Positions 1-49,031 of a stretch of 49,031 nt of DNA are shown here, one piece after another. The DNA is taken from positions 1 to 49,031 of the forward strand of contig JAJVII010000056.1 in assembly GCA_022072085.1 (NCBI GenBank). Reading direction: 5' to 3'. Source of the stretch: Phycisphaerae bacterium (GTDB lineage Bacteria; Planctomycetota; Phycisphaerae; JAJVII01). Below the pieces are notes generated by a model that had not been told where the DNA came from, did no database searches, and saw nothing but the letters and a program-made list of their open reading frames with translations. Every line of letters begins with the position of its first letter. Position 1 is the first letter of the stretch. The translations under genes were made by a program, and so were the position numbers.

Positions 1-20
1 TCTGCCGTAGACTGACTCAT
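1..20 (-). CDS. Start of an unidentified gene, cut by the window edge
   Basis: Only the first six codons are inside the window. The minus-strand ATG at 20-18 begins M-S-Q-S-T-A and stays open to base 1. It is called because a good Shine-Dalgarno sequence, AGGAG at 34-30, sits nine bases before the ATG, and because the leader is structured. It lies downstream of the PEP-CTERM genes on the same strand, so it may be read from their transcript or from its own promoter. Six residues are too few to suggest a product. Confidence 0.35.
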
Positions 21-23
21 GGT

Positions 24-85
24 GGCGTACTCCTCTGCCCGCGTGGGCGGTTTGGTGGTTATCTGCAAGACAACCAGAGTACGCC
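24..85 (-). promoter_or_regulatory. Structured 5' leader that can hide a ribosome binding site
   Basis: Read on the minus strand, GGCGTACTC (85-77) and GAGTACGCC (32-24) form a perfect 9-bp outer stem. Inside it are two small hairpins: TGGTT/AACCA (76-56 region) and GCCC-acgc-GGGC (around 48-37). Together they would make a three-way junction. The 3' strand of the outer stem overlaps the AGGAG at 34-30 that serves the ATG at 20, so folding would reduce ribosome access. It matches no riboswitch class I can recognise. It could be a ligand-sensing leader, a ribosomal-protein-type attenuator, or chance. Confidence 0.45.
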
Positions 86-140
86 GCCTTTTCATTCCCT
101 CATCAACAACTTTCGGTTATACCTCCCTGTCTGGTTGCCA

Positions 141-926
141 TCAGCCCCTGCGGCGTGGCCGGAGACCGCCGGCCAGCCCTGCACCACCGACCAGCAGCAG
201 GCCCAGCGTCGCCGGCTCGGGGACCGGCGCCGGGTCGTATTCGATCCGCACCAGCGTGACCCCGCCATAGTTGCCGCCGCCGACATAGCCGTAGGGGCTG
301 TTGATCTTGAACCCGTAGACCAGGTCAGCCGCCGGATCAAACCCGCTGACGGCGCTCAGCAAGACGTGCATCGTCTTGGTCTGGCCGGCCGAGAAGGAAC
401 CCAGGTCGGACAACTGGCCCAGCGTGCGTGTGGCGGTCGCCGCGGCGGTCTGGTCGTAGGTATACAGCACGATCGTGTCGTCGCTGCCGCTGGCGCCGTT
501 GAATGTGGCGGCGAAGGCGTTGTCGTTGCGGAAGACCAGGTCGATGTAGGTGGCCGTCGAGACGTCCAGGGCGTTGCTCGCGTTGTAGACCAGCAGGCCT
601 GCGTTGCCGTTGCTCGTGTAGGCCCCGTTGCCGGTGCCGATCTGCATGTTGCCGTACGACACGGTCGCGACCATGGCGGTCGCACCGCCACCGACGTCGG
701 GGAAGTTGTCGTAGCGGCCGCCGATCTCCCAGCCGGTCAGCAGGCCCGAGCCGGGCCCGAGGTTGAAGCCGTTGTAGTTGGCCGACGTGCTGCTGAAGTT
801 CAATGGCGGAGTCACGTTCGAGAAATCCTCGATGGTCACAACAGCCGCGCCGGCCGGGCCGGCCAGCAGCGCCGTTGTCGCCGCGACCGCCAGGGCCGCA
901 AGGATTGTTCGCATCGTGCGAGTCAT
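141..926 (-). CDS. PEP-CTERM sorting domain protein
   Basis: Predicted secreted or surface protein of 261 residues. The chosen ATG at 926 has AGGAG seven to eight bases upstream (939-935) and starts a clean signal peptide (MTRTMRTILAALAVAATT, Ala-rich cleavage region); a longer frame adds 18 residues without a ribosome site. The middle is Gly-, Asn- and Ser-rich with beta-strand-like alternation and no catalytic motif that I recognise. The last 27 or so residues are a classical PEP-CTERM tail: VPEPATLGLLLVGG, a short hydrophobic helix and an Arg cluster. In this family an exosortase cleaves the tail and the protein is exported to the surface or exopolymer. It is the last of three such genes, 46 bp after the previous one, and is probably expressed from the sigma-54 promoter at 2516-2531. 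Confidence 0.85.
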   Translation of the reverse strand: MTRTMRTILAALAVAATTALLAGPAGAAVVTIEDFSNVTPPLNFSSTSANYNGFNLGPGSGLLTGWEIGGRYDNFPDVGGGATAMVATVSYGNMQIGTGNGAYTSNGNAGLLVYNASNALDVSTATYIDLVFRNDNAFAATFNGASGSDDTIVLYTYDQTAAATATRTLGQLSDLGSFSAGQTKTMHVLLSAVSGFDPAADLVYGFKINSPYGYVGGGNYGGVTLVRIEYDPAPVPEPATLGLLLVGGAGLAGGLRPRRRG

Positions 927-972
927 CTGTGATTCTCCTGCATGGCGGAAAACGTTGATCCCGCCTCGATAC

Positions 973-1689
973 TCACGCACCGCGGCGCCGCCGGATGCGC
1001 CGCCCGATCAGCCCCAGCCCGCCCAGGCACAGCAGCCCCAGCGTCGCCGGCTCGGGAACAGCAGTGACCGAGGCAATCTCAATGGCCATGATGCTACTGT
1101 TCGTGGTCGTGTAAGTAAACCAGATGGACGGCTGGGCGTCGTAGTTGCCGCTGGCCCCGTCCGGATCGAACAGAACCGTGCTGAGCGTGTGCGTGTCGCT
1201 GATGCTGGCCAGGTCTCCGACGACCATGTCCGCGCGGACGACCGTGAAAAGCGTGTCGTCGTGGGCCAGAGCGTTGTAAGTCGACGGAGAAGAGTATTGC
1301 CAGTCGCGCATGTACAGCGTCACCTGATAGTCGCCGGCCGGCAGGTTCCAGATGATCAACTTGTAGCCGCTGATCGGGCCGGAGAAGTCTTCCTGAAGCG
1401 ACGTGCCGTATCCGGCGGGCCAGGTCCCGGTGACCGGGCGGGCGGCGCTGGGCTGGTTTGACTTGAGCCATCCGTTATAGCCCGCACGCGCCCCCCCGCC
1501 GAGATCAGCCGTTGTGCTGGAGTTGTTGAGCGCCACATCGAAGCGGTTGTTTCCCGTGACCTGCACCCAGCCGCTTTCCACACCGAACGGCCCCATGTCC
1601 AGGCGGTACACGTCCGCCGACGCCGCCTCGCACGCCGACAGCGATATCACTGCAACAGCCGCTATCGTCAGAAGAGTCTTGTGCGACAT
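973..1689 (-). CDS. PEP-CTERM sorting domain protein, paralog of next gene
   Basis: Exported protein of 238 residues. The ATG at 1689 (MSHKTLL) is preferred over the in-frame ATG six bases upstream because AAGGAG at 1704-1699 is nine bases from it but only three from the other. A signal peptide ends near ACEAASAD. The mature N-terminus reads VYRLDMGPFGVESGW followed by VQVTGNNRFD, and this pattern recurs in the neighbouring upstream gene, so the two are diverged duplicates. The C-terminus is a standard PEP-CTERM tail (VPEPATLGLLCLGG, then Arg-rich). The strand-rich middle suggests a carbohydrate-binding-like sandwich fold, but that is inference. It lies between the other two PEP-CTERM genes with gaps of 59 and 46 bp, consistent with one operon. 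Confidence 0.85.
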   Translation of the reverse strand: MSHKTLLTIAAVAVISLSACEAASADVYRLDMGPFGVESGWVQVTGNNRFDVALNNSSTTADLGGGARAGYNGWLKSNQPSAARPVTGTWPAGYGTSLQEDFSGPISGYKLIIWNLPAGDYQVTLYMRDWQYSSPSTYNALAHDDTLFTVVRADMVVGDLASISDTHTLSTVLFDPDGASGNYDAQPSIWFTYTTTNSSIMAIEIASVTAVPEPATLGLLCLGGLGLIGRRIRRRRGA

Positions 1690-1748
1690 GGTCATATTCT
1701 CCTTAAGCATCTCTCTCGGTTCACTCTCTCATGGCTCACGACATTCCG

Positions 1749-2423
1749 CTACCCGCGGCGGCGCCGCATCTGTCCGCCGATCAGCCCCAGCCCACCCAGG
1801 GCCAGTAGCCCCAGCGTCGCCGGCTCGGGGGCGGCCACGAACGGCTCAAGGATTATTCCGGCAATCTTGCCGTTGTCCGTGTTCGAGGAGTCGATGTCGC
1901 CGATGACAATGTTCTCGCCAGCCGTCAGCGTGATATGGAACGTCGTGGTCAGATCGTCCAGGCTGGCCGCGTTCTTGTTGTAGCCGACCAGCGAAACCTG
2001 CACGCCTTGAAGAGTCATCGTGTCGGGAACGACGGGGTAATCGGGGTCGCCGGAAATGATCTTGAGCGTCCAGGTGCCGGCGGCCAGTCCGCGAATCTCG
2101 AGGGCCGAACCGGCGAAGCCCGTGCCGCTCGGATTGCCGAAGTCGACCAGAAGGGCATCGTAGTCGTGAAAGTTGACCGGCATATTGGGCGTTCCGGTGC
2201 GATTGCGGCCGTTGAGCTTGGCCCAGCCAGGCGCTCCGACCTTGACGCCGTTGCCCAAATCGACGGCGGTGCTGTTGTCGAACCGGTTGTCGCCCGACAC
2301 AGCGGTCCAACCCGACTGGGTCGGCGAACCGTTGATCTGAACGTCGAGCATGTACACGTCCGCGTGGGCCAGGCCTGCCCACGTCAGGACAATGACCGTC
2401 ATCGCTGATGCAAGTGATTTCAT
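1749..2423 (-). CDS. PEP-CTERM sorting domain protein, first of operon
   Basis: Exported protein of 224 residues. The ATG at 2423 follows a perfect AGGAGG (2437-2432) with an eight-base spacer. A signal peptide ends at about AHAD. The start of the mature protein, VYMLDVQINGSPTQSGW then AVSGDNRFD and DLGNGVKVGAPGWAKLNG, aligns with the downstream paralog (shared V-Y-x-L-D, S-G-W, NRFD, DLG, GW). The C-terminal tail has PEPATLGLLALGG and an Arg run, so it should be an exosortase substrate. As the promoter-proximal gene it sits about 80 nt behind the predicted sigma-54 start site. That leader has a hairpin at 2468-2486 (CTCGCCC/GGGCGAG). Function beyond surface display is unknown. Confidence 0.88.
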   Translation of the reverse strand: MKSLASAMTVIVLTWAGLAHADVYMLDVQINGSPTQSGWTAVSGDNRFDNSTAVDLGNGVKVGAPGWAKLNGRNRTGTPNMPVNFHDYDALLVDFGNPSGTGFAGSALEIRGLAAGTWTLKIISGDPDYPVVPDTMTLQGVQVSLVGYNKNAASLDDLTTTFHITLTAGENIVIGDIDSSNTDNGKIAGIILEPFVAAPEPATLGLLALGGLGLIGGQMRRRRG

Positions 2424-2515
2424 GGCTCAGGCCTCCTCTCTACCGGCATAGGAAACCCCGACCCGGCCTCGCCCCACAAGGGCGAGCCCAGCAAGACCTC
2501 GCGGAATGTAGGGTA

Positions 2516-2531
2516 TGCAAATGCCGTGCCA
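2516..2531 (-). promoter_or_regulatory. Sigma-54 promoter of the PEP-CTERM operon
   Basis: The minus strand reads C-TGGCACG-gcat-TTGCA, an exact match to the sigma-54 consensus YTGGCACG-N4-TTGCW, with the GG (-24) and GC (-12) elements at the required spacing. Transcription would start near 2505, leaving an 80-nt leader before the ATG at 2423. Exosortase/PEP-CTERM systems are known to be linked to sigma-54 and to the PrsK/PrsR two-component pair, which fits. An upstream dyad at 2651-2668 is a candidate activator site. Confidence 0.82.
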
Positions 2532-2650
2532 GGAACGGTCGGGAGCATCGCCACAGCAAGGCCAAAACTATAACTTATTTGTTTATTTATACTTAGAATG
2601 CGTCGCGTTACAGATAATGACAGGGCCAAGTCCGCACGGCCGGTTCGCGA

Positions 2651-2668
2651 TGTTGCACGAAAGCAACA
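2651..2668. promoter_or_regulatory. Candidate enhancer-binding-protein site (UAS)
   Basis: TGTTG (2651-2655), eight bases, CAACA (2664-2668): a perfect dyad whose inner bases also pair (TGTTGC/GCAACA). It is centred about 155 bp upstream of the predicted sigma-54 start, a normal distance for an activator that loops to the polymerase. The same TGTTG-N8-CAACA dyad lies upstream of the other sigma-54 promoter in this window (39913-39940). The rest of the 2424-2710 gap is AT-rich around 2570-2600 (TTATTTGTTTATTTATAC) and shows nothing else I can name. Confidence 0.6.
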
Positions 2669-2710
2669 CCCTGCCGCCCAGTGTGGCGAAAAGGCGACGC
2701 CTGGGCCATT

Positions 2711-3808
2711 CTATTTCTTCGGCGGCGGGCCGGCCGAGCCGCGGTCGATCCACTGGCTCCCAAGCAGGATGCTGATCGGCTCGCTGCTGTCGCGGGACTG
2801 GAGAAGGACCTCGACGGCCGATCGACCCAGTTCTTCGGGGGAGCCCTCGTCGAAACAGCTCAGGCGGTCCGCGTTGGGCAGGCTCTGTCGCAGGTGCGTG
2901 CCGCCGGCGATGATGCTCACGTCGTGGGCCAGCCGCAGGCCCAGACCGTCGCAGGCGACGATGGCCTCGCAGCCCATCCGCTGATTCGCGGTCACTAACG
3001 CGGTGGGTCGATCGGGGCGCTCGAGCATTTCGTGGACGACTCGGCCGGTCCGGCCGGGGACGCCCGGGTCGCTCAGGATCAGCGATGGGTCGAAGGGTGC
3101 GTCGTGGCCGCGAAGGGCCAGTTCGTAACCGCGCAGCCGCAACTGGGCGACGGTGTCGTGGGGCAGCATGGGACCGACGTAGCCGATGCGCCGATGTCCC
3201 AGCCGCAGCAGCGTGACTGTCGCCTGGTAGATCGCCCGCTGCACGTCGAGGGTGACCAGGTTGGCCCGCTCGGTGCGCGAGTAGCTGTCGACCTGGACGA
3301 CGGTGACGCCTTCGATGCGCCAGGCCAGCAGCGTCTGGTCCGGTGGCACGATGTCGATGAACATCCAGCCGATGGACAGGTACTGCCCGTTGGCAATGCG
3401 GGCCAGGCAGTCGGGGCGGGTCAGGTCGGGCGTCTCGGGCAGAACCTCCAGTCTCAGCCGCCGCGCGGTGCATGCCTTGTCGGCGCCCAGCAGAATCTGT
3501 TGCTGAAACAGCAGGCCGGGCTGCTGGATGAAGGCGATCACCCGGGAGATGGACTCGCGGGAAGCGCCGGCCGCCACGACCATGCCCTCGCGCGCCCGCG
3601 ATCGGATGACGCCCTGCCGCGTCAGCAGGGCGATCGCCTGGCGGACGACGTGGGGCGTCACGCCAAACTGGGCAGCCAGCGCCCGTCGGCCCGGCAGACG
3701 CGTGCCCGGCAGGTACGTTCGCACCTGCTTGCGAAGCAACTCAGCCAGTTGCTGGGGGGTCAGCCGCGGCAACTTCTTCGATCTGTCTGACGGAGACGGC
3801 TTCGACAT
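2711..3808 (-). CDS. GntR-type DNA-binding domain fused to a LacI-type sensor domain
   Basis: Transcriptional regulator of 365 residues. The N-terminal winged helix has the GntR signature: G-x-R-L-P-x-R-R-A-L-A, F-G-V-T-P-H-V-V-R-Q-A-I, then G-V-I-R-S-R-x-x-E-G. The C-terminal 270 residues resemble the periplasmic-binding-protein sensor of LacI/GalR regulators (HRRIGYVGPM, then PTALVTANQRMG and a late DVSIIAGG), so it should bind a sugar or sugar derivative. This architecture is common in planctomycetes and verrucomicrobia. The ATG at 3808 is chosen because a strong promoter lies just upstream and the longer frame crosses it. It is divergent from the sulfatase at 3931, which it may regulate. 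The intergenic gap is only 122 bp. Confidence 0.85.
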   Translation of the reverse strand: MSKPSPSDRSKKLPRLTPQQLAELLRKQVRTYLPGTRLPGRRALAAQFGVTPHVVRQAIALLTRQGVIRSRAREGMVVAAGASRESISRVIAFIQQPGLLFQQQILLGADKACTARRLRLEVLPETPDLTRPDCLARIANGQYLSIGWMFIDIVPPDQTLLAWRIEGVTVVQVDSYSRTERANLVTLDVQRAIYQATVTLLRLGHRRIGYVGPMLPHDTVAQLRLRGYELALRGHDAPFDPSLILSDPGVPGRTGRVVHEMLERPDRPTALVTANQRMGCEAIVACDGLGLRLAHDVSIIAGGTHLRQSLPNADRLSCFDEGSPEELGRSAVEVLLQSRDSSEPISILLGSQWIDRGSAGPPPKK

Positions 3809-3817
3809 GTCGTCGGG

Positions 3818-3847
3818 ATTATATCGCCCGCACGTTCGAGCCGACAA
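3818..3847 (-). promoter_or_regulatory. Sigma-70-type promoter, probably leaderless transcript
   Basis: Minus strand: TTGTCG (3847-3842), 18-bp spacer, perfect TATAAT (3823-3818). The ATG of the regulator follows nine bases after the -10 box, so the transcript would have almost no leader, and there is no Shine-Dalgarno sequence. Confidence 0.6.
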
Positions 3848-3930
3848 GGGATCGACGCGGATTTGGCCGTGACTCCGCCGCCGTCGCCCGATAAGCTTCA
3901 ACGTCCGATAAGCGTGCAAAGGAGGCCCTG

Positions 3931-5259
3931 TTGAGTCGGCCGAACATCCTCATCGTCATCACCCATGACAGCGGGCGGCACTTCGGCTGCTACGGCGCGC
4001 CGGTCGCGACGCCCAACATCGACCGCATCGCCGCGTCGGGCGTGCGCTTTTCGCAGGCCTGCTGCACCGCGCCCCAGTGCAGCCCGGCCCGGGCGTCGCT
4101 GCTGACGGGGCTTTACCCGCACCGGCACGGGCTGATCGGGCTGACCCATCGCGGCTTTCGGCTGGACGCCGGCGCGCCGCGGCTGCCGGCGTTGCTCACC
4201 CAGGCCGGGTATCACACGATCCTCTTCGGCGTCCACCACGAGGAGCCGGACGCCCACGCGATGGGCTACCGCCGCGTGATCCAGGCCGAGACCCGCCAGG
4301 CCGCCCACGTGACGCCGCGCGTCGTCGACTATCTGGCCAGCCAGCCGCCGCAACCGTTCTTCTGCGTGGTCGGTTTCAGCGAGACGCACCGGCCCTATCG
4401 TCACGCGCCGATCGAGGACCCGCGGACACTGGCGCTGCCCCCCTGGCTGCCGGCCGACCTCCCCGACCACCCCGAGGTGCGCGAGGATCTGGCCCACATG
4501 GGCGCCGACATCCGCGCCGTCGACGAAGCGGTCGGCCGCATCGAGTCGGCGCTGGCCCAGGCGGGGCTGACCGACACCACGCTGGTGATCTACACCACCG
4601 ATCACGGGCCGCCGTTCCCGTTTGCCAAGGCGCTGCTGACCGAGGCCGGTCTGGGCACGGCCCTGGTCGGGCGCGGGCCGGGCTTCTCGACACCGGCATC
4701 GGGCGGGCGCGTCATCGACCGCCTGGTCAGCACGATGGACCTGACGCCGACGCTGCTGGAGTTGGCCGGGGCCCCCCTGCCCGCGGGGCTGGACGGGCGA
4801 AGCCTGCTGCCGCTGCTGGCCGACCCGGCCGGTCCCTGGCGCGACCATCTGTTCGCCGAGCAGACCTATCACGCCGGCTACGACCCGCTGCGCGGGCTGC
4901 GGAGCGGGCGCTATCGCTACTGTCGCGGGTGGGAGGATCGGCCGATCTGCTTCCTGCCCAACGTGGACAGCAGCCAGACGCTCGAGCTGCTCAAGTCGCG
5001 GGGGTTGCACAAGGTCCCGCGACCGGCCGAGACGCTCTACGACATCCAGGCCGATCCGACCGAGGGCAACAACCTGGCTGGCGACCCGGCCCACGAGGAG
5101 CTGCTGCTGGAGATGCGCGACCGCGTCGAGCAGTGGATGCGATCGACCGGCGACCTGCTGCTGGCCGGCCCGGTCGCGGCCCCACCCGGGGCGAGATTCA
5201 CGCCGGCCGGCGGACGCGACCCCGAAGACTTCCAGGGCCCAGCCGACTGGCGGGAGTAG
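3931..5259 (+). CDS. Sulfatase, heparan N-sulfatase (SGSH)-like
   Basis: Arylsulfatase-superfamily hydrolase of 442 residues, expected to remove sulfate from a sulfated glycan or its oligosaccharides. The start is TTG at 3931, five bases after AAAGGAGG. The maturation signature is C50-S-P-A-R54, where Cys50 would be converted to formylglycine. Metal and active-site regions include ITHDSGRHFGCYG (residues 10-22) and TTDHGPPFPFAK (222 onward), the latter resembling human SGSH and bacterial relatives. There is no signal peptide, so it probably acts in the cytoplasm on imported oligosaccharides. It is divergent from the GntR/LacI-type regulator, whose ligand may be the sulfated sugar. Exact substrate is unknown. 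Confidence 0.9.
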   Translation: MSRPNILIVITHDSGRHFGCYGAPVATPNIDRIAASGVRFSQACCTAPQCSPARASLLTGLYPHRHGLIGLTHRGFRLDAGAPRLPALLTQAGYHTILFGVHHEEPDAHAMGYRRVIQAETRQAAHVTPRVVDYLASQPPQPFFCVVGFSETHRPYRHAPIEDPRTLALPPWLPADLPDHPEVREDLAHMGADIRAVDEAVGRIESALAQAGLTDTTLVIYTTDHGPPFPFAKALLTEAGLGTALVGRGPGFSTPASGGRVIDRLVSTMDLTPTLLELAGAPLPAGLDGRSLLPLLADPAGPWRDHLFAEQTYHAGYDPLRGLRSGRYRYCRGWEDRPICFLPNVDSSQTLELLKSRGLHKVPRPAETLYDIQADPTEGNNLAGDPAHEELLLEMRDRVEQWMRSTGDLLLAGPVAAPPGARFTPAGGRDPEDFQGPADWRE

Positions 5260-5267
5260 GCTGCATT

Positions 5268-5822
5268 TCAAGGGGATTGAGGCCCAGACGCCGGCGAAGG
5301 GCCGAGGTTCAGCATCTCCGGGCCGACTTCCTGGCCGCGATGGGCGCAAGCGACGGCGAAGACGCGGTGCGCGAACGCCTCGGCTTGGGCGGCGGTCTGC
5401 TCGATCGAACCGTCGCGCTCGCACACGCGGCGGTAGGCCGTCATGACCGCCCGGCGGGCCGGCTCGGTGAATTTCGCGCTATCCAGCGCGCGGAGCATCA
5501 CCAGGCCGCTGCTGAAGAGCGTCCAGCCCGGGCGCTTGAGCCCGCCCTCCCAGGTGGTTCGCGCGTGGACCAACTGCCAGCGCGGCTTGGGCGGGGACAG
5601 CCCGAGCCGGCCGTATTCGTCGGTCAGACCGTTGCCCTCGACCTTGGATTGGATGCAGAAGCCCAGCAGGAAACGTTGATCGCGCGTCCAGCCCCCGGCG
5701 TAGTCGTAATCGACCAGGCGGCAGTTCAGCCGGTTGAGGGGCTTGAACATCGGCAGGACCACGAGCACCAGCAGCAGCGCCGCCGCGACCACGCCCAGGA
5801 TGATCCACACCTTGCGACGCAT
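5268..5822 (-). CDS. Small membrane-anchored protein of unknown function
   Basis: Protein of 184 residues with one strong N-terminal membrane segment (about residues 5-25, VWIILGVVAAALLLVLVVLP) and a soluble remainder that matches no family I recognise. The soluble part has Trp and Arg scattered through it (AGGWTRDQRFLLGFC, KPRWQLVHARTTWEGG) and one Cys-rich stretch. It starts 18 bp after the beta-propeller gene and is likely co-transcribed with it. It ends eight bases from the convergent sulfatase stop. Codon bias matches its neighbours, which supports it being real. Confidence 0.6.
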   Translation of the reverse strand: MRRKVWIILGVVAAALLLVLVVLPMFKPLNRLNCRLVDYDYAGGWTRDQRFLLGFCIQSKVEGNGLTDEYGRLGLSPPKPRWQLVHARTTWEGGLKRPGWTLFSSGLVMLRALDSAKFTEPARRAVMTAYRRVCERDGSIEQTAAQAEAFAHRVFAVACAHRGQEVGPEMLNLGPSPASGPQSP

Positions 5823-5840
5823 GGTTCAGCCGGGTCCAGT

Positions 5841-6938
5841 TCAGAGCGTGCAGGCCCACAGGGCGCCGCTCTGCTTGGGATTGTCGGTCTCCCCGACAAA
5901 GAACCGCCCGTCGGCGTAGGCCAGGTCGTGCGGGCGGAAGCAGCGCCGCCCGTCGGCGTGGTGCAGCTTGCCGAGAATCTCGGTCGCTCCGCTGGCGACG
6001 TCCAGCGCGAACAGGCTGGTCTGCCACGCGTCGCCGCCGACGCCGTACAGCCGCCCGTCCGGACCGAACACGATCCCGGGCAGCCGGTTGAACGGCAGCG
6101 GACGGGCCAGGTAGCTCAGTTCCATCGTGTCGGGATTGATGCGGTAGACCTCGGCCAGGGCGCTGGCGACGTAGATCATGCCGTCGGGACCGCAGATCAT
6201 GCAGTCGACCGGACCGGCGCCGGCATACATGATGTTGCTGGCTTCGTTGGCCGTCGGCATCACGCACTTGGCCGAGAACTCGAACGAGTTTTTGTCGGGG
6301 TCGTAACGGAAGAATCCCTGCCGCCCGATGCCCCAGGTGCCCCACACGCCGCCGCGCCGATCGACCGCCGGGATGTGCACGATCGACTCCAGCGGGACGT
6401 CCCACCGCACCTTGCCCGTATCGATTTCCATCACCGCGAAGCCCAGCCCGGGCAACGTGAACGCGGTCATCAGCCGGCGCTTGGCGTCGTAGCTGGTCGC
6501 CTGGATGTAGCTGCCGGGCGACGGTCGGCCGATCTCCTCGTACTTCTCCTTGCCGATGTCGTATCGCATCAGCCGGCCGCCCGGACCGGTGCACAGGTCC
6601 GCGGTGCTCTCCAGCGACGCGATGCCGAAGTAGAGGCTGTTGCGACCGCGATCGAGCCAGAGGCCTTTGTGAATCTTGTGGTCCGGCTTCTCGGCGATGG
6701 CGGCAAAATTCAGGCAGCGGAACTTGCACGTCTTCAGATCGAATGCGTGGAGGATGTCCCCGCCGGTGTTGGTGACCCCGCAGAACAAGGTGCCGTTGTC
6801 GCCGACGCACAGCGAGGTGATCGAATATCGGTTGCGGCGGACCTCCTCGCGCAGTTTCGGATTGGCGGCGATCTCTTCGTCCGAGGCGGCGTCGCCGGCC
6901 AGCTTGATATCACGGATCAGGTAATAATCGACTTTCAT
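5841..6938 (-). CDS. Seven-bladed-type beta-propeller protein
   Basis: Protein of 365 residues built of repeated blade-like units such as GDNGTLFCGVTNTGGDILHAF, DRGRNSLYFGIAS, GPDGMIYVASALAEVYRI and GPDGRLYGVGGD, so a beta-propeller is a safe fold call. No signal peptide is seen. The ATG at 6938 has GGAGA six bases upstream and is preferred over a frame starting 33 bases earlier. Propellers of this kind in planctomycetes sit near sulfatases and sugar enzymes and may be lyases, lactonases or binding proteins; I see no catalytic signature that decides. It heads a two-gene unit with the membrane protein at 5268. Confidence 0.72.
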   Translation of the reverse strand: MKVDYYLIRDIKLAGDAASDEEIAANPKLREEVRRNRYSITSLCVGDNGTLFCGVTNTGGDILHAFDLKTCKFRCLNFAAIAEKPDHKIHKGLWLDRGRNSLYFGIASLESTADLCTGPGGRLMRYDIGKEKYEEIGRPSPGSYIQATSYDAKRRLMTAFTLPGLGFAVMEIDTGKVRWDVPLESIVHIPAVDRRGGVWGTWGIGRQGFFRYDPDKNSFEFSAKCVMPTANEASNIMYAGAGPVDCMICGPDGMIYVASALAEVYRINPDTMELSYLARPLPFNRLPGIVFGPDGRLYGVGGDAWQTSLFALDVASGATEILGKLHHADGRRCFRPHDLAYADGRFFVGETDNPKQSGALWACTL

Positions 6939-7120
6939 TCGGTTTCTCCAGTGAACGGGACCAGCAACCACGAACCCGGTCGAGTAAGGGTATCAAACTC
7001 CCGACGGAATTAAACCCCTCTTTTTGCCCGTCGGACCGGCCCGTTGCACCCCGTCGAACGCCCCACTACCATGGCCCCTCAGGGCCCATCCAAGCGGCCC
7101 GTGCGAACCGGAGGTGTCCG

Positions 7121-7924
7121 ATGCAATATGCCTTCATGTCCTTCTCGTCGCCGCAGGCCTCGTTGGCCGACCTGCTGGCGCTGGCCCGCCGATTCGGCTA
7201 CGACGCCATCGAGCCCCGCGTCGGCGGCGGGCACAAGCACGGCGTCGAGGTGACCGCCGACGCCGGCGACCGGGCCCAGGTCCGCGCCGACGCGCTGGCC
7301 TCCGGCGTCCGGCTCTGCTGCCTGGCCACCTCCTGCCGATTCGCCGACCCCGCCGACGCCGCCGACAACATCGAACTGGCCCACGCCTGCATCGACCTGG
7401 CCGCCGACGTCGGCGCCCCCCTGCTCCGCGTCTTCGGCGGCGCACTGGGCAAGGGCCTGGACCGGGCGGCTGCCGTCGCGCTCGTCGCCGACGGCCTGCG
7501 GCAGATCGCCGACCACGCCGCCGAGCGCGGCGTGACCCTCGCGCTGGAGACCCACGACGACTGGTGCGCCCCCGCCGACGTCGCCGCCGTCATGGCCGCC
7601 GCCGATCACCCGTCCGTCGGCGTCAACTGGGACCTGATGCACCCCGTGCGCACCGGCGGAGCGACGATGGAGCAGGCCTTCGCGACGCTCGGCCGATGGA
7701 TCCGCCACGTCCACGTCCACGACGGCAGCGCCGCGACCGACCGGCTGGAGTTCCTGCCCATCGGACGGGGCGTCTACGACCACCGCGTCGCCCTGCGCCT
7801 GCTGACTCAGCTCGGATACGAAGGCTTCCTCAGCGGCGAGTGGATCAACTGGGAGCCGGCCGACGTTCACCTGCCGCGCGAGCTGGCGGCGCTGCGGGCC
7901 CTCGAGGCGTCGTTCGCGCCATGA
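7121..7924 (+). CDS. Sugar isomerase/epimerase, TIM barrel (AP endonuclease 2 family)
   Basis: Cytoplasmic TIM-barrel protein of 267 residues of the xylose-isomerase-like superfamily (sugar phosphate isomerase/epimerase, IolE/IolI-like). Metal-ligand strands are visible in order: LALETHDDW, VGVNWDLMH, HVHVHDG and SGEWINWE, giving the usual Glu, Asp/His, His and Glu set. The start has GGAGGT five bases upstream. It overlaps the next gene by four bases (ATGA), and that gene overlaps the third the same way, so the three are translationally coupled. Its job is probably isomerisation or epimerisation of a sugar or sugar acid feeding the enolase-superfamily enzyme. The upstream gap 6939-7120 has only a hairpin CCGACGG/CCGTCGG with a long loop (7001-7034). 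Confidence 0.82.
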   Translation: MQYAFMSFSSPQASLADLLALARRFGYDAIEPRVGGGHKHGVEVTADAGDRAQVRADALASGVRLCCLATSCRFADPADAADNIELAHACIDLAADVGAPLLRVFGGALGKGLDRAAAVALVADGLRQIADHAAERGVTLALETHDDWCAPADVAAVMAAADHPSVGVNWDLMHPVRTGGATMEQAFATLGRWIRHVHVHDGSAATDRLEFLPIGRGVYDHRVALRLLTQLGYEGFLSGEWINWEPADVHLPRELAALRALEASFAP

Positions 7925-9339
7925 AGATCAAGCTCCTCCAAGGCGACCTTCGGCTGGCGCACCTCCGCACCCGGATGCCCTTCCGCTACGGCATCGCGGT
8001 GATGACCGAGCTGCCGCACGCGTTCGTGCGCGTGACGGTCGACATCGCCGGCCGGCGGCAGACGGGCCTGTCGGCTGACCACCTGCCCCCGCGCTGGTTC
8101 ACCAAGGACCCGTCGCAGTCGCCGGCTGACGAGATCGCCGCAATGCGCCGGGTGATCGCCCGGGCGCTGGACGCCGCCGCCGGACGGGAGGCCGACAGCG
8201 TCTTCGACCTCTGGCGCGACTTGTACGCCGACCAGGACCGCTGGGCCTCGGCGGAGAACGTCCCGCCGCTGCTGGCCCACTTCGGCACGTCGCTGGTCGA
8301 ACGGGCACTGATCGACGCCGCTTGCCGGGCGGCCGGCCAGCCGTTCCACGCGATGGTCCGCAGCGGAGGGCTGGGCGTGCGGCTGGGCACGATCCGCGAC
8401 GAACTGGCCGGCGTCGCGCCTGCCGACCTGCTGCCGGCCAGGCCCCTTCCCTCGGTCGTCGCGCGGCACACGGTGGGCCTGGGCGACCCGCTGACCGACG
8501 CGGACATCCCCGCGGACCAAAGGCTGGACGACGGTCTGCCGCAGTCGCTGGCTGCGTGCATCGCGCGATACGGGCTGCGGCACTTCAAGATCAAGCTGGG
8601 CGGGCAGGCCGAGGCGGACCTCCAGCGGCTGGCCCGGACGCTGGAGGTGATCGCCGCCGGCGCGGGGCCGGACTTCGCCTTCAGCCTGGACGGCAACGAG
8701 CAGTTCCGCTCGGTCGAGCCGCTACGGGCCTTCTGGGACCTGGCGCGGGAGCAACCGGCGATCCACCGCCACCTCGGGCGGCTGCTGTTCGTCGAGCAAC
8801 CGATCGCCCGCGACCGGGCGCTAGCGTTCGAGACGGGCGAGGCGCTGCTGGGCTGGGCCGACCGCCCGCCGATCATCATCGACGAGTCGGACGCGACGCT
8901 GGACGCTCTGCCGCGGGCGCTGTCGCTGGGATACGCCGGGACCAGCCACAAGAACTGCAAGGGCGTGTTCAAGGGCCTGGTCAGCCGCTGCCACCTGCGG
9001 CTGCTGGAGCGCCAGGGCCGCCGCGTCGTCAGCAGCGGCGAGGATCTGTGCAACATCGGCCCGGTCGCGCTGCTCCAGGACCTCGCGGTGATGGCGGCGC
9101 TGGGCATCGAGAGCGTCGAGCGCAACGGGCATCACTACTTCGCCGGGCTGTCGATGTGGCCTGATCAGGTCGGCCGACAGGTGCTCGACGCCCACGGCGA
9201 TCTCTACGCCGCGACACCGGCGGGCTGGCCGGCTGCAATGATCCGCGGCGGGCGGATGGAACTGGGCACGGTCAACGCCGCGGCGCTGGGCTGCGGGTTC
9301 GAACTGGACGTCGAGGCCTTCACCGAGGACGCGACATGA
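7921..9339 (+). CDS. Enolase-superfamily enzyme (mandelate racemase-like)
   Basis: Protein of 472 residues, longer than the typical 380-400 because of an extended N-terminal cap and loops. Catalytic elements are present in the expected order: FKIK (Lys223/Lys225), SLDGNE (Asp257), LFVEQP (Glu292), IIIDESD (Asp321/Glu322) and GTSHKNCKG (Lys344 or Lys347). These are the acid-base lysines and three carboxylate magnesium ligands of the family. Such enzymes abstract an alpha proton from a carboxylate, usually as sugar-acid dehydratases, racemases or cycloisomerases. The SHKNCKG variant is common in planctomycete and acidobacterial members with unassigned function. Start is the ATG of an ATGA overlap with the upstream isomerase. 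Confidence 0.88.
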   Translation: MKIKLLQGDLRLAHLRTRMPFRYGIAVMTELPHAFVRVTVDIAGRRQTGLSADHLPPRWFTKDPSQSPADEIAAMRRVIARALDAAAGREADSVFDLWRDLYADQDRWASAENVPPLLAHFGTSLVERALIDAACRAAGQPFHAMVRSGGLGVRLGTIRDELAGVAPADLLPARPLPSVVARHTVGLGDPLTDADIPADQRLDDGLPQSLAACIARYGLRHFKIKLGGQAEADLQRLARTLEVIAAGAGPDFAFSLDGNEQFRSVEPLRAFWDLAREQPAIHRHLGRLLFVEQPIARDRALAFETGEALLGWADRPPIIIDESDATLDALPRALSLGYAGTSHKNCKGVFKGLVSRCHLRLLERQGRRVVSSGEDLCNIGPVALLQDLAVMAALGIESVERNGHHYFAGLSMWPDQVGRQVLDAHGDLYAATPAGWPAAMIRGGRMELGTVNAAALGCGFELDVEAFTEDAT

Positions 9340-10304
9340 CGCCGCGCGAGAAGTTCATCATGGCGCTGGACGGCCGGCAGCCGCCCGGCCGCGTGCCGCA
9401 CTTCGAGCTGGTCTTCTTCCTGACGATGGAGGCGTTCGGGCGGGTCTACCCCGGCCACCGCACCTTCAGCCAGTGGGACCAGATGAGCGCGACGGAGAAG
9501 GATCTGCACCGCCGCGACATCGCCGACCTGTTCGTCGCGACGGCCCGGCGGTTCGAGTGGTCGGCCATCTTCTTCCACGCCCCCGGCGGCTGGTCGCACG
9601 ACCCCGACGGCGAGGCCATGCGGACGCTGGAGCACATCCGCGGGCTGAGCGGCGACGAATACTTCCTGATGCAGCACGGCGACGCGACGTATTCCATCCC
9701 CAGCGGCGAGAAGATGATGGACTTCATCACCCAAATCGCCGACGACCGCCAGGGCGTGAAGGACCGCGCCGCCCGCCGCGTCGACGCCGCGCTGGCCCGG
9801 GCCGAGAAGTACCGCGCCCACGGCGTGCTGGACGGCTGGGCCCTGTGCGCGGACTACTGCTTCAACAACGGTCCGTTCCTCTCGCCGGCGATGTTCGACG
9901 AGTTCATCACGCCCTACCTGGCCCGTCTGACGGCGGGCTATCGCGAGCTGGGCTTCCGCGTCATCAAGCACACCGACGGCGACATCATGCCGATTCTCGA
10001 CTCGCTGGTAGAGACACGGCCGCACGCGCTGCACAGCCTGGACCCGCAGGGAAACGTGGACATCGCCGAGGTGAAGCGCCGCGTCGGCGGCAAGGTGGCC
10101 CTGTGCGGCAACGTGAGCTGCGCGATGCTGGACACCGGCAGCGACCAGGACGTGATCGAGTCCACGCGCTACGCCCTGCGCCACGGCATGCCCGGCGGGG
10201 GCTACATCTTCTGCACGTCCAACTGCGTCTACACGGGGATGAAGCTCAGCCGCTACGAGCTGATGCTCGACGTCTGGCGCAGGGAAGGCAACTACCCCCA
10301 GTGA
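9336..10304 (+). CDS. Uroporphyrinogen decarboxylase-like protein
   Basis: Protein of 322 residues in the URO-D/MtaA-like superfamily. It begins MTPREKFIMALDGRQPPGRVP, as most of these do, and ends with the family's GNVSCAMLDTG-SDQDVIES and PGGGYIFCTSN blocks. IKHTDGDIMPILDSLVE is the central conserved strand. It is very unlikely to be heme-pathway HemE: it lacks the HemE N-terminal Arg motif and sits in a sugar-catabolism-like operon, coupled by an ATGA overlap to the enolase-superfamily gene. Relatives include corrinoid-dependent methyltransferases and many uncharacterised planctomycete proteins encoded with sugar isomerases. It ends nine bases before the stop of the convergent LarA-like gene. 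Confidence 0.85.
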   Translation: MTPREKFIMALDGRQPPGRVPHFELVFFLTMEAFGRVYPGHRTFSQWDQMSATEKDLHRRDIADLFVATARRFEWSAIFFHAPGGWSHDPDGEAMRTLEHIRGLSGDEYFLMQHGDATYSIPSGEKMMDFITQIADDRQGVKDRAARRVDAALARAEKYRAHGVLDGWALCADYCFNNGPFLSPAMFDEFITPYLARLTAGYRELGFRVIKHTDGDIMPILDSLVETRPHALHSLDPQGNVDIAEVKRRVGGKVALCGNVSCAMLDTGSDQDVIESTRYALRHGMPGGGYIFCTSNCVYTGMKLSRYELMLDVWRREGNYPQ

Positions 10305-10313
10305 GGCCGGCGT

Positions 10314-11720
10314 TCACGCCCAGTCGATGACCTGCACCGGCTGACACGGCAGAACCAGGGCCCGTCCGCCGGGCATCCGCCGGGCCAGGTCGGCCGACAG
10401 ATCCTCCCAGTGACGATAGAGCCGCCCGCGGCGGAACCGCCGGGCGAAGAATTCGGCCGGGCAGCCCGGCGACCACGCGAGCATGTCGGCCTGGCCCGCG
10501 GCGCACATCGGCAGCGGGCGGACCGGCGGGCGATCGCGCCGCGGCACGCGGTCCGGGTCGAACCCCTTCGCGTTAAGCATCAGTTGCAGGAACCGGGCCG
10601 TCCGCCTGGGACCCAGCGGCAGGGACCGCGCCGCGGCGACCAGAATGCGCGGCGATCGCAGCCAGCGCGGCAGGTTCGACAGCAGGCGTCCCGCGGCCAA
10701 GCCGTCGGCTACACCGATGCCATGAAACCCGGTCCCGTCCGGGGCGCCGGCGATCTGGATCGCCAGGCGGCCCTTGAACTGAGGCACGTTCCACGGCACG
10801 TGGATCAGGTTGCCGCCGGTGACGTCCTCGGGATAGCGGTTGACGACGACCGCGTCGGCCGCCGCCAGCCGATCACGGGTGATGACGGTCCGCCCGATCG
10901 CCAGCGCCCGGAGGCAGCCCGCGCGATGGGCCTCCACCACGTCCCCCACCGACAGGCCGGCCAGTTCCCGCCGCGAGTTCACCTGAGCCGCCAGGATCGC
11001 GTCGATACCGACGCGGCGGGCGACGCGCTCGGCCCAGAGCCGCGCGTCGCGCGGTCCGGCGCTCCGGGTCTGGGCGGGTCTGCGGCGGTCGGCTGCCCCG
11101 TGCATCCAGGCGATGGTCCCCACGCCGGCCAGGCCGGGGACGACCATCTTGGCCCCGCCGCCGAAGCCCATCGGCGTGCCCGGCATCGTCGCGCCGACGA
11201 GGAAACGGGCGTCGGCTTCCAGCAAGTAGCGGTTTAGGCTGACCGGCACGCCGTCCATCCACCCGAAGAACCGCACGTCCGGGCCAAGGTAGTCGTGCTG
11301 GATCACGCGGACGCGCGACGCGGTCGGTCGGCCGATCTTCAGTTCGATCTCCGCGTCGGTCAGCGGCCGGTGCGTGCCCATCCCGACGAGGATCAGCACG
11401 CGGTCGGCCGTCATGCCCCCGGCTTCCATCTCGCGCAGCAACGGCGGCAGCAGCCGGTGGGCCGGCGTCGGGCGGGCCAGGTCGTCCACCGCGATGACCG
11501 CACTGCGCCGCCCGCGGACCAGTTCGCGGATCGGCGGCGTGCCGATCGGACAGGCCAGCGCGGCGTCGATGGCCTCGTCGGACATCTCCGGGGCATCAGC
11601 CGGCGCCGCGACGTCCAGCGTCCAGCCCGGCGGGAACGGCAGCGCGATCTCGCGGTCGCCGTACCAGGCGTCGGTGCGGAGATGCAGCGTCGGCGACGGG
11701 ATAGGCGAAGCGGTAATCAT
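10314..11720 (-). CDS. LarA-like (DUF2088) protein, nickel-pincer racemase family
   Basis: Protein of 468 residues, a little longer than LarA (about 425). The DUF2088 N-terminal signature is present: AVDDLARPTP (77-86) and GMGTHRPLTD (113-122). The cofactor region GFGGGAKMVVPGLAG carries Lys191, which aligns with the lysine that holds the nickel-pincer nucleotide, and His207 is exactly 16 residues later, like the nickel-ligand histidine. His117 matches one catalytic histidine. The second catalytic histidine, expected ten residues before the lysine, is Gly181. It may racemise or epimerise another 2-hydroxy acid or catalyse a different step. Convergent with the URO-D-like gene; a shared sugar-acid pathway is inference. 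A TACAAT box lies upstream on the minus strand. Confidence 0.85.
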   Translation of the reverse strand: MITASPIPSPTLHLRTDAWYGDREIALPFPPGWTLDVAAPADAPEMSDEAIDAALACPIGTPPIRELVRGRRSAVIAVDDLARPTPAHRLLPPLLREMEAGGMTADRVLILVGMGTHRPLTDAEIELKIGRPTASRVRVIQHDYLGPDVRFFGWMDGVPVSLNRYLLEADARFLVGATMPGTPMGFGGGAKMVVPGLAGVGTIAWMHGAADRRRPAQTRSAGPRDARLWAERVARRVGIDAILAAQVNSRRELAGLSVGDVVEAHRAGCLRALAIGRTVITRDRLAAADAVVVNRYPEDVTGGNLIHVPWNVPQFKGRLAIQIAGAPDGTGFHGIGVADGLAAGRLLSNLPRWLRSPRILVAAARSLPLGPRRTARFLQLMLNAKGFDPDRVPRRDRPPVRPLPMCAAGQADMLAWSPGCPAEFFARRFRRGRLYRHWEDLSADLARRMPGGRALVLPCQPVQVIDWA

Positions 11721-11779
11721 GGCGACTCACAAACGGTTGCGGTGATTGTAGGAGTCCCGGCGGGCGTTAGCCATCCCCG

Positions 11780-12307
11780 TCAATCAAGCGGTATCGCGTA
11801 GCGGCGGTGAAGCGGCGAGCCGCCGGCGACCGGCATCGCCAGTTCCTCCAGCGCCGACACATGGCCGCGATGCAGGTCGATCTGCGTGTAGACCTTCACC
11901 GCGTAGCCACGGCCCAGGGCGCCGTGGCCGAAGATCCGCTCACGGACCCCCGCGGGCGAAAAGTGGAACACGCGGATCACGTCCTCGGTGGACTTGTAGC
12001 GGTCGTGCATGACGATCAGGTCCGGGCGACTGGAAAGCGAGTAGAACTCCGCCTCGCGCTGGACCGTGACCGGTCGGCCGACCCCGGCCGCTGACATCAT
12101 CACCTCCAGCGTGCCGTCCTCGGCCTGCCGGGCCGAGATGCTCGGACCGGCCGAGAACCGGCGGTCGCCGGCCAGGGCGTCGGCGGCAGCAACCCGCTCC
12201 AGCCGCGGCGGCGAAGCCGGCGGCGGATCCTGGAAGGCCTCGCCGATATAGCAGCCGGCCAGCAGCGGCCCGGCCGCCAGCAGCATCATGCCCAGCCGCG
12301 TCTTCAT
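11780..12307 (-). CDS. Putative lipoprotein
   Basis: Protein of 175 residues starting MKTRLGMMLLAAGPLLAGC, a lipoprotein signal with lipobox LAGC, so the mature chain should be lipid-anchored. The remainder has no recognised domain; it looks strand-rich (TLEVMMSAAG, EAEFYSLSSRPDLIVMHD, AVKVYTQIDL) and ends on HRRYAIPLD. An in-frame GTG two codons upstream is equally possible, and no Shine-Dalgarno sequence decides. It is divergent from the ABC-F gene, with 113 bp between the two starts. Confidence 0.65.
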   Translation of the reverse strand: MKTRLGMMLLAAGPLLAGCYIGEAFQDPPPASPPRLERVAAADALAGDRRFSAGPSISARQAEDGTLEVMMSAAGVGRPVTVQREAEFYSLSSRPDLIVMHDRYKSTEDVIRVFHFSPAGVRERIFGHGALGRGYAVKVYTQIDLHRGHVSALEELAMPVAGGSPLHRRYAIPLD

Positions 12308-12339
12308 GGCCACCGGATGCTAGCGGCCACCCGCAATGT

Positions 12340-12369
12340 TTGCAACCGGACCGGCGACTCTGGTATTCT
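12340..12369 (+). promoter_or_regulatory. Possible promoter for the ABC-F gene
   Basis: TTGCAA (12340-12345), 18-bp spacer, TATTCT (12364-12369); four of six consensus bases in each box. It lies about 50 bases before the chosen ATG. Confidence 0.3.
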
Positions 12370-12420
12370 GTGCCGCTCGGTGCGGATGTCGCCTTCGCCT
12401 CGGTCCGGCAGGATGACCCG

Positions 12421-14352
12421 ATGTCGCTGATCCAGCTCAAGGAGATTCACGTCAGCTTCGGCCCGCAGGTCGTGCTCGAAGGCGTCGACCTCGTCGTCCA
12501 CCCCGGCGACCGCATGGGCATCGTCGGTCCCAACGGCGCAGGCAAGAGCAGCCTGCTGAGCGTCATCCTCGGACGCGTGCGGCCGCAGATCGGACAGGTC
12601 GTCACGGCGCGGCATCTCACGCTCGGCCACCTGCCGCAGGAGGTCGCCGTCCGCGAGTCGGTCACGCTGCACGACTACCTGCGGTCGGCGTTCGCGTCGA
12701 CCGAGCGGTTGGCCCAGGCGATCGACGACGTGGGCGAGCAGTTGGCCGACGCCGAGCCCGACGAGCGCCCGGCGCTGATGAAGCGGCTGGCCCGGCTTCA
12801 GACGGAACTCGACGCCGCGGGGGGCTATCACTACGAGTCGCGGATCGGCCAGGTCAGCGCGGGCCTGGGGCTGGAGGCCATCGAGCCGGACCGCCCGCTC
12901 TCGCAGATGAGCGGCGGGCAGGTGACCCGGGCCGCCCTGGCCCGTCTGCTGCTGACCGAACCCGACCTGCTGCTTCTGGACGAGCCGACCAACCACCTGG
13001 ACCTGGCGGCGGTCGAGTGGCTGGAAGGTTTCCTGCGCGACTACGCCGGCACGATGATCGTCGTCAGCCACGACCGCTACCTGCTCGGCCAGGTGGTCAA
13101 CAAGGTGCTGCACGTGCAGGACCGCGGCCTGCGGCTGTACGCGATGGGGTTCGCCGAATACGTCCAGACCCGCAAGGTCCACCGGCTCCAGCAGCAGCGC
13201 GATTACGACAAGCAGCAGGAGTTCATCGCCAAGGAGCGGGAGTTCATCAACCGCTTCCGCAGCGGGCAGCGCGCCAAGGAGGCCCGCGGCCGCGAGACGC
13301 GCCTCGAACGGCGGATCAAGAGCGGCGAGTTGACCGTCGAGCGACCCGACGCCGACCGCGAGTTCGCGTTCGACTTCCACGTCGACCAGCCCGGCGGCGA
13401 CATGATCGTCCGCTGCTCCGAGCTGAGCAAGGCCTACGGACCCAACGTGCTGTTCGACCGCTTCGAGTGGGAAGTGACCCGCGGGCAGAAGGTCGCCCTG
13501 ATGGGCCCCAACGGCGTGGGCAAGACCACACTGATCCAGATGCTGATGAATCGCGTCCAGCCCGACTCGGGCAAGGCCCGGCTGTTCGAGAACCTTGATG
13601 TCGCCTATTTCGACCAGCACCAGGCGGAACTGGCGGGCGACCACAGCGTGCTGGAGCACATGAAGTCGGCGGCCGCGCTGAACGCTCAGCAGGTGAGGAA
13701 CATGCTCGCTGCTTTCGGATTCCGCGGCGACGCGGTGGACAAGCCCGTCTCGGTCCTCAGCGGCGGCGAGAAGAACCGCCTGACCCTCCTGGCCATGGTC
13801 CTGGGCAACCACCAGGTGCTGGTCATGGACGAGCCGACCAACCACCTGGACATCTCCGCGCGCGAGGCGCTGGAGGAGGCCCTGTCGGCCTACCCCGGCA
13901 CGCTCATCATGGCCAGCCACGACCGTTACTTCCTCGACCGCGTCGCCGACCACCTGCTGATCCTCGGGCCCGGCGGACGGCACGAATACATCGAGGGCGG
14001 ATACAGCCAGTGGCAGCGGATCCTCGCCGAGCGGGAAGCCAGGAAGCGGCAGGTCGAGGCCGACGCCAAACGGTCAGCCGCCCGCGCACGCAAGGCCCAG
14101 CCCGACGCCGCCCGCCCGCAGGCCGGCGCCGACTGGCCCGAAGAGCTGCGCCCGCTGGCCAAGCTCTCGCTGTCGCGTCTGGAAGAGAAGATCATGGAAC
14201 TGGAATTCGCCCTGGAGGAGTTGCACAACCAGTTCAACGACCCGGCGATCTACGCCGACCCGGCCCGGCTGGCCGAGGTCGGCCGACGCATCCCCGAACG
14301 CCAGGCCGAGCTGAAGCGATACAACGCCGCCTGGGAGTTGAAGGTGGGATAA
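12421..14352 (+). CDS. ABC-F family ATPase, Uup-like
   Basis: Soluble twin-ATPase of 643 residues with no membrane segments, so it acts on ribosomes or DNA rather than as a transporter. Domain 1 has Walker A GPNGAGKS (36-43), signature MSGGQ and Walker B LLLLDEPTNHLD. The linker (FINRFRSGQRAKEARGRE) is charged and helical as in ABC-F proteins. Domain 2 has GPNGVGKTT, LSGGEKNR and VMDEPTNHLD. The C-terminal 70 residues (SRLEEKIMELEFALEELHNQF) form the coiled-coil domain typical of Uup. The ATG at 12421 has AGGA eight bases upstream; a longer frame adds 27 residues before the conserved SLIQLKEIHVSFG start and is unlikely. Role is probably translation or ribosome quality control. Confidence 0.9.
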   Translation: MSLIQLKEIHVSFGPQVVLEGVDLVVHPGDRMGIVGPNGAGKSSLLSVILGRVRPQIGQVVTARHLTLGHLPQEVAVRESVTLHDYLRSAFASTERLAQAIDDVGEQLADAEPDERPALMKRLARLQTELDAAGGYHYESRIGQVSAGLGLEAIEPDRPLSQMSGGQVTRAALARLLLTEPDLLLLDEPTNHLDLAAVEWLEGFLRDYAGTMIVVSHDRYLLGQVVNKVLHVQDRGLRLYAMGFAEYVQTRKVHRLQQQRDYDKQQEFIAKEREFINRFRSGQRAKEARGRETRLERRIKSGELTVERPDADREFAFDFHVDQPGGDMIVRCSELSKAYGPNVLFDRFEWEVTRGQKVALMGPNGVGKTTLIQMLMNRVQPDSGKARLFENLDVAYFDQHQAELAGDHSVLEHMKSAAALNAQQVRNMLAAFGFRGDAVDKPVSVLSGGEKNRLTLLAMVLGNHQVLVMDEPTNHLDISAREALEEALSAYPGTLIMASHDRYFLDRVADHLLILGPGGRHEYIEGGYSQWQRILAEREARKRQVEADAKRSAARARKAQPDAARPQAGADWPEELRPLAKLSLSRLEEKIMELEFALEELHNQFNDPAIYADPARLAEVGRRIPERQAELKRYNAAWELKVG

Positions 14353-14446
14353 CCCGCCGCGGGCCGATTCGGTTACACTGTCTCAAGGTGAGCGGGCCGA
14401 GCGCCGGCCCGGTGGGGCATCGGGGACACACTGCAAGGGGAACCAC

Positions 14447-15187
14447 ATGCGAAAGTTCCATCTGACAATCGGGCTGCTGGGGTTGCTCGGGCTGCTGGGC
14501 GGGTGCTACTCCGGCAGCAGGGGGTTTCGCAGCGACGCGCGGGCGTCGCGGCTGATGGCGATGGCCGCCGAGGAGGCCGGCCAGGTCGATCGGCCCCGCG
14601 ACCGCCTCTCGCGACAGCTCAACATCGCCAACATGCAGAACGAGCAGGGCTACTCCGCCGGGGCCCGCAGGACGCTGGCCGAGGCCGCCGCCACGCTCGG
14701 CAAGGACTGGGACTCGCTGGACGTGCAGACGCGGCTGGCCGGCTGGGTGAGCATCTCCGAACTGTCGCGCGACAGTTACGACAACGCATCGGCGGCCGCC
14801 GCCTGCGAACAGGCCGTCGCCGTGCTGCGGGGCATCCAGCCCGAGGCCGACCGCTGCCAGTACGTCCGCGGCGTGGCCGGGGAACTCCGCAACCTCTACG
14901 GCAAGGCCCGCTCGGCCGGCCTGCTCCGCGAGAGCGGCACGTGGGCCGCGAAGATCGAGGCCCCGTCGCAGCGGCGGGCGATCTACACGGGCCTGGCGTC
15001 CGACCTGTTCCTCTGCGACGACTACGACGGCGGGCGCGACATGATCCGGCGCGACAGCGACCCGGCGTGGCGGTCGGACACGCTCGCGGAACTGGCCCGC
15101 CAGGCGACGCCGGCCGACCAGTGGAGCAAGAGCCTTCAGTTCAAGAGCAATTTCTACCAGTCGATCGGCAGCCACAACCCGTCGTAG
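14447..15187 (+). CDS. Putative lipoprotein with helical repeats
   Basis: Protein of 246 residues. MRKFHLTIGLLGLLGLLGGC is a lipoprotein signal with lipobox LGGC. The mature part is mostly helical and resembles tetratricopeptide-like units (RLSRQLNIANMQNEQGYSA, AAACEQAVAVLRGIQPEADR, RAIYTGLASDLFLCDDYDGG), though I cannot assign standard TPR positions. AAGGGG lies six to seven bases before the ATG. It follows the ABC-F gene by 94 bp and precedes the zinc-ribbon membrane protein by 64 bp. Function is unknown. Confidence 0.72.
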   Translation: MRKFHLTIGLLGLLGLLGGCYSGSRGFRSDARASRLMAMAAEEAGQVDRPRDRLSRQLNIANMQNEQGYSAGARRTLAEAAATLGKDWDSLDVQTRLAGWVSISELSRDSYDNASAAAACEQAVAVLRGIQPEADRCQYVRGVAGELRNLYGKARSAGLLRESGTWAAKIEAPSQRRAIYTGLASDLFLCDDYDGGRDMIRRDSDPAWRSDTLAELARQATPADQWSKSLQFKSNFYQSIGSHNPS

Positions 15188-15251
15188 CAGCTGACGAAGA
15201 TTTGCCCGGCTCCGTGTTCCGCGCAGCGGCGGACGATGATAGGATACCGGC

Positions 15252-17027
15252 ATGAAAGTCACCTGCGGTTCGTGCCAGAAGATGCTGACGGTCGAGGCCT
15301 GGCTGGCTGACAACGTCGCCCGCTGCCCCAAGTGCAACGAGATCATCCAGGTCCCGCCGGCCGGTTCGCCCGACGGGGCCAAGGCCGTCGTGCTGACGAC
15401 CGAAGCGGCCACCGAACTGCTCCGCCGAAAGGCCCGCCAGGAGAAGGAGCTGGCCTCCCGCACCGGCAAGAGCCTCCTGGACCTCGACGGGCTGGACGAC
15501 GCTGCGGCCTCGACGTCACCGAGCGGCCCGGCTGTCGCGCACCCCAGCACCGGACCCAAGACCGAGCCGCTGCCGGCGGCGCTGCGGCGGGCCGCGGGGG
15601 CCATCCAGCCGACCGTTCACGAGGAACCCGAGAAGAGCAAGACCCGCCCGCTGCCGGCCATGCCGCCGGTCCCCGAGCACACCGCCCCGCACGCCGACCT
15701 GACGCCCGCCCAGCGGCCGCAGCCGGCAGCCGTCGCCGCGGCCCCGCTCGAGCCGGCCGACGAGGAGCCCCGTCGGCAGATGTTCGGACCGCTCGTGCCG
15801 GTCGCCTTCATCGCCGGGCTGGTGATCGGGGCGCTGTGCGGCTGGCTGATCGCGCGGACCGGTACGCACGCCCCACCGGCGTCGGATCAGACGCATAATT
15901 CGTCCGACGGCGTCGAGACGGCCACCGGCCCCGAGCCGCCGCCGCTGGTTACGAACCCTGTCCAGCCGACTCCGCCGGGCAACACCAACACGCAACCGCC
16001 TACAAACAACACGACCGGCAACGGTGGCAACCCGACGCCGCCGAACAACACGGGCCGCCCGCCCGAGAACACGACGCAGACGCCTCCACCGCCGGTCAAC
16101 CCGCCGACGCCGGCCCAGGTCGATCGCACCGCGTGGTGGGACAAGCAGCCGGCCAACCCGCCGGTGAAGTTCGAGGGCCAGCCGCTCTACGCCCGGCGCG
16201 TCGCGGCCGTCCGGTCGCCGGACTATCCGCCGAACTTCTTCTTCTTCCCCGCCCCGCCGGGCATGACCTACATCGAGGTCCGCGTGCGGCTGGAGTTCGA
16301 CGGCGCGCAGCCGGTCAGCCTCAAACTCGGCGGGCCCAAGGCCGACTGCTGGCTGGTGACCGGCAAGGGCGAGGTCATCGACCCGCTCGGCCGGCCGTAT
16401 GACGACGCGGCCGGCTCGCGCAAGAACCCGCCCTACGACGCCGACGCCACGCTGCCACTGGACAAGTCCCAGCCGGTAGCTGAGGCGGTTGTGCTCTTCC
16501 TGGCGCCCGACAGCCTGAGCAAGGCCCAGTTCCACATCACCAGCGGGTGCTTCAACGACCTGCCGCGGTCGGCGGTCCAGGACCGCGACCCGACCGGCGG
16601 CCGGGCCGTCGAGGGCCAATGGACCGCCGTTGTGGGGCAGAACCTGCTGGGGAACTACCCGGCCGACCAGCCGGTGATGGCCAAGCTCGCCGCCGCGGGC
16701 CTGCCCCACGACCTGAACGTCCAGAAGCAGCCCGACGGTTCGCTGAAGCTCTCGGTGGATAAGGCCGGCGTCTCGGGCACGCTCGCCGACAAGGGCAACG
16801 GGTATCTCCAGGCCGACCTGGCCGACGGCGCCGGCGGCACGTCCAAAGCCACCGTGCGGCTGTTCGACCAGGGGCGGCTGCTGACGGTCTACCTCAGCGA
16901 CCAGCCCTACATGCAGTTGACCTACCGCCGTGCCGAGCAGGCCACCCCGTGGGACACGCCGGCCACCCCTCCCGGCCCGCCGCCCACCCCCGCGCCGGCC
17001 TCCGGCCCGAGCGGCGAAGGCGGCTGA
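15252..17027 (+). CDS. Zinc-ribbon, single-pass membrane protein with Pro/Thr-rich stalk
   Basis: Protein of 591 residues. The N-terminus is a short zinc ribbon, Cys5-x2-Cys8 and Cys25-x2-Cys28 (CGSC and CPKC), of the kind common in planctomycete membrane and kinase-associated proteins. A charged, Ala/Pro-rich linker follows, then one membrane helix (about residues 180-200). After it comes a long Thr/Pro/Asn-rich stalk (about 215-290) and a C-terminal, strand-rich domain of about 290 residues that I do not recognise. The topology implies the zinc ribbon is cytoplasmic and the C-terminal domain extracytoplasmic. A perfect small palindrome, GTTGCC-ag-GGCAAC (17034-17047), follows the stop; with a two-base centre it is not a terminator. 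Confidence 0.75.
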   Translation: MKVTCGSCQKMLTVEAWLADNVARCPKCNEIIQVPPAGSPDGAKAVVLTTEAATELLRRKARQEKELASRTGKSLLDLDGLDDAAASTSPSGPAVAHPSTGPKTEPLPAALRRAAGAIQPTVHEEPEKSKTRPLPAMPPVPEHTAPHADLTPAQRPQPAAVAAAPLEPADEEPRRQMFGPLVPVAFIAGLVIGALCGWLIARTGTHAPPASDQTHNSSDGVETATGPEPPPLVTNPVQPTPPGNTNTQPPTNNTTGNGGNPTPPNNTGRPPENTTQTPPPPVNPPTPAQVDRTAWWDKQPANPPVKFEGQPLYARRVAAVRSPDYPPNFFFFPAPPGMTYIEVRVRLEFDGAQPVSLKLGGPKADCWLVTGKGEVIDPLGRPYDDAAGSRKNPPYDADATLPLDKSQPVAEAVVLFLAPDSLSKAQFHITSGCFNDLPRSAVQDRDPTGGRAVEGQWTAVVGQNLLGNYPADQPVMAKLAAAGLPHDLNVQKQPDGSLKLSVDKAGVSGTLADKGNGYLQADLADGAGGTSKATVRLFDQGRLLTVYLSDQPYMQLTYRRAEQATPWDTPATPPGPPPTPAPASGPSGEGG

Positions 17028-17113
17028 GTCGGCGTTGCCAGGGCAACTCCCGGGTGCGAGGCACGGACGACACGCCTGCATTTGCCTGTATTCGGCTGTG
17101 CCAGCCTGCATCT

Positions 17114-17142
17114 TAAACAGTTGGGCAACAACGTGTTATAAA
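17114..17142 (+). promoter_or_regulatory. Possible distal promoter for the glycosyltransferase
   Basis: TAAACA (17114-17119), 17-bp spacer, TATAAA (17137-17142). It lies in the 563-bp gap between the zinc-ribbon gene and the glycosyltransferase, about 440 bases before the start codon, so any transcript would have a very long leader. Confidence 0.3.
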
Positions 17143-17326
17143 ACAGCCCGGCCAGTGCCCTCAGACGCATCCGGACGGATCGCCTCGACTCCGGGTCGAC
17201 CAAATCGGCCGCGTCGATCTGGCCAAAGCAGAACCCCCTTAGAACGCATTCCGTGATTCGGGCAGGCGGCGGCGGGACCGGCGACCGTGAAGCTGGGCAG
17301 ATTGCAAACATCGGGTCAGGGGCCGC

Positions 17327-17354
17327 TTGACAGGGGGCAGTTTTGGAGTATTGT
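17327..17354 (+). promoter_or_regulatory. Probable promoter for the glycosyltransferase
   Basis: Perfect TTGACA (17327-17332), 16-bp spacer, TATTGT (17349-17354). The predicted start, near 17361, coincides with the first base of an 11-bp inverted repeat. The resulting leader would be about 230 nt. Confidence 0.45.
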
Positions 17355-17360
17355 ACTACC

Positions 17361-17388
17361 CAATGGACTGGTTTTGGCCAGTCCGTTG
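17361..17388 (+). promoter_or_regulatory. Long dyad at the predicted transcription start
   Basis: CAATGGACTGG (17361-17371), six-base loop TTTTGG, CCAGTCCGTTG (17378-17388): an 11-bp stem with a single G-T pair. It is not followed by a T run, so it is not a terminator. Placed directly after the -10 box, it could be an operator or a stabilising 5' hairpin. The rest of the gap to 17590 shows no gene or known riboswitch. Confidence 0.5.
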
Positions 17389-17590
17389 GGCCGCCGGGCG
17401 AACGGAGCCTTGCGGCCGTTGGTTTAGTCGGATCGGCGGCTGATTCGCCCGTTCGACGCATCGCCGAAGCATTGCCCTCGTGGTGATGTGAGGAAAGCAT
17501 TCCGCAGTAAGCCATTCCCCAATAGCCGCAGCCTTGCCATCACCCCGCGCCCGCCGTGCGCGTGGATGGGACCGCTGCACAGAGGGAGCC

Positions 17591-19093
17591 ATGCAGACCC
17601 AGTCGCCGAACAACTTGCCTTCGACCTCGCCCGGGCCGACCCAGCCCCTGTGGCGACGCCGTCCGATCCTCAGCCGATCGCTCCTGCTGATCGGCTCGCT
17701 GGCCATTCTCGGACTGGCGATCTGGGCCGACGCCCCCCACGCCGCCGTCCTGCTGCTGGGCAGCCACCCGGTCGGCATGGCCCTGTTCGCCACGGCGATC
17801 GTCTACATCTCGCTGGGGCTGACGGCCAACGCCGTTCGGCTGATCCTGGTGCTGATCTATCGACCGGTCGCCTCGCCCGACGGCGAGCACCTGCCGACGA
17901 TCACCGTGCTGGTCCCGGCGTTCAACGAGGGCGCCCTGGTCGCCCAGACGCTGCGGAGCCTGGCCGCCAGCAACTACCCGCGCCACAAGATGCAACTGCT
18001 GGCCATCGACGACGGCAGCCGTGACGACACCTGGGAGCACATCCGGTCGGCCGCCGCCGAGCTGGGCGGCGTGGTCCACGCCCTCCGCTGCCGGCGCAAC
18101 CGCGGCAAGCGATGGGCGCTCTACGAAGGCTTCCGCCGCGGCCGCGGCGAAATCTTCGTCACCGTCGACAGCGACTGCATCGTCGACCCCGACACGCTGC
18201 GCAACCTGGTCGCGCCGATGGTCGCCGACCGGCGCGTCGGCGGCGTCGCGGGCAACGTCCGCGTGCTGAACACCGACGCCGGCGTCATTCCGCTGCTGCT
18301 GTCGGTGCAGTTCGTCTTCTCGTTCGACTACGTCCGCTCGGCCGAGAGCGTCGTCGGCTCGGTCTTCTGCACGCCGGGGGCGCTGTCGGCCTACCGGTCG
18401 GCGGCGGTTCGGCCGGTGTTGGAAAAGTGGCTGAACCAGGAATACATGGGCCGCCACTGCACGATCGGCGAGGATCGGGCGATGACCAACATGATCCTCG
18501 CCCAGGGCTACCAGGTGAAGTATCAGTCCAACGCCCGCGTGCTGACCAAGGTCCCGGTCCGCTACAAGGGGCTGACCCGCATGTTCACCCGCTGGGCCCG
18601 CAGCAACGTCCGCGAAACGCTGGCCTGGCTGAAGTTCGGCTTCGGACCGTTCCGCCACGGCAGCGAATGGGGCCGCCACCTGGCCCGCTTCCTGTTCGTC
18701 GCCCGCTCGCTGCCGCTGCTGCTGGGGCCGATCCTGCTGGCTGCCACACTGCTGACCGTCGGGATGTATCCGGCCGTCATGGTCCCCAAGTTGCTGGCCG
18801 GCGCCGTCGTCGGATCGGCCTGGATGGTCGCGGTCTGCCTGTTCCGCGGCCGTCGCGCCGACGCGGTCTTCGGCATTCTCTACAGCCTGTTCTGGGCTAC
18901 TTCGCTGTGGTGGATCACGCCCTGGGCGCTGATGACTTCCCACCGCGGCGGCTGGCTGACCCGTGGCTCGCCCGCCCCGCGCACGCAGCCGCGCCGGCTG
19001 CGCCGCCTGGTGCGGACGTTCCGCTCGATCGAGCTGGAGGCCCGCCTGGCCATCCGCCGGGCCCTGCCCCGCATGAATCCGCCCGTGGGCTGA
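17591..19093 (+). CDS. Processive family 2 glycosyltransferase (hyaluronan/chitin synthase-like)
   Basis: Membrane glycosyltransferase of 500 residues. Two N-terminal membrane segments precede a GT2 domain starting ITVLVPAFNEG. The first aspartate motif is LAIDDGSRDD, the DxD is VDSDC (Asp193, Asp195), the acceptor block is GEDRAMTN (Glu294, Asp295) and the product-channel motif is RMFTRWARSN (Arg334, Trp335). These are the features of NodC/HasA-type synthases, which polymerise a nucleotide sugar and push the chain through their own membrane helices; four or more helices follow. The ATG at 17591 has AGAGGGA upstream; a longer frame adds 19 unlikely residues. A strong terminator follows (19118). 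Product polysaccharide is unknown. Confidence 0.87.
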   Translation: MQTQSPNNLPSTSPGPTQPLWRRRPILSRSLLLIGSLAILGLAIWADAPHAAVLLLGSHPVGMALFATAIVYISLGLTANAVRLILVLIYRPVASPDGEHLPTITVLVPAFNEGALVAQTLRSLAASNYPRHKMQLLAIDDGSRDDTWEHIRSAAAELGGVVHALRCRRNRGKRWALYEGFRRGRGEIFVTVDSDCIVDPDTLRNLVAPMVADRRVGGVAGNVRVLNTDAGVIPLLLSVQFVFSFDYVRSAESVVGSVFCTPGALSAYRSAAVRPVLEKWLNQEYMGRHCTIGEDRAMTNMILAQGYQVKYQSNARVLTKVPVRYKGLTRMFTRWARSNVRETLAWLKFGFGPFRHGSEWGRHLARFLFVARSLPLLLGPILLAATLLTVGMYPAVMVPKLLAGAVVGSAWMVAVCLFRGRRADAVFGILYSLFWATSLWWITPWALMTSHRGGWLTRGSPAPRTQPRRLRRLVRTFRSIELEARLAIRRALPRMNPPVG

Positions 19094-19117
19094 GCGATCC
19101 AATCCGCCCCGATGGGC

Positions 19118-19153
19118 AGACCCAGCCGCAGCAGCGGGCTGGGTCTTTTCTTT
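19118..19153 (+). terminator. Rho-independent terminator after the glycosyltransferase
   Basis: AGACCCAGCC (19118-19127) pairs with GGCTGGGTCT (19137-19146) around a nine-base loop, followed by TTTTCTTT. A 10-bp GC-rich stem plus T run is canonical. Confidence 0.88.
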
Positions 19154-19182
19154 GCGCCCCCGCGCCGGTTCCGCGCGGCGTC

Positions 19183-19211
19183 TTGGTTTTCGTCCGCGCC
19201 AACCTTATAAT
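19183..19211 (+). promoter_or_regulatory. Promoter of leuC
   Basis: TTGGTT (19183-19188), 17-bp spacer, perfect TATAAT (19206-19211). The start would be near 19218, giving a 47-nt leader with GGGAG before the ATG at 19265. Confidence 0.55.
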
Positions 19212-19264
19212 CCACTGTTCGCAAACCGGCGGACGGTCGCCGCCTGCGGCAGGGAGTAAACGCA

Positions 19265-20665
19265 ATGGGCATGACCATCACCGAAAAGATTCTCGCCCGT
19301 CACGCGGGCAAGGCCAGAGTCGCCCCCGGCGAAAACGTCTGGGTCAACGTGGACATCCTGATGACCCACGACGTCTGCGGGCCGGGCACGATCGGCATCT
19401 TCAACGAGCAGTTCGGCGCCGGCGCGAAGGTCTGGGACCCCGACCGCGTGGTCATCATCCCCGACCACTACATCTTCACCGCCGACGCGATCTGCCACCG
19501 CAACATCCAGACGCTGCGCGACTTCGTGAAGGCCCAGGGCATCCGCTACTACTACGACCCCGACTTCGTCAAGGGCGATGGCATGCCCAGTCCCTATCGC
19601 GATCCGTCGCAGACGCGCTACAAGGGCGTCTGCCACAAGGCGCTGCCCGAGGAGGGCCACGTCCGCCCGGGCGAAATCCTCCTGGGAACCGACAGCCACA
19701 CCTGCACCGCCGGCGCCCTCGGCCAGTTCGCCACCGGCGTGGGCAACACCGACGCGGCCTTCGTGCTGGGGACCGGCAAGACCTGGCTGAAGGTGCCGGC
19801 CACCATGAAGTTCGTCTTCCACGGGCATATCCCGCCATACCTGTCGGCCAAGGACCTGATCCTCGCGGTCATCGGCCGGATCAGCGTCAGCGGCGCGACC
19901 TATCGCAGCCTGTACTTCACCGGCGAGGGCATCGCGTCGCTCACGCTGGAGGACCGCATGACGCTGACCAACATGGCCATCGAGGCCGGCGGCAAGAACG
20001 GCGTCTGCGACGTGGACGAGAAAACCCTGCGCTACGTCAGGTCGCGCTCCACCCGCGACGACTGGGAGGTCGTCGAGGAGGACGACGACGCGAGCTACCA
20101 CAGCGTCCACGAATGGGATCTGGGCGCGATGGAGCCGCTGGTTGCCAAGCCCCACAGCCCCGACAACACCGCCGCCGCCCGCGAGTGCGCCGACGTCAAG
20201 CTCGACCGCGCCTACGTCGGAAGCTGCACCGGCGGCAAGATCACCGATATGATCTTCGTCGCCTCGCTGCTGGCCGGCCGCGAGGTGAAGATTCCGACGT
20301 TCGTCGTGCCCGGATCCACCGAGGTGCACGCGGACATGCTTCGGCTGAACGTCCGCGGCCAGGAGAAGGCCGCCGGCGAGAAGAGCATCTGGGAAACGCT
20401 CGAAGCCGCCGGCTGCCAGATGGGCGCCAGCTCCTGCGCCGCCTGCCTGGGCGGGCCGAAGGACACGTTCGGCCGACTCAACGAGCCGATCAACTGCATC
20501 AGCACGACGAACCGGAATTTCCCCGGCCGCATGGGCCACAAGCAGGCCGGCGTATTCCTGGCGTCCCCGCTGACGGTGGCCGCGTCCGCGTTGACCGGCC
20601 ATGTGACCGACCCCCGCGAGTTCGTGACCAAGCCGATCGCCACCGGAGAGGCAGGGACGGTATAG
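19265..20665 (+). CDS. leuC: 3-isopropylmalate dehydratase large subunit
   Basis: Protein of 466 residues of the aconitase superfamily. It isomerises 2-isopropylmalate to 3-isopropylmalate in leucine synthesis, in complex with the small subunit. The [4Fe-4S] ligands are Cys321 (GSCTGG), Cys391 and Cys394 (SSCAACLGG). Other signatures are DSHTCTAGALG and NRNFPGRMG. It belongs to the HacA/LeuC2-like branch with a separate small subunit. Start has GGGAG eight bases upstream and a good promoter and terminator set on its 5' side. The matching small subunit is not adjacent but at 24825, about 4.2 kb away on the same strand. Homoaconitase is the alternative; the YLMY loop of the small subunit favours isopropylmalate. 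Confidence 0.9.
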   Translation: MGMTITEKILARHAGKARVAPGENVWVNVDILMTHDVCGPGTIGIFNEQFGAGAKVWDPDRVVIIPDHYIFTADAICHRNIQTLRDFVKAQGIRYYYDPDFVKGDGMPSPYRDPSQTRYKGVCHKALPEEGHVRPGEILLGTDSHTCTAGALGQFATGVGNTDAAFVLGTGKTWLKVPATMKFVFHGHIPPYLSAKDLILAVIGRISVSGATYRSLYFTGEGIASLTLEDRMTLTNMAIEAGGKNGVCDVDEKTLRYVRSRSTRDDWEVVEEDDDASYHSVHEWDLGAMEPLVAKPHSPDNTAAARECADVKLDRAYVGSCTGGKITDMIFVASLLAGREVKIPTFVVPGSTEVHADMLRLNVRGQEKAAGEKSIWETLEAAGCQMGASSCAACLGGPKDTFGRLNEPINCISTTNRNFPGRMGHKQAGVFLASPLTVAASALTGHVTDPREFVTKPIATGEAGTV

Positions 20666-20746
20666 GTCTGGACGCGGACTATCTGACGCAAGCTCTGGAG
20701 TTGCATTGCGCCGGGCCGCAAATAGCTGATCTCGAAGGACCTCCAG

Positions 20747-22030
20747 ATGGTTTCAGAAAAGGGAGAGTATGTCATACAGGTGCCACGCCAGCACTTGGCC
20801 GGCGCGGCACGGGACATGCGTGCTTTCTTGGCCATGTGGGACTGGCGGTGGAAGTTGCCACGTCGCACTAGCGGCTTGCTCCTCGACTTCACTCGCACGA
20901 CCTTCGTCGAACCGTGGGCCCTGTCTATGTTCACCGCGTATGCCCTAACAATGGGCGATAGATTGGGGATACCCGTTCGAGCATTATTGTCTCCGAGCAA
21001 TCCGTCAAACGTCTACACAGAGTACATGGGAATTAGGGAAGTCCTTGAAACAGGCCGCTCCACTAAGGATTGGGATGACTCGCGACAGAACACTGGGCTT
21101 CACGTGATACGTTCTCACGATGATGTCACAAGGTTCTTCGAGAGTGCCAAACTGCTGGGACACGGGGCAAATCAAGACACGCTGAACGCGTTGAAGTACA
21201 GCATGCTGGAATTGGGTCGAAACGTTGTTCAACATTCCGCATCCCCTGTAGGTGGAGTTGCCATCGCTCAGTACTTTCCCGACCGAGAAGGCCTACAGAT
21301 TGCCGTCTGTGACTGCGGACAAGGCGTCTTCCATGCTTTGTCGCACGCTTATTCTGAATTAGGGACCGATTTGGAGGGTTTGAAACTGGCCGTTCTCCCG
21401 CATGTTTCCGGTGCTTTCCGAGAGGGAACATATTCAGGTTCCGACAATGCAGGGCTAGGGCTCTTCTTCTCTAAGGAAATTGGATGGCGGTCAGGCGGGA
21501 GCTTTTGGTTGCTCTCCGGAAACAGCCTGCTCGGGGTCGTTGGTGAAGATGCATCGGCTAAAGATAGAATCTATCGTAGGACGACAAACTGGCAAGGAAC
21601 TTGCGTGACGATCGACATGCCAGCTTGGGGCGTGGAGGACTTCAGCAGTCTCTTAGAGGTGTGCCGCGCATTGGCTGCCTCTGCCCGCAAGGAATCAGGA
21701 CCCGCCGCCTTGGACTTCATCAATTCCCTCCCTGAAGGGGATGATACGGTGGAAGTCATCGTCGTAAAGAGGTTCGCGGAAGACGTCGGAAAGGCCCGCG
21801 ATGTTCGAGTGGACCGCATTATCCCTGGCATCAAGGAGAGAAGGCCTATTGTCCTGGATTTTGCTGGCGTCAGTTTTGCCACGCAGTCCTTCGTTCACGC
21901 CCTACTCAATGATGCGTTTGAAATTCCAGGGAGTTTGCTTCGCCTATCATTCCTCAACACAACTCGACCAACCGAGGAATCCATAAGGCTCGTAGCCGCA
22001 TATGCCGCTTCTTACAGGCAATCTGTCTAA
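20747..22030 (+). CDS. STAS-like / GHKL ATPase / STAS-like (DUF4325) fusion, low-GC
   Basis: Soluble protein of 427 residues with three parts. Residues about 40-80 look like a STAS-type strand-helix unit (LLLDFTRTTFVEPWALSMF). The centre is a GHKL ATPase: N box YSMLELGRNVVQHS (Glu155, Asn159), G1 box VCDCGQG (Asp189), G2 box NAGLGLFFSKE and a QGTCVTID strand. The C-terminus (about 365-392) is a DUF4325-like STAS unit (RPIVLDFAGVSFATQSFV). Known relatives are anti-sigma kinase/antagonist pairs; here both kinds of domain are in one chain. G+C is visibly lower (about 50-55 percent) and codon choice unlike the neighbours, so it is probably a recent arrival. AAGGA lies seven bases before the ATG. 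Confidence 0.8.
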   Translation: MVSEKGEYVIQVPRQHLAGAARDMRAFLAMWDWRWKLPRRTSGLLLDFTRTTFVEPWALSMFTAYALTMGDRLGIPVRALLSPSNPSNVYTEYMGIREVLETGRSTKDWDDSRQNTGLHVIRSHDDVTRFFESAKLLGHGANQDTLNALKYSMLELGRNVVQHSASPVGGVAIAQYFPDREGLQIAVCDCGQGVFHALSHAYSELGTDLEGLKLAVLPHVSGAFREGTYSGSDNAGLGLFFSKEIGWRSGGSFWLLSGNSLLGVVGEDASAKDRIYRRTTNWQGTCVTIDMPAWGVEDFSSLLEVCRALAASARKESGPAALDFINSLPEGDDTVEVIVVKRFAEDVGKARDVRVDRIIPGIKERRPIVLDFAGVSFATQSFVHALLNDAFEIPGSLLRLSFLNTTRPTEESIRLVAAYAASYRQSV

Positions 22031-22094
22031 TGGACTTCATGCGTTGGTTTGAGCCAGAAGACTCTCCAATCGGCATCTCAAAAGGAATCAAGCC

Positions 22095-22583
22095 ATGATC
22101 TTCGATCGCATCGAAAACGCGCGGGCGTACGCGAAGCTCGGGCCGGCGTTCGCGCGGGCGCTGGCGTACCTGGCCGAGACGGACTTTTCCAAGGTTCCGC
22201 TTGAGAAGCAGAAGCTCGACGGCGACCGCGTCTTCGCCATCCCGCAGAAGTATCAGCCCAAGCAGCCGGCCGACGCCAAGTGGGAGGCCCACCGCAAGTA
22301 CATCGACATCCAGTTCATCGTCTCCGGCCACGAGCGGATGGGCTACGCGCCGCTGTCGGCTGACCCGCCGGTCAAGACCGAGTACAACGCCGAGAAGGAC
22401 GTGATCTTCTTCAGCGCCCGCGGCGACCTGCTGGACGCGGGGCCCGGGACGTTCGCGATCTTCACGCCGCAGGACATCCACGCCCCGAGCATCGCCCCGG
22501 CTGCACCGCACCTGTCAGGCGAAGTCCACAAGATCGTCGTCAAGGTGGCCGTCGACGAGGCCGCCGGGCCCTGCGGGTTCTGA
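22095..22583 (+). CDS. YhcH/YjgK/YiaL family protein
   Basis: Cupin-like protein of 162 residues (DUF386). Family features are the N-terminal FDRIENARAYAKLGPAFARA, the EAHRKYIDIQFIVSGHERMG core whose His and Asp/Gln are metal or sugar ligands, and FAIFTPQDIHAPSIAP with the second histidine. Members act on sugars, for instance as anomerases or isomerases in sialic-acid and galactoside use. AAGGA precedes the ATG. The next gene is a sulfatase 25 bp downstream, so a role in degrading a sulfated glycan is a reasonable inference. Confidence 0.88.
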   Translation: MIFDRIENARAYAKLGPAFARALAYLAETDFSKVPLEKQKLDGDRVFAIPQKYQPKQPADAKWEAHRKYIDIQFIVSGHERMGYAPLSADPPVKTEYNAEKDVIFFSARGDLLDAGPGTFAIFTPQDIHAPSIAPAAPHLSGEVHKIVVKVAVDEAAGPCGF

Positions 22584-22608
22584 GCCCCACACCAACGGAG
22601 CGACGCGA

Positions 22609-23958
22609 ATGAGCGAGCAGCGAGCAGCGCAGGCCCGCCGGCCCAACCTGATCTGGATCTTCGGCGACCAGCACCGCGGGCAGGCGCTGAGCTGCATGGG
22701 CGACCCCAACGTCTCGACGCCGAACCTCGACCGCATGGCCGGCGACGGGCTGGCATCCACCGCAGCCGTCGCGGGCTTCCCGCTCTGCTGCCCGTTCCGC
22801 GGCTCCCTGGTCACCTCGCGTTATCCGCACCAGTGCGTGCCCGGCCACGAGTTCCCCCTGCCACCCGAGATGCCGACCGTCGCCGACGCCTTCCGCGATG
22901 CCGGCTACCACACGGCCTACTTCGGCAAGTGGCACCTAGCCGGTTTCAAGGAGCGCGAGGGGCGGACCGCGATGCGGGTCATCCCGCCGGAGCGACGCGG
23001 CCACTTCGACCACTGGGTCGGCTACGAGAACAACAACGCCCAGTGGGACTGCTGGGTCCACGGCGACGGTCCGGGCAACCAGACCCCGCGCCGCCTTCCC
23101 GGATACGAGACCGACTGCCTGACCGACCTGCTGATCGACCACCTGCGGTCGCGGACGGCCGGCGAGTCAGCGGCCCAGCCGTTCTTCGCCGCGCTGTCGG
23201 TTCAGCCGCCGCACGATCCCTACCTGGCGCCGGCCGAGTTCATGGCCAGGCACACCCCGGCGTCGCTTCAGCTCCGGCCCAACGTGCCGGCTGTGCCGCG
23301 CATCATCGAGCGGGCCCGCCGCGAGCTGGCGGGCGCGTATGCCCAGATCGAGAATCTCGACTGGAACGTCGGGCGCGTGATGGCCGCCCTGACCGAACTG
23401 GGCCTGGCCGACGACACGATCGTCCTGTTCTTCTCCGACCACGGCGACATGCACGGCAGCCACGGGCAGTTCCGCAAGACCAGCCCGTGGGCCGAGTCGG
23501 TCAATATCCCGTTCATCATCTGGGGCGGGGGGTCGCGCTACGACCACCGGACCGGCTTCGCGCCCCTGCCGGTCAACCACGTCGACATCGCCCCGACCTC
23601 GCTGGGCCTGTGCGGGATCAGGCCGCCGGACTGGATGGCCGGCGCCGACTGCTCGCACTGCTACCGTCGGGGGGCAGCCGGCACGACGCCCGACTCGGCC
23701 TACCTCCAGAGCGTCGTGCCGACCGGTCACGGCCAGAGCATCGACCGGCCCTGGCGCGGCGTGGTGACGGCTGACGGCTGGAAGTACGTCTGCCTGGAGG
23801 GTCAGCCCTGGATGCTGTTTAACCTGAACGAGGACCCCTGCGAGCAGGTCAACTTGGCCTACAACACGGCGTACGCCGCCGAACGCCGCCGCCTCCAGGA
23901 CCGCCTGGCCGGGTGGGTCGCCGACACGTCCGACACATTCGCCCTGCCGGAGGCGTGA
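22609..23958 (+). CDS. Sulfatase, formylglycine-dependent
   Basis: Arylsulfatase-superfamily protein of 449 residues. The maturation motif is Cys60-C-P-F-Arg64 in FPLCCPFRGSLVTSRYPH, where Cys60 would become formylglycine. Metal-binding parts are FGDQHRGQ (Asp20, Gln21) and FFSDHGDMHGSHGQ; FGKWHLAG carries the conserved Lys and His. No signal peptide is visible, so like the sulfatase at 3931 it should act inside the cell. It follows the YhcH-family gene closely. The two sulfatases in this window are not close relatives of each other: their motifs and C-terminal halves differ. Substrate is unknown. Confidence 0.9.
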   Translation: MSEQRAAQARRPNLIWIFGDQHRGQALSCMGDPNVSTPNLDRMAGDGLASTAAVAGFPLCCPFRGSLVTSRYPHQCVPGHEFPLPPEMPTVADAFRDAGYHTAYFGKWHLAGFKEREGRTAMRVIPPERRGHFDHWVGYENNNAQWDCWVHGDGPGNQTPRRLPGYETDCLTDLLIDHLRSRTAGESAAQPFFAALSVQPPHDPYLAPAEFMARHTPASLQLRPNVPAVPRIIERARRELAGAYAQIENLDWNVGRVMAALTELGLADDTIVLFFSDHGDMHGSHGQFRKTSPWAESVNIPFIIWGGGSRYDHRTGFAPLPVNHVDIAPTSLGLCGIRPPDWMAGADCSHCYRRGAAGTTPDSAYLQSVVPTGHGQSIDRPWRGVVTADGWKYVCLEGQPWMLFNLNEDPCEQVNLAYNTAYAAERRRLQDRLAGWVADTSDTFALPEA

Positions 23959-24092
23959 CGCGAGGGCGGCCCCCGGACGTTCGCGGACGGCCACGCGTTG
24001 ACCCGGGCGAGGCCTGCCGGTAAGATCGGCCCGCCGGGGTCGGCGCTGACAGCGACGGAGCCAACTACAACTTCTGCACCGAGGCAACAACC

Positions 24093-24599
24093 ATGAAGCA
24101 GGTCGACATCACCGAGGCCGTCCTTCGCAAGTTCCCCGAGTGGATCGTGTTCGTGATCGCGGCGGACGCCGAGGGCCAGGCCAACCTGATGCCGGCCGGC
24201 TGGGTCAGCTTCTGCTCGGGCAACCCGCCGATGGTTTCGGTCGCGATCCACCCCCACCGCCACACGCACAGGCTGATCGAGGCCAGCGGCGAGTTCGTCA
24301 TCGCCTGGGCCGGCGTCGGCCAGCAGGATCTCGTCAAGCAGACCGGCTCGACCAGCGGCCGCGACGGCGACAAGTTTGAGCAGTTCGGTCTCCGCAAACT
24401 GCCGGCCGCCGTGGTCAAGGCCCCGCTGTTGGACGGATGCGCGATGGCGTTCGAGTGCAAGGTCGCCGGCCAGATGGTCACCGGCGACCACACGGTCTTC
24501 GCCGGCCGCATCGTCGCCGCCCACGTCTCCGATCCGGAGGTCGACAAGATCGTCAACTTCGGCAAGGAACGCTACGTCGCCGCCCAGATCAAAGGCTGA
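24093..24599 (+). CDS. Flavin reductase-like (split-barrel FMN-binding) protein
   Basis: Protein of 168 residues of the flavin-reductase-like domain family. Recognisable blocks are NLMPAGWVSFCSGNPPMVSVAIHPHRHTHRLIEASGEF split across residues 30-68 and the late GDHTVFAGRIVAAHVSD. Members bind FMN in a homodimeric split barrel and reduce flavin or act as small oxidoreductases. GAGG lies nine bases before the ATG. It is separated from the sulfatase by 134 bp with no clear terminator. Physiological partner is unknown. Confidence 0.82.
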   Translation: MKQVDITEAVLRKFPEWIVFVIAADAEGQANLMPAGWVSFCSGNPPMVSVAIHPHRHTHRLIEASGEFVIAWAGVGQQDLVKQTGSTSGRDGDKFEQFGLRKLPAAVVKAPLLDGCAMAFECKVAGQMVTGDHTVFAGRIVAAHVSDPEVDKIVNFGKERYVAAQIKG

Positions 24600-24635
24600 G
24601 CCCGACGGCTGTCCGATCCGGCAGCCCGGATCAGA

Positions 24636-24754
24636 CGCAGAGCGGATGAGGGGCATAGGTCTGACAGAGCGTTGAATCTTTCGACAGGAAGGCGTCCCCT
24701 CCCCCCTCGGCCCCTCAGCACCTCAGCCCCTCTGCGTTCATGACTTTGCGGTTG
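24636..24754. repeat. Imperfect inverted intergenic repeat
   Basis: CGCAGAG-cggat-GAGGGGC (24636-24654) faces GCCCCTC...CCTCTGCG (24710-24736), and the sequence goes on as GTTCATGACTTTGCGGTT to 24752. On the minus strand this reads AACCGCAAAG...AACGCAGAGG, a style of degenerate spacer repeat seen in several planctomycete genomes. It occupies most of the 225-bp gap before leuD and encodes nothing. Confidence 0.5.
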
Positions 24755-24764
24755 CCCTGCCCGC

Positions 24765-24793
24765 TCGACAAGCGTGCCGCGATCCCCTAAACT
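24765..24793 (+). promoter_or_regulatory. Probable promoter of leuD
   Basis: TCGACA (24765-24770), 17-bp spacer, TAAACT (24788-24793). The start would be near 24800, giving a 25-nt leader with GGAGGT at the right distance from the ATG. It suggests leuD is transcribed independently of leuC. Confidence 0.45.
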
Positions 24794-24824
24794 GGCTTGT
24801 CTGAATCCGTCACGGAGGTCCGCC

Positions 24825-25394
24825 ATGCAGGACATCATTACGGGCATCGCTTACGTCGTCGGCGACGACGTTGACACCGACCAGATCATCCCGGCCGAGT
24901 ACCTGATGTACAACCCCTCGGTCCCGGCGGAGCGGAAGCTCTTCGGACGCTACGCGATGGTCGGCGTGCCGCCGGCCGGCGCCGGGCTGCCCAAGGGCCG
25001 CGTCCCGTTCGTCGACCAGACCGACGAGAGCAACAGCCGCAGCCGATTCTCGATCGTCATCGGCGGTCGCAACTTCGGGTGCGGCTCGTCGCGCGAGCAC
25101 GCCCCGCTGGCGCTGGCTGAAGCCGGCGTGCAGGCCGTCGTCGCCGAGGATTACGCCCGCATCTTCTTCCGCAACAGCGTGAACGGCGGCTACCTGGTCC
25201 CCTTCCAGTGCGCCCAGCGGCTGTGCGAGTCGGTGCAGACCGGCGACGAGTTGGAGATCCGCGTCGCCGAGGGCCTGCTGCGCAACAAGACCCGCAACAC
25301 GACGCACAAGCTTGAACCCCTGGGCGACGTCGCGCCGATCATCGAAGCCGGCGGCGTTTTTGAGTACGCCAAGCGGACCGGCATGTTGAAGTAG
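24825..25394 (+). CDS. leuD: 3-isopropylmalate dehydratase small subunit
   Basis: Protein of 189 residues, the swivelling small subunit that pairs with LeuC. Family blocks are DDVDTDQIIPAEYL, the specificity loop YLMY, GGRNFGCGSSREHAPLAL and RIFFRNSVNGGY. The YLMY loop resembles the YLVY of archaeal isopropylmalate isomerase more than the YLRT of homoaconitase, which supports the leucine assignment. The ATG at 24825 has GGAGGT five bases upstream; a frame starting 51 bases earlier has no support. It is followed after 14 bp by the pseudo-receiver gene. Confidence 0.9.
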   Translation: MQDIITGIAYVVGDDVDTDQIIPAEYLMYNPSVPAERKLFGRYAMVGVPPAGAGLPKGRVPFVDQTDESNSRSRFSIVIGGRNFGCGSSREHAPLALAEAGVQAVVAEDYARIFFRNSVNGGYLVPFQCAQRLCESVQTGDELEIRVAEGLLRNKTRNTTHKLEPLGDVAPIIEAGGVFEYAKRTGMLK

Positions 25395-25408
25395 CAGCGG
25401 AGGCAGCG

Positions 25409-25816
25409 ATGGCCGACAATCAGCCGATTCGGCGCGTCGTGCTGGTGGGACATTGCGGGCCCGACAGCTACCGGCTGCGCTATGTCGTCGCGTCGGCTTT
25501 GGGCAGCGACGTGGAGGTCGTCACCGCCGACGACGAGAAGGAACTGGAAGCCGTCGCCGGTCCCGAATCGCTGCTGCTGATCAACCGCCGCCTGGACTAC
25601 GGCTTCGAGACCGAGAACGGCGTCGAGTTGATTCACCGGCTCGGCACCGAAGCGAGCCCCCCGCGGATGATTCTGGTCTCCAACTACCCCGACGCCCAGG
25701 AGCAGGCCGAGGCGTTCGGCGCCTGGCCCGGTTTCGGCAAGGCTGAACTGGGCGACGACAAGGCCGCCGACGCCATCAAGCGGGCCTTCGCCGCCGCCCC
25801 CGACCCCACACACTGA
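25409..25816 (+). CDS. Receiver-like protein lacking the phosphorylation site
   Basis: Protein of 135 residues whose strand-helix pattern looks like a CheY-type receiver: VVLVGHCGPDSYRL, LLLINRRLDYGFETENG at the usual phospho-acceptor strand, MILVSNYPDAQEQAEAFGA and GFGKAEL at the usual lysine. In place of the acidic phospho-acceptor the strand reads L-I-N-R-R, so phosphorylation is unlikely. GGAGG precedes the ATG. It is 14 bp after leuD and likely co-transcribed. It may be a ligand-sensing or protein-binding pseudo-receiver; no direct evidence for a role in leucine synthesis. Confidence 0.62.
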   Translation: MADNQPIRRVVLVGHCGPDSYRLRYVVASALGSDVEVVTADDEKELEAVAGPESLLLINRRLDYGFETENGVELIHRLGTEASPPRMILVSNYPDAQEQAEAFGAWPGFGKAELGDDKAADAIKRAFAAAPDPTH

Positions 25817-25822
25817 ACGCCA

Positions 25823-28063
25823 TCACCCCTCACGCTTCGCCCACAGCAGCCGCAGCCCGTTCCCCGTCACCAGCAGCGACGCGCCCATGTCCGCGAAGAC
25901 CGCCATCCACAGGCTGGCCAGTCCCAGCACGCCCAGCCCGAGGAACGCCGCCTTGAGCAGCAGCGAGAACCAGACGTTCTGCGCAATCGTCCGCCGCGTC
26001 CGCCGACCCAGCCCTACCGCGAACGGCACGCCGGCCAGGTCGTCGCCGATCAGGGCGACGTCGGCTGTCTCCAGCGCCGCGTCCGCGCCGCCGGTTCCCA
26101 TCGCGATCCCCACGTCCGCTGCCGCCAGCGCCGGGGCGTCGTTGATGCCGTCGCCAACCATCGCAACCGCCCCGGTGCAGCCCGCGCGGATGCGATTGAC
26201 CGCGTCCACCTTCTCGCCCGGCAGCAATTGGGCGGCGCAGTCGTCCAGGCCCAGCCGGCTCACAACCGCCTCGGCCGTCGGCCGCGTGTCACCGGTCAGC
26301 AGAACCAGGTGGGCGCGATGCCCGGCGGCGTCGCCGGGCAAGGTCGCACCGCCGCGGCCGTGCAGGTGTCGCCCGGCCTGCCGCAGACGCCGCATCGCCT
26401 CGAGCGCCGAGTCGCGAATCTCGTCCGCCGCCGCGATCAGGCACAGCACTTCACGCCCGCGTCCGAGGATCATCACCGTGTTGCCCGTTGCCTCCAGCGC
26501 CGCCAGGCGGTCGGCCACCGGCGACAGATCGGCTGATTGCTCGGTCGCCAATTTCGCGTTGCCCAGCCAGTGCTCGGCGCCGTCGAGCGTGCCGGCGACA
26601 CCGCAACCGGGCATGGCCCGCGCGTCGGCCGGGGCAGGCCAGTCGATGCCCTCCTCGCGGGCCTGGTGCAGGACGGCCCGGGCGATCGGATGGCTGCTCT
26701 CGCTCTCCAGCGCCGCGGCGATCCGCAGCAGTTCCGCCCGGCCCATCCCCTCGGCCACGGGCACGACATCCGCCACCGCCGGCCGGCCACGCGTGAGCGT
26801 CCCGGTCTTGTCCAGCAGCACGCAGTGGACGCGGGCGAGCGTCTCCAGGTGGGCCCCGCCCTTGATGAGCACCCCCTGCCGCGCCGCCGCCGCCAGCGCC
26901 GAGATCACCGACACCGGCGTGCTGATGACCAGCGCGCAAGGGCAGGCGATGACCAGCAGCACCAGCGCCCGGTAAAGCCAGCCGTGATGCCCCAGCCCCG
27001 CGCCGGCCGGCTCCAGCAGCGGCGCGCCCCAGACCAGCGGCGGGACCACCGCGATCAGCACGGCTGACGCCACGACGATCGGCGTGTAGACGGCCGCGAA
27101 CCGGTCCACCAGCCGCTGTGCCGGCGCCCGCGCCGCCTGGGCCTGCTCGACCAGCCGGATGATGCGGCTGATCGTCGACTCGCCGGCCAGCCGGGTCGTC
27201 TCGATCGTCAGCGACGCCTGGAGGCTGATCGAGCCGGCCAGCACATCGCTTCCCGGCTGGCAGTCGGCCGGCATCGACTCGCCGGTGACCGCCGACGTGT
27301 CGACGGCGCCGACGCCGGCGACAACGCGACCGTCCAGGCCGATCCGCTCGCCGGCATGGACGCGGATGCGGTCGCCGACGCGGACCTGCTCGATGGGGAG
27401 CATCTGTTCGCGGCCGAGCCCGTCGACCATGCGGACGCGGTCAGGCCGCAGCTTCATCAGCAGACCGATGGCGTGGCGGGCCCGGCCCATGCTCCGCTCC
27501 TCCAGCCACAGCGACAGCGCGAAAAGGAACGTGACGGTCGCGGCCTCGGAGAAATACCCGATCGCGATCGCCCCGATGATGGCGATGCACATCAGGACGT
27601 TCATGTCCAGCCGCCGGGCCGCCAGCGCCATCGTCGCAGCCCGGGCGACGTAGAATCCGCCGGCCGCCGTGGCCGCCAGACAGAGTGCCGCGCTGACCGG
27701 TCCGCCGCCCGTCGCCCACCCGACGACGGCGCCGCCGGCCAGCAGCAGGCCGCACGCCCCGGTGGCAATCAACCGCCGGTGCCGCCGCAGCTTCGCCACG
27801 ACACCGCCCGCCTCAGCCGCGCCGCCCGATTCGTCGGCCACGTCGTATCCAACGCTGCGGATGCGGGCGACGATGGCGTCGCGCCCGACGCGAGCGCGAT
27901 CGATTGTCGCCTCCAGCGTGCCGGCGGCGAAGTTGGTCCGCGCCTCCAGCACGCCCTCCATCCGCCCGACGGCCTTGTCGATCGTCGCGGCGCAGTTGGG
28001 GCAGTCCATGCCGGAGACGGCCAGCCGCAGGTTCGTCGTCGCCGCTGCCGAGGGCTCAGCCAT
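25823..28063 (-). CDS. Heavy-metal P1B-type ATPase, Cd/Zn/Co/Ni-type
   Basis: Membrane pump of 746 residues. One N-terminal metal-binding domain has GMDCPNC (18-24). Membrane segment 6 has the CPC motif (about 374-376), followed by STPVSVISA...GVLIKGG as in CadA/ZntA. The phosphorylation site is DKTGTLT (Asp418), the nucleotide-domain motif is SHPIA, and the hinge is GDGINDAPAL. CPC plus the ISTPV sequence suggests divalent cations (Cd, Zn, Co, Ni, Pb) rather than copper. An unusual His/Gly-rich insert lies between the last P-domain helix and TGD (about 570-588). The ATG at 28063 overlaps the stop of the upstream NicO gene by eight bases. Third gene of the CsoR-NicO-ATPase operon. Confidence 0.9.
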   Translation of the reverse strand: MAEPSAAATTNLRLAVSGMDCPNCAATIDKAVGRMEGVLEARTNFAAGTLEATIDRARVGRDAIVARIRSVGYDVADESGGAAEAGGVVAKLRRHRRLIATGACGLLLAGGAVVGWATGGGPVSAALCLAATAAGGFYVARAATMALAARRLDMNVLMCIAIIGAIAIGYFSEAATVTFLFALSLWLEERSMGRARHAIGLLMKLRPDRVRMVDGLGREQMLPIEQVRVGDRIRVHAGERIGLDGRVVAGVGAVDTSAVTGESMPADCQPGSDVLAGSISLQASLTIETTRLAGESTISRIIRLVEQAQAARAPAQRLVDRFAAVYTPIVVASAVLIAVVPPLVWGAPLLEPAGAGLGHHGWLYRALVLLVIACPCALVISTPVSVISALAAAARQGVLIKGGAHLETLARVHCVLLDKTGTLTRGRPAVADVVPVAEGMGRAELLRIAAALESESSHPIARAVLHQAREEGIDWPAPADARAMPGCGVAGTLDGAEHWLGNAKLATEQSADLSPVADRLAALEATGNTVMILGRGREVLCLIAAADEIRDSALEAMRRLRQAGRHLHGRGGATLPGDAAGHRAHLVLLTGDTRPTAEAVVSRLGLDDCAAQLLPGEKVDAVNRIRAGCTGAVAMVGDGINDAPALAAADVGIAMGTGGADAALETADVALIGDDLAGVPFAVGLGRRTRRTIAQNVWFSLLLKAAFLGLGVLGLASLWMAVFADMGASLLVTGNGLRLLWAKREG
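26319..26340. repeat. Perfect palindrome inside the ATPase gene
   Basis: TGCCCGGCG (26319-26327), four bases, CGCCGGGCA (26332-26340). It lies within the codons of the extra His/Gly-rich segment of the P1B ATPase and may mark a small insertion. Confidence 0.55.
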
Positions 28064-28826
28064 GGCCGCCCCCTTCCCCGCCCAGCGCGCCCGGCCACCA
28101 GATCGCCAGCACGAGCAGCACAGCGCCCATGAGCGTGACGACGGCGGCCGACACGATCGGCAGATACTGCACCCAGCGCGCCGACGCCCGCCGCTCGAAG
28201 AATCGGCCGAACTTGACGACGGCCACCGCAATCGTCGTCAGCGCCACGCCCATGCCGGCCGAGAACAGCAGCACGGTACCCAGCGCCATCCACGCGGTCG
28301 TGCGTCCGAGCACGCTGACGACCACCGCCAGCGCCGCCGGGCAGGGAATCAGCCCGCCGCTGACGCCCAGGCCGATCACGCCGCCGGCGCCAAAGATCGG
28401 CTTGCGCTGCCGCGGGGCCTCGTGCGGGTGGTCGCGCCCATGATCGTGATCGTGGTGGTGGTGGTGATGCGCGTGATGCCGGCCGGCGCGGGAGAGCGTC
28501 CGGAACATCCACGCGCCGATGATCAGCACCAGCGACGCCGAGACGATCTGGAGCGCCTGGCGTGCAGCGTCGCCGCGGAAGGCCTGGCCGAACAGCCCGA
28601 CCCCAAGGCCCAGGGCGATGGCGGCGGCGGTGTGCGTGATCGCCACGGTGATTCCGAGCACCACGGCGTCAGCGATGCGGCCGCGGGCGCCGACCAGGTA
28701 AGCCGCGACCAGCGACTTGCCGTGGCCCGGCTCCAGGGCGTGCAACGCCCCCAGCAGCGGCGCCCATCCGGCGGTCAGCACAGTCCCGGCCCCGGCGGCG
28801 AGAATGAACGGAACGGATACAGTCAT
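28056..28826 (-). CDS. NicO-family nickel/cobalt permease (RcnA-like)
   Basis: Membrane protein of 256 residues with about six to seven helices. The NicO signature HALEPGHGKSLVAAYLVG is near residue 30, and the second motif GGLIPCPAAL near residue 160. Between them lies a His-rich cytoplasmic loop (about 117-135, six consecutive His followed by DHDHGRDHPH). Family members export or import Ni and Co. The ATG at 28826 is preceded by GAGGTGA; a GTG one codon earlier is possible. The upstream repressor's TGA directly abuts this start, so translation is coupled. Sharing an operon with the repressor and the P1B ATPase suggests nickel/cobalt efflux. Confidence 0.87.
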   Translation of the reverse strand: MTVSVPFILAAGAGTVLTAGWAPLLGALHALEPGHGKSLVAAYLVGARGRIADAVVLGITVAITHTAAAIALGLGVGLFGQAFRGDAARQALQIVSASLVLIIGAWMFRTLSRAGRHHAHHHHHHDHDHGRDHPHEAPRQRKPIFGAGGVIGLGVSGGLIPCPAALAVVVSVLGRTTAWMALGTVLLFSAGMGVALTTIAVAVVKFGRFFERRASARWVQYLPIVSAAVVTLMGAVLLVLAIWWPGALGGEGGGHG

Positions 28827-28829
28827 CAC

Positions 28830-29099
28830 TCACCTCACGAAGCTGTCCAGGGCCTTGTCAAGATCGCCCAGCATCCGCGAGAGCTTCGGCCCGCGCGGCC
28901 GGCCGGCGACGCAACTGCGGATGTGGTCCTTGAGCAGGACCCGGCTGGCGCGATCGACCGCGGAACGGATCGCGGCGAGCTGGATGAGCACCTCCGCGCA
29001 GTCGCGCCCCTGGCGGATCATCTCGCGGACTGCCCGCACGTGCCCCTCGATGCGCGAGAGGCGATTGATCACCGTCTTGTCCCTTGCATGCCCGGCCAT
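28830..29099 (-). CDS. CsoR/RcnR-family metal-sensing repressor, InrS-like ligands
   Basis: All-helical repressor of 89 residues (DUF156). Core blocks are VINRLSRIEGHVRAVREMI and RDCAEVLIQLAAIRSAV. Candidate metal ligands are His4, Cys34, His59 and Cys63, giving the pattern H-C-H-C. CsoR uses x-C-H-C for copper, RcnR uses H-C-H-H for nickel/cobalt and, as I recall, the nickel sensor InrS uses H-C-H-C, so nickel sensing is the best guess and fits the NicO neighbour. AAGGAG lies five bases before the ATG. A G-tract dyad operator lies in its promoter, so it should repress its own operon until metal binds. Confidence 0.9.
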   Translation of the reverse strand: MAGHARDKTVINRLSRIEGHVRAVREMIRQGRDCAEVLIQLAAIRSAVDRASRVLLKDHIRSCVAGRPRGPKLSRMLGDLDKALDSFVR

Positions 29100-29117
29100 G
29101 TGTTCTCCTTTCGGTGC

Positions 29118-29146
29118 ATTCTATCCCCCCCTGGGGGATATGCTAG
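29118..29146 (-). promoter_or_regulatory. Promoter of the metal-efflux operon
   Basis: Minus strand: CTAGCA (29146-29141), 17-bp spacer, TAGAAT (29123-29118). The spacer is almost entirely the repressor dyad at 29122-29140, so binding would block polymerase directly. The start would be near 29111, just before the Shine-Dalgarno sequence. Confidence 0.6.
29122..29140. promoter_or_regulatory. CsoR/RcnR-type operator
   Basis: TATCCCCC, three bases, GGGGGATA: a perfect 8-bp dyad flanking a G/C tract. AT-rich ends around a G tract are the hallmark of operators for this repressor family. It lies 23 bp upstream of the repressor gene. Confidence 0.85.
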
Positions 29147-29204
29147 GCGACGGGAATCGGGTGGTCAAGCGAGGTCGGCAAGGCGATGGATGAGAAGAGG
29201 GGGA

Positions 29205-29319
29205 GGAACACGGACGACACGGATTGACGCGGATTTCACGGAAGGGGGAAGGACAGAGCGGGACCTCCGACAGATTCCCTCCGGTGCAATCCGTCTCATC
29301 CGTGAAATCCGTGTTCCGT
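29205..29319. repeat. Imperfect inverted repeat of the CACGGATTTCACGGA kind
   Basis: GGATTTCACGGA (29231-29242) and TCCGTGAAATCC (29299-29310) are perfect inverted copies, with related ACACGG and CCGTGT sequence outside them. Repeats of this ACACGGATTTCACGGAT style recur in intergenic DNA of planctomycetes and some other phyla. Nothing coding is visible in the 29147-29380 stretch apart from a further hairpin CCGCCAGC-tccc-GCTGGCGG at 29340-29359. Confidence 0.6.
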
Positions 29320-29380
29320 GGGTCGGGCGCGCAAGATAACCGCCAGCTCCCGCTGGCGGCTCGACGAAGAGGGGTGCAAC

Positions 29381-29411
29381 GAGAAACGCCGCCCGGGGGT
29401 CTCGGGCGGCG
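29381..29411 (-). terminator. Terminator of flgM
   Basis: Minus strand: CGCCGCCCG (29411-29403), seven-base loop, CGGGCGGCG (29395-29387), then TTTCTC. A perfect 9-bp GC stem with a short T run, 48 bp after the flgM stop. Confidence 0.75.
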
Positions 29412-29458
29412 CTTCAGGCTCTGGACAAGGCGTCTGCGTTTGAGTCAAGAGTTGGGGG

Positions 29459-29740
29459 TCAACCGCTCAACAGGTCCTCCAGCAACCGGTCGGCTGCGAC
29501 GGCGAGGTGCTCGGGGGTGTCCAGCGTGCCCGACGCGATGGCTGCCCGGGCGGCGGCCACCCTGTCGGCCCGGACTTCCGGCATCTGCCGGTACATCTCC
29601 AGCGCCTGGGCCATCGGGGAAAACTGCACGCTGTCGGCCTGCTGGTTCGCCTGTGCCGCCGGCGTCGGCGTCGTCCTGTTGACGCGGGCCTGGCCGATGG
29701 CGGCCGGGCCAGTCTGTCCGTCTACTCCGCGAATTTCCAC
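29459..29740 (-). CDS. flgM: Anti-sigma-28 factor FlgM
   Basis: Small protein of 93 residues. The C-terminal half VRADRVAAARAAIASG-TLD followed by LAVAADRLLEDLLSG matches the sigma-28-binding FlgM helices (canonical vR.ekVaalk.aIasG.Y.vd...iA..ll). The start is GTG at 29740, giving (M)EIRGVDGQTGP, because AAGGAG lies eight bases upstream; the frame is open for 24 more codons but those lack a ribosome site and FlgM proteins usually begin M-x-I-x-G. It would hold FliA inactive until the flagellar hook is complete. No other flagellar gene is in the window. A sigma-28-like -10 (GCCGATAT) lies about 205 bases upstream. Confidence 0.82.
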   Translation of the reverse strand: MEIRGVDGQTGPAAIGQARVNRTTPTPAAQANQQADSVQFSPMAQALEMYRQMPEVRADRVAAARAAIASGTLDTPEHLAVAADRLLEDLLSG

Positions 29741-29944
29741 CGATCCATCTCCTTGGGAAGATGGTGTCCCCGGCAGCTCGCTGCTCGATCGTTTCCCGAT
29801 CCTCCCGGCCACGGCTGTCTCCCGTCCCGGGGTGCTTCCCTGCTGATCGTCCGATCGCCCGGCTGCCTGAATGCGGTTACAAAGTCCGGTGGCTCCTCCT
29901 TGCTGTCACCGCCGGCCATCACGAAATGGCCGTTTCCAATATTG

Positions 29945-29952
29945 ATATCGGC
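29945..29952 (-). promoter_or_regulatory. Candidate sigma-28 -10 element upstream of flgM
   Basis: Minus strand GCCGATAT matches the flagellar sigma-factor -10 (GCCGATAA/T), but no good TAAA box is 14-16 bases upstream; the nearest is TCAA at 17. The surrounding 29741-30359 gap is about 620 bp, AT-rich at 29930-30080, and holds a 7-bp hairpin (CGGCCAT/ATGGCCG, 29913-29932), a second one (GGGTTGA/TCAACCC, 30074-30100) and no convincing gene. Confidence 0.3.
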
Positions 29953-30359
29953 CTGTGCAGATCGCATTCTTGAAAGAATTCGCCGAGATATGCCTAACTT
30001 TTTACTTACTCTTTCATTACCCTGCCGACAAGTTGCGTAGTAGTATGGCGTTGCGGACACCACAATATATAGGGGGTTGAAGAGAAAATTCTGTCAACCC
30101 TGTTACGCTCCCGGCGTCGGGCCCTCTGCTGCCGCGTATGGAGATTTTTCTCCGAACCTTCCGCCTCTCGCGCTGTCCATCTCTGTGGCAACGCCGATGC
30201 GCTTGGATTGCGCTGTCCGGATCGGCCGATGATCTCAATGCAGCCCGCTGCCTGTCGCAATTGAGGCCTCCGGGCCTGCGAACTCTGAGCATGATCGGCT
30301 GATCGAACGTGCATCGGCCAGCCGGACGTCGCGCAGGATCTCTTCGAGAAACTCCGGCC

Positions 30360-31742
30360 ATGAACACATCGCCGGCACGTCAACGCTGCAAGGACAACGA
30401 GCAAACCGGCCGCGCGCCTTTGTGGCTGATCGCGTCGCTGGCGGTGCTGGCAGCCACGCCGGCCTGGGCGGACATCATCTTCATGCGAGACGGGCGCCGC
30501 CTGGTCGGGCGGGTCACCGAACGGCGCGGCGATCGGACCATCGTGCAACTGGAGAGCGGGACGGCCGACGTGGCGGCAGCCGACATCGTCCGCGTCCAGC
30601 CGGCCCCCCTGCCCTGGGAACTCTACGAAGCCGAGAAGAAGAAATACGCCGACACCGCCGACGACCAGTGCAGGCTCGGCCTGTGGTGCCGCGAGCACAA
30701 CATGCCCGAGCGGGCGGCGACGCACTTTGCCCGGGCGCTTCAGATCGATCCCAACCACGCCGCGACCCGGCAGGCGCTCGGCCACAGCCGCGTGGGCGAC
30801 GTGTGGCTGGAGTTGAAGCCGGCCGCGACGCCGTCCGGCACGACCCGCCAGCCGTCGCCCGCCCAGTCGCCGACGCCGTCGGCCGCCGAGCAGGAACTTG
30901 AGACGGCCCGGGTGGCGATGCGCGGGGCCGAGCAGGAGATGATCCGGCTGATCCGGGCCGAGTGGTACAAGCACATCCTGTCGATCGAGGCGCACTATCT
31001 CCGTTCGCCCAGCAAGCGGCGGTTCAACGAGGGGGCGGAGATGATGATGGCCATCCGCGACCCGCTGGCCATCGACCCGATGCTCCAGGTTCTCGGGGCC
31101 GGCCAGGCGGCGGCGGACGAGCGACGGATCCTGGTGGCGGCGGTGGGACGGTTCAAGACGTCAGCCGCGACGCTGGGCCTGCTGGAGACGGCGCTCATGG
31201 ACGACGCCCGCGACGTCCGCAAGGCCGCACTGGCCAGGCTGGACGGGCGGAACGATCCGCGGATCATGAGCTACCTGCTCAAGGCGGTCAAGAGCGACGA
31301 CAGCGACGTGGTTCACAACGCGGCCGAGGCCCTGGGCTATCTGCGGTTCGTCGATTCGGTTCCTGCGCTTGTCAAGTGCCTCACGGACAAGGAGGTCCGC
31401 CGCGTCCGCAACGAGGAGGTCATCACCTCGATGCGCGGCTGGTTCGTCGGGCCCGACGGCATCGCCCGCCCACTGATCGTCCGCAGCACCGTGGGCAACG
31501 ACCCGTTCCATCCCGACGTGCGGGAGGTGACGGTGACGGTGTTCCACACGGAGATCCAGGAGGCGCTGATCGCGATCACGGGAGAGAACTACGGTTTCAA
31601 CGCCGAGGGCTGGATGGGCTGGTATCGCCGGCAGAAGGCGGCGGGGGCCGCTCCGGCCCAGGCGCCGGCGGCGCCGCAGGCAAACCCGCCGGTGAATGCC
31701 GGCAACAGTCCGCCGGCCAATCCGGCGCCCGGGAAAGGGTGA
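30360..31742 (+). CDS. Exported HEAT-repeat-like protein
   Basis: Protein of 460 residues. After the start (MNTSPARQ) comes a hydrophobic signal (LWLIASLAVLAATPAWA). The mature N-terminus DIIFMRDGRRLVGRVTERRGDRTIVQLESG is a beta-barrel-like unit common in planctomycete exported proteins. A TPR-like pair follows (GLWCREHNMPERAATHFARALQIDPNHAATRQALG). The centre has HEAT-like helices (ARDVRKAALARLDG, DSDVVHNAAEALGYLRFVDS). The tail is Ala/Pro-rich. No catalytic site seen; probably a scaffold or envelope protein. Start at 30360 chosen for the signal peptide; there is no strong Shine-Dalgarno sequence. It heads a run of three plus-strand genes. Confidence 0.72.
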   Translation: MNTSPARQRCKDNEQTGRAPLWLIASLAVLAATPAWADIIFMRDGRRLVGRVTERRGDRTIVQLESGTADVAAADIVRVQPAPLPWELYEAEKKKYADTADDQCRLGLWCREHNMPERAATHFARALQIDPNHAATRQALGHSRVGDVWLELKPAATPSGTTRQPSPAQSPTPSAAEQELETARVAMRGAEQEMIRLIRAEWYKHILSIEAHYLRSPSKRRFNEGAEMMMAIRDPLAIDPMLQVLGAGQAAADERRILVAAVGRFKTSAATLGLLETALMDDARDVRKAALARLDGRNDPRIMSYLLKAVKSDDSDVVHNAAEALGYLRFVDSVPALVKCLTDKEVRRVRNEEVITSMRGWFVGPDGIARPLIVRSTVGNDPFHPDVREVTVTVFHTEIQEALIAITGENYGFNAEGWMGWYRRQKAAGAAPAQAPAAPQANPPVNAGNSPPANPAPGKG

Positions 31743-31758
31743 CCCGGCAAACGGACGA

Positions 31759-31764
31759 TATAAT
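31759..31764 (+). promoter_or_regulatory. TATAAT box before the next gene
   Basis: Perfect TATAAT 72 bp before the ATG at 31837, with no convincing -35 box at 16-18 bases. It may let the downstream gene be expressed separately from the HEAT-like gene. Confidence 0.4.
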
Positions 31765-31836
31765 AGATAGAACTCATACCGCGGCTGAAACTGGACCTTT
31801 CGCTACGACGACCGACAAAGCTGAAGGAGGAGTCCG

Positions 31837-33036
31837 ATGACACGCATGCTGCTGACCGCCGGCCTGGTCATGGTGCTGCTGGGCGGCCCCGCGATGGCCG
31901 AGGAACCCGCCCCGCCCACGATGGACCAGCAGTTGCAGGCGGCCCAACTCGACGTGGTGCTGGCCAACGCCCGGCTGGGCCTCGTCCGCGCCAGCCAGAT
32001 GATCCAGCAGGGCAAGCTCGACGACGCCCGCCGGCAGGTTGACGCCGTCAATCAGGCCCTGGACGGCGTCGCCGCCCAGACCGACGTGAAGGCCTACAAG
32101 GCCGTCGCCGACAAGCTGAGCCTCCAGATCGCCCAGCGCGCCGCGGTCCAACAGCAGCAGGCCCAGCCGGCGGCTCAGGACGCGTCGCCCGCGCCGCCGC
32201 AGGCCGCCGAGACGGCCCAGCCGCTACCGCCCAAGGGCTACGGCGATCCGCAGATCGTCAACCCCAATCAGCCCGGCCTCCAGGAGCAGGTGGACATGGC
32301 CGTCGAGCAGGGCAAACGGGCCGTCGATCAGGGCGTGGTCAACACCCCGCAGTCGCCCAACCCGATCGCGACCGACGCGCGGACCGTGCTGGAGCGGACG
32401 CAGGCTAACCAGACCGCCTGGGTCGAGGGCCGCTACGCCCCGGCCAAGGAACTGATCGACACCGGCAAGCTGATCGAGTGGGGCGAGCAGCGCATCCACG
32501 ACCAGAGCGTGCTCAACCAGGTCCGCAACGACTCCTACCAGCAGGAATTCGTGGACATCGTCGGGCAGCAGGCCATCCCGCCCAAGGTGATGAACTACCC
32601 GGCCGACTGGAAGGAGATCGAAGCCAAGCGGGCCAAGTACGCCGACGGCGTGCTCTGGAAGAGCGGCACGTTCAAGGACGCCGACGGCAAGGAGAAGTAC
32701 GTCGCGGTCTACGACGTGTCGGACCTGCTGTTCGTGGACAGTTGGCAGTCGATGGCCTACAACGTCAACCGCACGGTCGACCCGGTGGGCTACTGGATCA
32801 GCCGGCCGCAGTACTGGGACCTTTACATGTATGGCCCGCTGAGCGGGCGCGGCTACGGCCCGGGGCCCTACGGCATGCCCGGCGCGGCGGCGGGCGGGGT
32901 CCGCAGCTTCTACGACGTGATTCCGCCGACCTATTACCCCTTCGAGGCCGACCCGATCTACCAGCATCGGCTGGCCCAGCGGCGGGCGTGGCTGCTCCAG
33001 CAGGTCAACGCTCTGATGTCCACGCAGCAGCCATAG
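31837..33036 (+). CDS. Secreted protein of unknown function
   Basis: Protein of 399 residues with a good signal peptide (MTRMLLTAGLVMVLLGGPAMA) and a very good ribosome site (AAGGAGGAG, five bases before the ATG). The N-terminal third is helical and Gln/Ala-rich (coiled-coil-like, residues 28-110). A Pro-rich linker leads to a Tyr/Trp-rich C-terminal half (VYDVSDLLFVDSWQSMAYNVNRTVDPVGYW is split over about 285-315) that I cannot assign. The pattern is typical of conserved planctomycete hypotheticals. A strong hairpin follows the stop, so it ends a transcription unit. Confidence 0.75.
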   Translation: MTRMLLTAGLVMVLLGGPAMAEEPAPPTMDQQLQAAQLDVVLANARLGLVRASQMIQQGKLDDARRQVDAVNQALDGVAAQTDVKAYKAVADKLSLQIAQRAAVQQQQAQPAAQDASPAPPQAAETAQPLPPKGYGDPQIVNPNQPGLQEQVDMAVEQGKRAVDQGVVNTPQSPNPIATDARTVLERTQANQTAWVEGRYAPAKELIDTGKLIEWGEQRIHDQSVLNQVRNDSYQQEFVDIVGQQAIPPKVMNYPADWKEIEAKRAKYADGVLWKSGTFKDADGKEKYVAVYDVSDLLFVDSWQSMAYNVNRTVDPVGYWISRPQYWDLYMYGPLSGRGYGPGPYGMPGAAAGGVRSFYDVIPPTYYPFEADPIYQHRLAQRRAWLLQQVNALMSTQQP

Positions 33037-33059
33037 CGAGCTGACGCAGGCATTCGCTG

Positions 33060-33092
33060 CAAGGGCGGGCGAGTTCGGTTCGCCCGCCCTTG
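33060..33092 (+). terminator. Hairpin terminator
   Basis: CAAGGGCGGGCGA (33060-33072) and TCGCCCGCCCTTG (33080-33092) form a perfect 13-bp stem around a seven-base loop, followed by TTCGCTTC. The T run is weak but the stem is strong and placed 23 bp after a stop. Confidence 0.75.
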
Positions 33093-33122
33093 TTCGCTTC
33101 AGGGGCCGCAACGGGAGCGCGT

Positions 33123-35384
33123 GTGAAGTCGAGGCGCGATCGCATCTGGAACGGCGTCGACTACACCTTCTGGGTCGTGGCCGCCGTTCTCTTCCACGTC
33201 GCGGTCCTGCTGATCGCCTACTACTGGCCCGCACCGACGCCGCCGCAGCCGACGCCCATCCTCCGCGTCGCGATGACCGAGGGAAACAACCCCTATCTCA
33301 AACGCGAACGGCCGGGCCCAGCCGACGTCCCGGCCCCGCGGGCCGACCAGCCCAGGGAGAGCCCGGCTGAGCCCCAGCCCGAGCCGCCCCAGCCAGACGC
33401 CCCTCTGCCGAATCCGGAACCCGCGCCCCAAACCGTGCCGCCCCCGCTGCCGCCGGACAACTTGAACGCCCCGCAGATGCCGCCGGACACCCCCACCAGC
33501 GTCACGCCCGCGCCGTCGCCGCCGACCGAAGTGGCGACGAACGGGCCGCCTGAGCCGTCGGCCGTCGCCGTCGCGACCGGCCAAGCCGGCCTGGTCAGCG
33601 ACGCCTCGCCCAAGGTGGTCTACGGCAGCCGCTTCGGCGACGCTCGCGAAGCCGCCCGCAAGCGATTCGGCGGGCGGCCCGGCAGCGTGGAGGCGGTCGG
33701 CCACGCCCTCGACTGGCTGGCCGCCCATCAGGACGCCGACGGCATGTGGGACCGCGTCGGCTTCGAGAAGCACTGCCCGGCGGGCGACAAGTGCGGCAAC
33801 GCCGCGATCCGCCGACTTGACCGCAACGCGGACGTGGGCATCACCGGCCTGGCCCTGCTGGCATTCCTGGGCGACGGCCACCTGCCGGGCGATCCGAACG
33901 ACCGCTACCGCGGCAACGTTCGGCGGGCGATCGACTGGCTGGTCGCCCGCCAGCAGGCCAACGGCCAACTCGGTGCGACCGACAACGCCGTCGAGCTGAA
34001 CCCCAACGACCCGGTCGATCCGTTGAAGGAGAAAGAGCCGCTGCTGATGTACAACCACGCCATCGGCACGATCGCGCTGGCGGAGGCCTACTCGCTGACC
34101 CGCGAACCGAAGCTGGCCGCGGTCGTCCGCGACGCGGTGGCGTTCCTGGAGAAGACGCAGCAGCCCGAGGGCGGGTGGGATTACTACCCCGCGGTGACGC
34201 ACCGCAACGACACGTCGATCACCGGCTGGGCGGTGATGGCCCTCAAGGCGGCCGCCACCAGCGGCGTGCGCGTCTCACCGTTCACCGTCTACCGCGCCGC
34301 CCAGCACGTCAGCCGGGCGACCGAGACCGACGGCAGCGTCTGGTACGCCGACCGCGGCACGGGCGTGGAGCTGAACAACGCCGGGCAGCCGACCTATCGC
34401 TACGGGCCGGCGATGATCGGCGTGGGCGTCGCCTGCCGGCAGTTTCTGGGCTACCGCCGCAGCGACGCCGGGACCGTCGCCGGAGCGGGCCTGATGCTGC
34501 GCGAGCTGCCGAACGTCGGCCGCTGGCGCGACCTGGAAGCCAGCAGCCTGCACACGCCCTATTACTGGTATCAGGGCTCACTGGGCATGTTCCAGATGGG
34601 TGGCCAGTTCTGGGCCCGCTGGAGCGCCGCCATGCAGGACGTGCTGCTGCGGACGCAGGACTCGACCCTGCGGCCGGACGGCTGGCCGACGCATCGCTTC
34701 GGGAGCTGGCAGGCCTACTCCGTCGACCGCTGGGGGGCCAACTGGGGCGCCGTCGGCGGCCGCGTCTACATGACCGCGATGAACGCCCTGACGCTCGAAA
34801 TCTTCTACCGCTACCTGCCGCTCTACGAGCAGCCGGCGGAGTTCGACTACGGGCCGGTGGTCGAGAGCATCCTCCGCAACGGCCAGCCCGCCGACAAGCT
34901 GGCCGTCGTCGATTGGCTCGCCTGCCTGCGGCCGCAGCTCAGCGAGCCGCTGCTTTACCGCTTGCTCAAGGTGGCTGACCCGACGGTGCGCTATCACGCC
35001 GCCATTTCGCTGACGACCTACGGCTCGCCTCTCGGCCGAGGCGAGATCGAGCGGCAGCGCGGCACGGTGTCGCCCTACGACCGCGTCACCGGCGAGCTGG
35101 CGCTGGGGCGCATCGGCAACCTCCAGCCGCCCGACGAGATCGGCCGACTCGTCGGGGTGGACGTCCGCCACGGCTTGGCCCGGTTCACGACCGAGCGGGC
35201 CAGCTACATCGGCTTCGGCCTGCCGCTGGCGGCCTACGACGCAAGCGGCGCGATGGTCGCGCGGATGCTCGTGGTGACCATCCACGGCGCCGACGGCGTC
35301 GCGGTCGCGGAACTGAGCGCCGAAGACAAGGCCGCCTGGGCCTCGCTCTCAGCCGGGCAGATCGTGAAGCTCTACCGGAAGTGA
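33123..35384 (+). CDS. Membrane-anchored alpha/alpha-toroid (squalene cyclase-like) protein
   Basis: Protein of 753 residues. The start is GTG at 33123, five bases after GGGAG; an upstream TTG lies inside the terminator hairpin and is rejected. One N-terminal membrane helix (about 10-32, FWVVAAVLFHVAVLLIAYYW) is followed by a TonB-like Pro-rich stalk of about 120 residues, then prenyltransferase/squalene-oxidase repeats (AIDWLVARQQANGQLG, AVAFLEKTQQPEGGWDYYP, SWQAYSVDRWGANWGAVGG). The catalytic DxDD of true cyclases is not seen, so an enzymatic role is doubtful. Similar proteins sit with MoxR/VWA-type clusters in planctomycetes. Probably an envelope protein with a periplasmic toroid. Confidence 0.78.
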   Translation: MKSRRDRIWNGVDYTFWVVAAVLFHVAVLLIAYYWPAPTPPQPTPILRVAMTEGNNPYLKRERPGPADVPAPRADQPRESPAEPQPEPPQPDAPLPNPEPAPQTVPPPLPPDNLNAPQMPPDTPTSVTPAPSPPTEVATNGPPEPSAVAVATGQAGLVSDASPKVVYGSRFGDAREAARKRFGGRPGSVEAVGHALDWLAAHQDADGMWDRVGFEKHCPAGDKCGNAAIRRLDRNADVGITGLALLAFLGDGHLPGDPNDRYRGNVRRAIDWLVARQQANGQLGATDNAVELNPNDPVDPLKEKEPLLMYNHAIGTIALAEAYSLTREPKLAAVVRDAVAFLEKTQQPEGGWDYYPAVTHRNDTSITGWAVMALKAAATSGVRVSPFTVYRAAQHVSRATETDGSVWYADRGTGVELNNAGQPTYRYGPAMIGVGVACRQFLGYRRSDAGTVAGAGLMLRELPNVGRWRDLEASSLHTPYYWYQGSLGMFQMGGQFWARWSAAMQDVLLRTQDSTLRPDGWPTHRFGSWQAYSVDRWGANWGAVGGRVYMTAMNALTLEIFYRYLPLYEQPAEFDYGPVVESILRNGQPADKLAVVDWLACLRPQLSEPLLYRLLKVADPTVRYHAAISLTTYGSPLGRGEIERQRGTVSPYDRVTGELALGRIGNLQPPDEIGRLVGVDVRHGLARFTTERASYIGFGLPLAAYDASGAMVARMLVVTIHGADGVAVAELSAEDKAAWASLSAGQIVKLYRK

Positions 35385-35402
35385 ACGCTTCCGATCCCGC
35401 CT

Positions 35403-35431
35403 TTGACACGCCCGGCGTCGGCGCGTAGAGT
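35403..35431 (+). promoter_or_regulatory. Promoter of the uracil-DNA glycosylase gene, leaderless
   Basis: Perfect TTGACA (35403-35408), 17-bp spacer, TAGAGT (35426-35431). The ATG at 35438 follows six bases after the -10 box, so transcription should start at or next to the start codon. There is no Shine-Dalgarno sequence. Confidence 0.65.
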
Positions 35432-35437
35432 GGCCGC

Positions 35438-36283
35438 ATGGGTTCGATCCGCAAGCAACTGCGTCAGCGGCTGGAACTGGAGCGACTGTCGGGCGCCGAC
35501 AGCCTGCCTCGTCTGAACCGGCTGGGGACCGCCAGCCGAGAGGCCAATCCCGAACCCGCGCCGGTCGATGCCGAGCCGTCGCCCGACCCGTCGCCCGCGC
35601 AGCGCCAGGCCCCGGCCGCCGCTGCCCAGGGGGGCGACCAGATCGCCGGCATCGAGACCGTGCCGCCGCTGGACCCCGCCGACGACACCGCCGCCCAGCT
35701 CCTGGCGATGGACGTCGACGAGGTCCGCGGCTGCACCAAGTGCCCGCTCGCCAGGACCCGGCGCAAGACCGTCTTCGGCGAGGGCAGCCCGCACGCGTCG
35801 CTGGTCTTCGTCGGCGAGGCCCCGGGCGCGGACGAGGATGCCCACGGCCGGCCGTTCGTCGGCCGGGCGGGCAAGCTGCTGGAAGACATCATCGTCAAGG
35901 GCATGCGGCTGAGCCGGCACGACGTGTTCATCTGCAACGTGCTCAAGTGCCGCCCCCCGGACAACCGCACGCCGCAGCCGGACGAGGTGGCCGCCTGCTC
36001 GCCGTTCCTGTGGCGGCAGCTTTCGCTGATCGACCCGCGGGTGATCGTCTGCCTCGGGGCGTCGGCGGCCCAGGCGCTGCTGAAGACAACCGAGCCGATC
36101 GGACGTCTGCGCGGGCTGGTGCACAACCTCCAGCTCGACCCGATGGCCCCGCCGATCCCGACAATCTGCACCTACCACCCGGCCTACCTGCTGCGCAACT
36201 ACACCCGCGACGCCCGTGCCAAGGTGTGGGACGACATCCAGAAGGCGATGAAGATCGCCGGCATCCCGGTCCCGGGGAAGTAG
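35438..36283 (+). CDS. Uracil-DNA glycosylase, family 4
   Basis: DNA-repair enzyme of 281 residues that removes uracil from DNA. The four cluster cysteines are Cys99, Cys102, Cys171 and Cys187 ([21 protein letters not shown]). The active-site motif is GEAPGADED (127-135) with GRPFVGRAG after it, and the C-terminal motif is YHPAYLLRN (246-254). The first 90 residues are an Ala/Pro/Asp-rich extension not found in the 190-residue thermophile enzymes; similar linkers occur in several bacterial homologs. Start fixed by the promoter geometry. Confidence 0.93.
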
Positions 36284-36375
36284 GCTCGCGGCAGGCCGAA
36301 TTACCGCATTAGCGCGGGGGCCCCTTTGGGCTATCATATTGCGGACCTTCGGCCAACCGCCGGCGAGAACCCGAT

Positions 36376-38262
36376 ATGCGATGGCACAAGTCCCCAGCGA
36401 ACGCACTGCCGGCGGCGGCTGCCCTGATCCTGGCCGCTGCGCTGTCGCTGCTGAGCGGCTGCGACAACGCGGGGCTGCTGGCCCGCGACAAGGATCCCTT
36501 CGGCCCGCTCCAGTGGGTCATCGCCCCCACGCAGGGCCGCCCGGCGCTGGCGACGGTCGGCGGGCGGCTGGGGGTCCAGTTCCGCGTGCCGCCCGACTTC
36601 CGCGGCCGCGTCGATTTCGTCCTGGCAGACTCGTTCAACCCCGACCGCCGATACGGCCGCGTCCATCTCTCGCCGGAAAAGGAACTGGAGATCCTCACGC
36701 CGCCCACGGTCGTCGGGCCCGGCGACGACAAGGACGCCCCAGCCGAGTCGCCCGCGACCGGCACGCTGGTCATCCCCGACTACATGGACAGCGGTCTGTA
36801 CGACCTGGTCATCGCCCTCTACAAGCACGGACAGGCCGAACCGTTCCGGGTCAAGCTCATCCCCCGGGCGGTGGGCCTGCGGATCGGCCAACCCAGTGCG
36901 TTCCGCTTCGTGCAGCTCTCGGATATGAACGTCGGCAGCCCGACCGCGCCGCAGTTCTCGCAGGAACTCGTGGACGAGGTGAACCGCATCGCCCCGGCGT
37001 TCATCATCACCACCGGCGACTACACGCAGTGGTCGGGCGTCCGCAACGACGCCGAGAGCTGGCGGCGGGTGAAGCAGTACTTCGCGAAGTTCGAGGCCCC
37101 GGTCTTCCTCACCGTCGGAGACCACGACGACCAGGCGAGTTTCCGCCAGTGGGTCGCCCCGTCGCTGAGCGGGCGGTTCGCCTTCGGCGAGTACCAGGGC
37201 GTGCTGCTGTTCGACACGTATCTCAACCCGATCGACCAGGACATGGCCCAGATGCTCTGGATGGACGACGTCCTGAGCGAGTCCCGCCACGCCCGCATGA
37301 CCTTCCTGGTCAGCCCCAACGACACGCTGCGGGTCTTCGACGCCTGGCGGAAGCTCGGCCACCCGCCGGAGAAGTACGTCCGCGACCGTCGCGTGGGCAT
37401 GATCTTCGTCGGCGGCCACAGCGACTGGGACGGCGTCGAACAGGCGGGCAAGCTGGCCGGCGTGCAGGTCCACTACGTTCGCACGCACGAATCGAGCACC
37501 TACATCGGCGGCACGGCCACCGGCACGCCGCACTATCGCATCGTCGAGGTCGCCGGCGACCGCGTCCGCTACACGCTGCCGGTCGACGGGCCCGACCAGC
37601 GGCGGGAATACTCCGTGCCGGTCGGCCAGTTGCAGGTCGCCATCGACGGGCCCAACGACGGCACGCGCTCGACGCTGAAGGTGACCGTGCTCAATCGGCT
37701 GACGCTGCCCGTCCCGGGCCTGCGCGTCAAGCTCCGCCTGCGAGCGACGCTGCTGGGCAAACCGTCCGTCGTCGGCGGGCAGATCGAGCGGGTCATCGAC
37801 CTCGGCGGGCAGCGCGAGGTCTGGCTGCGCATCGACTGCCCCGACCGCGGGCTGGCCGCCGCTGTCGTCGGAGAACCGGGCGATCTGCCCAAGCCGCCCG
37901 CGGACCTGAAGTTCACCTTCCTGGGCGACCCGCTGCTGACCTACCGCCCGACTCGCTCGCCCGACGGGTTCACCTACTACGACACCGACAGCCAGGTGCA
38001 GCTGCGCATGGAGAACGCGGGCAAGCGGGAGCAGCAGTTCTGGCCGGTTCTGCGACTCAACGGCAACGTCCTGACGCTCAAGGGGGCCGACCCGAATCAG
38101 CCCATCACGCTCTCGCCCGGCGAGCAGCGCGTGCTGCCGGTCCGTCTGCCGCTGGCGCTGGCGGCGCCGGGCGAGCACTGGCTGACGCTTCAGCTCGGCG
38201 GCGACCCGCTGCCCTTCGTCACCCGCCAGGTGCTGCAACTCCAGGTCCGGGATCACGACTGA
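36376..38262 (+). CDS. Lipoprotein with degenerate calcineurin-like phosphoesterase domain
   Basis: Protein of 628 residues. A lipoprotein signal ends at LLSGC29. A beta-rich domain (about 45-165) precedes a metallophosphoesterase-like domain with altered metal motifs: LSDMN (183-185) for D-x-H, TGDYTQW (215) for GD, VGDHDD (248-252) for GNH[D/E], and GGHSD (346-350) for GHxH. Two histidine ligands are replaced by Asn and Asp and one Asn by Asp. A C-terminal region of about 240 residues is strand-rich (Ig-like pattern). It may bind one metal, have a changed mechanism, or be catalytically dead. It lies at the outer membrane or cell surface by its lipobox. A TATCAT box upstream may be its -10. 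Confidence 0.78.
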   Translation: MRWHKSPANALPAAAALILAAALSLLSGCDNAGLLARDKDPFGPLQWVIAPTQGRPALATVGGRLGVQFRVPPDFRGRVDFVLADSFNPDRRYGRVHLSPEKELEILTPPTVVGPGDDKDAPAESPATGTLVIPDYMDSGLYDLVIALYKHGQAEPFRVKLIPRAVGLRIGQPSAFRFVQLSDMNVGSPTAPQFSQELVDEVNRIAPAFIITTGDYTQWSGVRNDAESWRRVKQYFAKFEAPVFLTVGDHDDQASFRQWVAPSLSGRFAFGEYQGVLLFDTYLNPIDQDMAQMLWMDDVLSESRHARMTFLVSPNDTLRVFDAWRKLGHPPEKYVRDRRVGMIFVGGHSDWDGVEQAGKLAGVQVHYVRTHESSTYIGGTATGTPHYRIVEVAGDRVRYTLPVDGPDQRREYSVPVGQLQVAIDGPNDGTRSTLKVTVLNRLTLPVPGLRVKLRLRATLLGKPSVVGGQIERVIDLGGQREVWLRIDCPDRGLAAAVVGEPGDLPKPPADLKFTFLGDPLLTYRPTRSPDGFTYYDTDSQVQLRMENAGKREQQFWPVLRLNGNVLTLKGADPNQPITLSPGEQRVLPVRLPLALAAPGEHWLTLQLGGDPLPFVTRQVLQLQVRDHD

Positions 38263-38296
38263 CGCGAACCCGCGCCCGACGCCACGCCGCCGGGCG

Positions 38297-38325
38297 TGGT
38301 CAACCTTCCGCATTTCTGGTAAAGT
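38297..38325 (+). promoter_or_regulatory. Probable promoter of the acyltransferase gene
   Basis: TGGTCA (38297-38302), 17-bp spacer, TAAAGT (38320-38325), ten bases before the ATG at 38336. A 7-bp dyad CCACGCC-gccg-GGCGTGG (38282-38299) overlaps the -35 box and could be an operator. Confidence 0.45.
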
Positions 38326-38335
38326 GCCCGCGAAC

Positions 38336-39574
38336 ATGACGGGGTTGCGATACATCATGGCCCGGCGACGGCTGCGCGAACTGTTCGCGGCGGCCGGCAC
38401 AGGCATGGCCGCCACACTCTGCGCCGCAGCCGTCACGGTGCTGGCGTCGCGCTCGCCGGCCGGGGGCGGCCCGGCTGAATTGGAACTCGACCTGCTCCGC
38501 ATGCTGCTGTTCGCGACGGGGATCGCCGTCGGCTGGCCCTGCCTGCACGTCATCCTGCGGCACGCCCGGCCGAACTCGCGCATCTGCAACCTGTCGCTGC
38601 TCGCGGCGGCGGCCTGCATCGGGCTGATGCGGTCGCAGCCTGACTCAGGCTGGTTCTTCGCCTGGCTGTTCATGCTGGGCATGTTCGGCGTGGGGATCGA
38701 CCGGACCGTGGCCGAGCGTTACGAGCGGCTGGTCCCGCGCCGGCTCCTGTCGGCGGTACGGGCGACGGACCTGGCGGGGCTGGCGATGCTGGTGGGGGCA
38801 ATCCTGCTGGTCGTCGGCGTCTGGGGCGACGCGGACTGGGCGCGGCGGTGGGGGGCGATCCGGCCCTGGACGCTCGCGGCGGCGGCGGCGGTCTTCGGCC
38901 TGCTGTGGACGGTGACGACAGCCGTCCGCTACGCGCGGGCGCCGATCTCCGCGTTTCGCTGGTTCCTCTACAACGTGATCTGGTTCATGACGCGGTGGTA
39001 TCACGGGATGACGCCGCGCGGCCGCGTGCATCTGCCCAAGCGGGGCGGCGCGGTGATGGCCGCAACGCACGTCTCGACGATCGACCCGATCCTGCTCCAG
39101 GCCAGCTGCCGGCGGCTGCTGCGCTGGGTCATTGCCCGCGAGTATTTCGAGATGAAGGCGTTCGGGTGGCTCTACGAGTTGGCTGGCTGCATTCCGGTCA
39201 ACCGCAGCAAGCCGGAGGTCGGGGCGACGCGGACGGCGCTGCGGTTGCTGGAGTCCGGCGAGATCGTGGGCATCTTCCCCTACGGCGGGATTCGGCCCGG
39301 TCCGGACGCACCCATGCCGTTCAAGCCCGGGGCGGCCAGCCTGGCGCTGCGGGCCCGCGTACCGCTGATCCCCGTGCGGATCATTCACCTGAACCATCGC
39401 GGGATGGTGGCTGATTACCTTCGGCCGCACCGCGGCGTCGTCGTCCAGTGGGGCCGACCGATCGGGCTGGACGATCTCTACGACGCACCGGACCGCGAAG
39501 CGGCGGTGGCTGAGGCGTCCGCCCGCCTGGCCCGCGCGCTCAACGCCCCAGCCGACGCCGGCGCGCAGGGGTAG
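38336..39574 (+). CDS. PlsC-like 1-acyl-glycerol-phosphate acyltransferase with membrane N-terminus
   Basis: Membrane protein of 412 residues. The first 200 residues hold about five helices (for example FAWLFMLGMFGVGI and LAGLAMLVGAILLVVGVW), not usual for PlsC. The C-terminal domain has acyltransferase block I THVSTID (H-x4-D), block III-like CIPVNRSKP and block IV FKPGAASLALRARVPLIPVRI. Block II reads GIFPYGGIRPG, with Tyr where the catalytic-site Glu (FPEGTR) is expected. It probably transfers an acyl chain to a lipid precursor, though the changed block II suggests another acceptor. The ATG at 38336 is chosen by the promoter; a GTG four codons earlier overlaps the -10 box. Confidence 0.8.
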   Translation: MTGLRYIMARRRLRELFAAAGTGMAATLCAAAVTVLASRSPAGGGPAELELDLLRMLLFATGIAVGWPCLHVILRHARPNSRICNLSLLAAAACIGLMRSQPDSGWFFAWLFMLGMFGVGIDRTVAERYERLVPRRLLSAVRATDLAGLAMLVGAILLVVGVWGDADWARRWGAIRPWTLAAAAAVFGLLWTVTTAVRYARAPISAFRWFLYNVIWFMTRWYHGMTPRGRVHLPKRGGAVMAATHVSTIDPILLQASCRRLLRWVIAREYFEMKAFGWLYELAGCIPVNRSKPEVGATRTALRLLESGEIVGIFPYGGIRPGPDAPMPFKPGAASLALRARVPLIPVRIIHLNHRGMVADYLRPHRGVVVQWGRPIGLDDLYDAPDREAAVAEASARLARALNAPADAGAQG

Positions 39575-39621
39575 CCTGTCCCTGGGTCGTCACTGCCTTG
39601 GCATTGACAAGGGGTTGCCCG

Positions 39622-39729
39622 CTAGCCGCGGGCAGGCTTCTTGGGTCGCGGCTTAGGGCGTTTCCATCCGCCCAGACCGCCGAGGCCGCCAAGACTCAGG
39701 CCCGAGTTTGTCCACCAGCCCCCAGTCAT
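39622..39729 (-). CDS. 35-residue Gly/Trp-rich cationic small protein, sigma-54 controlled
   Basis: A small ORF on the minus strand with an excellent AAGGAG (about 8 bases before the ATG at 39729) and stop TAG at 39624-39622. The product starts MTGGWWTNSGLSL, continues GGLGGLGGW (14-22) and ends in a basic, Pro-rich tail KRPKPRPKKPARG (23-35). It has ten Gly, three Trp, four Lys, three Arg and no acidic residue. It has no signal peptide. The Gly/Leu stretch followed by a basic tail recalls, loosely, the last part of PEP-CTERM tails without the PEP motif. A perfect sigma-54 promoter lies 65-90 bases upstream. A hairpin, TGCCCGC/GCGGGCA (39618-39636), spans the stop. I know no family for it. 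Confidence 0.65.
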   Translation of the reverse strand: MTGGWWTNSGLSLGGLGGLGGWKRPKPRPKKPARG

Positions 39730-39804
39730 CTCGCTCTCTCCTTCGCGCCACCTGTAAGTATCTCCGCCCGTATGGAGGACGAATGTATGTATGCTCTAGG
39801 TAGT

Positions 39805-39820
39805 AGCAAACTGCGTGCCA
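39805..39820 (-). promoter_or_regulatory. Sigma-54 promoter of the 35-residue gene
   Basis: Minus strand C-TGGCACG-cagt-TTGCT, an exact match to YTGGCACG-N4-TTGCW. Start near 39794, giving a 65-nt leader to the ATG at 39729. Two upstream dyads at 39913-39969 are candidate activator sites. Confidence 0.82.
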
Positions 39821-39912
39821 GCGTCCCATAAAACCCATACGTAAAACACAAGCACTTGCATCCCAACATGTTATGATTTGTCGTCGATTTCTGCTCGCTT
39901 CGACAAGTCTTC

Positions 39913-39969
39913 TGCAATGTTGATTCCCGGCAACATCGCAGGCGGCGGATGTTGCGTTGCGGAAACATC
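39913..39969. promoter_or_regulatory. Two phased activator-type dyads (UAS)
   Basis: Site 1: TGCAATGTTG (39913-39922), eight bases, CAACATCGCA (39931-39940), arms matching at nine of ten positions. Site 2: GATGTT (39948-39953), ten bases, AACATC (39964-39969). Both share ATGTT-N10-AACAT, and their starts are 32 bp apart, about three helical turns. They are centred roughly 130 and 165 bp upstream of the sigma-54 start. Site 1 equals the TGTTG-N8-CAACA dyad at 2651-2668. The remainder of the 39730-40003 gap has a lone AACATGTT (39865-39872) and nothing else. Confidence 0.65.
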
Positions 39970-40003
39970 GGACGGCAACGCCGGATCGGTCTGCGAGGGG
40001 ATG

Positions 40004-40405
40004 TTACTTGCCGGTCTGGAGGTCGGTCTCGTCGGGGGCCAGACGCTCGCCGCGGTCGGCTGCGATGAACGCCCAGACCCGGCCGTTGCGGACGCGGACG
40101 GGATAGACCGCGACGCCCATGGCCCAGTCGTCGCCGGTCTTGCCGGTGTTCAGATTGAACGGCCAGTGATGCCACGGGCAGATCACGTGGCCGTCGCGGA
40201 CATAGCCCGCGCCCAGGCTGCCGCCGGCGTGTGGGCAGGTATTGTCCACCACGAAGAACCGGCCGCCGTCGTTGCAGACCGCCAGTGCCCGATCGTGCGC
40301 GACGACGGTGGTCGCGTCACCTGGCGCGATGTCCTGCGCCGCAACCAGGTCCACCCAGCAGCCGCCGGCCGGGCTGTCGTCCGTTGTGAAGAGATCTTCG
40401 TCCAT
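40004..40405 (-). CDS. Rieske [2Fe-2S] protein, NirD-like
   Basis: Soluble protein of 133 residues. The cluster ligands are in NTCPHAGGSLG (Cys-x-His) and VICPWHHWPF (Cys-x2-His), spaced as in NirD and dioxygenase-type ferredoxins. It probably delivers electrons to, or is a subunit of, the nitrite/sulfite reductase encoded 52 bp upstream on the same strand. There is no Shine-Dalgarno sequence; a good promoter ends nine bases before the ATG, so it can be transcribed alone as a leaderless message. A longer frame reading into the reductase gene is rejected for the same reason. Confidence 0.88.
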   Translation of the reverse strand: MDEDLFTTDDSPAGGCWVDLVAAQDIAPGDATTVVAHDRALAVCNDGGRFFVVDNTCPHAGGSLGAGYVRDGHVICPWHHWPFNLNTGKTGDDWAMGVAVYPVRVRNGRVWAFIAADRGERLAPDETDLQTGK

Positions 40406-40414
40406 GGTGAGGAT

Positions 40415-40443
40415 GTTATAGTCCGCGTCCGCGGGCCTGTCGA
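40415..40443 (-). promoter_or_regulatory. Promoter of the Rieske gene, leaderless
   Basis: Minus strand: TCGACA (40443-40438), 17-bp spacer, TATAAC (40420-40415), nine bases before the ATG at 40405. Five of six consensus bases in each box. Confidence 0.65.
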
Positions 40444-40457
40444 GCCGCCGCGATCGA

Positions 40458-42308
40458 TCAGAACCGGTAGTCCTGCGGCACGAAGGGCGGATCGTGGCTC
40501 TTCTCCAGCAGCGGCGCCAGCGCCGGCAGGCTGCGCAGGTGATCGACGATCGCCTGCGACCCGACGCGATGGTGGAACTCGCCCATGCTCTCCCGCTCCG
40601 ACTGCCGTCCGGCCCGGTAGAAGTCGAACAGGGCGGCGCAGACGTCGGCCACCTGCCCGCGGGGGACCTGGCGGAGGAACCATCGTTCGGACACGCCGTC
40701 GGCGTCAGCGGCAATCACCCAGGCGCCCTGGCGCCGGCCGTCCTCGCTGCCGCCCAGCTTGAGGGCGTAGAGGTCGGGCCCTTGCCCCACCCAGCCGAGG
40801 GTCTTTGTGGCCGGCCGGAAGCACTGCCGCTCGCAGCCGGTGATGCCGACCGACTCGGCCACGTCGCCGTAACCGCGGCGTTCCAGTTCATCCATCAGCT
40901 CCGGTTCGAACTGCTCGCTTTCGGTGTAGCTCAGCCGGCAGGTGTAGAGCCCGACGCACGCGCCGCTGAGCGTGCGCAGCCGCGAGGCTGGCTTCCCGTT
41001 CACCCGCCCCTGCCCGAAGCGGGCCAGGTCGGCTTCAAATTCCTGCTTCTGAACGGCGGATATGTCGGTGAACAGCAGATCCTGGTTGGGGGTCGTGGTC
41101 ACGCTCACGCCGTCGTATTTCTCCAGCATGTGGCGGACCATGGACTTGAACTGCCCGCGCGGGCCGTCCTGGAGTCGGCCGTTTTCGATCCACGCGCCGT
41201 AGGCCCATCGGCCGTTGCTCGGCTGGAGCGTCCAGCCGTGGTGCATCATCCGCGGGCCGGGCTCGACGGAGGCGTCCGGCTCGTCCAGATCGACGCCGGC
41301 GTCGCGCAGTTGCTGCCGCCACCACTGGACGCCGTTGGCCCAGACGACGTATTTCAGCCGGGCCCAGTGGCGGTTCTTGCGGTCGCCCCATTCCTTGTGG
41401 ATCGTCGCGATCGCGTTGAGCGCCGCGACGGTGTCCGCGACACGGATGATGCCCAGCGGCTGGCCGTGCGCGGGGAAGGTGGCCTTGCCGTTCTTCTCGC
41501 CCTGCCCGCCGCCAACGTAGACCTGGAGCCGCCGCACGGCGTCGCCGTCGATCACCGGCACGAGGCCCACGTCGTTGGTCCGCGCCTCGACGCAGTTGTC
41601 GCGGTGCAACTGGCCGGTCTGCGGGTCGCGGTGAACAGCCGCGAAGGCGACCTTGAACTTGCGGTTAAGCAGTTTGTCGCCGTAGTCGAAGCGGGTCTCG
41701 GGCGAGCGCACGAACTGCGGATCAATCTCGAAGATCTGGATGTGGGCCGCCGGGGCGACCTGGAAGAAGCCGGCCACCTCGTGCGCCAGCGCGTGCCCGT
41801 TGAACACGTCGCTGAACCGGGCCAGCGGGCAGGCCATCACGTTGCGGGCGTTGTCGCCGCAGCCATTCATCGTGTAGAAGCCCGTGCGGGCGATGGTCCG
41901 CACCATCTCGACCACGTCGTGTTTCTTGACCCAGTGGAACTGGATGTTCTGCCGCGTGGTCACCCGCAGCGACGGGGCGATGTCCGGGCCGGCGGTCATC
42001 CGCTCGCTCAGGTCGTCCAGAATGGCCCACTGCTCGCGGCCGAGCGGCCCGCCGCCGGGTATGCTCATGCGGACCATGTACATCCAGTCCTTCTGCCGCC
42101 CGGTCGAAGCCCGGTTGTATTCGGTGTAGATGCCGTGCGACTTGGCCACCTGCTGCATCGCCGAGCTGATCTCGTCGCTGGAGGCGTCGCGGAAGTCCTC
42201 ATACAACGTGCCGCGGACGCCGTTGGAGGCGGCCTTGATCAACTCCTCCTTGCAGAGCTGGTCATCGGGCGTATGGAAACTGGGCTGAGGAGCGTCGATC
42301 TTGAGCAC
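40458..42308 (-). CDS. Siroheme nitrite/sulfite reductase (ferredoxin-type)
   Basis: Protein of 616 residues of the COG0155 family, a six-electron reductase of nitrite or sulfite. The siroheme-[4Fe-4S] cysteines are in GACVGLYTC (Cys-x5-Cys) and GITGCERQC (Cys-x3-Cys). Family blocks TRQNIQFHWV and GCGDNARNVMACP line the siroheme pocket. The start is GTG at 42308, six bases after AAGGA; the open frame upstream to 42956 has shuffled Arg-rich sequence and crosses the promoter, so it is rejected. A NirD-like Rieske protein next door favours nitrite, while an Rrf2-type operator would also suit sulfite; the choice stays open. Confidence 0.88.
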   Translation of the reverse strand: MLKIDAPQPSFHTPDDQLCKEELIKAASNGVRGTLYEDFRDASSDEISSAMQQVAKSHGIYTEYNRASTGRQKDWMYMVRMSIPGGGPLGREQWAILDDLSERMTAGPDIAPSLRVTTRQNIQFHWVKKHDVVEMVRTIARTGFYTMNGCGDNARNVMACPLARFSDVFNGHALAHEVAGFFQVAPAAHIQIFEIDPQFVRSPETRFDYGDKLLNRKFKVAFAAVHRDPQTGQLHRDNCVEARTNDVGLVPVIDGDAVRRLQVYVGGGQGEKNGKATFPAHGQPLGIIRVADTVAALNAIATIHKEWGDRKNRHWARLKYVVWANGVQWWRQQLRDAGVDLDEPDASVEPGPRMMHHGWTLQPSNGRWAYGAWIENGRLQDGPRGQFKSMVRHMLEKYDGVSVTTTPNQDLLFTDISAVQKQEFEADLARFGQGRVNGKPASRLRTLSGACVGLYTCRLSYTESEQFEPELMDELERRGYGDVAESVGITGCERQCFRPATKTLGWVGQGPDLYALKLGGSEDGRRQGAWVIAADADGVSERWFLRQVPRGQVADVCAALFDFYRAGRQSERESMGEFHHRVGSQAIVDHLRSLPALAPLLEKSHDPPFVPQDYRF

Positions 42309-42312
42309 GGGG

Positions 42313-42388
42313 GTTCCTTCACTGTGGAACAGGGGAAATAACCTATAATTCCGATAGGAATAGTATCGCCGGTGCGGCAGTTCGTCAA
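42313..42388 (-). promoter_or_regulatory. Promoter, Rrf2-like operator and leader hairpin of the reductase gene
   Basis: Minus strand: TTGACG (42388-42383), 17-bp spacer, TACTAT (42365-42360). Overlapping the -10 box and start is the dyad ATTCCTATCGGAAT (42361-42348), with partly matching TA-rich flanks. This is the look of Rrf2-family operators (CymR, IscR, NsrR types). Further on, GTTCC/GGAAC (42330-42313) can pair over the AAGGA ribosome site. Binding protein is not identified. Confidence 0.6.
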
Positions 42389-42529
42389 GGCGATTTTGCG
42401 TTGCCTGTGCGGATGGGTCAGGAATAGGGGTCGGGGCATCGACCCGACCCAAGGGGGGCAACCGACGGCCGTGCTCGCCCGCGGCTCGCAGCCAAACAGG
42501 CCTTCTGTCGGGAGGGCGATCGGCCCTTT

Positions 42530-43936
42530 TTACCGGATGATCGCGGCGTCGGCCCAGTCCGCGCGGTCCAGCACATCGCCGTTGGCGCCGTAGTCGACCA
42601 GCAGTTCGATCTTCCTGGCGCCGCCGAGTTGCAGGTTGACGCTCTGCGGACCGTCCTTCTGCTCCAGGCCCTTCTTCGACCAGGCGACCTTGCCGTCCAG
42701 CAGCACCTGGACGTCGACGTTGGCCCGCGGGCCGCTGTCGTCGTCCAGCCCGACCAGGGCATGGAACCGCGTCGCTCCGTCGGCGTCGAAGACCAGCCGC
42801 GTCCGCGAGTGGACGCCGATGCCGTGGGCGTAGGCCTGGCCGTTCAGCCGCATCACCGCGCCGGCGACGTTGAGCCCGAACTGCGGCGGCCACTTCACGG
42901 TCAGGAACGGTTGATAGTCCACCGCCGACGGCGTCAGTTCGTCCAGCCAGCGCCATCGGCCGTTGTCCACCGCCAGCGCCACAACGTGCCGGTCGGGCAG
43001 CAGATCCACCTTCTGTTCGCCGACGCGGCGGGCGCGGAGCGTGTGGGCGTCCCAGTCCGCCTGCTCAGCCAGCAGCCGCGAGCCGTTGCTCATCTCGACC
43101 CACAGCCGCGGCGGATCGCCGGCGGCCGGCGGCGGCGGGTCGGGGTTGACCAGCCGGGCCATCGCCAGCACGTCCAGCGACACCGTCACGTCGCCCAGCG
43201 GGCCGGTCACGACCAGGCCCTTGGGCCCCAGCGCGGTCACCGTGCCCTTGAGCACCTCGCCGTTGGCCAGCCGGATGCTGTCCTCGGTCTCGTCGGCCTG
43301 CGGGCGCAGGCGGCCCTGGAGGGTCGGCAGCGACTGGCCCACTCGGCCGGCCGGCGAAATGACGCCGCGAATCCGCCGCAGCGGGACCTTCACCTGACCC
43401 ATGCCGAACACCGAAATCGTGACGTCGCGCTGCCCGCCGTCGCTGATGAGCCCGACGATCCATTCGCCGCTGGTGAGCACGACGGCGGTCGCGTTCTCGG
43501 GCATCCGCTCCAGCGGGGTGAGGCTCTCGTCGGCGACGGTGATCCGCACCAGGTCGGGGATGGAGACGTCCACGCGTCGGCCGTCGGCCCAGACCGCAAG
43601 CGCGCCGGGTTTGGCTGCATCGGGCGCGAGTTTGAGAGCGAGCAGCCGCCCGCCGGAAATTCGCCGGTCGATGGTCCGCACGCCGACCAGGCTGGGCCGA
43701 TCGGTCAGGTCCGGCGGCGCCGGCGTGGCAGGCTGAGGCGCAGGAACGGCCGCGGGCGCCGCCGGCTGAGTCGTCGTTGCCGCCGCGGGCTGGGTGGTCG
43801 GGACGTCCGCGCGGGCGCTCAGTGCGGTGAACGATGCAGCGGCAATCAAGAGTCCAACCAATGCACTGGCTGAACTTCGGACAAGCCAATGTCCCGGGCG
43901 CAAGCCGGCGTCCTGGTTTCGAGTGCGAAGAGTCAT
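42530..43936 (-). CDS. Secreted NPCBM-domain protein
   Basis: Exported protein of 468 residues. A signal sequence (LVGLLIAAASFTALSARA) is preceded by a basic N-terminus, then a Thr/Ala/Pro-rich linker. The middle has two or more barrel-like repeats (LTSGEWIVGLISDGG, LANGEVLKGTVTALGPKGLVVTG, MSNGSRLLAEQADWD). The last 150 residues are a NPCBM (novel putative carbohydrate-binding module) domain: AYAHGIGVHSRTRLVFD, RFHALVGLDDDSG and IELLVDYGANGD. It presumably binds sugars at the cell surface. It starts four bases after the stop of the upstream toroid gene (TGA-gacg-ATG) and is the last gene of that operon. No terminator seen on the minus strand. Confidence 0.83.
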   Translation of the reverse strand: MTLRTRNQDAGLRPGHWLVRSSASALVGLLIAAASFTALSARADVPTTQPAAATTTQPAAPAAVPAPQPATPAPPDLTDRPSLVGVRTIDRRISGGRLLALKLAPDAAKPGALAVWADGRRVDVSIPDLVRITVADESLTPLERMPENATAVVLTSGEWIVGLISDGGQRDVTISVFGMGQVKVPLRRIRGVISPAGRVGQSLPTLQGRLRPQADETEDSIRLANGEVLKGTVTALGPKGLVVTGPLGDVTVSLDVLAMARLVNPDPPPPAAGDPPRLWVEMSNGSRLLAEQADWDAHTLRARRVGEQKVDLLPDRHVVALAVDNGRWRWLDELTPSAVDYQPFLTVKWPPQFGLNVAGAVMRLNGQAYAHGIGVHSRTRLVFDADGATRFHALVGLDDDSGPRANVDVQVLLDGKVAWSKKGLEQKDGPQSVNLQLGGARKIELLVDYGANGDVLDRADWADAAIIR

Positions 43937-43940
43937 CGTC

Positions 43941-45056
43941 TCACCGTTCGAGAATCGGGAGGTAGCGGTTGGGGACCTGGAGGATGATCAGGGCCAACGC
44001 GGTGCCGTACTCGTTGCTCACCGACGACGGCCACGACCCGTCGGAGGCCTGCATCTTCAGCAGCGTGTCCCGGATGGCCGGGAACCACTTGTGCCAGTCC
44101 TCGCCCCCGCGGAGGAAGAACGCCTGCACGGCGTAGTAGTGGCCGTAGAAGAAGTGCCCGTCATACCCCACGCCGCGCGGGCCGGCGCTGGGCAGCGACT
44201 TGAGCAGGTAGCCGATGCCCTTGTCGATTTCCTTGCCGCTGTAGATGCCCATGTACTGGAGCGCCGCGACGCCGGCTGCCGACCGTGGGAACGCCGACCC
44301 CCCGCCGGTCATCGTGTAGTTGAACCCGCCGTCGCCGTTCTGGCTCTTCTTCACGTACTCGATCGCCTTGTCGATCGTCTTCTTGGGGACCTTGATCCCC
44401 GCATTGCGGGCCGCCCGCAGCGCCATGATCTGGCAGATCGTCACCGACAGGTCCGCGTCCTGCGGCACGGGCATGTATCGCCACCCGCCCTGGTCGTTCT
44501 GCGTGTTCACGATCAGCCGGATTGCCAGCCGCAGCTTGTCGCGCACTTCCACTCGGCCGGTCATGCCGTAGACCTCGGCCAGGAACAGCGCCGCGAAGCC
44601 GTGGCCATACATCGGGCCGTGGCTGACCTGCGGGCTGGCGATCAGCCCGGTTGAGTCGCTGGTGCACTGCATGATGAACTGCGTGACCTTCTTGACCTGC
44701 TCGCCGTACTGCCCGCGGTCGTAGGTGCTGCCCTCAGCCAGGAAGGCCAGGCCCGCCAGCGCCGAGATGCCCGCGTGCTTGCCGTAGGGGCCGGTGCCGA
44801 ACGCGCCGTCGGGCTGCTGCTGGGCCTTGAGCCACTCCAGCCCCTTGGAGACTTTCTCCTGCGTCCCGGGCGGAAGTTCCCACGCGGCGCCGCGATTTTC
44901 CAGAGGCCTGCTGTCGTCGTCGGCTGCCGGGGAATCGGCCGGGGCGGCCGGGGCCGGCCGGTCGTCAGCCCACTGCGGGCGGTCAGCCAGCAGCGTGACG
45001 GCGAGTATCGCCAATGCGATCAGGAACAGGTTGAGCAGAGGCTTGCGTATGGTCAT
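43941..45056 (-). CDS. Exported alpha/alpha-toroid protein, copy A
   Basis: Protein of 371 residues with an N-terminal signal or anchor (LLNLFLIALAILAVTLLA), an Ala/Asp-rich linker and prenyltransferase/squalene-oxidase-type repeats: GLEWLKAQQQPDGAFG, AIRLIVNTQNDQGGWRYMP and AIEYVKKSQNGDGGFNYT. No DxDD catalytic motif. It is a tandem paralog of the next gene; about 155 residues in the centre are identical in the two proteins and the DNA is identical over 433 bp. The C-terminal parts differ (SLPSAGPRGVGYDGHFFYG here). Envelope role likely; ligand unknown. Confidence 0.8.
   Translation of the reverse strand: MTIRKPLLNLFLIALAILAVTLLADRPQWADDRPAPAAPADSPAADDDSRPLENRGAAWELPPGTQEKVSKGLEWLKAQQQPDGAFGTGPYGKHAGISALAGLAFLAEGSTYDRGQYGEQVKKVTQFIMQCTSDSTGLIASPQVSHGPMYGHGFAALFLAEVYGMTGRVEVRDKLRLAIRLIVNTQNDQGGWRYMPVPQDADLSVTICQIMALRAARNAGIKVPKKTIDKAIEYVKKSQNGDGGFNYTMTGGGSAFPRSAAGVAALQYMGIYSGKEIDKGIGYLLKSLPSAGPRGVGYDGHFFYGHYYAVQAFFLRGGEDWHKWFPAIRDTLLKMQASDGSWPSSVSNEYGTALALIILQVPNRYLPILER
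44321..44794. repeat. Direct repeat, copy A
   Basis: Aligned base by base with 45464-45937 (offset 1143). From 44321 to 44753 there is no mismatch (433 bp); one mismatch at 44754, then identity again to 44794. Flanking coding sequence is clearly diverged, so the homogenised block has sharp ends. Confidence 0.95.
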
Positions 45057-45104
45057 GTGTTCAGCAGTTCGCCTGCCCGCAACGATCGGCCGGCCCGAAG
45101 GCCA

Positions 45105-46175
45105 TCAGCGTTCGAGGATCGGGAGGTAGCGGTTGGGGACCTGGAGGATGATCAGGGCCATCGCCGTCGCATACTCCTCGCTGACGTCGCCGGACCAGGA
45201 GCCGCTGGACGCCTGTCGGCCGAGCAACTCGTCGCGGATCTTGGGGAACCATTCCTCCCAGTGCTTGCCGCCGGCCAGGAAGAACGCCTGGACCGCGTAG
45301 TAGTGGCCGTAGAAGTAGAAGCCGCTGGCCTCGGCCCGGTGGCCTTTGAGATACTTCAGGCCATTGTCGATTTCCTTGCCGCTGTAGATGCCCATGTACT
45401 GGAGCGCCGCAACGCCAGCCGCCGACCGCGGGAAGCCCGAGCCGCCGCTGCCGAGGGTGTAGCTGAACCCGCCGTCGCCGTTCTGGCTCTTCTTCACGTA
45501 CTCGATCGCCTTGTCGATCGTCTTCTTGGGGACCTTGATCCCCGCATTGCGGGCCGCCCGCAGCGCCATGATCTGGCAGATCGTCACCGACAGGTCCGCG
45601 TCCTGCGGCACGGGCATGTATCGCCACCCGCCCTGGTCGTTCTGCGTGTTCACGATCAGCCGGATTGCCAGCCGCAGCTTGTCGCGCACTTCCACTCGGC
45701 CGGTCATGCCGTAGACCTCGGCCAGGAACAGCGCCGCGAAGCCGTGGCCATACATCGGGCCGTGGCTGACCTGCGGGCTGGCGATCAGCCCGGTTGAGTC
45801 GCTGGTGCACTGCATGATGAACTGCGTGACCTTCTTGACCTGCTCGCCGTACTGCCCGCGGTCGTAGGTGCTGCCCTCAGCCAGGAAGGCCAGGCCGGCC
45901 AGCGCCGAGATGCCCGCGTGCTTGCCGTAGGGGCCGGCGCCGAAGCTGCCGTCGTTCTGCTGCTGGGCCTTGAGCCAGTCCAGCCCCTTGTGGATCTTGG
46001 TCTGCATCTGCGGGGTCATTTCCCACGCCGCGCCGCGGTTCTCGGCAGGCGCGTCGCTCGCAGCGGCGGGGGCGTCGCCGGACGGGGCAGCCGGCGAATC
46101 GTCCGCCCACTGGCGGCCGACCAGGACCAGGCAGACCAGCCCGGCTGTCAGGATGATCCATCGCAGGTTCTTCAT
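45105..46175 (-). CDS. Exported alpha/alpha-toroid protein, copy B
   Basis: Protein of 356 residues with an N-terminal hydrophobic signal (WIILTAGLVCLVLVG), an Ala/Pro-rich linker and the same squalene-oxidase-type repeats as copy A, including GLDWLKAQQQNDGSFG and the shared ENRGAAWE and NRYLPILER ends. The region after the identical block (GFSYTLGSGGSGFPRSAAG, then YLKGHRAEASGFYFYG) is diverged from copy A. The two probably form related or hetero-oligomeric envelope parts. It lies 37 bp downstream of the low-complexity gene at 46213 and 48 bp upstream of copy A. Confidence 0.8.
   Translation of the reverse strand: MKNLRWIILTAGLVCLVLVGRQWADDSPAAPSGDAPAAASDAPAENRGAAWEMTPQMQTKIHKGLDWLKAQQQNDGSFGAGPYGKHAGISALAGLAFLAEGSTYDRGQYGEQVKKVTQFIMQCTSDSTGLIASPQVSHGPMYGHGFAALFLAEVYGMTGRVEVRDKLRLAIRLIVNTQNDQGGWRYMPVPQDADLSVTICQIMALRAARNAGIKVPKKTIDKAIEYVKKSQNGDGGFSYTLGSGGSGFPRSAAGVAALQYMGIYSGKEIDNGLKYLKGHRAEASGFYFYGHYYAVQAFFLAGGKHWEEWFPKIRDELLGRQASSGSWSGDVSEEYATAMALIILQVPNRYLPILER
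45464..45937. repeat. Direct repeat, copy B
   Basis: Partner of 44321-44794; see that entry for the comparison. It lies in the same reading frame of the paralogous gene. Confidence 0.95.
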
Positions 46176-46212
46176 GGGTTTGCGGCGTCCTCGTCGGCCT
46201 CGCGGGCCGGGG

Positions 46213-47037
46213 TCACGGCTTCTTGTTCTCGGCCTGCACCTGGAGAGCGGTGTAATACTTCTCGATCAGCGACTCCCAGCGCGGCAGGCTCTGCTCCTTG
46301 CGGGCCTGGACGATTTCGTCGCGGTCGCGCAGCGGCAGGTTGCCCCAGCCTTCCTCGGCCGTCGTGCCGATCGGCTTGTTGGGATCGACGTTGCTGACCT
46401 TGCCGTGGCTGGCCTGCTCCCGCTGGGCCGGGCTGTTGGCCCGGTTGGTTTGCGGGTCGCCGTCCTGCGGCTGCTGGCCCTGCTGCTTGCCCTGGGACTG
46501 GGCCTTGTCTTTCTTCTGGCCCTGGCTCTGCGAGGAACTGGAGGAGGAACTGCTCTGCTGGGCCATCGCGATGGCGACGTCCAGGTCGCGGATGATCTTC
46601 TTCTGCACCCGCTGGGTCTCGCTGCCGGTGTCATAGTCCTGGCGGAGCCGGTCGCGCGAGTCGCCCATATGCTTGGCCACGCGGTCCAGCAGCTCCCGCA
46701 CGCCCGGGGCGCGGGTTTCGCCGCCGGCTTTGCGCCGCAGGGCGTCGATCAGGTCGTCCAGGTCGTCGGCGGCCGCTTCCTTCTTGCTGTCGTCCAGGCC
46801 GGTGATCATGGAGCCGTCGTCGGCCGGCTTGGCTTCGCCCGACTCGGCGGGCTGGGCGGCATCCTTGGCCGGCTCGGTCTTGGGGGCCGGCTTGGCCGGC
46901 TCGGTCTGCTCAGCCATCCGGATCATCTTCTGGAGGTCAGCGGCCTCGCTGGTGTCGGCCGACGCCGCGCGGGGCATCGCCAGCCAGAGCATCGCGGCCG
47001 CCGCCGCCATCGCTATTGCCGTCATCCATCGCTTCAT
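46213..47037 (-). CDS. Exported low-complexity protein
   Basis: Protein of 274 residues. The ATG at 47037 (MKRWMTAIAMAAAAAMLW) has AGGGG seven bases upstream and begins a signal peptide ending near AASAD. The mature part is charged and helical (LDDLIDALRRKAGG, ELLDRVAKHMGDSRDRLRQDY), then has a run of eight Ser and a Gln/Gly/Lys-rich tract (about 190-215), and a conserved-looking end (NLPLRDRDEIVQARKEQSLPRW, then YYTALQ). The end resembles partners of the Q/G-rich coiled-coil proteins encoded next to it in planctomycetes. It sits between that gene and the toroid genes. Confidence 0.72.
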   Translation of the reverse strand: MKRWMTAIAMAAAAAMLWLAMPRAASADTSEAADLQKMIRMAEQTEPAKPAPKTEPAKDAAQPAESGEAKPADDGSMITGLDDSKKEAAADDLDDLIDALRRKAGGETRAPGVRELLDRVAKHMGDSRDRLRQDYDTGSETQRVQKKIIRDLDVAIAMAQQSSSSSSSSQSQGQKKDKAQSQGKQQGQQPQDGDPQTNRANSPAQREQASHGKVSNVDPNKPIGTTAEEGWGNLPLRDRDEIVQARKEQSLPRWESLIEKYYTALQVQAENKKP

Positions 47038-47112
47038 GTCGAATCCCCTGCGTTTGGGTGCAAAGGTTTCCTGCAATCCCGTTATTCTACCGCGCAGCCG
47101 CCGCGAGGGGCA

Positions 47113-49031
<1,919 letters not shown>

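Follow-up and report, generated by a model that had tools for sequence, protein, structure and literature searches.

A putative small-protein family with a Pro/Lys/Arg tail, encoded beside a Rieske ferredoxin gene in two genera of Phycisphaerae

Small inner-membrane proteins of bacteria include CydX and MgtS, which the putative small protein described here resembles in size and in having an apolar stretch flanked by Trp and a basic end. We found no sequence relation to proteins of this type, however, and the apolar stretch of the small peptide is Gly-rich and weakly hydrophobic, its membrane location being putative. A second point of comparison is the PEP-CTERM sorting signal (TIGR02595). Both have a Leu/Gly-rich segment followed by basic residues and, in the genome analysed here, the same type of sigma-54 promoter, but the peptide lacks a PEP motif and a long hydrophobic helix and has no profile match; its tail is Pro-rich, in contrast to the Arg cluster of the signal, and the whole protein measures just 26–35 amino acids. 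RpoN-dependent transcription of a PEP-CTERM gene has been shown experimentally in Aquincola (PMC9850573). Proline-rich antimicrobial peptides, for which PRP motifs and exit-tunnel binding are described (PMC11678341, PMC13233979), have a comparable Pro/Arg/Lys tail with a PRP tripeptide. The small protein differs from these in lacking a leader, in its Gly/Leu/Trp front half and in being the product of a bacterial chromosomal gene beside a ferredoxin gene.

The window, by which we mean the whole stretch of 49,031 nucleotides that was analysed from a Phycisphaerae bacterium, carries on its minus strand an open reading frame of an ATG, 34 further codons and a TAG (39729–39622). A ribosome-binding site, AAGGAG, lies 8 nt 5′ of the ATG (39738–39743, minus strand). 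The initial annotation had placed a ribosome site, an ATG, 35 codons and a TAG at 39622–39729 without giving a strand; this was exact, and the strand is minus. On the plus strand the same positions hold an unrelated frame without such a peptide. The 35-residue product, MTGGWWTNSGLSLGGLGGLGGWKRPKPRPKKPARG, contains 10 Gly, 3 Trp, 7 Lys/Arg and no Asp or Glu, and our recount agrees with the composition first given. The gene is single-copy in the genome and is flanked by a convergent plus-strand acyltransferase gene (ending at 39574) and a codirectional minus-strand Rieske gene (ending at 40004). Between these two we recognised no further gene, as had been claimed, and the window contains no tRNA or Rfam family. 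A hairpin, GCCCGC-GGCTA-GCGGGC (39620–39636), overlaps the stop codon and is not followed by a T-run.

The order to which the window belongs is represented by two genomes in the set compared, the second of which belongs to a different genus. This genome, Phycisphaerae bacterium STB_87, encodes a homologue, MIATLELGGLWGLGGWKKPPRPAPRK, on contig JAQTVL010000275.1, detected with a single-protein query over the whole genome (E = 1.6e-4). The STB_87 small gene (844–924 of the extracted locus) retains start, ribosome site and stop, reading GAGAGGATAGAGGAATC-ATG...TAA TAG with a double stop. The best alignment score in the 581-nt STB_87 region was 80, against a maximum of 52 over 1000 shuffles, whereas the intergenic and downstream DNA of the two genomes was no more similar than shuffles, the intergenic score falling below the shuffle mean. 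The initial annotation had proposed looking for conserved amino acids with synonymous changes, and STB_87 provides them: the 21 aligned codons comprise 4 identical, 11 synonymous and 6 non-synonymous ones, with 7, 5 and 15 changes at codon positions 1, 2 and 3 (15 of 27 at the third). Within a 14-codon core, 11 residues are kept despite 16 nucleotide changes; when as many changes were placed at random, none of 100,000 trials kept so many residues (mean 5.1). Across the two sequences, the family has 26–35 residues and a core of L-G-G-L-x-G-L-G-G-W-K-[KR]-P, after which comes a Pro/Lys/Arg tail that includes the tripeptide PRP in both; the STB_87 peptide has one Glu in its hydrophobic half. Because synonymous changes are in excess, the homologue occupies the same place and the flanks are dissimilar, we read this pattern as that of a protein under selection, and a conserved promoter or RNA does not account for it. 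A structural RNA was likewise rejected, with no Rfam match and with changes mostly at third codon positions.

No match to MTGGWWTNSGLSLGGLGGLGGWKRPKPRPKKPARG was found in Pfam, NCBIfam, PHROGs or PDB sequences. This and the STB_87 homologue bear out the proposal of an undescribed small peptide gene, and we consider the reading frame very probably a real protein-coding gene that has escaped description. A phage or plasmid origin was rejected, with no match in IMG/VR or PHROGs and no plasmid match. Searches of about 300–400 genomes of the class Phycisphaerae and of 392 genomes of the phylum gave no further convincing member. The weak class-wide matches that were read individually (some class-wide loci and one phylum-search locus, L149, were left out) had E-values at chance level over the 300–400 or so genomes searched, and each fell within a frame that was long or unrelated and had no convincing start with a ribosome site. 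When 84,980 species were scanned with a strict DNA motif, STB_87 alone was convincing, the matches in Ideonella, Planctomycetales, Deltaproteobacteria and Methylobacterium being unrelated frames. The family thus far looks restricted to this order, of which few genomes exist.

The composition of the peptides suggests how they may act. The front half is made of Gly, Leu and Trp, with Trp at its ends in the window peptide, and the back half of Pro, Lys and Arg. Wimley–White interface sums over 15 residues favour the interface for both peptides (−5.1 and −3.9), and their Kyte–Doolittle means are 0.4 and 1.1, compared with about 1.8 for PEP-CTERM transmembrane tails. Anchored by Trp, the Gly/Leu/Trp half would insert shallowly into the cytoplasmic surface of the inner membrane, and the rigid Pro-basic tail would bind an anionic partner on the cytoplasmic side, for example RNA, lipid head groups or the acidic face of a protein; the peptide might then serve as a small adaptor or modulator bound to the membrane. 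In the window organism it would be made when the PEP-CTERM/exosortase surface programme is on, because its gene lies behind the sigma-54 promoter type of the PEP-CTERM and exosortase genes. A lineage-restricted membrane-surface small protein with its Pro/Lys/Arg tail on an anionic partner is our best guess, and a tentative one for a family known from two sequences. Confidence is modest because we infer both location and expression, and because a structure model of the peptide was uninformative: it was of low confidence and mostly unstructured (pLDDT 64, pTM 0.15), speaking neither for nor against membrane seating.

The main rival to this reading is a role as a redox partner, owing to the Rieske neighbour common to both genera. 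The upstream, codirectional gene encodes a NirD-like Rieske [2Fe-2S] ferredoxin (40004–40405, minus strand, where 40405 is the first residue searched and the exact start may differ; Pfam PF00355, 1.6e-17). The best STB_87 match of this protein (51%) is the product of the gene adjoining the STB_87 small gene, and in both genera the small gene lies downstream on the same strand, at 274 nt in the window and 259 nt in STB_87. It is the sole neighbour conserved in both. In STB_87, an imperfect inverted-repeat element of the type TGGGTGCCATGCC...GGCATGGCACCC, perhaps a mobile palindromic element, lies between the two genes at about 605–715 of the locus. The small protein could therefore be a partner of the ferredoxin or of the oxidoreductase that it serves, docking it at the membrane, for example, as small subunits of other redox complexes do. 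A CysI-like sulfite reductase gene precedes the Rieske gene in the window and would fit such a role, but the 230 nt present upstream of the STB_87 Rieske gene show no CysI homology. Rieske homologues of other Phycisphaerae, at the 30 best loci in the class with L116, L117 and L122 left out, have no such reading frame downstream. The window gene is, moreover, not simply co-transcribed with the Rieske gene, because it has its own sigma-54 promoter after that gene. We consider the redox-partner role unlikely on balance. The CysI-like reading frame itself (40461–42956, minus strand) begins about 230 residues ahead of its first matched domain; either the start is misassigned or the protein has an unusual extension at its N-terminus.

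An antibacterial or self-acting peptide, binding the ribosome tunnel through its Pro-Arg-Pro tail by analogy with proline-rich antimicrobial peptides, would accord with the PRP found in the tails of both members. The motif is too short to mean much, though, and we recognised neither a leader peptide nor any export, processing or immunity gene alongside, so that such an activity appears improbable.

The promoter bears on a possible place in the exosortase/PEP-CTERM route. A perfect sigma-54 (−24/−12) site, TGGCACGCAGTTTGC (39806–39820, minus strand), matches the motif upstream of the PEP-CTERM genes of this genome and ends 76 nt from the ATG of the small gene; other sites of the regulon mostly lie at 35–200. 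A second perfect site in the window (2517–2531, minus strand) precedes a run of three PEP-CTERM genes (144–2423, minus strand). Across the window genome, TGGCACG-N4-TTGC with at most one mismatch occurs 178 times, the reversed control giving 80, and 57 copies are perfect where about 4 are expected from a composition estimate. A PEP-CTERM gene is the first reading frame at 23 of the 57 (a lower bound), and at 9 more the first frame is long and of secreted type, the ends of these frames lying outside the data read; about 32 of the 57 thus probably directly precede genes for PEP-CTERM or similar secreted proteins. The other perfect sites include, by our reading of the frames, ones before flagellar, NtrC-type, PilZ, response-regulator, DnaK and Hsp20 genes, and a few are followed by short frames. 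Two short frames were noted behind perfect sites of the window genome. On contig C3 (91184–91198, plus strand) AGGAGG and a 22-codon frame, VGFFRRKYRIVLLTLATFIALC*, come after the site; the frame resembles a bare signal peptide and may be either a truncated gene or another small peptide under sigma-54. On contig C33 (35130–35144, minus strand) the site precedes a 59-amino-acid frame with a signal-peptide-like start (MFRKGLTRLVLLGMLSSGFITWRHGTAVAG...). The STB_87 genome has 37 motif sites against 4 in the control; among 30 examined, 12 have PEP-CTERM genes and 6 secreted-type genes downstream. A GroEL-like gene also lies behind the motif there, and in both genomes the motif often takes an extended form, TGGCACGC.

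The small gene of STB_87 has no such site: the best candidate in 560–846 of the locus has three mismatches and lacks the GG/GC core. The statement that the small gene shares its kind of promoter with the PEP-CTERM operon consequently holds for the window genome and does not extend to STB_87. Hence either the lineage of the window gained its link to the PEP-CTERM programme or that of STB_87 lost it, and across both genera the protein is the constant part and the promoter the variable part.

The initial annotation had also seen a likeness to PEP-CTERM tails and proposed that the peptide could regulate the exosortase route or act as its decoy. The likeness stands in composition, a Gly/Leu segment followed by basic residues, but goes no further, since MTGGWWTNSGLSLGGLGGLGGWKRPKPRPKKPARG has no PEP box, no signal peptide and no NCBIfam TIGR02595 match, whereas the three PEP-CTERM proteins of the window do match. 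Against 28 PEP-CTERM tails of the window genome the best alignment score was 44 for MTGGWWTNSGLSLGGLGGLGGWKRPKPRPKKPARG and 38 for the STB_87 peptide, and the genuine tails shown score 79–114 against each other. Layout-preserving shuffles equalled the observed score in 5% of cases for the window peptide, placing it slightly above shuffles, and in 18% for the STB_87 peptide, which does no better than they do. With no PEP box, no profile match and a score of 44 against at least 79, a PEP-CTERM protein or fragment was ruled out. Because the likeness is compositional, a regulator, competitor or decoy of sorting is a weak proposal, backed by nothing beyond the shared promoter type, which in the window genome also stands before DnaK, Hsp20, PilZ, NtrC-type and flagellar genes and is missing from the STB_87 small gene; we regard it as doubtful at best. 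That the peptides form a new family working in the exosortase/PEP-CTERM surface programme that sigma-54 controls in Phycisphaerae, being a component of it rather than a sorted substrate, strikes us as quite improbable. A chance reading frame behind a real promoter, perhaps that of a non-coding RNA, would suit its shortness, high GC content and few members, but finds no Rfam match and is contradicted by the synonymous substitution pattern and the syntenic homologue, and we hold it to be highly improbable.

Judged from the two sequences, MTGGWWTNSGLSLGGLGGLGGWKRPKPRPKKPARG and MIATLELGGLWGLGGWKKPPRPAPRK are a new, narrowly distributed small-protein family. Genes this short escape annotation, and this one could be detected because protein-level selection is visible between two genera that share the same neighbouring gene. 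From the promoter in the window, the sigma-54 regulon in these bacteria seems to extend past PEP-CTERM proteins, and in a phylum whose small proteins are little charted the family offers a concrete one that can be tested.
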